From a virus, in IMG/VR virus record IMGVR_UViG_3300043446_004451, positions 1-31,279 of that record: a stretch of 31,279 nucleotides of DNA; one strand, given 5' to 3'. Both the position numbers and the translations under genes were made by a program. Under the pieces are notes generated by a model. That model did not search any database. It saw only the letters and a list, made by a program, of their open reading frames with translations, and was not told the origin of the DNA. This document shows positions 1 through 31,279 of this stretch, in pieces (positions within the stretch are counted from its first letter, which is position 1; each line of letters begins with the position of its first letter).

Positions 1-249
1 CATCTCTCGCAGAATGTCATGAAGCTTGTACATGTCGTGACGAGGAATGTCGTCAAGGAATCTTAACGGAAGCGAACCGCTTTCGCCAATACTCCAAAGC
101 TCCATCTTTTCTGTATTGAGATTCCACATGACCTCTACGCCTGGGAAGTCTTCCTTGATGATCGCCAACTCGTCGGCGTCAAATCCGAAGCTCGTTCCCA
201 GGCATAGATGCCGCATGTTCAACAAGATATTGCGAGCCAACTGGTTCAC
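1..249 (-). CDS. Hypothetical late protein, 3' end cut by window edge
   Basis: An uninterrupted frame of 83 codons runs from a GTG (249-247) to the left edge without a stop. The GTG overlaps the TGA of the upstream gene (GTGA), the coupling used throughout this operon. An in-frame ATG at 216 is the alternative start. The visible N-terminus (MNQLARNILLNMRHLCLGTS) is followed by a mixed acidic and hydrophobic stretch with no motif I recognise. Its place after the major capsid gene suggests a head-completion or connector role, which is inference from gene order only. Confidence 0.7.
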   Translation of the reverse strand, partial: MNQLARNILLNMRHLCLGTSFGFDADELAIIKEDFPGVEVMWNLNTEKMELWSIGESGSLPLRFLDDIPRHDMYKLHDILREM

Positions 250-689
250 AGAACGCCCTCGACCTTTTCATCCACAAACACCGTGTTGTTCACGTTGGTG
301 CGCGGGGAAAAGATAATTTCGACAGAGAAAGACCAATTGTCTGCACCGGCATTGTTGTCAACCTTGAGCGCAATGCCATCAAAAGCTTCGCCCATTTTGA
401 CGTAATCCTTGACAAGGGCCGACTCATCGGCAATGACGTAAGTGCCCACAGCCTTTTTAATATCCAGCGCAGCAGTAATTGCGCTGCCGGCGGCGGCTTG
501 CAGGAGCTGCAGAGTCAAAGGCTGAACCGCGCCGCTATTGGGGCCGGTGACAATCGCCACCTTGCGAATCTGCTTGGGACCGGTAAGCGGCAGGCTCATC
601 GTCGAATTGCCCGACCCATTGAGCGTAAAGTATGCACGCTGGCAACCGGCAAACTGATTCTTCTTAATGTCGTGATTAACGATAGGCAT
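246..689 (-). CDS. Small virion-type protein after the capsid gene
   Basis: A 147-residue protein. It starts at ATG 689 behind a good ribosome site (TTGAGGACACA-ATG). The chain is rich in Ala, Val, Gly and Thr with many short beta-prone stretches and no membrane segment or catalytic motif, as expected of a head decoration or head-tail joining protein. It follows the major capsid gene after a gap of about 95 bases holding two hairpins. I do not recognise the family. A capsid cement protein and a connector protein are equally possible. Confidence 0.75.
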   Translation of the reverse strand: MPIVNHDIKKNQFAGCQRAYFTLNGSGNSTMSLPLTGPKQIRKVAIVTGPNSGAVQPLTLQLLQAAAGSAITAALDIKKAVGTYVIADESALVKDYVKMGEAFDGIALKVDNNAGADNWSFSVEIIFSPRTNVNNTVFVDEKVEGVL

Positions 690-700
690 TGTGTCCTCAA

Positions 701-771
701 TTGGGGGCTAAGCCCCAAGGGGAAAGCCGGACAGGGAAGGGCAGGCACAATACCCACCCTTCCCCGCCGGC
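701..771 (-). other. Two hairpins in the gap after the capsid gene
   Basis: On the minus-strand transcript, an 8-bp stem (734-741 with 757-764, GGGAAGGG/CCCTTCCC) sits inside an outer 5-bp stem (726-730 with 767-771). A second stem, GGGGC (704-708) with GCCCC (712-716), has a 3-base loop and lies just before the ribosome site of the next gene. Neither is followed by a T-run, so they look more like RNA-stabilising or partial-termination structures than a rho-independent terminator. Confidence 0.5.
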
Positions 772-783
772 ATACTGTATCGC

Positions 784-2151
784 TTACAGCGGAGCGTTGG
801 CAATCTGAATGCCCTTGACCGCACCGTGGCTATTCAGATTCTGGAAGCCCAGATTGAAGTACCACTTGAACGCGGCGTAGACGCTATCCTGCTGTTGGAA
901 CGACTTCCACTGACCGCCGCCCGCGTTGTCCCAGCCCGGCTCAGCCATCGTCTTGAGCCAGAACACCTCTTCCTTCGACAGGAAGAACGTGACGCCGTAG
1001 GGGCAGTGCATGTCGTAGATCATCTTGATCGGACGACCGGACGCGAACTCAGGCTCCTTAAAGCCGCCCTTCGCTTCCTGAGCCACCAGACGCTGATCCG
1101 GAACGATCGTGCCAGCGTAGGTGTCCTTCATCGTCGGATCGTTCACAATGGCCGTCTCCGGACCCTGCGAGACAATCTCGATGTTACGATTGAGCTGGTG
1201 CCAATCGGTCTGGTCAAACGGACCAGCCGAGGTCAGCTTCTGGCTGTACCAACCGAGCGGATCGTTTGACGTAACCGTCACGCCTTCGATGACCTGTGCG
1301 CCCGTACCACCGGCGGCCAGGTTCAAGTCCTGCTGGTACAGAACCGTGCCCAGACCCTGCGGCATACGACCGTACGAGTTGTTGGTCGCCAGATCGTAAT
1401 CGGCGTAGGTCAGCCAGTCGTCGATAGCCGGCAAGCCACCAGCGCTCGACAGAATCGTCACGCTCGCGGTGTTGGCCGAACGGTTGACCGAGTTAACCGT
1501 CAAATGACCCTTGGTCGTAAACACGCTACCAGCAATCGTGCCGTACGCCAGAACGTCGCCGGGGATCAGGTAACGGGTATACTTGGTCGAACCAAGGTCC
1601 GCATGCTGGTAGCCCAAAGGACGGTCAACCGAGATGGTCATGTTGGGAGCAGCGCCGGCCACACCAAAGATGTGGTTGATGACGCCGTTCAGGCTCTGGT
1701 CGGTGTACGCAGCGCCACCAACGGCCTGATACTTGTGCAGACCGTACAGTTCAATGTTCATCTTGCGCTTGAAGTTCTCAACCGCAAGTTGGACGATCTT
1801 GTCGGTGTTACGCAGGAAGCCATCGGCATCGCTCTTGCCGAGCATCATGTCGAGGTTCGAGAACGCAACCAGCGTGGCGATCTGCGTAATCGGCAAAGTC
1901 GCATCGCTGATAACCGGCTTGACCGAACCCGGGTACTTGCCGCCTTCGGCATAGGCCGTAAAGCCGCCGCCGGGACCGGTAATAACCGGAAACACAAAGT
2001 CGCGACCCTTGAAATCAAACGAGGGCGCGGCATCAAGCCACTTGTACAAATCAAACTTGAGCGGAATGGTCTGCGCGACCTTCCCGTAACGCCGCTTGAG
2101 TAGATTAGGTACTGTATTAGCACCCTCATATGCGGTAATAGGCGTTGCCAT
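784..2151 (-). CDS. Major capsid protein
   Basis: A 455-residue protein forming the head shell. ATG 2151 has a strong ribosome site (AAGGAG-6-ATG). The call rests on size, position (terminase, portal, scaffold, then this gene) and composition: a soluble, Gly/Ala/aromatic-rich chain with no long hydrophobic segment. The N-terminus (MATPITAYEGANTV), a loop rich in Pro and Gly (FPVITGPGGGFTAYAEGG) and a long helix-prone stretch near residues 110-135 fit an HK97-fold capsid subunit. Fold assignment is inference; a structure prediction would settle it. Confidence 0.85.
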   Translation of the reverse strand: MATPITAYEGANTVPNLLKRRYGKVAQTIPLKFDLYKWLDAAPSFDFKGRDFVFPVITGPGGGFTAYAEGGKYPGSVKPVISDATLPITQIATLVAFSNLDMMLGKSDADGFLRNTDKIVQLAVENFKRKMNIELYGLHKYQAVGGAAYTDQSLNGVINHIFGVAGAAPNMTISVDRPLGYQHADLGSTKYTRYLIPGDVLAYGTIAGSVFTTKGHLTVNSVNRSANTASVTILSSAGGLPAIDDWLTYADYDLATNNSYGRMPQGLGTVLYQQDLNLAAGGTGAQVIEGVTVTSNDPLGWYSQKLTSAGPFDQTDWHQLNRNIEIVSQGPETAIVNDPTMKDTYAGTIVPDQRLVAQEAKGGFKEPEFASGRPIKMIYDMHCPYGVTFFLSKEEVFWLKTMAEPGWDNAGGGQWKSFQQQDSVYAAFKWYFNLGFQNLNSHGAVKGIQIANAPL

Positions 2152-2186
2152 GACTGGCTCCTTAGGTCACGCGGACCTGATAGCGA

Positions 2187-2213
2187 TATGCACCAACACC
2201 GTGTTAGTGCATA
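2187..2213 (-). other. Hairpin over the scaffold stop codon, before the capsid gene
   Basis: A near-perfect inverted repeat pairs 2187-2198 with 2202-2213 around a 3-base loop, with one C/A mismatch. It covers the TAA stop of the scaffold-like gene and lies 36 bases before the capsid ATG. There is no following T-run on the transcribed strand. A role in RNA processing or in partial termination that sets the scaffold-to-capsid ratio is plausible but not shown. Confidence 0.55.
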
Positions 2214-3172
2214 CCGTTCTTGATTGCCTCGCGAAGTGCGGCGGCATCGTTCCTGCGGGTTTGGTCAAACATCTGTCGCCAGGTTAGACCGCCCTGCTGT
2301 TCGCCTGTTGACGAAGGAGGATTGCTTCCTCGTCCAATTGGAGGGATCCCGCCAGCCTTTGGGGCGCCTGCCGCAAAAGTGTGCTTGAATCCTTCCATGC
2401 TTTTGACCATTTCCTGCGCCTTGCGGATGCCTTTGGCATAGCCTTCGGGCTTGTATCCGTGCGCATGCCATTCCGCATCTACAGTATCTGCCGCCATTTT
2501 CTTAAGCGCAGTAACTTGCGGAGTGTCCGGCCATCCATCAAACACATAATCCACAGCGCGGCCAAGGTCATTGTTGACCTGACTGACAAACTGCTGCTGC
2601 GCAGCCATTTGCTGCTGCTGCTGAACAGCCATCATTTGCTGCTGACGTTCTGCTTCAAGGCGATTGACCAATTCCTGATTCTGACGCTTAAGCAGCATCA
2701 GTTCGGCATCGGTCTTCTTAAAGAAGTAATCCGGATCGTCTGGATCCAGCGAGGCAATTGGATCGGGTTCCGGTTCTGGAGCCTTTGGCCCAAGACCCAT
2801 CGAAGCCAATGCAGCCTGCACTGCTTGGGCAACCGACTGCGATTGCGCCATAGCAAACTGCTGCTGCATTTCGTTGAACATCTGCAATTGCTGCTGTTGC
2901 ATCTGCAACATCAACGACTGCATATCCTGGGGCTGTACAGGCTTGATGTTCTGCTGCGTCGACGGCGCGGAGTTGTTGTTTTCGCCGTAATCTTCGGCGC
3001 GCATACGCTCGCCAATGTCGTCATCCCCGTCGCTATCCCCCGACAAACCTTTCGCATACTCTGCCATTCCCTCAGCGAAATCATCGCCGCCCGGCAAATT
3101 GCGCCACGAAAATTCCTCACTGCCACCAGTGCCTTCGTTAGCTGTGCTCAGATTTGTCTGGTTATCGCTCAT
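2204..3172 (-). CDS. Scaffold-like capsid assembly protein
   Basis: A 322-residue, very hydrophilic protein between portal and major capsid, the usual place of a scaffold gene. Residues 1-70 are acidic and disordered-looking. Residues 80-125 and about 150-200 are Gln/Met-rich coiled coil with runs of four and five Q; a proline/acidic linker (PEPEPDPI) separates them. The C-terminus turns basic (WRQMFDQTRRNDAAALREAI), like the capsid-binding tail of known scaffolds. There are no enzymatic motifs. It starts 4 bases after the portal stop. The function is inferred from position and composition. Confidence 0.75.
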   Translation of the reverse strand: MSDNQTNLSTANEGTGGSEEFSWRNLPGGDDFAEGMAEYAKGLSGDSDGDDDIGERMRAEDYGENNNSAPSTQQNIKPVQPQDMQSLMLQMQQQQLQMFNEMQQQFAMAQSQSVAQAVQAALASMGLGPKAPEPEPDPIASLDPDDPDYFFKKTDAELMLLKRQNQELVNRLEAERQQQMMAVQQQQQMAAQQQFVSQVNNDLGRAVDYVFDGWPDTPQVTALKKMAADTVDAEWHAHGYKPEGYAKGIRKAQEMVKSMEGFKHTFAAGAPKAGGIPPIGRGSNPPSSTGEQQGGLTWRQMFDQTRRNDAAALREAIKNGMH

Positions 3173-3175
3173 GGG

Positions 3176-5176
3176 CTACTCCATCGTTCGTCCGTTGATA
3201 ATCCCCAATGCCGTGTTGTCTCGTTCCGAAACAGGGGACTCAATCGGCAGTGTTGCGTTCGGCGCATTTGCTGCCGGAACTTCAGCCATTGCGCCAACAC
3301 TATTGTTGGTATTTCCGCCGCCTTCTGTCAAGGCACCTTGTGGAGGCTGTCCTTGACCCAATTGGGCTTGCACAAATTGACGATGCAAATTGACATGCAT
3401 GCGGAAATTGTTCTTCAACTCGTCATCAAGCAAATACCATTTTTCCTGCTTCATTTCGGCAAGATGTTCTTCAAGATGCGCAGCATGATCTTCAAACTCT
3501 TCAACGCCAACGGCTTGTACAGTGAGCATCAAGTTCTCATTGCGTGCACGTTCGCGATCAAGGTTTGAGGTTCCCATTGCATCTTCAATGTTGCCAAATT
3601 CCATCATGCTCAACGCATCTGACTTATCAATCAGACCGGCCTGATAGAACATCAACACCTGCTCGCGTTTGGCTTGGCGATTTAATGGCAACGCAGAGTC
3701 AATGCTCATTTCAACAGAGCTGTATTTAATCTTGCCAACAGAGAATGCACGCACATCGCTTTCGGCATTCTTGTCTGATACCGAATACAACACATCAAAC
3801 TGCGCATTGTCCCGATACAGGTTTAGAATGCGCATTGCCGCACGTTTGAGGAACGAGTGCAGACTGCGAAGCGCGGGGCCAAGCTTGGTATTGTCCTGTT
3901 CCGCAGCATACAAACGATCGCGACCCGATGTTGCCTGTTCCGTATCGGTAATGCCCGACGTCTGGCTAAGCAAACCCATAAACACATCGACCATGCGATA
4001 GGCCGCTTCGGACGTAGGTTGCGGCTGCACAAATGCGGGACGACCTGCATTGTCGTTGTAGCCCAACACTTCAAGCGGAGCGCCGGTGGGGATGTCCATG
4101 TTGGCGCCGCGCGGCTGAAGCCACGCTCCAAACATGCCTCGCGAACGACCATCACCCATTTGCGAAAGCAAACCGTTCAACTCAATCTGCGGACGACGAG
4201 CATACGAAAGCGGCGTCGTGCCGTAGAAATTGTCGCAATCGGGATCAAACTCACAATAGATAAACGGGAACTCTCCACCTGGCAATTCATTCTCAAAGTG
4301 GATCACATCGCTGCCGGTGATAACCGCGTAAAATCCAGTCGGGTATTCATCGCATGGTTTGTACCAGCACTCAATAATCCGGCAAACGTCGTCTGCAAGC
4401 AGGCGTTGCGGATTAAGCAGCCAGTCTGGCGTAAGGATAGACGGACGTGTACCCGCAGCATCGGCGTACACTTCCTTGCCCCAACGCCGTTCGGCCACAT
4501 CGGTCGACATGTACGATACGCGCATAATCCACATTGCGTCATTTAAACGCATTGCAGACGGATCTACGCGCATTTCAAAGTTGGATACAAAGTGGCAAGC
4601 AACATCGCCTGTGCGGACTTTCTGGATCGTCGGCTGCGCCGTAGCAAGGTCCATGACCTCGGCGCTAATAACAACTTCCTTTTCTTCGCCAATCGTTGGA
4701 TCCCAATAGATATGCCACCAACCACCGCCGCAGTCGACAACGTCGCCGGCCATGTAATCAAGCTCGCGCGATAGTTCCATTTTGCGCCACACCCACCGAA
4801 GCAGATGTTCGCATTCACGGGCGGTAGCGCGGTCATCCGACGACGACGTTGCGGGCGTGACAACCGGAATCGGTTGTTGCGCAGTGAACTTAGAAATCAG
4901 CGTGCGGCGTTTGTCCGAAAAGACATTGACCGTAATACGTTTGGCATTTTGCGGAACAGGCGCAAGCATGATCGTGTGATCGCCTGCGGAAGCAAGATAC
5001 TGAAGACCTTTGCTAAATAATTTGTTCTGCAACCAGTCGGTTGCAATAGGCAACAAACCAGTTTCGCACTTGCGCATCCATTGCGTAATCTCGCCGGCAC
5101 TTGGGGCTTTGGACTCCATGTCCTCGCCTTGATAGCCTTTGGAGATGACGGGGGATTTGGTTTTGGATGTTGCCAT
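3176..5176 (-). CDS. Portal protein
   Basis: A 666-residue protein of the dodecameric ring through which DNA enters and leaves the head. ATG 5176 follows AGGTG with normal spacing. The length fits the large portals of podoviruses. Around residues 385-440 it has the helix-rich stretch typical of portals (SQTSGITDTEQATSG, then LRSLHSFLKRAAMRILNLYR), and it ends in a Gln/Pro-rich tail. It sits between the internal-type proteins and scaffold/capsid genes. Family membership is from memory of portal sequences and gene order; confidence in the role is high, in the subfamily low. Confidence 0.85.
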   Translation of the reverse strand: MATSKTKSPVISKGYQGEDMESKAPSAGEITQWMRKCETGLLPIATDWLQNKLFSKGLQYLASAGDHTIMLAPVPQNAKRITVNVFSDKRRTLISKFTAQQPIPVVTPATSSSDDRATARECEHLLRWVWRKMELSRELDYMAGDVVDCGGGWWHIYWDPTIGEEKEVVISAEVMDLATAQPTIQKVRTGDVACHFVSNFEMRVDPSAMRLNDAMWIMRVSYMSTDVAERRWGKEVYADAAGTRPSILTPDWLLNPQRLLADDVCRIIECWYKPCDEYPTGFYAVITGSDVIHFENELPGGEFPFIYCEFDPDCDNFYGTTPLSYARRPQIELNGLLSQMGDGRSRGMFGAWLQPRGANMDIPTGAPLEVLGYNDNAGRPAFVQPQPTSEAAYRMVDVFMGLLSQTSGITDTEQATSGRDRLYAAEQDNTKLGPALRSLHSFLKRAAMRILNLYRDNAQFDVLYSVSDKNAESDVRAFSVGKIKYSSVEMSIDSALPLNRQAKREQVLMFYQAGLIDKSDALSMMEFGNIEDAMGTSNLDRERARNENLMLTVQAVGVEEFEDHAAHLEEHLAEMKQEKWYLLDDELKNNFRMHVNLHRQFVQAQLGQGQPPQGALTEGGGNTNNSVGAMAEVPAANAPNATLPIESPVSERDNTALGIINGRTME

Positions 5177-5184
5177 TGTTTCAC

Positions 5185-5697
5185 CTACGGTTTGAAGCTC
5201 ATGGCGCGTGCGGAATTGTATTTGCCAAACTTTGACCCAAATGTCGGAACTTCTTCGTCTAGATTTGACGTCTGAACATTTGGAATGCTTGGCAAATCCA
5301 AACTACCCATCGGATTGCCAATGCCTGTAGGTGCAGCCGACGTTGGCGATGTATTAGCAGATTCTGGAGCAGAAGATGGATTTGGGATCTTTCCTGCTGC
5401 ATTGATATCCAAGGCATCCTTGGGAACCTTAGTCCGCCAATCCTCATAGCCTTTGATGGCTCCCTGTGTGCCGCGCATCATGGTCGCTTGACTACCAGGT
5501 TTTTCGGACAATGCACCGGATGCCATCCCGCCAAGGCTTCCGCCAATCTGAGAACCAATCCCAACGCCAGCCGGCCCGCCTAGATATGCACCTACACCTG
5601 CGCCCAATAGGCTTCCGGCCAAAGGCAAACCCTTTTCGATTGCAAATTCCTTGTAATCAAACGAAGGCTTAGGCGGTTCTTTGTATGCCTTAAACAT
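5185..5697 (-). CDS. Glycine-zipper virion-type protein
   Basis: A 170-residue protein. Residues 24-65 are hydrophobic with Gly spaced every few positions (GAGVGAYLGGPAGVGIGSQI), a glycine-zipper pattern able to insert in or perforate membranes. The rest is Pro/Ser/Ala-rich and probably disordered. ATG 5697 follows AAGGGGG. It lies directly before the portal gene in the late operon, so an ejected internal head protein that crosses the host envelope is a reasonable guess. No family is recognised. Confidence 0.7.
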   Translation of the reverse strand: MFKAYKEPPKPSFDYKEFAIEKGLPLAGSLLGAGVGAYLGGPAGVGIGSQIGGSLGGMASGALSEKPGSQATMMRGTQGAIKGYEDWRTKVPKDALDINAAGKIPNPSSAPESANTSPTSAAPTGIGNPMGSLDLPSIPNVQTSNLDEEVPTFGSKFGKYNSARAMSFKP

Positions 5698-5712
5698 ATG
5701 GCCCCCTTATTG

Positions 5713-7770
5713 TTACCGAACGCGCTTGTTTTTGGTTTTGGTTTTGAGTTTCAAAGAAGTCGGCGGCGTTTCTGGTTGACTTGGAATTTGTGATTTGAAT
5801 TCATTGGTTTCATAATCCCATTGTCCAAACCGTTTAGCCTCTTCTTCTGGGGTCATGTTGCCTTGCCTCAATACATCTGCCACTGAGGTAAGTGGCGATT
5901 CTGTCTTGGGGACAAACGGATTTTCCTGCGCATACCGGCCTGCGCGCAATGATTCAAACGTGGGAAGGTTTTTCCCAGCAGTTTGTTCAACATGCGCAAT
6001 GTCTGGCAACACTGTGGCAACGGATGTCGGCTGCATCTGCTTTGATTCATTTGCGGCTTGTTGTTCCCCAAACTGCAACTTGTTTTCCTGAGTTTGCACC
6101 GATTCTTCTGCACGTTTACGGTGATAACCAAAGTCAGGATTTGTATCGTAATACCCACCGCCAGGAACAACGTGCCGCATAAGCGGACGAGACGACCTGG
6201 ACATCCAATCAGACATGTGAATTGGGTCAATACCCGAACTTTCCACAAGACGATTGTAACGTTCGCGATCGCCTTGGTCATTCATGTCAAGTGCAACGTC
6301 ATTGCCATTGGCATTGACAAAATATACCCGATTGTTCTTTACATCCTTGACTGGAACAAACTGAAACTTTTCTCCGCGCCGACCTGCTTCTATTGCTGCT
6401 TGCCTGGCCGTTTCGCGCAAATTGACAAGATCGCGGTTGTACGCGTTAACCTCATCTGCAGAATTCATCATGTCGGCATAGTAGTTATAGTTTGGCTGGC
6501 CCATTCCATTTCTTGGAACGTACGGTGTTGCCGTAGGTTGCGGCATTCCTGCTGCACCACCCTGATTTGCTCCACCCATTCCGCCTGCACCGCCAGCACC
6601 AACCTTTGTCTTTACGCCCATAGACGCTGCGGCAAGACGCGGAGTTGCCCCACCTTTACTGGCAACAGCGTTAGCGCCCGCACCTTTGGCATTTGGAGGA
6701 ACCGGCGCGGCTGCTGCGGCTGCGTCAGGTGCTGCCGTGGCTGGCACTGCTGCGGCAGGTGCTGCTGCGGTTGGCACTGCCGCTTGCGCTGGCGCATTAC
6801 CTTGTTCAGCGTCTGATTCTTGTTGCTGCGCGTCTTTGCCGGTCAAAAGTTTGTAAAGTCCATAAAGAGCTGCTGGTGCCGCAAGTGCGCCTAAGCCAAC
6901 TTTTGCCTTGTTTGCTCTGGCCCAATTTGAAAATTTACCAAATGAACTAAGCGCAGCCTGCGGCACACTTCCCGGTGCAATTGGAGAAGCTGGTGCTGAT
7001 ACTGGGATTGCAGGCGGAACGGCTGTCGGTTGAGGCAATGGCGCCCGCCCAGGTGGCGGAGGAGTTGGCGGCTGAACATTTTTAAGAACAGCAGCTCTTG
7101 TTGCATCAATTTCTGCTTGCGAAACAGGCACCCCTGTCCCTGCAATTGTTGGAGTTCTTGTAGGAACTGCAACTCCCGCAGGCACCGTTGGTGCGCTTGT
7201 TGGCAATGCCGGCCCCGGTTCCATAGGAATTGCAGCCGATGGAGCTTTTTGAGTCGGCAAACTAGTTGGAGCAGATACGCCTGTTCCTCTTGCGGTTGGA
7301 GCGCTTGTTGGCAACGAGGGTTGCATGCTTTTTGCCGCAACGCTTTCGGTTGCTGCAGCTTTGGCTGCGGCTGTTTCTGCGGGCGCAGCACGTTCCGCGG
7401 CCTGCAAAACTTTGCTTGCTTTGGAAGCAATCCCGCCAGATGCAGCCGTAGCGGAGCCGCCACCACTACCAGGCATTCCCGCCAACAACGTAACTTCCCA
7501 AGCTGTTTGAGCTAATTGTTTCCAATATTGCTGTTCTGTGTACAAATCGCCGTTGGGCGCTTGATAAAGCGGTTGCCCATCGACACCTTGCACTTGTTTC
7601 CATTTTTGCATTTCGTCAATACGATTCCCAAGATTTTGGGCGTAATTGACTGTGCCAACGGCAAGATCATAGGGGAGTTTGATTCCTTGCCAAAGCATGC
7701 TTGCGGCCCTTGAAGACGAGGCCGGGAATGTTTTTGCTTGAGCAGCAAGAGGTGCATCTTCTCTGTTCAT
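5713..7770 (-). CDS. Large Ala/Pro-rich virion-type protein with one hydrophobic segment
   Basis: A 685-residue protein. It has an N-terminal ordered part (to about 110), then about 190 residues of low-complexity Pro/Ala/Thr repeats (recurrent SAPT and PTSAPT blocks), one hydrophobic segment near 290-312 (GLGALAAPAALYGLYKLL), a second Ala/Pro and Gly-rich stretch (about 320-410), and an ordered, charged C-terminal part ending in a basic tail. The GGGGGAAAG ribosome site fixes ATG 7770. Its layout suggests a flexible internal or ejected protein. Paired with the next gene, it may form part of a DNA-ejection apparatus; this is inference. Confidence 0.7.
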   Translation of the reverse strand: MNREDAPLAAQAKTFPASSSRAASMLWQGIKLPYDLAVGTVNYAQNLGNRIDEMQKWKQVQGVDGQPLYQAPNGDLYTEQQYWKQLAQTAWEVTLLAGMPGSGGGSATAASGGIASKASKVLQAAERAAPAETAAAKAAATESVAAKSMQPSLPTSAPTARGTGVSAPTSLPTQKAPSAAIPMEPGPALPTSAPTVPAGVAVPTRTPTIAGTGVPVSQAEIDATRAAVLKNVQPPTPPPPGRAPLPQPTAVPPAIPVSAPASPIAPGSVPQAALSSFGKFSNWARANKAKVGLGALAAPAALYGLYKLLTGKDAQQQESDAEQGNAPAQAAVPTAAAPAAAVPATAAPDAAAAAAPVPPNAKGAGANAVASKGGATPRLAAASMGVKTKVGAGGAGGMGGANQGGAAGMPQPTATPYVPRNGMGQPNYNYYADMMNSADEVNAYNRDLVNLRETARQAAIEAGRRGEKFQFVPVKDVKNNRVYFVNANGNDVALDMNDQGDRERYNRLVESSGIDPIHMSDWMSRSSRPLMRHVVPGGGYYDTNPDFGYHRKRAEESVQTQENKLQFGEQQAANESKQMQPTSVATVLPDIAHVEQTAGKNLPTFESLRAGRYAQENPFVPKTESPLTSVADVLRQGNMTPEEEAKRFGQWDYETNEFKSQIPSQPETPPTSLKLKTKTKNKRVR

Positions 7771-7782
7771 TCTTTCCCCCGA

Positions 7783-8058
7783 TTAGTCGTTTGACTGAAA
7801 CGACTTCTTCATTGCATCTTCTTCCTGCCGTTTGCGGACCATATCCGAATCGGTAAGGAACCCAAGCGAATACTGTATTTTGTCGGATTGTGCAGCGGCA
7901 AGCACGGAGATAAGCCGTTCGCGTTCGGCCTTTACCTCTTCGCGGCTGCTCTTGAGTTCGGCATGTGCCGTGCGCAGTTGCATATTGAGTTTGTAGATCT
8001 CAATTCCAAGAGACACAAACGCTGCAAGGACTGCAACAAGGACGACAATCTCGTACAT
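7783..8058 (-). CDS. Small membrane-anchored coiled-coil protein
   Basis: A 91-residue protein with an N-terminal membrane segment (residues 4-20, IVVLVAVLAAFVSLGIE) followed by a heptad-rich charged helix (about 25-60) and a polar tail. GGAG lies 8 bases before ATG 8058, which I prefer to the TTG at 8064. It sits between the large terminase and the virion-protein genes. The architecture recalls i-spanins, but a second TM/coiled-coil protein lies in the lysis cassette at 28.4-28.6 kb, so its role is open. Confidence 0.7.
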   Translation of the reverse strand: MYEIVVLVAVLAAFVSLGIEIYKLNMQLRTAHAELKSSREEVKAERERLISVLAAAQSDKIQYSLGFLTDSDMVRKRQEEDAMKKSFQSND

Positions 8059-8071
8059 ACACAATGCTCCT

Positions 8072-8088
8072 GCAATACCGTCTGTATT
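8072..8088 (-). other. Short hairpin between terminase and membrane-protein gene
   Basis: CAATAC (8072-8077) pairs with GTATTG (8083-8088) around 5 bases, in the 66-base gap after the large terminase and just before the ribosome site of the next gene. No T-run follows. Its function is unknown. Confidence 0.35.
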
Positions 8089-8124
8089 GTGACAATCGCG
8101 CCGGAAAATGCAACTACATAGCCG

Positions 8125-10464
8125 TCAGTCGTTGTCAAACCGTTGCGAGTCTGCTGCCCACCAGGCATTGCCACCGCCCGGTAGGAACCCCTGATCGGAT
8201 GCCCATGGTGCATGTGGCCGAGACGTAGGCATGCGGCTAACAATGTCGCCGATGTCGCGCGGGGCGTTGTCATAGGCCGCGCCTTGTATTGCTGCAATTC
8301 TTGCCGCGCTGTGTGCGTTGTTGCGCTTTTCACCGGCATCAAGCGGATAGGCATCATCGAGGTGACAGGCAATTGCGGTACAAATGACATGGTCGTCGTT
8401 GCAATTCTTGGCCGCTTCTTTCTTTCCGGTTGTTTCGTTGACGACAAACGTAAACAATTCCGAATACAAATCATCGTCGGGGTCGACGAGGCGTTCGTCC
8501 CGGATATAGCGGTCAAGTGTCGCAAGACAAACTGCGCGCGTGGCTTCGGACATCCAAAAGCCGATTGCATCTTCAAGCTTGCTGCCGTCGATGACATTAA
8601 TGCGCTGGCGGCGATGCAGTCGAGGGTAGTTCCGGTTGCGGAACTCGTTGATGTGAGCTTCGCCTTTGTTGGCTTCGATAGCCAGTAGCGGCAAGCCGTA
8701 CCACTCAAGCAGGCGTTCGCACAGGTCGCAAAACGGTGACGGTTGCAACTTTGACTTGATCTTTGCGCAAAGAACAAGCGAATCCTGCTCGCGGCGATAG
8801 AGCTTCATTACAGACCAGTCTGCCTGCGCAGATCCGCCAAATGACGTGTCCATGACCGCAAAATAACGGCCCTGTTCAATGACCTTGGCATCCGGTGTCT
8901 CGCGTATCTTGTAGACGCGCATTGTCCTGTCCAACTGCATGACGCCTGCATTGTCATAGACAAGCCCTGCGTCAAAGAACTGGTCGCGCATGGCGTCGCA
9001 TTGCGCCTTGACCTTGGCAATTTCGTCATGTTCGTAGGCAAGCTTTGCAGCCGTCAGAAAGCACGACGTGTCATCGTCGCCATATTCCTGCTTCATGCTC
9101 AGGATATTGCCGCCGTGACGGTTGCGCAGGGTGTCGCACCACCACAGATACTGGTCGCAGGACAGGCCAAACCTGCCGATCCGGTTCTCCGAATCCTCCA
9201 AAACAATAGGCTTTCCTGTAGCCGTGACGCCCATCTTGATGCGGTAATCGTCATTGCCCGTATCGCGCCACATTTGCCAGTAATGCCGCTGGTCAAGCGT
9301 TGGCTGCAACTTGTAATCGTCGACCGCATGCCACGGAACGTAGTAGGCAAAGTAATCCGACAGCCCCTGCTTGGCCTCGTTGTACATGTCGTAGAACTTA
9401 CCGTACGCGCCGCGCGGCGTAGATTCGACAACAACGCCGGTATTGCCGCCCAGGTACACCGAGGACAATGCAGCCGTAAACGTCTGGTCCGGTGCATGCC
9501 AAAACGGCACTTCTGTAAAGTGCGCCCATTGATAACCCGTTGACCGGCCTACTGAATCGGCAGTCTGCTTGGTGCCGGCTGTGTAGAAATCGACAAGCGA
9601 TCCGTTTTCCAAGCACAATTGCGAAGAGTTGTCAACAATTATCTTGGGTACAATGAACGACGGCAGGGACAAGAAGACCTGCTTGTAGCGGCGCCGGAAC
9701 TCTCCAAGGTAGTCCTTGTGGTGCAGCACAAGCATGATTCGGGTATTGGGCGCCCGCACCATCATCCACGCCATCCAATGTACAACAAGCAGCGAGCATC
9801 CCCATTTGCGGGCTTTGGCTACAACGCCCAGCACGGGCTTGCCTGTGACGAGACGCATGGCAAGCATCTTGGCAAGCTGCCGCTGCGGCCTGTTCCACAC
9901 AAACTGCACAAACTTTCCGTCCTTGCCTTCGACCTTGCATTTGAGGCAGAACTCCCGGAAGTTGTTAAGCAGGATCTTCTTGATTTCCTTGATAGACAAT
10001 CCTGGTTGCTCTGCAAGCGATTGCGCGTGTGCAAGGTTTTCTTTAACGACGGCCTGAGATGCAGCTGCAATCATCTTGCCCACTTCGTCGTTGGGCACCA
10101 TCTTGCGAATCTCCCTGTTCGACACAAGCACCGATCGTTTGCCTGCCACCTTTTCCTCCTGCCGTTGAATCTTGCGCGCCTCTGCAAGCGCACGCAATCT
10201 GTCCTCGTTGGCTTCTCGATTGACAAGCTTCTGCGTGTACACAAAGTCTCGCGAACACCAGTACCCGCGTATACGCATACATTCCTGCATCGCATCGCGC
10301 AGCAACTGCCCGTGCCTCTTGTCCGGCAATCCTTTGTACTTGGTCAGCCCTTCGTCGTTATCTTCTGCAGGCCGGCGAATATACCGATGCTCTCCCTGCA
10401 GCCAATACACTTCTTCCGTCGCAGTAAGTTCGCGATCCTTCCAGTCGATCGTCTTACCCGCCAC
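8125..10464 (-). CDS. terL: Terminase large subunit
   Basis: The ATPase-nuclease motor that packages and cuts phage DNA (about 779 residues). The ATPase part has a Walker A-like segment near 217-224 (AKARKWGCS; the usual P-loop lysine is displaced, as in other KAR-type terminases), Walker B around HFTEVPFW (315-322) and the coupling motif ESTPRG (347-352). The RNase H-like nuclease has acidic residues in VMDTSFGG (about 538), AIEANKG (about 597) and NDDHV (about 690). GTG 10464 has AGGTG upstream and is preferred; a TTG at 10482 is in frame. An N-terminal extension of about 160 residues before the conserved core is longer than usual. Confidence 0.95.
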   Translation of the reverse strand: MAGKTIDWKDRELTATEEVYWLQGEHRYIRRPAEDNDEGLTKYKGLPDKRHGQLLRDAMQECMRIRGYWCSRDFVYTQKLVNREANEDRLRALAEARKIQRQEEKVAGKRSVLVSNREIRKMVPNDEVGKMIAAASQAVVKENLAHAQSLAEQPGLSIKEIKKILLNNFREFCLKCKVEGKDGKFVQFVWNRPQRQLAKMLAMRLVTGKPVLGVVAKARKWGCSLLVVHWMAWMMVRAPNTRIMLVLHHKDYLGEFRRRYKQVFLSLPSFIVPKIIVDNSSQLCLENGSLVDFYTAGTKQTADSVGRSTGYQWAHFTEVPFWHAPDQTFTAALSSVYLGGNTGVVVESTPRGAYGKFYDMYNEAKQGLSDYFAYYVPWHAVDDYKLQPTLDQRHYWQMWRDTGNDDYRIKMGVTATGKPIVLEDSENRIGRFGLSCDQYLWWCDTLRNRHGGNILSMKQEYGDDDTSCFLTAAKLAYEHDEIAKVKAQCDAMRDQFFDAGLVYDNAGVMQLDRTMRVYKIRETPDAKVIEQGRYFAVMDTSFGGSAQADWSVMKLYRREQDSLVLCAKIKSKLQPSPFCDLCERLLEWYGLPLLAIEANKGEAHINEFRNRNYPRLHRRQRINVIDGSKLEDAIGFWMSEATRAVCLATLDRYIRDERLVDPDDDLYSELFTFVVNETTGKKEAAKNCNDDHVICTAIACHLDDAYPLDAGEKRNNAHSAARIAAIQGAAYDNAPRDIGDIVSRMPTSRPHAPWASDQGFLPGGGNAWWAADSQRFDND

Positions 10465-10471
10465 CGCACAC

Positions 10472-10840
10472 CTATTCGTCAAAACCCGTCAAGTCTACAT
10501 CCCACACCGAAATCTGCGGCTGCGGTACAGGTCGGGCACTCTCCGAGATCTGCATGTTCCTTTGTTCCAATTCTTCCTCGCCCAAGTTACCGCACACCTT
10601 GGCTACCTGCAACAACGACGAGAACCACTTGCTCCTGTCGATCGCCCTGTCCGCCTTGCGATACTCGAGCATCGCAAGCTCGGCCAATCCCCGCATCGCA
10701 ACATTGGGATAACCTACATCCGCAAACGCCTTCTCTACCGAAGACAACTGCGCAAGCACATCCGCATCCGATTCCGTAACGCTTTCAATATCCTTCTCGC
10801 GTCTACCCACATTACCCTCCGTAAGCACAGGCATGCACAT
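10472..10840 (-). CDS. Putative small terminase subunit
   Basis: A 122-residue acidic, helical protein directly upstream of the large terminase and nearly touching it. ATG 10840 is chosen because GGAG lies 8 bases upstream; the frame stays open further but enters the divergent control region. No helix-turn-helix is obvious by eye. The middle (LAELAMLEYRKADRAIDRSK) is a charged helix. Assignment as the DNA-recognition subunit of the packaging motor rests on position and size. It is the first gene of the left late operon. Confidence 0.65.
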   Translation of the reverse strand: MCMPVLTEGNVGRREKDIESVTESDADVLAQLSSVEKAFADVGYPNVAMRGLAELAMLEYRKADRAIDRSKWFSSLLQVAKVCGNLGEEELEQRNMQISESARPVPQPQISVWDVDLTGFDE

Positions 10841-11304
10841 GTTGTAATCTCCGCACGTTACAAACCCCCTATTGTTTTTTTTCTTTAAATATGCTACAGG
10901 GGGGAACCTTAGCGCAGCGCGGAGGGCGGGAGCGTAGTAAGCCCGCAGCGTGTCCGCGCTGGCACATCTAGCACACAACACAAAGACACGCAATCGGGAT
11001 TACGAAGTGACTACCGGACGGGTATAGGGGTCGATCGTTAGAGCGACGGTATGCCCTAATCTCTACACTACAAGTCTATGTCCCTGTATCTACAAGCTAT
11101 CGGCAATATCCTCGCCGGCTGTAGGCATCTACCAATAAGCCTTAATCCCACTACACCTACGCAATCCCAGGCGTCGTGCAAAAAAATTCTCGCGGCAGGT
11201 GCAAATCTGACGGCAGGGGTAATGTGCGAGGTGGTCTCAACGTTTAGACTAACACGCGCCGGGATGACCTGGCCTTATACCCTACCCACCCACCTACCTA
11301 TACC

Positions 11305-11374
11305 CGTGTGCATGCGTGCGTGTGCGCGTGTGTACGCGTGTACGTGTACGCGTGTGCGTGCGTGTGTGCGCGTG
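11305..11374. repeat. 70-bp strictly alternating pyrimidine-purine tract (CG/TG/TA)
   Basis: Every step from 11305 to 11374 alternates pyrimidine and purine, mostly CG and TG with a few TA and CA. Such runs can adopt Z-DNA under negative supercoiling. It lies midway between the divergent operons. Confidence 0.85.
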
Positions 11375-11483
11375 GGGCGTGTGGTGTGCGGGGATGCTGC
11401 GGGGATTCGGGATGGAGGAAGGGCGAGCGGGCGGCGAGCGGGCGGATTGGGCGAGCGGTTCGGGTCGTTCTGGACTTGGCCCC

Positions 11484-11529
11484 GTTTTGGATCGTGTGGG
11501 CCTGTGCGATCCAGTTTTGGATCGTGTGG
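11484..11529. repeat. 16-bp direct repeat with an interposed inverted half
   Basis: GTTTTGGATCGTGTGG occurs at 11484-11499 and 11514-11529, exactly 30 bp apart. Between them CGATCCA (11507-11513) is the complement of TGGATCG within each copy, so two alternative 7-bp hairpins are possible. It is about 120 bp upstream of the early promoter and looks like a protein-binding array. Confidence 0.75.
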
Positions 11530-11624
11530 ATGATGCGCACCTTTGCGTTGCGCCGCACGTAGGAATCTGCTACGCGCGCGCGAAGGGTCTAGGCTTTTTC
11601 CGTTTCGCGATGCGGGGTTGTAAC

Positions 11625-11680
11625 TTTTTTTGCAGGGCGTGCATTTTTTTCTTGACAGGGCTATTGTGTCACTGTAGATT
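11625..11680 (+). promoter_or_regulatory. Early promoter with phased T-tracts
   Basis: TTGACA (11652-11657), a 17-base spacer and TAGATT (11675-11680) form a near-consensus sigma70-type promoter. Two runs of seven T (11625-11631 and 11644-11650), 19 bp apart, precede it like an UP element. TGTCACTGTAG at the -10 side is shared with the promoter at 18256. Transcription would begin near 11687, just before a hairpin (11689-11706), and would read the small-gene operon. Confidence 0.8.
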
Positions 11681-11688
11681 GGATTCAT

Positions 11689-11748
11689 CGAGGCGCTGAT
11701 GCCTCGCAAGTCACAAGCCGCGCCGCTGATGGCGCACTGAGGTAGACA
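11689..11748 (+). promoter_or_regulatory. 5' leader with two GCTGAT-loop hairpins and conserved ribosome site (leader L1)
   Basis: Two hairpins with different stems carry the same loop, GCTGAT: CGAGGC/GCCTCG (11689-11706) and GCGCC/GGCGC (11720-11735). The second runs into ACTGAGGTAGACAATG, the initiation sequence also found before 12141 and 12491. GAGG is the ribosome site for ATG 11749. Confidence 0.75.
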
Positions 11749-12009
11749 ATGGACTTGCACGACCTTAACGACCATTTGCACTATGTGCGCCTTGACGGTG
11801 TCGCCGACGCTCAGCGTTCTGCGCTTGACTACGAGGCGGCCTTTCGCCCGACTGTCGAAGCGCTTGTAGACGATTACATCGCCTCGCACGAAAACAGCGG
11901 TTTGACCGTGGAGTGGCTGCACTCTAGCGCTGTAACGTGGGCCGTGTCGTACTACTCGACTGCTGCTGCAATTTGGGCGCGTCACGACGCGCAGTCTGAG
12001 GTCGCATAA
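11749..12009 (+). CDS. Small early protein, unknown
   Basis: An 86-residue soluble protein rich in His, Asp, Ala and Tyr. It is the first gene after the early promoter, started by ATG within the conserved leader L1. A helix-rich pattern (VEALVDDYIASHENSG, then a Ser/Thr/Trp stretch) is visible, but no motif. Its stop overlaps the next start (TAATG). First genes of early phage operons often encode host-takeover or antirestriction proteins; nothing in the sequence shows that here. Confidence 0.7.
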   Translation: MDLHDLNDHLHYVRLDGVADAQRSALDYEAAFRPTVEALVDDYIASHENSGLTVEWLHSSAVTWAVSYYSTAAAIWARHDAQSEVA

Positions 12010-12101
12010 TGAGCACAGCCAAAGCCCTTCACGTTCTGCTTGTCGTTGCCTGTGGCATTCTGTTTGCCTACTGCGCAGCGCTGTGCATTGACGCAATCTA
12101 A
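12009..12101 (+). CDS. 30-residue membrane peptide
   Basis: ATG 12009 shares its A with the TAA of the preceding gene, so translation is probably coupled. The 30 residues are almost entirely one hydrophobic helix (residues 6-27, ALHVLLVVACGILFAYCAAL) with three cysteines. It is too short for any family call. A toxin-like or membrane-modulating peptide is possible. Support is the overlap and the clean membrane segment. Confidence 0.55.
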   Translation: MSTAKALHVLLVVACGILFAYCAALCIDAI

Positions 12102-12107
12102 ACCCCT

Positions 12108-12140
12108 GCCCGCGCGGGCTATCGCGCACTGAGGTAGACA
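12108..12140 (+). promoter_or_regulatory. Hairpin plus conserved initiation leader (L2)
   Basis: GCGCG (12112-12116) pairs with CGCGC (12123-12127) around the 6-base loop GGCTAT; an alternative 12-bp palindrome spans 12108-12119. ACTGAGGTAGACA follows up to ATG 12141. With L3, the last 23 bases including the ATG are identical. Confidence 0.7.
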
Positions 12141-12383
12141 ATGCAGTTCATTCCTAACACGCCGTATTTCCCCGCGACCCTTCGCCGTTCAGACGTCTGG
12201 CGCGTCCTGTGCGCCCGTACCGTCGAGGACGGGCATATCGTGCTGTGCTCGCCGACTGCTGCGCGCCCGTACTGGTCTGTGCACTTTGCTTGTGCGGGCG
12301 ACGACGGGCAAATTGACCTGTACTTCACAGAGCGCTTTACGTCGCAGGCCGAAGCTGCGGCTAGCTACCTGCAACGCGTCTAG
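12141..12383 (+). CDS. Small early protein, unknown
   Basis: An 80-residue protein started by ATG in leader L2. The sequence has an alternating beta-type pattern (VEDGHIVLCSPT, PYWSVHFACAGDDGQIDLYF) and ends in a helix (SQAEAAASYLQRV), a compact alpha/beta layout of a kind seen in small phage accessory proteins. No catalytic signature. A tRNA-like element begins 7 bases after its stop. Confidence 0.7.
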   Translation: MQFIPNTPYFPATLRRSDVWRVLCARTVEDGHIVLCSPTAARPYWSVHFACAGDDGQIDLYFTERFTSQAEAAASYLQRV

Positions 12384-12389
12384 CTACTG

Positions 12390-12437
12390 CACACTGCGCC
12401 TAGGTGGCTTGTGCTGGTTCAATTCCGGCACGCAGTG
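12390..12437 (+). ncRNA. tRNA-like acceptor/T-arm element A
   Basis: CACTGCG (12392-12398) pairs with CGCAGTG (12431-12437), a 7-bp acceptor-like stem. Inside, GCTGG (12413-12417) and CCGGC (12425-12429) close the 7-base loop TTCAATT, the tRNA T-loop consensus. The 14-base connector CCTAGGTGGCTTGT keeps a D-loop-like GG but there is no anticodon arm, so this is not a decoding tRNA. Element B (13841) is homologous with paired changes in the T-stem. It lies in the untranslated gap between two genes. Confidence 0.65.
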
Positions 12438-12439
12438 CC

Positions 12440-12490
12440 CCCGCACTATTGCGGGCAATCCGCGCGGATTATCGCGCACTGAGGTAGACA
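12440..12490 (+). promoter_or_regulatory. Two hairpins and conserved initiation leader (L3)
   Basis: CCCGCA (12440-12445) pairs with TGCGGG (12450-12455). GCGCG (12462-12466) then pairs with CGCGC (12473-12477) around GATTAT, running into ACTGAGGTAGACA and ATG 12491. The upstream palindrome (12458-12469) differs from the one in L2 at symmetric positions, so base pairing is kept. Confidence 0.7.
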
Positions 12491-13228
12491 ATGGCTGAGA
12501 CCTTGTATCGTGGCGCGCCGATAGGCGGCGCATATTCCGGCGGCGACATCCAGGCGCTTGTCGCTGAAGCGACCGGCAATGCCAAAACCGGCGCAGCACT
12601 CACGCTCTGGATTTTGCCGGACACTGCAGACGGCGGTGCCTCGCCCTGGTCGCTGATTAAACAGCACGGTAGCACCTCTACTTGCGGCGATTGTCCACTG
12701 CAGCACGGCGACTGCTACACGCACGCAGGTGCGTCGCAGGTACTCAGCGCCGGCGCTGCCTCTATCGTCAAAGCGCGCGACGCAGGCAAGGTCAAACCCT
12801 CTCGAGCCGTGCGCCGTGCACGTAGTGCAGCTTTCGGCGACGCAGCTGCATTGCCGTTGCATATTCTGCAGGCATGGCGCGATATGCGCGACCACTTTGG
12901 ATTGCAACCTTTAGGCTATACGCATGCTTGGCGCACGCGTCCAGATTTGGCGCAGGATCACATGGCCAGCGTAGAAAGTGTCGAGGATGCGTTGCAGGCA
13001 CGCGCGCAGGGCTGGCGCTACTTTCGCGTGCGTCCGGTCGGTGCGCCGGTACTTGCCGGCGAAATTCAATGCCCGGCAGCAAGCGACCGCGCCAATCCGA
13101 TAGACTGCAATCGCTGCGGCTTGTGCGACGGCAACGCGCGCGGCAGCAATCGCCCTAGCATTACAATCGAAGACCACGGCGCAAGCGCTAAACGTCAATT
13201 GCGCGAGCTGCGTATCGGTCGCCGTTAA
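12491..13228 (+). CDS. Cysteine-rich conserved phage protein (DUF7227-like)
   Basis: A 245-residue protein. Conserved-looking blocks are a Gly/Thr N-terminal region ending in LTLWILPD (about 37-45), a first cysteine cluster CGDCPLQHGDCY (65-76), GYTHAW near 142, MASVESVEDALQARAQGW (about 158-175), and a second cluster ending CNRCGLCDG (about 207-215). I recall phage and plasmid proteins with these blocks, classed as a domain of unknown function; the name DUF7227 is from memory. The eight or so cysteines suggest metal or iron-sulfur binding. The start is fixed by leader L3. Confidence 0.8.
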   Translation: MAETLYRGAPIGGAYSGGDIQALVAEATGNAKTGAALTLWILPDTADGGASPWSLIKQHGSTSTCGDCPLQHGDCYTHAGASQVLSAGAASIVKARDAGKVKPSRAVRRARSAAFGDAAALPLHILQAWRDMRDHFGLQPLGYTHAWRTRPDLAQDHMASVESVEDALQARAQGWRYFRVRPVGAPVLAGEIQCPAASDRANPIDCNRCGLCDGNARGSNRPSITIEDHGASAKRQLRELRIGRR

Positions 13229-13261
13229 CTTTCCGCGCTACACAGTGCACGAGGTGTGATT

Positions 13262-13516
13262 ATGATTAATCCTACAGACGATTTGGTTCTAGCGGCGTTT
13301 ACAGCACAAGCCTGGCATGGTGGGCAAGGCTGCCAGTTGTATGCCCTATCGTGCGGCAATTGGGATGCATTGACCTACGCAGATATTGAATCCGCAGCAC
13401 GAGAGTTTAGCTACCTAGTGCGCCACAATGTGTGTTCTGCAGACGACGACCTAGACATCTACAACGCTTTGGACGCGTGCGAAAACTGGTTGCAGCACAA
13501 TCGCCCGCAGCAATAA
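13262..13516 (+). CDS. Small early protein, unknown
   Basis: An 84-residue acidic protein. ATG 13262 has GAGG 7 bases upstream; an earlier in-frame GTG (13256) has none. The sequence looks helical with conserved-type aromatic residues (AQAWHGGQGCQLYALSCGN, then LDACENWLQHN). The pattern resembles small phage proteins of unknown function that accompany replication modules, but I cannot name a family. Confidence 0.65.
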   Translation: MINPTDDLVLAAFTAQAWHGGQGCQLYALSCGNWDALTYADIESAAREFSYLVRHNVCSADDDLDIYNALDACENWLQHNRPQQ

Positions 13517-13520
13517 ACAA

Positions 13521-13541
13521 CACACTGCGCCACTTGGCGCA
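13521..13541 (+). other. Post-stop hairpin related to the tRNA-like elements
   Basis: CACACTGCGCC (13521-13531), the same 11-mer that opens elements A and B, appears 4 bases after a stop codon. Here it is followed by ACTT and GGCGCA, giving a perfect 6-bp hairpin (13526-13531 with 13536-13541) instead of a T-arm. It may be a shortened copy. Confidence 0.5.
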
Positions 13542-13555
13542 AAGGAATAAACGTT

Positions 13556-13837
13556 ATGGTAATCATGCAAGCGCGTTTTTCATCGCAGTCTGCTACCGGC
13601 TCACGCATCAACGCAGGTGATTCAATCGTCTACGACAAGACAACCCGACAGGCCTGGCTTGTGCGCGACCTTGACCCTGACCTAGACCTCGACACAGCGC
13701 TTGCCGTTGCGCGGCGCATGCTTGCCGATTCTGGCCACACAGTCTCTACGCATATTCGTATTGGCGGCCGTGATTACTATCGCAACCGGCGCGGCAAGTG
13801 CGAGGATGCGCCTTGCTGTGGCTGCTGCACTATCTAG
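13556..13837 (+). CDS. Small early protein with C-terminal cysteine cluster
   Basis: A 93-residue protein. ATG 13556 follows AAGGA at 9 bases; MQARF at 13565 is an alternative start. The core has a beta-type stretch (GDSIVYDKTTRQAWLV), an acidic Asp-Leu repeat (DLDPDLDLDTAL) and a Ser/Gly/Tyr part. The end carries CEDAPCCGCC, four cysteines in ten residues after a basic Arg-rich stretch, suggesting metal binding. Function unknown. Confidence 0.65.
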   Translation: MVIMQARFSSQSATGSRINAGDSIVYDKTTRQAWLVRDLDPDLDLDTALAVARRMLADSGHTVSTHIRIGGRDYYRNRRGKCEDAPCCGCCTI

Positions 13838-13840
13838 CGA

Positions 13841-13889
13841 CACACTGCGCCCTGGTGGGCTTGCATAGGTTCGATTCCTGTGCGCAGTG
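13841..13889 (+). ncRNA. tRNA-like acceptor/T-arm element B
   Basis: CACTGCGC (13843-13850) pairs perfectly with GCGCAGTG (13882-13889). The T-arm is ATAGG (13865-13869), loop TTCGATT, CCTGT (13877-13881). Compared with element A two T-stem pairs changed on both sides (G-C to A-T, T-G to A-T) while the loop, the GGTGG connector and the outer stem are kept. This is what selection on structure would give. No anticodon arm. It begins 3 bases after a stop codon. Confidence 0.65.
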
Positions 13890-13890
13890 C

Positions 13891-13925
13891 CGCGCGATAA
13901 TGCGCGATTCCAAGGTAGGCAAACC
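13891..13925 (+). promoter_or_regulatory. Hairpin leader L4
   Basis: CGCGC (13891-13895) pairs with GCGCG (13902-13906) around GATAAT, another 6-base loop of the G-N-N-N-A-T type, directly after element B. The ribosome site (AAGGTAGG) differs from L1-L3 and lies about 10 bases before ATG 13926. Confidence 0.6.
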
Positions 13926-14213
13926 ATGCAAACACTATTGGGACACTCAGCAGACAAGATGGCGGCAATCAAGGACAAACTCGAGCGCCACACGATTGCG
14001 ATATTTCTCGCAGACCTTGTCGCGCTATTTGACGAGCCACTACCGCCGCACCTACAGGACGACGACGACATCGCGTCGACCGAGGCCGCTGCAAACGAGT
14101 TGCAGTGCGTGGCAGAGGATTTGCTGTGGGCCTGGGATCTGGAATTTCCGCAAGACCAGCGGGCCAGCGATGCGCTGCTCGCTGCGACGCTGCGCTCAAT
14201 GCCCGAGGCCTAA
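13926..14213 (+). CDS. Small acidic helical protein, unknown
   Basis: A 95-residue protein. ATG 13926 (MQTLLGHSADKMAAIKDKLE) is preferred because the ribosome site lies just upstream; an in-frame ATG at 13887 falls inside element B. The chain is acidic and helix-rich with an Asp cluster (LQDDDDIASTEAAANELQ) and a Trp-containing helix (EDLLWAWDLEF). No family recognised. Confidence 0.65.
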   Translation: MQTLLGHSADKMAAIKDKLERHTIAIFLADLVALFDEPLPPHLQDDDDIASTEAAANELQCVAEDLLWAWDLEFPQDQRASDALLAATLRSMPEA

Positions 14214-14225
14214 GAAGGGGGCAAC

Positions 14226-14432
14226 ATGCGCATAATCTACATTACACCGGACAGCGTACGCGTCGCACACTACTGCATCCACTGTCACGCAGAACACAGC
14301 AACGGACGCGACCAGTACTGCGACGATTGCAAGCCGCTAGCGCGTTGGATAGACGCGATGCATCTAGCTACAGGTCTGGGTATTACGGCACTCACCATCT
14401 TCACAATCGCCGCGATTCTGTCGCCGCACTAG
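14226..14432 (+). CDS. Zinc-ribbon plus membrane-segment small protein
   Basis: A 68-residue protein with CIHCHAEH (about 17-24) and CDDC (about 32-35) forming a four-cysteine zinc ribbon, followed by one membrane helix (about 47-66, ATGLGITALTIFTIAAIL). ATG 14226 follows AAGGGGG. A soluble metal-binding head with a C-terminal membrane anchor suggests a protein that presents the ribbon to a partner at the inner membrane. No family is recognised. Confidence 0.65.
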   Translation: MRIIYITPDSVRVAHYCIHCHAEHSNGRDQYCDDCKPLARWIDAMHLATGLGITALTIFTIAAILSPH

Positions 14433-14440
14433 GGGATAAC

Positions 14441-14608
14441 ATGAACGCACCGTGTCGCATGTTTAAAGTAACAACGGAACGCAAAGTGAAAGGTCGCAAC
14501 TGTGCCTACGTTCAATTGACCTCGTATTTAGTGCGCGAGGATCGTCTGCACGACTGGGTCAAATATTGGCAGCAACTAGGTTGCACTTTTCAGATTGTCG
14601 AAGCTTAG
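14441..14608 (+). CDS. Short early protein, unknown
   Basis: A 55-residue basic protein from ATG 14441, with GGGGA upstream overlapping the stop of the preceding gene. The pattern (MFKVTTERKVKGRNCAYVQL, then a helical HDWVKYWQQLGCTFQIV) looks like a small beta-beta-alpha domain. It ends just before the first GTGGGGCGCGC leader. Confidence 0.6.
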   Translation: MNAPCRMFKVTTERKVKGRNCAYVQLTSYLVREDRLHDWVKYWQQLGCTFQIVEA

Positions 14609-14617
14609 CGTTGTGTT

Positions 14618-14677
14618 AACGGTGGGGCGCGCAATACCAACCACGCGCAAACACAACCAACACCAAACCAGGACACC
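14618..14677 (+). promoter_or_regulatory. GTGGGG-hairpin leader, copy 1
   Basis: AACGGTGGGGCGCGCA begins at 14618. GCGCG (14627-14631) pairs with CGCGC (14644-14648) around a 12-base loop, followed by an A/C-rich unpaired tract and CAGGACACC-ATG. Copy 2 lies at 14928 with the same stem and start spacing. Confidence 0.65.
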
Positions 14678-14920
14678 ATGAAAACGATCAACACTCCCAA
14701 AATCAACATCCGTGACGGCTACGTGCACCTGCGCAACGGCGATTTTTTTCTGACTGTAAACGGCGAGTGCGCGCCTAGTTTCGTCGTCGCGCGCAATCTG
14801 CGCACGCTGATGGTCAAAGCCGAATTGCTGCGTATGCGTGGCTATGACGTTGGGCAAACAGCGTGGCAGCAGATTGGCAGCGGTTTCGATTCATACACCA
14901 AGAGTTATCACAACATCTAA
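14678..14920 (+). CDS. Small early protein, unknown
   Basis: An 80-residue basic protein. ATG 14678 follows CAGGA in leader copy 1. The sequence has beta-type strands (INIRDGYVHLRNGDFFLTV) followed by helices (NLRTLMVKAELLRMRGYDVG) and an aromatic C-terminus. No catalytic residues stand out. Possibly a small nucleic-acid-binding fold; not shown. Confidence 0.65.
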   Translation: MKTINTPKINIRDGYVHLRNGDFFLTVNGECAPSFVVARNLRTLMVKAELLRMRGYDVGQTAWQQIGSGFDSYTKSYHNI

Positions 14921-14927
14921 CCCAACC

Positions 14928-14986
14928 AACGGTGGGGCGCGCATACCTTCACGCGCAACCTTAACCCGCAACCAAACAAGGACACA
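14928..14986 (+). promoter_or_regulatory. GTGGGG-hairpin leader, copy 2
   Basis: AACGGTGGGGCGCGCA starts at 14928, as in copy 1. GCGCG (14937-14941) pairs with CGCGC (14952-14956) around a 10-base loop. The A/C-rich tail and AAGGACACA-ATG follow. The distance from GGTGGGG to the ATG is 56 bases here and 57 in copy 1. Confidence 0.65.
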
Positions 14987-15166
14987 ATGCGACAATTTGA
15001 CCTTGCCTATATGCGCCAACTGCTAGGGCCGGAAGCGACAGAGCAGCAGGCTATCGCAATGCTTGAACGTCTCGACCTGCACAACCTGGCGCTGCATGAC
15101 CTCGACAAAATCGCAGACAGCCTGTGGGCCGACTGGTTAGACCAGACAGCCAGCGACAACGACTAG
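14987..15166 (+). CDS. 59-residue acidic helical protein
   Basis: ATG 14987 follows AAGGA within leader copy 2. The product is acidic and almost wholly helical (LGPEATEQQAIAMLERLDLH, then LHDLDKIADSLWADWLDQ) with no cysteine and no membrane segment. No family is recognised. It is the last of the small-gene string before the promoter at 15187. Confidence 0.6.
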   Translation: MRQFDLAYMRQLLGPEATEQQAIAMLERLDLHNLALHDLDKIADSLWADWLDQTASDND

Positions 15167-15186
15167 CCAACCAACAGCCACACCTA

Positions 15187-15214
15187 TAGACAACCCGCCA
15201 ACCCTGCGTACAAT
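15187..15214 (+). promoter_or_regulatory. Promoter candidate for the Dps-like gene
   Basis: TAGACA (15187-15192) and TACAAT (15209-15214), each five of six to consensus, are separated by 16 bases and lie 25 bases before the Dps-like start. It would allow this gene to be expressed apart from the small-gene operon. Confidence 0.5.
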
Positions 15215-15238
15215 GCAGACACCTTGGAGGGTTTGACT

Positions 15239-15703
15239 ATGGCGACCAAAGAATCTTGCAAGAGCCGGCTGCAAAACCTGCTGGCAATGCTTCGAGCTGT
15301 GCAGATTGTTCACCACACAGCGCACTGGCAAGTCAGGGGCGAGGAATTTTACGGCGATCACCTGCTGTTTGAACGTTTGTACAGCAGCATTGACGACGAG
15401 TTCGACACGCTGGCCGAAAAGATTGTCGCCATGTACGGCAGCGATGCGGTGGGTGCAGCAGATCAGATCAAACGAATTGCCAACGTCGTCGAGCGCGCTT
15501 GCGATACAACCTCAGATCTGCACAAGCGCTCGCTGATGGTCGAAGAGGGGCTGCAGACTGTGCTCGAGGCGGTCCGCGACCACATGCGCAAAGAAAACGC
15601 CTTGTCGATGGGCATGGACAACTTCCTGCAAGGTTTGGGCGACAAGCACGAGACCGCCGTCTATCTGTTGCAGCAGCGGCTTGCCTCCCGCAGCAAGAGT
15701 TGA
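15239..15703 (+). CDS. Dps/ferritin-like protein
   Basis: A 154-residue four-helix protein. The first half carries the Dps ferroxidase pattern: AHW (H29), DHLLFERLY (H41), then D56 and E60 in DEFDTLAEK. Family members bind iron at subunit interfaces, detoxify peroxide and some coat DNA in 12-mer cages. ATG 15239 follows GGAGG at 8 bases; MEGLTM at 15224 lacks a site. Length fits Dps. It sits between the small early genes and the replication genes with its own promoter. A role in protecting phage DNA or managing host iron is inference. Confidence 0.85.
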   Translation: MATKESCKSRLQNLLAMLRAVQIVHHTAHWQVRGEEFYGDHLLFERLYSSIDDEFDTLAEKIVAMYGSDAVGAADQIKRIANVVERACDTTSDLHKRSLMVEEGLQTVLEAVRDHMRKENALSMGMDNFLQGLGDKHETAVYLLQQRLASRSKS

Positions 15704-15728
15704 CAACAGCCGCCGCCCGTTGTACAAC
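15699..15728 (+). promoter_or_regulatory. Promoter with GTTG..CAAC operators before replication genes
   Basis: TTGACA (15700-15705), 17 bases, TACAAC (15723-15728). GTTGACAAC (15699-15707) covers the -35 and the 10-bp palindrome GTTGTACAAC (15719-15728) covers the -10; their centres are about 20.5 bp apart, two helical turns. This is what paired repressor sites look like. Confidence 0.55.
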
Positions 15729-15790
15729 TTAGACAACACGCAGCCCTTCGCCTGTTCGCACCAGGTCGGCTGCTTCAACTGGAAACCATC

Positions 15791-15919
15791 ATGAATTTCC
15801 TTTCCTTACAGAAGCCAGCAAAGGACCGACCGCCACCTCAGGTTTCCGGGTGTCGGAAGGGTGCGACCCTTTGTTGGTTTCTGTACGGGCAGGAGATTTT
15901 TTATGCCTCCACCCTATAG
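15791..15919 (+). CDS. Possible 42-residue leader peptide
   Basis: An ATG at 15791 opens 42 codons that end 14 bases inside the initiator gene, which could couple translation. The ribosome site (GGAAA) is weak and the Pro/Cys-containing sequence shows no motif. A hairpin (15857-15862 with 15866-15871, AAGGGT/ACCCTT) lies within. It may be only untranslated leader. Confidence 0.25.
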   Translation: MNFLSLQKPAKDRPPPQVSGCRKGATLCWFLYGQEIFYASTL

Positions 15920-16913
15920 ACCGATTCACGCCGATATCTGGGGACCGCTGACCGGATTGTCCGTTGTTGCGCAAGCTGCATATTTCCGGCTTGCCGCAGG
16001 TCCAGACAGCCGCCCCTTCCCTGTTGTTCCTCTGCGTATCAATGCGCTGGCGGCAGATCTTTGCGTCTCTCCACAAGCATTGCGACCGGCGATTGCCTCG
16101 CTGGTTGAGCGCGGATTGCTGATCACAGATGCCGACACTAACCCGACAGTCGCCTACCTCCCCCTACGCATGCGGCATAGCACTCCCCGAGCACTCGACC
16201 ACCACTCGGCATGGACTTTGGAAGCAAAAGGATACCAGTGGACGCGCTTCTACTCACAACTCATTGAAGATATTGGACCCACACCCCCCACCCGTGGGGG
16301 TAAGGGTCCTGCCACACTGGGGCATAAAACAGAAACAGAAACAGAAACAGAAACAGAAACAGATACAGAAACAGATACAGAAACAGATACAGATATAAAT
16401 ATACAGGCTGCTCCGCAGCCCGTGCCTGTCGTTACCGACACGCACCACATCGACCATCTGTTTCGTCAGGAACAACCAAAGAACAGGCTGGCTGCGAACG
16501 AAGAGACAGCAGCCGCTATCCTAAACAGGAAAGTTACTGACGCTGTTATCGGCGAATGGAATTCGCAGCTAGCTGTGCTTGGTAATCCTGCCGTCAAGGC
16601 AGACAAACAGTTCTATGTGCGCAACGCGCGAAATCTTGCCAAGGTTGCCGCAGCCGCCGGCGGTTTGGACAATCTTGCAATGCTCATGCGGTTTGCGGCG
16701 AACGAATTGCCGTACAACAGCGGCAGACCATACGGCCCCGACGAGAAGGTGCGGGCCTGGACTTTGCCCGAGTGGTGCAGCCGCCAGAACATTGAGAAAG
16801 TCCAAGCCGCATTGAACAGTTGGGTGCTACGCGAGACGGGTCGTCCATCCGTCTGTCAACTGGACTGGAGTGCACGACCCTCACAGCAGACGCTTGTGCG
16901 CGAGGAGGACTAG
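15903..16913 (+). CDS. Replication initiator / helicase-loader-like protein
   Basis: A 336-residue protein. Residues 10-90 form a winged-helix-type domain (a helix pair LAADLCVSPQALRPAIASLV, then wing GLLITDADTNPTVAYLPLR). Residues 143-164 are a Thr-Glu/Thr-Asp repeat linker, and 190-310 are a helical domain like DnaD/primosomal C-domains. ATG 15903 has GGAG upstream and is preferred over 15861. The helicase gene starts right after its stop. The pairing matches phage O/P-type modules: this protein would bind the origin and load the helicase. The exact family is not certain. Confidence 0.7.
   Translation: MPPPYRPIHADIWGPLTGLSVVAQAAYFRLAAGPDSRPFPVVPLRINALAADLCVSPQALRPAIASLVERGLLITDADTNPTVAYLPLRMRHSTPRALDHHSAWTLEAKGYQWTRFYSQLIEDIGPTPPTRGGKGPATLGHKTETETETETETDTETDTETDTDINIQAAPQPVPVVTDTHHIDHLFRQEQPKNRLAANEETAAAILNRKVTDAVIGEWNSQLAVLGNPAVKADKQFYVRNARNLAKVAAAAGGLDNLAMLMRFAANELPYNSGRPYGPDEKVRAWTLPEWCSRQNIEKVQAALNSWVLRETGRPSVCQLDWSARPSQQTLVREED
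16275..16309. repeat. Nested inverted repeat beside the hexamer array
   Basis: CCCCCAC (16285-16291) pairs with GTGGGGG (16294-16300), inside an outer pair GGACCC (16275-16280) and GGGTCC (16304-16309). It lies inside the initiator gene, 20 bp before the hexamer repeats. Confidence 0.7.
16329..16394. repeat. Eleven tandem hexamers (ACAGAA/ACAGAT)
   Basis: Five ACAGAA units are followed by T, A, T, A, T, T variants at the sixth base. Being in frame they encode the Thr-Glu/Thr-Asp linker. An A/T-only stretch (ATAAATATA) follows directly. Possible iterons of a replication origin, or a simple repeat of variable length. Confidence 0.85.
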
Positions 16914-18251
16914 ATGGCGCGCAAGCAGACAGACTCCAACGCAGTTCGCGATCCTGTCGCAGAACGAGTCCTTGTTGCCTCTGTTGTGACAGACGCTACC
17001 GGCATCTGCCTACAGCAGTACCTCGACAGCGGCTGTACGATTGCGGACTTTACCGATCCCAACACCGCGCTTGTGCTGCAAATATACCTTGCGGCTTACG
17101 AGTTGCGCGGCGCAGCAAGCCTCGTGGATATCCTCCAAGGCGAGCATGCGCTTAAGAACTCTGCCTTCGGCCAATTTGCAGTAGACCTTACGCTGGAAGC
17201 AGCAACGGACTGCACAGCCTATGCGCGGTCGGTGCGTATTCACGCAGAGCAACGCAAGGCGATGGCGCAGATTGAGCGCCACCTGCGTAGAGCTGCCGAA
17301 GCCAGCGACCCAGAGGAGCGCATTGAGGCAATGGCAGCAGCCAAAGCTGTGCATGTGCCTCAACTGGAGCCGACCAAGTCGTTGACCAAGGCGGAACGGC
17401 TGGCGGCGATGTACGCAGAGGACTTGTCGGGTGTGGAGAAATTGCCGGCTATTCCGACGTCGCTGCAATGCTTGGACAACACGATGGCCGGAGGGTTTAG
17501 GGCTGGCAGACTGTATGTGCTTGCGGCACGTCCAGGTGGAGGCAAGACCTCGCTCGCATTGGGCATGGTCGCAGCCGCCTGCCGTGCAGGAAAACGTGTT
17601 GCATTTATATCACTTGAAATGCAGGGCGAGGAACTAGAGCGCCGCATGATCAGCTATCTGTCCGGCGTGCCGCTGCTGGGCAACCGTGCAGCGACAGTGG
17701 ACGAGGCCATCGCGTTGCAACAGGCATATGCGACCTTGTCCGACTGGGACTACCACATCTGGGATAAGCCGCCGCGCAACTATGACGAGGTGATCCGCTG
17801 GCTGTGCGCTTTGCACGAAGAACAGCCGCTGGGCCTGGTAGTGCTTGACTATCTGCAACTGCTTCCGTCGACTGGCGCAGAGCGCGATGACCTGTCGATT
17901 GGCCAGCACGCGACGCGAAGCAAGAACGCAGCCAAGTTCCTTGGGTGTCCGTTCCTGCTTATTGCCCAACCCAATCGAGCCATCGACCAGCGCGGGGATG
18001 GGCGCTATCGCATGTCCGACTTGCGTGGCAGCGGACAGATCGAGCAGGACGCCGACTGGATTGCCTTTGTCTGGCGCGCACCGGAAAGCGCAGAGGGATA
18101 CCCGCAGGGCTACGCAGAAATCGACATCCTCAAGCACAGGCATGGACCGCTAGCCCGCCATCGCATCGAGTGGCATGGGCCAACGTACCGATTCCACGAC
18201 AGTGTCGAGCCGCTGATTTCTTTTGCGACAGGTACAAAAACCTACAAGTAG
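16914..18251 (+). CDS. Replicative DNA helicase, DnaB family
   Basis: A 445-residue hexameric 5'-3' helicase for the phage replication fork. There is an N-terminal helical domain (to about 150), then a RecA-like core: Walker A ARPGGGKTS (205-213), FISLEMQGEEL (231-241), Walker B VVLDYLQLL (309-317), a DnaB-type polar block (about 350-356), SDLRGSGQIEQDAD (about 367-380) and a C-terminal KHRHGPL with the arginine finger region. GGAGG precedes ATG 16914, immediately after the initiator stop. Confidence 0.93.
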   Translation: MARKQTDSNAVRDPVAERVLVASVVTDATGICLQQYLDSGCTIADFTDPNTALVLQIYLAAYELRGAASLVDILQGEHALKNSAFGQFAVDLTLEAATDCTAYARSVRIHAEQRKAMAQIERHLRRAAEASDPEERIEAMAAAKAVHVPQLEPTKSLTKAERLAAMYAEDLSGVEKLPAIPTSLQCLDNTMAGGFRAGRLYVLAARPGGGKTSLALGMVAAACRAGKRVAFISLEMQGEELERRMISYLSGVPLLGNRAATVDEAIALQQAYATLSDWDYHIWDKPPRNYDEVIRWLCALHEEQPLGLVVLDYLQLLPSTGAERDDLSIGQHATRSKNAAKFLGCPFLLIAQPNRAIDQRGDGRYRMSDLRGSGQIEQDADWIAFVWRAPESAEGYPQGYAEIDILKHRHGPLARHRIEWHGPTYRFHDSVEPLISFATGTKTYK

Positions 18252-18255
18252 GTGC

Positions 18256-18284
18256 TTGACACCGCCAAGGTGTCGCTGTAGGCT
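18256..18284 (+). promoter_or_regulatory. Promoter for the recombination genes, same class as the early promoter
   Basis: TTGACA (18256-18261), 17 bases, TAGGCT (18279-18284). GACACC/GGTGTC (18258-18263 and 18269-18274) form an inverted repeat over the spacer. TTGACA, nine bases, then TGTCRCTGTAG is shared with the promoter at 11652, suggesting common control. Confidence 0.65.
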
Positions 18285-18321
18285 GCAAACATTCACGGGG
18301 CAACCCGACTTGGAGTAGGCA

Positions 18322-18546
18322 ATGTCTGAACATAACCTCAAATCACTTGGCCGAATTTCAACCAACGGAATGGCAATTGACTTGATGCAATCGTCCGAAA
18401 GCAACTCGTTTGTATTCCTCAGTATCAGCACCTATACCGAACGCGGCAGTCAGTCCTTGTTGTTGCGTCTGGAAGAACCCGAAGTTGGCAAGCTTGCAGA
18501 CATTGTCAATCGCGCGCTGTACGAAATCTTTCCCAAGCAATTCTAG
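18322..18546 (+). CDS. Small protein before the exonuclease, unknown
   Basis: A 74-residue protein with beta-type strands (NSFVFLSISTY, SQSLLLRLEEPEV) and a C-terminal helix (LADIVNRALYEIF). ATG 18322 follows GGAGTAGG; the next gene uses nearly the same start context (GGAGTAGGTA). As first gene behind the 18256 promoter and beside recombination genes it may help recombination or inhibit a host nuclease. That is position-based inference only. Confidence 0.6.
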   Translation: MSEHNLKSLGRISTNGMAIDLMQSSESNSFVFLSISTYTERGSQSLLLRLEEPEVGKLADIVNRALYEIFPKQF

Positions 18547-18555
18547 GAGTAGGTA

Positions 18556-19587
18556 ATGCGAGACTCACTTAAGCGAGCAACGTTGCCGCGCCACCAGCTC
18601 ATCACTGCCAGCGATGTGCCCGCCATCCTGGGCATGTCCCCATGGACAACTGCGCACGATGTTTGGTTGGCCAAGAACAACCCGCAACCCAAGGAAAGCG
18701 CAGCTATGCGGCGCGGCACGGCAGCAGAGGACGTAATCCACAACTGGTATGCACAGTTTCCGCTGACAATTGAGGAAGGCCTGCGCTATGCAGACGCGCC
18801 GATTGCCGGGCCGGTCATGTGGGCAGCGGCTAGTCCCGATGCTTTCGCTCAGGACCAGGACTTTCGCTGGTACACAGTGGAATACAAGACCTCGTCGCAG
18901 CCATGGTATGGCGGAATTCCGCCGCACTATCTGGCGCAGGTGCGCTGGCAATTGATCTGCGTACCCGAAGCGCAATACGCAGTGCTGGTAGCGGTCACCG
19001 GCTTGCCCGCCGAAGTGGATGCAATGCTTGGGTCCGAAGATCCAGAGGTGCAAGAAGATGGCAAGTCTGTGCTTGGCCTGATGCTGTGGCGCAAAGTGAT
19101 TATTCCGCAAGTGTTCTTTGTAGAGCGCAACGCCGACGAGGAGCAGGCATTGTTGCAGCAGATGTCGACTTGGCATATGCGCCACATGGAAGTAGGCGTT
19201 GAGCCTGTTTTGACTGCAAAGGATCTGGCAACCGTGCAGCGTTCATGGGAAGCCCTAGAACCGGCGGGAGAGGTCGAACTGGGCAACGATGCCATTGATG
19301 GGCGTATCGCGGCTCTGAGCGCCAAATTGAAAGCCGCAGAGGCATACTTAAAGACTGCCGAGGAGGACGCAAAGACTGTGCGTGCAGAGTTGCTGGCTGC
19401 ATGGGCAGAGACCTACCCGCAAGCAGATGTACTGCGTCTGCCTAACAACGCAGGCAAAATAAGCTACAAGGCGCAGCAGGGGCGGGCATCGCTAGATGGC
19501 GACCGGTTGCGCAAGGACCATCCGCAATTGGCTGCGGAGTACACAAAGCAGGGCGCCTCGTTCCGGGTTCTGCGATTTGGCAAATAA
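18556..19587 (+). CDS. YqaJ-family viral recombinase (5'-3' exonuclease)
   Basis: A 343-residue lambda-exonuclease-like nuclease that trims double-strand ends for annealing. Motifs: ITASDVPAILGMSPW (16-30), RRGTAAEDVIHNWY with a catalytic Glu (about 52-65), SPDAF (about 95) with a metal-binding Asp, and VEYKTSS (about 112) with the Glu-x-Lys pair. The C-terminal 80 residues add a coiled coil (KLKAAEAYLKTAEEDAKTVR). Its partner annealing protein follows 10 bases later. Confidence 0.9.
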   Translation: MRDSLKRATLPRHQLITASDVPAILGMSPWTTAHDVWLAKNNPQPKESAAMRRGTAAEDVIHNWYAQFPLTIEEGLRYADAPIAGPVMWAAASPDAFAQDQDFRWYTVEYKTSSQPWYGGIPPHYLAQVRWQLICVPEAQYAVLVAVTGLPAEVDAMLGSEDPEVQEDGKSVLGLMLWRKVIIPQVFFVERNADEEQALLQQMSTWHMRHMEVGVEPVLTAKDLATVQRSWEALEPAGEVELGNDAIDGRIAALSAKLKAAEAYLKTAEEDAKTVRAELLAAWAETYPQADVLRLPNNAGKISYKAQQGRASLDGDRLRKDHPQLAAEYTKQGASFRVLRFGK

Positions 19588-19597
19588 GGAGAACAAC

Positions 19598-20182
19598 ATG
19601 AGGACTTCAGATTCATTTATTCATTTGGCAAAAGCCTTGCTGCATGTGCAGGGTAAAGTGTCGTCTGTTACGCGCGATGCACGGGCAGATGCAGGCCGTC
19701 GTACTTACAAGTATGCGACGCTTGAGGCTGTGATTGATACGATTCGTCCGGCTTGTTTGGAAGCAGGGCTTGTCCTGCTGCAATCGCCTGAGCTGGATTC
19801 GGCATCGGGCACGGTGTCGGTTGAGACGCGGTTGATTCACGCAGAATCCGGCGAGTGGGTGTCGGTAGTGTCGGCGTGCGCTGCGGCTACTGGCGATGCG
19901 CAGGCAGTCGGTAGTGCGCAAACCTACATGCGTCGCTATGGGTTGATGTCGCTGCTTGGTCTGGCTCCCGAAGATGATGACGGCCAGGCTGCACGCGGTG
20001 CACCGACTGGACAGTCGCAACCGCCGCAGGTGCAACAGGTGTCGCGCGACAAGATCGTGCAACGTCTGGTCGACATGCACAAGGAATTGGGATCGACGCC
20101 GCCGTCGTTTGACGGGATGACCGACCAGCAATTGATGGCGCACGGCGCACAACTGCGTACTAAACTCGACAACCGCAAGTAG
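19598..20182 (+). CDS. erf: Erf-like single-strand annealing protein
   Basis: A 194-residue protein that anneals complementary strands in phage recombination. The Erf-family core is visible: FIHLAKALLHVQGKV, RTYKYATLEAVIDTIRP (about 35-51), GLVLLQ, and GSAQTYMRRYGLMSLLGL (about 108-125), with an acidic DDDG end. The C-terminal 60 residues are a separate helical part. ATG 19598 has GGAG upstream. It is placed between YqaJ exonuclease and SSB, the standard recombination trio. Confidence 0.9.
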   Translation: MRTSDSFIHLAKALLHVQGKVSSVTRDARADAGRRTYKYATLEAVIDTIRPACLEAGLVLLQSPELDSASGTVSVETRLIHAESGEWVSVVSACAAATGDAQAVGSAQTYMRRYGLMSLLGLAPEDDDGQAARGAPTGQSQPPQVQQVSRDKIVQRLVDMHKELGSTPPSFDGMTDQQLMAHGAQLRTKLDNRK

Positions 20183-20190
20183 GAGACACT

Positions 20191-20589
20191 ATGAACCCCG
20201 CAACCCGACACACTCTGGATCTGCGTATCGTAGGCCGCCTGTTTGAATTCAAGACGCCCGATCGCGGCCCTGAGATTCTTACGCTGCAGGTCAATCATGG
20301 CAAGGACAAGAACGGCAACTTTAAACCCTCGACTTTTATTGACATCAAGGTGTTTCCCAGCAAGCGCGATCAGGTGCTGCGCATCAATCCAGACAAAGGC
20401 GATATTCTGGAGGTAATTGCCTGGGGTTCGACCGATGAGTGGGTGAACAAGGAAGGCGTCAAGCAGCGCAAGATTTCATGGGCAATGAGCGATGCCAAGT
20501 TGGTTGAGCGCAAGGCAAAGCGCGATGCGCAATTGGCAGCGCGTCACGATCCCGAACCGTTGATGGAAATTGACGACATCCCGTTTTAA
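20191..20589 (+). CDS. ssb: Single-stranded DNA-binding protein
   Basis: A 132-residue OB-fold protein. Strand-rich N-terminal 100 residues (LDLRIVGRLFEFKT, STFIDIKVF, LEVIAWGSTDEWVN) and the SSB-type acidic tail ending EIDDIPF, which in bacterial SSBs docks partner proteins. GGAGA precedes ATG 20191. It lies 8 bases after the Erf-like gene and serves replication and recombination. It is slightly short for bacterial SSB but normal for phage versions. Confidence 0.85.
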   Translation: MNPATRHTLDLRIVGRLFEFKTPDRGPEILTLQVNHGKDKNGNFKPSTFIDIKVFPSKRDQVLRINPDKGDILEVIAWGSTDEWVNKEGVKQRKISWAMSDAKLVERKAKRDAQLAARHDPEPLMEIDDIPF

Positions 20590-20605
20590 CCAAGAGACGG
20601 CGAGT

Positions 20606-20634
20606 CCTGCGCGGCCAGATAGACAAGGCGCAGG
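20606..20634 (+). other. Hairpin after the SSB gene
   Basis: CCTGCGC (20606-20612) pairs with GCGCAGG (20628-20634) around 15 bases, 17 bases after the SSB stop. No T-run follows. Together with element C it fills the 152-base gap between genes. Confidence 0.5.
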
Positions 20635-20664
20635 CGCGGCACAGAGCGATACGGGGTGCACTAA

Positions 20665-20726
20665 CGGCAGGTGGAGCAACAGGTTTGGGGACCGATGTTG
20701 CGCGGGTTCGACTCCCGCACTGCCGG
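20665..20726 (+). ncRNA. tRNA-like element C (61 nt)
   Basis: CGGCAG (20665-20670) pairs with CTGCCG (20720-20725). A perfect T-arm follows tRNA rules: GCGGG (20702-20706), loop TTCGACT, CCCGC (20714-20718). Between them, GCAACA (20676-20681) pairs with TGTTGC (20696-20701), extended by GGT/ACC across a bulge. The 5' part GGTGGAGCA resembles a tRNA D-arm, but the total is about 15 bases short of a tRNA and no normal anticodon arm can be drawn. It ends about 5 bases before a strong ribosome site. Confidence 0.6.
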
Positions 20727-20741
20727 CTATAAGGAGACGCA

Positions 20742-20933
20742 ATGGGGCAAGACGATCTGACACATTGGCAAGAGGAACTGCAACGCAGCCTCAAGATAAT
20801 GGAAGTCTATCTTGCTTTGCGGTTGAGCATGCGCGACTGGCACGGCGTTATGGATGCTGCCGCAGATATTCGCGAAATTGAATCCAAGATTGCGACGATC
20901 AAGGAATTGATGGAGGCAGTGAAATGCGCGTAA
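20742..20933 (+). CDS. 63-residue coiled-coil protein
   Basis: A small helical protein (MGQDDLTHWQEELQRSLKIM, ending ADIREIESKIATIKELMEAV) with heptad spacing. ATG 20742 follows AAGGAG. Its last 10 bases overlap the resolvase start, so the two are probably translated together; it could modulate the resolvase or structure DNA. No family recognised. Confidence 0.7.
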   Translation: MGQDDLTHWQEELQRSLKIMEVYLALRLSMRDWHGVMDAAADIREIESKIATIKELMEAVKCA

Positions 20934-21499
20934 TCGGCATCGATCCTGGAAAGACAATCGGCTTGTGTTTATACGATGGTCAACAAGTACTTGCTGCCGT
21001 TGAAGCAAAGGGCGATGCGGCATTGTTGTCTGTGCGCGACATTGTGTCCGACTGGACACAAGCTGACGAAGTTACAGCAATCGCTGTAGAGTGGCCGCGC
21101 ATTTACAGCAAAGCCGGCAACGAAGTTGCAGACACCTGCATACAGACCGGCATGATCTGGTGGATGCTGGGTGCGCGCGAATTGCCGAACAAAGATCTGG
21201 TCGGACAGTGGTGCTACCGACGCGACGTATATCTGTACGCATTGACCAGACAGGCAATCGTCAAAAAGCTAAGTGAGAAGATGGGGCAGTCAGTTAAGAC
21301 GGACTCCGGAGTGTGGAGCGCACTGGTTGACCTGCACGGCGGCAAAGGTATTGCAGACAAACGCACAACCAAAGGCCAGGCCGGCGGTCCATTGTCATTG
21401 CTTAGCGGCAAACCCCATGCACGAGCCGCACTTGCAGTTGCATGGGTTGCTGCAGATATTATTGCAGGCGCCATTGACACCCAGCCTGTGTCGCAGTAG
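20924..21499 (+). CDS. RuvC-like Holliday-junction resolvase
   Basis: A 191-residue RNase H-fold nuclease expected to cut four-way junctions during recombination and before packaging. VIGIDPGKTIGL (3-14) has the first catalytic Asp, and AVEWPRIYS (54-62) the Glu. The third motif, HARAALAVAW (165-174), has Ala where RuvC has Asp (HxxDA); I recall phage relatives with HAWQAL here, so this may be subfamily variation. GGAGG precedes ATG 20924. Confidence 0.8.
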   Translation: MRVIGIDPGKTIGLCLYDGQQVLAAVEAKGDAALLSVRDIVSDWTQADEVTAIAVEWPRIYSKAGNEVADTCIQTGMIWWMLGARELPNKDLVGQWCYRRDVYLYALTRQAIVKKLSEKMGQSVKTDSGVWSALVDLHGGKGIADKRTTKGQAGGPLSLLSGKPHARAALAVAWVAADIIAGAIDTQPVSQ

Positions 21500-21520
21500 C
21501 ATTGCGGCAGGAGGTTTGCA

Positions 21521-21625
21521 ATGAACAAGATGCTGTCAGTGTTGCTGTGGCCAAGCGAATTTGCAGCCACGATTGTCGTGTGGGGATTTGTTGCTGTTGT
21601 TGTTTTGGCCGAGGTCTTGCGGTGA
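21521..21625 (+). CDS. 34-residue membrane peptide
   Basis: ATG 21521 has a textbook ribosome site (GCAGGAGG). After an amphipathic start the peptide is one membrane helix (ATIVVWGFVAVVVLAEVL). Its TGA overlaps the GTG start of the lipoprotein gene (GTGA). The pair may work together in the membrane. Confidence 0.6.
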   Translation: MNKMLSVLLWPSEFAATIVVWGFVAVVVLAEVLR

Positions 21626-21747
21626 TCCCGCTGCTTTGGCTTGCGTTGCATGTGCAGCCGGCGCTGGCTTGTTCCGGGTCGTCGGATGAATTGCGCGACA
21701 GCGTGTGGCCGGCAGTGCTCGAAGGGCGTTGCCAGGTGGTGCTATGA
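21622..21747 (+). CDS. 41-residue putative lipoprotein
   Basis: GTG 21622 overlaps the previous stop. The product begins with a short hydrophobic signal (IPLLWLALHVQPALAC) ending in a lipobox-like ALA-Cys (C17), followed by a polar 24-residue tail with a second cysteine. Its stop overlaps the methyltransferase start (ATGA). Lipid modification is a prediction. A secreted superinfection-blocking or envelope peptide is one possibility. Confidence 0.55.
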   Translation: MIPLLWLALHVQPALACSGSSDELRDSVWPAVLEGRCQVVL

Positions 21748-22679
21748 GATTCCTGTCGCTGTTCTCTGGTATCGGTGGATTGGATTTAGGCCTTGAGCGC
21801 GCAGGCTGGGAATGCATCGGCCAGTGTGAGATCGACCCGTTTGCCATTGCTTGCCTTGAAAAGCACTGGCCCAATGTGACGAGGTGGACGGATGTCCGAA
21901 AATTGCAAGCAAGTGACGTTGTTCGATCTGCTGGAGGCGCTATCGACGCTATCGTCGGAGGGTTTCCCTGTCAGCCTTGGAGCACAGCCGGCAAAGGCCT
22001 TGGAGCCGACGACCCTCGGCACCTCTGGCCCGAATATTACCGGCTCATCCGAGAATTGCGGCCACGATGGGTCATTGGCGAGAACGTGCCCGGTCTGCTG
22101 CCTCGCGGAGCAGATGCCGTCCTCAGCGACCTTGAAGCGGAAAACTACGCCTGCTGGCCGATCGTATTGGCAGCTAGCGATGTTGGCGCAACCCACCGCC
22201 GACAACGGGTCTTTTTCGTTGCCAGACGCAACGATCTGGCCGACGCCGGCAGCCTGCAACCCGCAGGACGGCGAGGAGCTGGAAACGTGGTTGGCACGGC
22301 GCGAACTGATAAAAGCACAGAAAAAGAACGGCAACGGGATGGGAACACCACTTGCAATTGCAGTGCAGATGTGGCCGACGCCGGCGGCGAGGGATTGGCG
22401 CGACGACGGCACCGAGCCAGCGGCACAGGACCGCAAATCGCCGAATATCGCGGCTATAGTGATGCGCGTTTCCCATCCCGACCAGATCAACCGCAGTTCG
22501 ATTGGGAAGAACCGCGCACGGTTGAATCCGCGGTGGGTAGCACAGTTGATGGGGTTTCCCGCCGATTGGCTCGATGGCGTCGAGGAGCCTTGAAAGGCTT
22601 AGGCAACGCCGTTGTTCCGCAAGTTGCCGAAGTTATCGGCAGGATTGTTTTGCAAGCAGATCAACAATCGACCCGCTAG
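21744..22679 (+). CDS. dcm: DNA cytosine-5 methyltransferase
   Basis: A 311-residue enzyme that methylates cytosine C5 using S-adenosylmethionine. Motif I FSGIGGLDLGLERAG (7-21), motif IV GGFPCQPWS (72-80) with catalytic Cys76, motif VI GENVPG (112-117), motif VIII QRVFFVA (154-160) and motif X GNAVVPQVAEVIG (287-299) are intact. Residues 165-285 are the variable target region with LADAG and VADAG repeats. ATG 21744 overlaps the lipoprotein stop; an upstream ATG at 21705 is less likely. Probably shields phage DNA from restriction. A second gene is nested in another frame. Confidence 0.93.
   Translation: MRFLSLFSGIGGLDLGLERAGWECIGQCEIDPFAIACLEKHWPNVTRWTDVRKLQASDVVRSAGGAIDAIVGGFPCQPWSTAGKGLGADDPRHLWPEYYRLIRELRPRWVIGENVPGLLPRGADAVLSDLEAENYACWPIVLAASDVGATHRRQRVFFVARRNDLADAGSLQPAGRRGAGNVVGTARTDKSTEKERQRDGNTTCNCSADVADAGGEGLARRRHRASGTGPQIAEYRGYSDARFPSRPDQPQFDWEEPRTVESAVGSTVDGVSRRLARWRRGALKGLGNAVVPQVAEVIGRIVLQADQQSTR
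21892..22593 (+). CDS. Gene nested in another frame within the methyltransferase gene
   Basis: A 233-residue frame entirely inside dcm. ATG 21892 has its own site (GAGGTGG, 4 bases). It carries blocks I recall from phage and bacterial proteins encoded near cytosine methyltransferases: DGSLARTCPVCCLA (59-72), WPTPAA (116-121), MWPTPAARDWRDD (160-172), and the end LNPRWVAQLMGFPADWLDG (211-229). The WPTP blocks are the other-frame reading of the LADAG/VADAG repeats in Dcm. Motifs and ribosome site argue for real translation. Function unknown; specificity helper or modification partner are guesses. Confidence 0.7.
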   Translation: MSENCKQVTLFDLLEALSTLSSEGFPVSLGAQPAKALEPTTLGTSGPNITGSSENCGHDGSLARTCPVCCLAEQMPSSATLKRKTTPAGRSYWQLAMLAQPTADNGSFSLPDATIWPTPAACNPQDGEELETWLARRELIKAQKKNGNGMGTPLAIAVQMWPTPAARDWRDDGTEPAAQDRKSPNIAAIVMRVSHPDQINRSSIGKNRARLNPRWVAQLMGFPADWLDGVEEP

Positions 22680-22753
22680 GTTGCGGGCGACAAGCCTGTC
22701 GTGCGCACCTGGGGTCCAAGCAGCCCTGCGACGCAGGCAAAGACGAGAAAAGC

Positions 22754-23068
22754 ATGGACTGTTTACATTGTTCAAAACCTGCAAAAGTTAAGGGGCTGTG
22801 TTCTACGCACTACAGCCAGCATTACCGTGCAAAGCTATTGCGCAATTCTCCTACAGACGAGCCGCATTATCCTTCTGAGTGCAGCGAATGCGGCAAGCCT
22901 ATTAAAGCTCGCGGCTTGTGCATGACCCATTACCAACGCTTTCGGCGGACTTATATGGGCAAGGGCAATCGTCTAAGCGCAGGCGCATGTGTCGACGGCA
23001 AGCCGCACCCGTGGGGCGATGGGTCGTGCCGGATCTGTGGTGTCGAGCGTCCGATTGGGTGGACCTGA
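22754..23068 (+). CDS. Zinc-finger small protein, paralogue 1
   Basis: A 104-residue protein with two Cys-x2-Cys...Cys-x3-His units (CLHCSKPAKVKGLCSTHY at 3-20; CSECGKPIKARGLCMTHY at about 43-60) and a C-terminal CRICG. Such units occur at the N-terminus of phage HNH endonucleases, but no HNH core is visible. It ends in the TGATG overlap with its neighbour. ATG 22754 has only a weak site. Likely DNA- or RNA-binding. Confidence 0.7.
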   Translation: MDCLHCSKPAKVKGLCSTHYSQHYRAKLLRNSPTDEPHYPSECSECGKPIKARGLCMTHYQRFRRTYMGKGNRLSAGACVDGKPHPWGDGSCRICGVERPIGWT

Positions 23069-23283
23069 TGGGGCGGTGGTATGAACACGGCCCAGACTGC
23101 ACGCAATGCGGTCGACCGGAGCTATGTCGCGGTCTGTGCGGCGCTTGCTACAAGCGCGAGCGGTGGACAGCTCGCAGGTCGCAACTGCCCGCCTGCACAG
23201 GTCACGCACGCGGGCATCATTCATGGACGACGGCAGGCAAGTGCACAGCCTGCGGGGCTGTAAAGCCGAGGGGTTGGCGATGA
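23068..23283 (+). CDS. Zinc-finger small protein, paralogue 2
   Basis: A 71-residue protein with CTQCGRPELCRGLCGACYKRER (about 11-32, read in parts) and a C-terminal HSWTTAGKCTACGAVKPRGW. The same order, including HPW/HSW before CxxCG and a final GW, is found in the second half of the preceding protein, so the two look like a tandem duplication. ATG overlaps the previous TGA; the stop overlaps the next start (ATGA). Confidence 0.65.
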   Translation: MGRWYEHGPDCTQCGRPELCRGLCGACYKRERWTARRSQLPACTGHARGHHSWTTAGKCTACGAVKPRGWR

Positions 23284-23462
23284 AGCAAACGATCGAGGTT
23301 GAGATCAAGCCCGCCGTACGATGCTGGGTTGCCGTAGTGCGTCGCAACGGAGTTTGGATCCTGCAAGCACAAGCAGCCAGCGAATCGGAAGCGACGCAGG
23401 AAATTTACCTGCGGCTGCGCGAGTTGCGCGATGGTATTGACGCCGTACTAAGGGAGTTGTGA
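23280..23462 (+). CDS. 60-residue small protein, unknown
   Basis: ATG 23280 overlaps the previous TGA. The sequence has two beta-type strands (TIEVEIKPAVRCWVAVVRR, WILQAQA) and a C-terminal helix (ATQEIYLRLRELRDGIDAV). It may be a ribbon-helix fold, but no family is assigned. Its stop overlaps the next gene. Confidence 0.6.
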   Translation: MKQTIEVEIKPAVRCWVAVVRRNGVWILQAQAASESEATQEIYLRLRELRDGIDAVLREL

Positions 23463-23686
23463 TGGGTAAGCCGATGGATTGCGCCGCCCTGCGCGAGGCG
23501 GTGGAAACTTGGCCCGAGCTTGATCGCCTCCGTCGTCTGCGCGAGGCAATAGCATACTGGCAGATTGGGCCGCACGCGCAATGGTGCGTGACGCGAGCGG
23601 AATGCCCGTGCGATTGCGGGGCTAGCGAAGAATTCGAGGCGCGTGCGGTGGCGCGTAGACTCGTCGGGATTGAGGTGGAGCCATGA
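23462..23686 (+). CDS. Small protein with Cys/His cluster
   Basis: A 74-residue protein. ATG 23462 follows AGGGAG at 5 bases; an upstream GTG (23459) is possible. The N-terminal helix (CAALREAVETWPELDRLRRL) is followed by a Cys-rich segment (HAQWCVTRAECPCDCG), perhaps a zinc site, and an Ala-rich helix. Part of an unbroken chain of overlapping genes. Confidence 0.6.
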   Translation: MGKPMDCAALREAVETWPELDRLRRLREAIAYWQIGPHAQWCVTRAECPCDCGASEEFEARAVARRLVGIEVEP

Positions 23687-24216
23687 CCGCCGACACCGTA
23701 GCCGCAGCCCCGCTTCTATGGATTGGCAAAGTTGCATATGATTCTGCGACAAGGTTGTGGCTACAACGGTCTGATCATTATCTAAACAACGCGCCGCCCG
23801 GATGTCTGTTTGCTGTCGGCGTGTACACTGCGCAATTTATGTTGTTTTCTGATATTCCTGTTCCAGTAGGTGAATTGTTGGGCCTTTGTCTTGTTGGCCG
23901 ACCTGTTGCAAGGAAACTACCGCAGGATGGGTCGTTTGGTGAAATCACTCGATTATTCTTAATCGGTGGTTTGCCGCATGGAACTGCATCGCGTGTGCTA
24001 AGACGATCCGCAGAAATTGCTAAAGATTACGGTATGAAGACACTGATCAGTTACCATGACCGCACTCGGCATACTGGCTGCATTTACCGCAAAGCGGGAT
24101 TCAAGAAAGACGGCGTGACTGTGCCTAACGCAACAGGTTGGAAATCGCGAAACAGGCCCAATAGTCAAGATGTTGGCAGTACAAGTAAGCGCCGTTGGCG
24201 TATGGAGTTGCAATGA
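23683..24216 (+). CDS. GNAT-fold protein, Mom/XF1762-like
   Basis: A 177-residue protein whose core reads LGLCLVGRPVARKLPQDGS, EITRLFLIGGLPHGTASRVL (about 88-107), AEIAKDYGMKTLISY (about 110-124) and a final CIYRKAGFKK. This is the layout I recall for the XF1762 family and the Mu Mom protein, GNAT-fold enzymes; Mom modifies adenines in phage DNA against restriction. ATG 23683 overlaps the previous stop (ATGA) with GGAG close by. Near dcm, it may belong to a DNA-modification module; the substrate is not known. Confidence 0.7.
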   Translation: MTADTVAAAPLLWIGKVAYDSATRLWLQRSDHYLNNAPPGCLFAVGVYTAQFMLFSDIPVPVGELLGLCLVGRPVARKLPQDGSFGEITRLFLIGGLPHGTASRVLRRSAEIAKDYGMKTLISYHDRTRHTGCIYRKAGFKKDGVTVPNATGWKSRNRPNSQDVGSTSKRRWRMELQ

Positions 24217-24518
24217 CAATCGACACCGTAGCCGCAGCAGTCGAACAGGTCGAGTCGCGCGGTCAATGGTACGCCGAGCGAGGCGACTGTCGCGGCGTAA
24301 TGCAAGTGTGCGCAAGGTGGGCTCACGTCCCGCCGGCGCAGTTATGGCTACCAGACGTGAACCGGCGCGAGGGCATTCGTCTGTTGCGGTACTGGCACGG
24401 CAAAGCGCACGGCGACTGGGCATTTGCCCTTGCGGCCTATAACTGCGGATGGGGAGGCCTGAAAGGCAAGTGCGGGCAAGGTTATGCGCGCAAGGTGCTA
24501 ATGCAGGTAAAGCAATGA
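24213..24518 (+). CDS. Minimal lytic transglycosylase (SLT-like)
   Basis: A 101-residue protein with the SLT active-site pattern EQVESRGQWYA (E14 the likely catalytic Glu), GVMQV (28-32) and ALAAYNCGWGGL (72-83). It is roughly two thirds of a normal SLT domain and has no signal peptide. ATG 24213 overlaps the previous stop. It is carried by the early strand, far from the lysis cassette. A virion or lysis role is possible; its shortness may mean a non-enzymatic remnant. Confidence 0.7.
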   Translation: MTIDTVAAAVEQVESRGQWYAERGDCRGVMQVCARWAHVPPAQLWLPDVNRREGIRLLRYWHGKAHGDWAFALAAYNCGWGGLKGKCGQGYARKVLMQVKQ

Positions 24519-24727
24519 ACTACAACAGAGGCGGACACAAGACTCCTTGGCACCATCAATGGATCTGGATGGGCATGGAAGACAAACGTTGCATCTACAA
24601 ATGCAAGAAGTGCAAAGGCGAATTGCGGCGCATCGGGTTTGAAATGAAATGGCGCAATGCCTTTATCTTTAACGGTAAGCATTATCCGCAACGATCGCCG
24701 ATGCCCCGTTGCGAAGTCGCAGAATAA
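24515..24727 (+). CDS. Small zinc-ribbon-like protein
   Basis: A 70-residue basic protein: Trp/His-rich start (HKTPWHHQWIWMGM), KRCIYKCKKCKGEL with three cysteines (about 24-37) and a last cysteine near the end (PRCEVAE). The pattern resembles short phage zinc ribbons. ATG 24515 overlaps the previous TGA (ATGA). Confidence 0.6.
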   Translation: MNYNRGGHKTPWHHQWIWMGMEDKRCIYKCKKCKGELRRIGFEMKWRNAFIFNGKHYPQRSPMPRCEVAE

Positions 24728-24773
24728 TTGACCTGCATGCAACAACGGTAAAGAATGCGGCAGAGGTGTTGCC

Positions 24774-25097
24774 GTGGATATCTCCGATCTGATGCATTAC
24801 AGATTGACTGCCTATCGCACTTGGGCGCATCCGCTGGCCGATGTGGTAATCAAGCTTTGCGATGAGCTTGAACTTGCGCGCCTGCAAATGTCAGCGCTCG
24901 TCGCGGATAATCACGGTCTCCGCACGAAGATGTGCGATCTGCTGCTCGCGAATAATTCCGGCGGCAATACGGGCAATATACCCAATCAATTGAGCAGCGA
25001 TAACCGGGTCAATCCCCAACTCGTTGGCATAGGGTTGAGCAATGATCCCAATTCGGGAAGTCAGGTCGTCAAGAGTCGGCGCCGGAAAAGATTGTGA
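24774..25097 (+). CDS. Last early gene, overlapping a convergent gene
   Basis: A 107-residue frame from GTG 24774 with GAGG at 8 bases. Residues 1-62 are a helical, Leu-rich domain (MDISDLMHYRLTAYRTWAHP, ELARLQMSALVADNHGL). Residues 63-107 are Asn/Ser/Gly-rich with a basic end (KSRRRKRL) and lie opposite the minus-strand gene at 24891. The N-terminal half looks genuine; the tail may be the by-product of antisense coding. Confidence 0.5.
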   Translation: MDISDLMHYRLTAYRTWAHPLADVVIKLCDELELARLQMSALVADNHGLRTKMCDLLLANNSGGNTGNIPNQLSSDNRVNPQLVGIGLSNDPNSGSQVVKSRRRKRL

Positions 25098-25133
25098 TTC
25101 CCGCTGCGCCAGGCCTTTGAGGTCCGCCATCAT
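24891..25133 (-). CDS. Last gene of the right late operon, unknown
   Basis: An 80-residue protein from ATG 25133 that overlaps the preceding TGA (ATGA) with GAGG upstream. A helical, hydrophobic middle (IDPVIAAQLIGYIARIAAGI) and charged ends. The whole C-terminal part faces the plus-strand gene at 24774, an overlap of about 207 bases. Family unknown. Confidence 0.6.
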   Translation of the reverse strand: MMADLKGLAQRESQSFPAPTLDDLTSRIGIIAQPYANELGIDPVIAAQLIGYIARIAAGIIREQQIAHLRAETVIIRDER

Positions 25134-25360
25134 TTTACCTCGTCTGCAAGAATTTCAGAGACGATTTCTCCATCACACCCAATAGTCACCCTGCCTGCCG
25201 GTTTAGGTTTGGTTGGGTGACTTGTAATCACAATTGGTGTTTGTTTGCACATGCGCGGGCCGCAAGCAGTTACAAGCACGGCAAGCACAAACACAAGCAG
25301 TGTCCAGAATATCACTGACACCCGCTTCCAATTAGGGCGCACAACTTGGTCCTTTACCAT
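25130..25360 (-). CDS. Small membrane lipoprotein, possible o-spanin
   Basis: A 76-residue protein (ATG 25360; GTG 25369 also possible) with a basic start, a hydrophobic segment (VSVIFWTLLVFVLAVLV) and VTAC, an acceptable lipobox, followed by Pro/Lys-rich sequence (HPTKPKPAG). Small outer-membrane lipoproteins of this type act as o-spanins in Gram-negative hosts. However, it lies after the tail fibre rather than next to an i-spanin, so the role is tentative. It overlaps the fibre stop by 7 bases. Confidence 0.55.
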   Translation of the reverse strand: MVKDQVVRPNWKRVSVIFWTLLVFVLAVLVTACGPRMCKQTPIVITSHPTKPKPAGRVTIGCDGEIVSEILADEVK

Positions 25361-27483
25361 ATCTCCCACCGTCCTGCGCTGCCCGTAGCAAACAGACGGA
25401 CAACACCGTAATTTGTTGTGATTGTTGCAGTCGCCGCACCGTCAATCGTGTCTGTGCCGTTTGGCGTGATTGTGATTGTACCACCAGCTGCGGTACCGGA
25501 ACTGTCCTTGACAATTACGCGCGTGCCGGTCTTGACGCTGGTCAATGCTGGAAGGTTGACGGTCTTGGCGCCTGCCGCACCGACAACTCGAACAAACCCA
25601 CCTTTGGCCGGTACTGTCACAGGTGTTGCCGAGCTGGTCACGGTGGGCAGGTAGTCAACTGTGCGCCTGGTCGGTGTACTATCGGTCAGATACCAGTCGG
25701 TCCCATCGTATTCGACTGCACCCGATTCCGGGGTGCTCATATTTGTACCGCTGTTGATCTTCAACGGAGCTGTTCCGCCCGTTGCTGTGCCAGCTTTGAT
25801 GTGCAAATACGCAGTGCCGCTGGCGACGCCAATACCGACGTTGCCGTCTGCGCCTGTGACTGTTACGCGCCGCAAGCCATTGGTCCACAGTGTCAACGGA
25901 ATGGCATCTGCGGTGTAGATCATGCCGCCGGCAACTTTGCTTGAGGCACTCGATCCAGTTCCATAGAAGACGGTGCCGGCGCTCGACGTTGCAACTGTTC
26001 CGGCTTCCGCTGCTGCATTTGTGCTGCTGTTGCTAACAGTCAAAGACGTGCGTGCGCTTTGCGCTAGCGTGACCGTTGAATTTGCATCGGCCTGCAATCC
26101 GTAATATGCGTGCGCAAGACCGGTTGTAGCTTCCACAGCAAAGCGCAATGTACCTGAACCAAACGTGCCGCCTTGAATGTTGGCCTTGGTATCCGAAGTA
26201 ATATTGAATCCACCAGTATTGTCATAGATAAATGCGCTTGCTGTAGTGTCGGCATACAAAGCCATGCCTTTGCCGGTTGCATCAAGGTCGGCAAGTACAA
26301 ACACTGGATTGTGAAGCGCGCCTACGACGTTATCGAGAAACGTAAACCGAGTGCTAGCATGAGGTTTAATTTCTAAGACCGCATTTGCATTTGAAAATGA
26401 ACCTGCACTAAACCCGATCCCCATTCGCAAATTGCCAGTGCCAGTCAAGAACAATTGACTTGCTGACGTTGGACCAATATTGACACTTCCGGTAAAAGTC
26501 GCACCTGCAAGCGCTGCCTTTGCTGCCAAATCGGTTGTTAGGTTGGTAACCTGCGATTGCGCAATTGCAATATTCTGATCGCTGATTGAAGTTACGCGAC
26601 CTTTGTCATCAATTGTAACGGTTGCAGATTTTGCGGCTGTGCCTTTAGTTGCTGCAGTTGAGATTGGGGCTAAAGTTGGATTTGGATATGTGCCGGTTAA
26701 ATCGCCACCAGCCGGGCCGGTGCCTGCAGTTAACGGAGTTCCAGCGGGCCAAGCCCCACTAGCCTTGGGGCCGTACAAATAGTTTGTTGTTGTGTTGATG
26801 TAGAAATCCCCATCACTACCTGTCGCAACAACCGGTGCCGTTGCTCCATAAAGAAGACTTGTGCCTGCCGGCCCTGTTGGTCCTGCGACAGTAGACGCTA
26901 CCTGTGTGACGGTGACGATCATGCTGGGCGAAATAGGCGCAGCACCGTCTATAACCTTTTCAATGTAAACATTGGTATTGGGTGTTTGCCAGTAAAACTG
27001 CAAATAGTCGCCTGCAGACAGCGTCATTACATAATTCCAAGCAGCAATGATTTGCCCATGGATGCCGCCGTGTGAGTTAGGCACACTGACCGCACCCGAG
27101 GAATACGCAATATCTGTGCCGTTGAGACGAAGCCACATAGTGACTTCATGAATTGACGTATCAGTGTTAACAAACTGGGCTGAGAACTGGATGTTGTATA
27201 CGCCGCCGGCAGCAACTGTAATCCGACTGCCGCTTACAATCGACACGCCGTTGTTCTCGACCGTTGTATCAAGCGTGATTGGATACCCTGTATTGATAGC
27301 TGCCGCAATCTGGTTTGTCGTATCGTAGAACGACCCGTAATACCCAGGCGACCCACCGCCACCGCCGCCGGCAACATCATAATAGTCGCCACCCGTATTG
27401 ACCAATTGGCCGGGATTAAGAATGACCCGCTGCCCAGCCGTGTCATAATGTACGAGTTGACGGTTGATCACATCGACCTCCAC
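25354..27483 (-). CDS. Tail fibre / receptor-binding protein
   Basis: A 709-residue fibre. After a short N-terminal part and a poly-Gly hinge (about 38-46) comes a jelly-roll-like domain (about 48-190), a collagen-like GPTGPAG (about 203-209), a DLTGTYPNPTLAPIS block common in fibre stalks (about 258-272), long Ala/Thr/Gly beta repeats, and a C-terminal domain ending NYGVVRLFATGSAGRWEIW. Low-complexity repeated strands and terminal location after lysis genes fit host recognition. Which part binds the receptor is not visible. Confidence 0.85.
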   Translation of the reverse strand: MEVDVINRQLVHYDTAGQRVILNPGQLVNTGGDYYDVAGGGGGGSPGYYGSFYDTTNQIAAAINTGYPITLDTTVENNGVSIVSGSRITVAAGGVYNIQFSAQFVNTDTSIHEVTMWLRLNGTDIAYSSGAVSVPNSHGGIHGQIIAAWNYVMTLSAGDYLQFYWQTPNTNVYIEKVIDGAAPISPSMIVTVTQVASTVAGPTGPAGTSLLYGATAPVVATGSDGDFYINTTTNYLYGPKASGAWPAGTPLTAGTGPAGGDLTGTYPNPTLAPISTAATKGTAAKSATVTIDDKGRVTSISDQNIAIAQSQVTNLTTDLAAKAALAGATFTGSVNIGPTSASQLFLTGTGNLRMGIGFSAGSFSNANAVLEIKPHASTRFTFLDNVVGALHNPVFVLADLDATGKGMALYADTTASAFIYDNTGGFNITSDTKANIQGGTFGSGTLRFAVEATTGLAHAYYGLQADANSTVTLAQSARTSLTVSNSSTNAAAEAGTVATSSAGTVFYGTGSSASSKVAGGMIYTADAIPLTLWTNGLRRVTVTGADGNVGIGVASGTAYLHIKAGTATGGTAPLKINSGTNMSTPESGAVEYDGTDWYLTDSTPTRRTVDYLPTVTSSATPVTVPAKGGFVRVVGAAGAKTVNLPALTSVKTGTRVIVKDSSGTAAGGTITITPNGTDTIDGAATATITTNYGVVRLFATGSAGRWEIW

Positions 27484-27514
27484 ATTTGACGCAGGACGCG
27501 AGTTTTTGCAGCAA

Positions 27515-27532
27515 GCCTACATGTCTGTAGGC
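27515..27532 (-). other. Hairpin over the holin stop codon
   Basis: GCCTACA (27515-27521) pairs with TGTAGGC (27526-27532) around 4 bases. It includes the TAG of the holin-like gene and lies before the fibre gene. No T-run follows on the minus strand. Confidence 0.45.
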
Positions 27533-27912
27533 GAGCAGGCGGAGACGTCCTGAGCAGGCGATACGGCGTCGGGAAGCGATTCTGCATCCAAAGCAGTGCT
27601 TGCATCGGGCAATTCAACAGGGACAGGCGCTTCTGCATTCACCGGAGGCCATTTCTGTTCCGGCTTTGCCGACTTGACAGCTCCGCCACCGACAAGCACA
27701 AGGACAAATGCGGTAATTGCTACAGCCACGCCGCCCTGCCAAGGCTGGCTGACCTGTCCTTGATTGCTGGCATGGTGCACGTTGGCCGCAATTGCATCGA
27801 GGACTCCCCAGAACTGCGGAGACTTGTCCTTGATGCTACGCGGCACAAGTGCGCAGACTGCTGCGTTGAGGGTGAGAAGTGCAAGGACAACAGCCTCAGG
27901 CGATAGGTGCAT
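27517..27912 (-). CDS. Holin-like membrane protein
   Basis: A 131-residue protein with two membrane helices (residues 5-24, EAVVLALLTLNAAVCALV; about 62-80, GVAVAITAFVLVLVGGGAV) and an acidic/Pro-rich tail (PVPVELPDASTALDA). ATG 27912 has GGAGG at 6 bases and is preferred over 27933. It overlaps the endolysin end by 17 bases, the typical holin/endolysin pairing. It would form the lesion that releases or activates the endolysin. Confidence 0.7.
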   Translation of the reverse strand: MHLSPEAVVLALLTLNAAVCALVPRSIKDKSPQFWGVLDAIAANVHHASNQGQVSQPWQGGVAVAITAFVLVLVGGGAVKSAKPEQKWPPVNAEAPVPVELPDASTALDAESLPDAVSPAQDVSACSPTDM

Positions 27913-28366
27913 CGGTAGCCTCCACAGGCACACAGAAAATCAAACCATTGGTTCGTTTGTCGGAAGGTCCGTCAAACAACACACTTTGCCGGTGCAGACG
28001 AATTCCATTTTGAGAAGATGAACAGTCGATCGCAAGCTTCTTCTCAGGGTCAACCACAAATCCGACATGTCCGGCGTGACGTTTGGTTGCACCTGCGGGC
28101 GTCTTCTCCCACCGGCTACCGTAAACAGCAATGCAGCCGGGAACGGGTGCAGCAATCTGACGAAACCGGCTCTTGCGACCGACGGCATCCGCACGGATCC
28201 AGTCCGTATTGCGGTCTTTCTTTTTCTCACCTAGAACGGTCCACGCAAAAGCACTGCAATCAAGCTTGCCGTCTTTGCGAATATCTTCTCCACCCATCTG
28301 ATAGGTGATATCCCTGCGGTTGCGTGCCCAGGCTTGGGCGCCTTCAAGGATTTCTGCAAGATTCAT
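27896..28366 (-). CDS. NlpC/P60-like endolysin (cysteine peptidase)
   Basis: A 156-residue protein with the NlpC/P60/CHAP-type triad pattern: LDCSAFAW with Cys37, then PVPGCIAVYG, and HAGHVGFVVD with His100; DCSSSQNGI follows. Such enzymes cut peptide bonds in peptidoglycan. It lacks a separate wall-binding domain, normal for phages of Gram-negative hosts. Start overlaps the stop of the TM protein (ATGA) and its own end overlaps the holin-like gene. Confidence 0.85.
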   Translation of the reverse strand: MNLAEILEGAQAWARNRRDITYQMGGEDIRKDGKLDCSAFAWTVLGEKKKDRNTDWIRADAVGRKSRFRQIAAPVPGCIAVYGSRWEKTPAGATKRHAGHVGFVVDPEKKLAIDCSSSQNGIRLHRQSVLFDGPSDKRTNGLIFCVPVEATDAPIA

Positions 28367-28644
28367 CGCGGCACCGTACTACCAGGAATAGAAGCAACCG
28401 GTTGATTGGCAATGACAGGAGTTGAAAGCAGCGCCGGAGTCTGCGCAGCGGCGCGAACAGTCGGAGGAGCAATCAAGTCAATCTTGCCTTCCATTCGTTC
28501 CAGTCGCTTGTCGACGGTTGCAACACGTTCCTCAATTCGTCCCTGATACATTGCTACCGTTGCGACGGTAACAAACAGGGTAAATAGGATACCGACAAAC
28601 GCAATGACCGTATTGGCTTTTGAAGTCCATGTGTCATTTGACAT
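28363..28644 (-). CDS. TM plus coiled-coil protein of the lysis cassette
   Basis: A 93-residue protein. ATG 28644 (MSNDTWTSK) lies inside the end of the 48-residue gene. One membrane helix (about 12-34, AFVGILFTLFVTVATVAMY), then a heptad-type helix (RIEERVATVDKRLERMEGKI, about 36-55) and a Pro/Ala tail. The N-in, C-out layout before the endolysin recalls i-spanin or XhlA-like lysis proteins. The exact role is not certain. Confidence 0.7.
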   Translation of the reverse strand: MSNDTWTSKANTVIAFVGILFTLFVTVATVAMYQGRIEERVATVDKRLERMEGKIDLIAPPTVRAAAQTPALLSTPVIANQPVASIPGSTVPR

Positions 28645-28780
28645 TTCCGGCCCCCTTCTTGTGCTTGAAATATTCAATCTGCTTCAAGCGCAGTTCGGCC
28701 TCAGCCCGAGAGTGGTACTTTCCCATGGATTTCCCACTCTCAGACTGGACCTGATACTGACTGCCAGACTTTTTGATCAT
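28634..28780 (-). CDS. 48-residue conserved-type small phage protein
   Basis: From ATG 28780 with GGGGG 5 bases upstream. It reads MIKKSGSQYQVQSESGKSMG, then KYHSRAEAELRLKQIEYFKH: a short beta hairpin and a helix. The pattern of SESGK, SRAEAE.RL.Q.EYFKH is one I recall from many small phage proteins of unknown function near the lysis genes. It overlaps the next start by 11 bases. Confidence 0.75.
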   Translation of the reverse strand: MIKKSGSQYQVQSESGKSMGKYHSRAEAELRLKQIEYFKHKKGAGNVK

Positions 28781-28796
28781 AGCAGCCCCCGATTAC

Positions 28797-29432
28797 TTAG
28801 CGTCCGTCAATCAGGTAATTGAGGGTAATGTTGGCGGTCGGAGCCTGAGCGGTACCGGCAGCAACAATTGCAGTAATCGTCAACGTGCCTGCAGCAACAG
28901 ACGCTTTGAACTGCGGCAAAGCCGCGCCCAACGCACCAACGTTGTCCGCAATGGTCACGAACACAGGCTTGCTATTGTATAGCGCACCAACGCTAGCGGT
29001 AATCGTACCGCCACCAGCTGGAAGCATTACAACCGTGCCGGTCTTGATCTTGGACAGTTGGAACGCCTGCGTCGAGGACGACACGCAGCTATGCGTGTAC
29101 GCGCCCGCCGACGAAACGACCGTGATGAACTGCAGAACAGTCACGCCGCTGGCCGTCGAGTTGAGCGAGACAGCCGACACATCGGTGTACGCCGCATCAA
29201 ACGTCAGCGTGCGACCGCCGACCGCATCCTGAGTAACAATCAGCGTAAAGCGCTGGCCACCCTTGGGATTGGTCGGAGCCGACAGCGTACGGTTGCCAGC
29301 CAAAGTAACAAGAAACACATCGCCTTGCGACGCATCCAACGCAATGTTGGCGCCATCGACGAGCGAAACCGAAGCGGGGGTAAGGCGCTGCGGAAGGGGG
29401 TCAGTAATCGGACCCGCGAGAAAATCAGCCAT
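28797..29432 (-). CDS. Fibre- or head-fibre-like beta protein
   Basis: A 211-residue protein. An N-terminal part is followed by the motif row DVFLVTLAGNRTLSAPTNP, QRFTLIVTQDAVGGRTLTF (about 42-80), a beta-sandwich I associate with phage fibre tips, then Ser/Thr/Ala-rich strands and a C-terminus with TITAIVAAGTAQ and LNYLIDGR. ATG 29432 follows AGGAG. It probably belongs to the tail or head spikes and may trimerise. Confidence 0.75.
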   Translation of the reverse strand: MADFLAGPITDPLPQRLTPASVSLVDGANIALDASQGDVFLVTLAGNRTLSAPTNPKGGQRFTLIVTQDAVGGRTLTFDAAYTDVSAVSLNSTASGVTVLQFITVVSSAGAYTHSCVSSSTQAFQLSKIKTGTVVMLPAGGGTITASVGALYNSKPVFVTIADNVGALGAALPQFKASVAAGTLTITAIVAAGTAQAPTANITLNYLIDGR

Positions 29433-29451
29433 AGCACACTCCTAAATGTGG

Positions 29452-29823
29452 CTAATCGCCACCGCTAATCCGAGCGTTCGCCTTCGCGCCGCCGGCAAAG
29501 TTGAAGCAACGAACGTAAGTGCGAATTGCACCACGCGCTTCAAACGTAATAAACGCACCGTTGGTAGGCGATACGCTGTTTACCGTAACAGCGGCAGCAG
29601 TAGCCTTGAACCACCGTTCGCCAAGTGCAAATTGCACCCACACATCTACGTCGAACGAACCAGCCGCTTCGGTGTTCCAAACGCGATGCGTAAGATAACG
29701 ACGATTGGCGCACAACACGCCATCGGTGTCTAGCGTAGGTTCTGCCATATCGGCGGCTTGAGCTGTAAGCGCTTCGGTGCCGTCATTCTTAAGTAGCCGT
29801 TGCCACTGTGTATGCGAAGCCAT
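29452..29823 (-). CDS. Small virion-type beta protein
   Basis: A 123-residue protein with AAGGAG 6 bases before ATG 29823. Strand-rich (FDVDVWVQFALGERWFKATA, GAFITFEARGAIRTYVRCFN) with Asn/Thr/Gly turns, like a structural adaptor or decoration protein. It sits directly before the fibre-like gene. No family is recognised. Confidence 0.7.
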   Translation of the reverse strand: MASHTQWQRLLKNDGTEALTAQAADMAEPTLDTDGVLCANRRYLTHRVWNTEAAGSFDVDVWVQFALGERWFKATAAAVTVNSVSPTNGAFITFEARGAIRTYVRCFNFAGGAKANARISGGD

Positions 29824-29824
29824 C

Positions 29825-30169
29825 TTATGCTCCTTGGCTGCGCTTGTAAGCAGCCCGCTCGTCCGCGTTCATGTTGCGATACGCTTTCTTGGGTGTACCG
29901 TCTGGATCAAAATTGGCAGAGACGTCAATAAGCGGCGCGCCTGCAAAGTCAGTCGTCAACCGTTTGAGATTATCCACATCTTGCCGCAGCGCTGCAAGTT
30001 CTACATCCTTGTCTTCAATCAGACGTAGCAGATAACCAAACACCGGCCCGTAGGGGCTATTGAGTACCGAGCCAATTCCATACTCAGCGCAGGCGTGGCG
30101 CGCGTCCGAGACAGCCTTGGACGTGGGCAGCACCGATCCATCACGATTGTACGAAAACTTGCGCGGCAT
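29825..30169 (-). CDS. Small charged protein, unknown
   Basis: A 114-residue protein. ATG 30169 overlaps the preceding TGA (TGATG) with AAGGAGG upstream; a TTG at 30172 is less likely. It has a helical, acidic middle (LLRLIEDKDVELAALRQDVD) and a basic end (ADERAAYKRSQGA). Probably a chaperone or connector for the neighbouring virion proteins; not shown. Confidence 0.65.
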   Translation of the reverse strand: MPRKFSYNRDGSVLPTSKAVSDARHACAEYGIGSVLNSPYGPVFGYLLRLIEDKDVELAALRQDVDNLKRLTTDFAGAPLIDVSANFDPDGTPKKAYRNMNADERAAYKRSQGA

Positions 30170-31279
30170 CAATCCTCCTTCTCCTGATTGTCAATTTCCT
30201 CGTCGGCGTCGATCAACGCCTTGATAACCGAGTCTCTTGCGGCGTTGATAATGCCATTGTCAAATAGCCCCGACAATACATCACCACCCGTGCCGCCTTT
30301 CTTTATGCTTTCAAGCGAAGCTCGACGCAGATTCTCAATGCGCTGGCTTTCTGCCATGGCCTGATTGCGATTGAGGAAGTTGTATTGCCACGCTAGCGAC
30401 AACCATAATTGCTGCATCTTTGCAGTTGAATTAATAGAGACTTCGCTCAATTGAGCATTGCGCAAATTCTCTTTAAGATTTGGGTCAATCCGTTTGTTGG
30501 CGTACTTGTGCGCCTCCATGTTGAATTCCATCGATTTCGCTTTAAGTACGCGGTCGATAGAACGAGCTGCCGCGACGGAGTCAATAACGTTGGGCATGCC
30601 TGGACCAAGCGCTTGCGCCATCTGCGTAATCGGATTGATCTTGTCACCGTACGCATTGCGGAAAGGCATTTCGCCTTTGTGCGAAGCTACGGCCAATCCA
30701 GCCAATGCCTGCAACGTTTTACCCATTGGCACCGGAATGCGATTCTTGCCGGCCATAACGACCTGCGAAGATGGGAATGTCTTGGCAACAATTCCGCGAG
30801 CATATTCTTTCCATGCCGATGTATCACCAGGTGCAAGTCCAATCTCCGGCGCGCCGGGCATTTCCTTGGTATCGTTGAACAACTGGACAACAGATCCGCC
30901 GTAAATGCCAAGTTGGAACAGGGCTTCTACACCCTGCTTGCGCGAATCGATTTGGTGAAAGAATGTCTGTCCGCCAATAATGTCAGACAACCCGATTGTG
31001 ATTGGGTCGTTAGGATTGCCAATCGCTTTGACGACCGATTCGGGCATCTTCAATGCGCGCATTGCTTCTTGCACGCCGCCGACTGTATTGAGTCCAACAT
31101 CGGCAACGGCAGTATGCTGCGAATGAATCTGCGCCAATCGATGCTGCCAGTTCTTGTCCCCGTTTGGCTGCTTAAGCAGTTCATCCTCATTCATTGCGTC
31201 AAGCGCTTTGCCAAACACATATGCGTCCCAGACGTGTCGGTCATTGAATGCGCGACGGGCAAAGTGAGTTGTCTGCCAA
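30169..31279 (-). CDS. C-terminal end of a large protein, cut by the right edge
   Basis: The frame is open from the right edge with no stop upstream, so the GTG at 31218 is internal and the gene continues outside the window. At least 369 residues are visible. They are soluble and helix-rich with Met, Gly and Ala (VGGVQEAMRALKMPESVVKA; NLKENLRNAQLSEVSINSTA) and end acidic (DADEEIDNQEKED). Very large internal virion proteins end in such sequence in several podoviruses; that identity is a guess from position. Confidence 0.75.
   Translation of the reverse strand, partial: WQTTHFARRAFNDRHVWDAYVFGKALDAMNEDELLKQPNGDKNWQHRLAQIHSQHTAVADVGLNTVGGVQEAMRALKMPESVVKAIGNPNDPITIGLSDIIGGQTFFHQIDSRKQGVEALFQLGIYGGSVVQLFNDTKEMPGAPEIGLAPGDTSAWKEYARGIVAKTFPSSQVVMAGKNRIPVPMGKTLQALAGLAVASHKGEMPFRNAYGDKINPITQMAQALGPGMPNVIDSVAAARSIDRVLKAKSMEFNMEAHKYANKRIDPNLKENLRNAQLSEVSINSTAKMQQLWLSLAWQYNFLNRNQAMAESQRIENLRRASLESIKKGGTGGDVLSGLFDNGIINAARDSVIKALIDADEEIDNQEKED

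Follow-up and report, generated by a model that had tools for sequence, protein, structure and literature searches.

The elements described here form a large RNA family found across unrelated phages and under selection for structure. Each resembles a tRNA without its anticodon arm. We hold, with slightly more conviction than doubt, that these elements punctuate phage mRNA in cis by mimicking tRNA, most likely through a predicted RNase P cut at their 5′ edge.

The window analysed is an IMG/VR virus record of 31,279 bases, whose genes include those for a portal, a terminase, a DnaB-type helicase and a RecE-like protein. A BLAST search of GenBank phages detected nothing related to the window. A sequence-only reading had proposed two mini-tRNA-like elements between genes, and both were recovered where it had placed them, on the coding strand of an operon (e1 and e2). 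The features are as follows.

12381–12383, + strand: stop codon TAG of the ORF at 12141–12383, 8 nt before e1
12392–12437, + strand: e1, anticodon-less tRNA mimic (fold, scan and model R1, 47.7 bits)
12392–12397 with 12432–12437: acceptor of e1
12398–12408: D-like hairpin of e1
12411–12431: T-arm of e1
12440–12455, + strand: second hairpin, 6 bp with a 4-nt loop, two bases 3′ of e1
12491–13228, + strand: ORF 3′ of e1, 245 aa, PHROG 2554, function unknown
13835–13837, + strand: stop codon TAG of the ORF at 13556–13837, 5 nt before e2
13843–13889, + strand: e2, anticodon-less tRNA mimic (fold, scan and model R1, 71.2 bits; e2 is itself among the sequences used to build R1)
13843–13848 with 13884–13889: acceptor of e2
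13849–13860: D-like hairpin of e2
13863–13883: T-arm of e2
13891–13906, + strand: second hairpin, 5 bp, one base 3′ of e2
13926–14213, + strand: ORF 3′ of e2, no family match
20665–20725, + strand: weak third candidate (R1, 20.7 bits), 75 nt past a stop at 20589

The two elements folded as described, with energies of -22.9 kcal/mol for e1 (z -3.6) and -25.1 kcal/mol for e2 (z -4.1), and no shuffled sequence was equally stable. An acceptor-like stem was present in both, its length being 6-7 bp in e1 and 6-8 bp in e2 (7-8 bp in the sequence-only reading). The T-stem is 7 bp in each element and carries the expected canonical loop, TTCAATT in e1 and TTCGATT in e2. Comparison of the 5-bp T-stem between the elements confirmed that two pairs had changed on both sides (G-C/A-U and U-G/A-U), while one pair had changed on one side. 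The GGTGG connector, previously taken for an unpaired linker, is actually a small hairpin (GCC-UAGGU-GGC in e1; GCCC-UGGU-GGGC in e2); it is a mimic of the D-arm, and its GG matches G18-G19 of tRNA. CC lies directly 3′ of the 12 bp in both elements, and the measured gaps of 8 nt (e1) and 5 nt (e2) agree with the proposed start 3-8 bases past a stop codon.

A model-free scan of both strands of the window, with a TTCRA loop, 11-14 bp in total and GG in the linker as criteria, returned e1 and e2 only, compared to 0.0 in shuffled sequence. The candidate at 20665–20725 contains a 6-bp acceptor (CGGCAG/CTGCCG) and a T-arm (GCGGG-TTCGACT-CCCGC) together with an odd extra middle hairpin, and is followed by GCT. 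Because its fold is no better than shuffles (z -0.9), this candidate is unproven.

Several other features of the window were recorded. Past another stop, positions 13519–13545 form the hairpin UGCGCC-ACUU-GGCGCA, which is without a T-arm and bears at its 5′ side the sequence CACACTGCGCC common to e1 and e2; it may represent such an element in reduced or decayed form. The start-side repeat GCGCACTGAGGTAGACAATG precedes three ORFs (11714–11752, 12106–12144 and 12456–12494), with small hairpins lying 5′ of the ribosome-binding site. An alternating purine-pyrimidine run at 11301–11378 (TGCGTGCGTGTG...) might promote Z-DNA or a long stem, and ACAGAA/ACAGAT is repeated in tandem at 16317–16412.

IMG/VR was searched with a pattern, CCCTGGTGGG N5-12 GGTTCRANTCC (type 1), in which no bases other than those of the linker and T-loop were specified. 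This pattern matched 24 contigs; most matches fold into this three-way element from stems of unrelated sequence, and they mostly sit directly past stop codons. A second linker type, GATGGTCG, was found in at least 120 contigs, and the element formed in 87 of 125 among the matches listed. Other, loose patterns mixed family members with true tRNA genes and chance matches, and tRNA-Leu variable-arm matches from the type 2 search were excluded. Since acceptor bases are absent from both patterns, upstream strands were permuted among matches as a test of pairing. An acceptor stem of at least 5 bp was present in 17 of 19 type 1 matches, compared to 4.9 after permutation (maximum 11), and in 88 of 114 type 2 matches among those listed, compared to 18.3 (maximum 28).

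Covariation was then scored in two alignments. In alignment A2 (10 type 1 members, including e2), both partners have changed at 12 of 17 pairs, with a covariation score of 0.618 against 0.181 for shuffled sequence. Alignment A4 (42 diverse type 2 members) comprises 12 bp with 98.6% of cells paired; 11 of the 12 pairs change on both sides, and the score was 1.005 against 0.188 when shuffled. A4 admitted only members with 11 or more paired positions, and A2 omits one of nine distinct spacing-8 matches (L238, weak fold); both alignments thus rest on filtered members, and the fair comparison is the unconditional permutation test. The sequence-only reading had named structural conservation in relatives as its own test, and that conservation is very strong. 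It had the structure right, offered a plausible mechanism, and missed both the D-like hairpin and the scale of the family.

The total length of the helix is nearly constant. Among 117 distinct members, the combined acceptor and T helix measures 12 bp in 65 and 13 bp in 40, despite a split between the two stems that varies from 5+7 to 9+4; a 13th pair occurs at chance in A4 (16/42). The T-loop TTCRA, G53-C61 and A58 are present in the family, and UGGU is the commonest linker core (146/273 in a broad scan). Counted from the 12-bp end, base 74 is C in 101/117 members (86%), and it is kept in the window, its relatives and mycobacteriophages. A purine occupies base 73 in 82/117 (70%), and pair 1-72 is G-C in 68/117.

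These features coincide with known determinants of bacterial RNase P. Two papers (PMC11143913, PMC10731613) describe an enzyme that binds the T-loop and measures 12 bp from it, pairs with R73C74C75 of its substrate, is sensitive at G19, G53 and A58, and cleaves model substrates consisting of an acceptor and T-stem-loop. The link to RNase P proposed from the window's sequence is strengthened by the family, in which the 12-bp helix, TTCRA, G53-C61, A58, UGGU and C74 are all found. The match to the enzyme's preferences is graded: ruler and C74 agree, a purine at 73 is found in 70%, and C75, present in e1, e2 and the relatives' elements, is not conserved across the family. Counted against recognition by RNase P were the lack of conservation at C75 (13/117) and A76, a position -1 that is mostly A as opposed to the preferred U, the absence of C74 from phage contig G016, and the A4 split, whose 5-bp acceptor and 7-bp T-stem are not those of tRNA.

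Position relative to stop codons was also regular. Among 56 elements at eleven loci, 51 sit no more than 22 nt past an ORF stop (median 8), and in a broader set (ORFs of at least 50 codons) a stop was located within 15 nt upstream in 51% of cases, compared to 5.6% of random positions. Contig G016 contains ten or so model matches, nearly all directly past ORF stops.

Cultured phages displayed the same arrangement, and none of their elements is annotated. Mycobacterium phage Indlulamithi (NC_048824) carries 12, which are confined to the + strand of the interval 35,034–42,373 within a genome of 71.5 kb; 11 occupy annotated gaps 5-13 nt past an annotated stop, the one exception lying at 135 nt. 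In Papyrus (NC_022053), 16 kb were examined and yielded 13, every one on the coding strand. These fill 12 of 15 gaps of at least 60 nt and mostly begin 8-9 nt past the stop; one that lies 134 nt from the annotated stop is 12 nt past the stop of an unannotated ORF. Ten elements were found in Fowlmouth and three in Gordonia phage Trine (L469). Patience, another M. smegmatis phage, has no element in the 28 kb examined, indicating that the element is optional; this was also weighed against the best explanation. Two annotated starts, those of Indlulamithi gp53 and Trine gp40, overlap elements and probably lie further upstream than the true ones. GGCNN pentanucleotide repeat arrays lie beside mimics in Trine (31979–32249) and at loci L433, L416, L458 and L463.

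Homologues of the 245-aa gene 3′ of e1 were found in three IMG/VR contigs (L003-L005). Each has an element just past this gene (6762–6808 in all three) and a further one along the operon (7544 in L003, 7553 in L004, 8430 in L005); their stems differ in sequence yet still pair, and CC follows the 12 bp as in e1 and e2. At the site of e1, these contigs contain no mimic and instead have a long two-part hairpin just past the stop codon.

L003, 5903–5958: outer stem of 11 bp, 2x2 internal loop, 13-bp inner stem (-48.5 kcal/mol, z -7.8)
L004, 5902–5958: outer stem of 5+5 bp, 2x2 internal loop, 13-bp inner stem (-42.9 kcal/mol, z -7.6)
L005, 5903–5958: two-part hairpin as in L003
L005, 5518–5568: extra two-part copy past the preceding gene, 10 bp, single-base bulge and 13 bp (-44.4 kcal/mol)

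The stems of these hairpins have changed between relatives with pairing kept. We take them to resemble an RNase III processing stem, making them candidate RNase III-type sites. A different processing-type structure would then occupy the same junction in relatives, which fits a processing role for the element.

The family extends beyond phages. Matches to R1 at E <= 0.001 were obtained in 31 of 247 Streptomyces genomes, mostly one conserved element near DUF6284 or DUF2637 genes, which we read as mobile-element genes. At loci L316-L336 a highly conserved element, GCCCCGATGGTCGNAGGCCGGGTTCGACTCCCGGCCGGGGC, recurs over many Streptomyces species. One element each was found on a Gordonia plasmid and a Parabacteroides plasmid, the latter 5′ of an ERF recombinase gene. 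On another plasmid (NZ_CP118918; L474), a sequence at 28238–28273 that matches the Streptomyces element overlaps erm(55) on the opposite strand and is probably due to chance, as the scanner confirms no element there. Under strict filters, R2 matched 4/249 and 0/249 in samples of two other bacterial phyla, a result that counts against our best explanation.

Known RNA classes did not account for the elements. The family shares with tRNA a 12-bp acceptor and T stack with TTCRA and G53-C61; the name mini-tRNA suits the shape and fails as an identity, for there is no anticodon arm. ARAGORN called no tRNA in the window; at nine other loci (L477, L465, L298, L300, L299, L469 and L003-L005) it returned one genuine tRNA-Gln and, over a Trine element, one tRNA call that is ill-defined, and it miscalled a tRNA-Arg over the second L059 element. 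Rfam 15 gave no match at gathering score in the window, and at five member-rich loci it recognised a true tRNA-Gln only and none of the elements. A Plastid-ycf2 hit at e1, on the other strand and below cut-off, was dismissed as chance. The elements are not tmRNA, given that pair 3-70 is mainly C-G or G-C rather than G3-U70 and that the 3′ C75 and A76 vary; a non-systematic look saw no tag reading frame. Intrinsic termination was rejected for e1 and e2, neither of which has a terminator-like site (hairpin and U-run), and mimicry for aminoacylation was rejected because the acceptor holds no conserved identity pair (A4).

Taken together, these features suggest a model in which a cis-acting mimic of tRNA is reduced to the handles used by tRNA-end enzymes: a coaxial acceptor and T helix of 12 bp (11-13), a canonical T-loop and a short linker whose UGGU D-loop mimic probably docks on the T-loop. 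Such elements would punctuate long messages of phages, and of some plasmids and integrated elements, by folding just past a stop codon. At the median 8-nt gap, the mimic would start roughly at the front edge of a ribosome that is terminating, such that termination and folding need not collide. Host RNase P would bind the T-loop, measure 12 bp and cut before base 1, a few bases past the stop. This would free an upstream message with almost no 3′ tail, while the downstream message would begin with the mimic and second hairpin, a stable 5′ structure that could plausibly shield it from decay. The structure, its covariation, the ruler length, the placement past stops and the breadth of the family are demonstrated here, while cleavage by RNase P, its position and the effect on mRNA stability are what we infer. 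A bolder generalization, about which we are slightly more doubtful than persuaded, is that anticodon-less mimics past consecutive stops constitute a widespread new class of phage RNA through which host RNase P is predicted to cut the message gene by gene, with a range that takes in Actinomycetota phages and mobile elements, at least one plasmid of Bacteroidota and many phages for which no host is known.

tRNase Z or a phage protein could also act on this structure, and rival explanations were weighed. It is unlikely, to our minds, that the mimic and hairpin act uncut, as a roadblock or stabilizer that protects ends, separates translation or stops 3′ exonucleases. Stable folds and tight stop spacing favour this explanation, as does the frequency of a second hairpin downstream (at least 6 bp in 91/273, compared to 26 when shuffled), but a plain hairpin would suffice for such a task, leaving the invariant T-loop, UGGU, the 12-bp total and C74 unexplained. 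Processing at the 3′ side by tRNase Z, alone or together with RNase P, would yield a small stable RNA along with two messages, in the manner of mitochondrial punctuation. tRNase Z likewise recognises an acceptor with a T-arm, and CCA is not encoded in the elements; conservation of C74 would be unexpected if the only cut were 3′ of base 73, and we judge this route improbable. Fainter still is the prospect that the mimics act in trans as decoys, occupying proteins that handle or attack tRNA (RNase P, the CCA enzyme, acceptor-end toxins): the 10-13 copies in some phages would suit a decoy, while one copy per successive gene at fixed spacing argues for a role in cis and the acceptors offer no conserved aminoacylation identity pair. 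Descent from phage tRNA genes that have decayed, or from pieces of tRNA left at attachment sites, suggested by the tRNA-like T-loop and acceptor and by the single element in integrated-element-like Streptomyces regions, is very improbable and is refuted for the family as a whole, because stems covary and differ between copies within one genome, and because covariation, the fixed 12-bp total, strand and stop spacing all require selection.

A structured RNA family with several copies per genome has been left unannotated in cultured, sequenced phages. If RNase P cuts at these elements, they would represent a phage form of tRNA punctuation without tRNAs, in which the signal is reduced to the enzyme's ruler. 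Punctuation of this kind would account for the separation and stabilization of individual genes in long early operons, and would provide a natural test of RNase P substrate requirements. The laboratory strain M. smegmatis mc2 155 is a host for Papyrus, Fowlmouth and Indlulamithi, which puts a direct test within reach.

The closest counterparts are the model substrates of RNase P (AT1 and acceptor with T-stem-loop minihelices), which (PMC11143913) likewise comprise a 12-bp acceptor and T stem, a T-loop and a 3′ R-C. Those minihelices are synthetic, whereas the elements are natural, lie in mRNA, add a UGGU D-loop mimic and usually retain only C74 of CCA. Natural non-tRNA substrates of the enzyme in phages and operons (phi80 M3 RNA, phage C4 RNA, his operon mRNA and intergenic RNAs) appear in partial descriptions as isolated cases, with no covarying stop-codon family among them; it is on these descriptions that we set them apart. 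Our search of the open-access PMC literature found no described family of this kind. Functional tRNAs between mitochondrial genes mark cutting sites, and the elements are likewise tRNA-shaped marks between genes, though without an anticodon arm or a decoding role. An acceptor, a stemless D-loop and a T-arm are held in common with the tRNA-like domain of tmRNA, from which the elements differ in having many copies and neither the alanine G3-U70 nor an encoded CCA. RNase III sites of T7-like phages are also structured processing marks between genes; they consist of a long hairpin, unlike the elements, and it is such a hairpin that replaces e1 in the three relatives. Mimicry of tRNA as such is known, and it is as an RNA family that these elements appear to be new.
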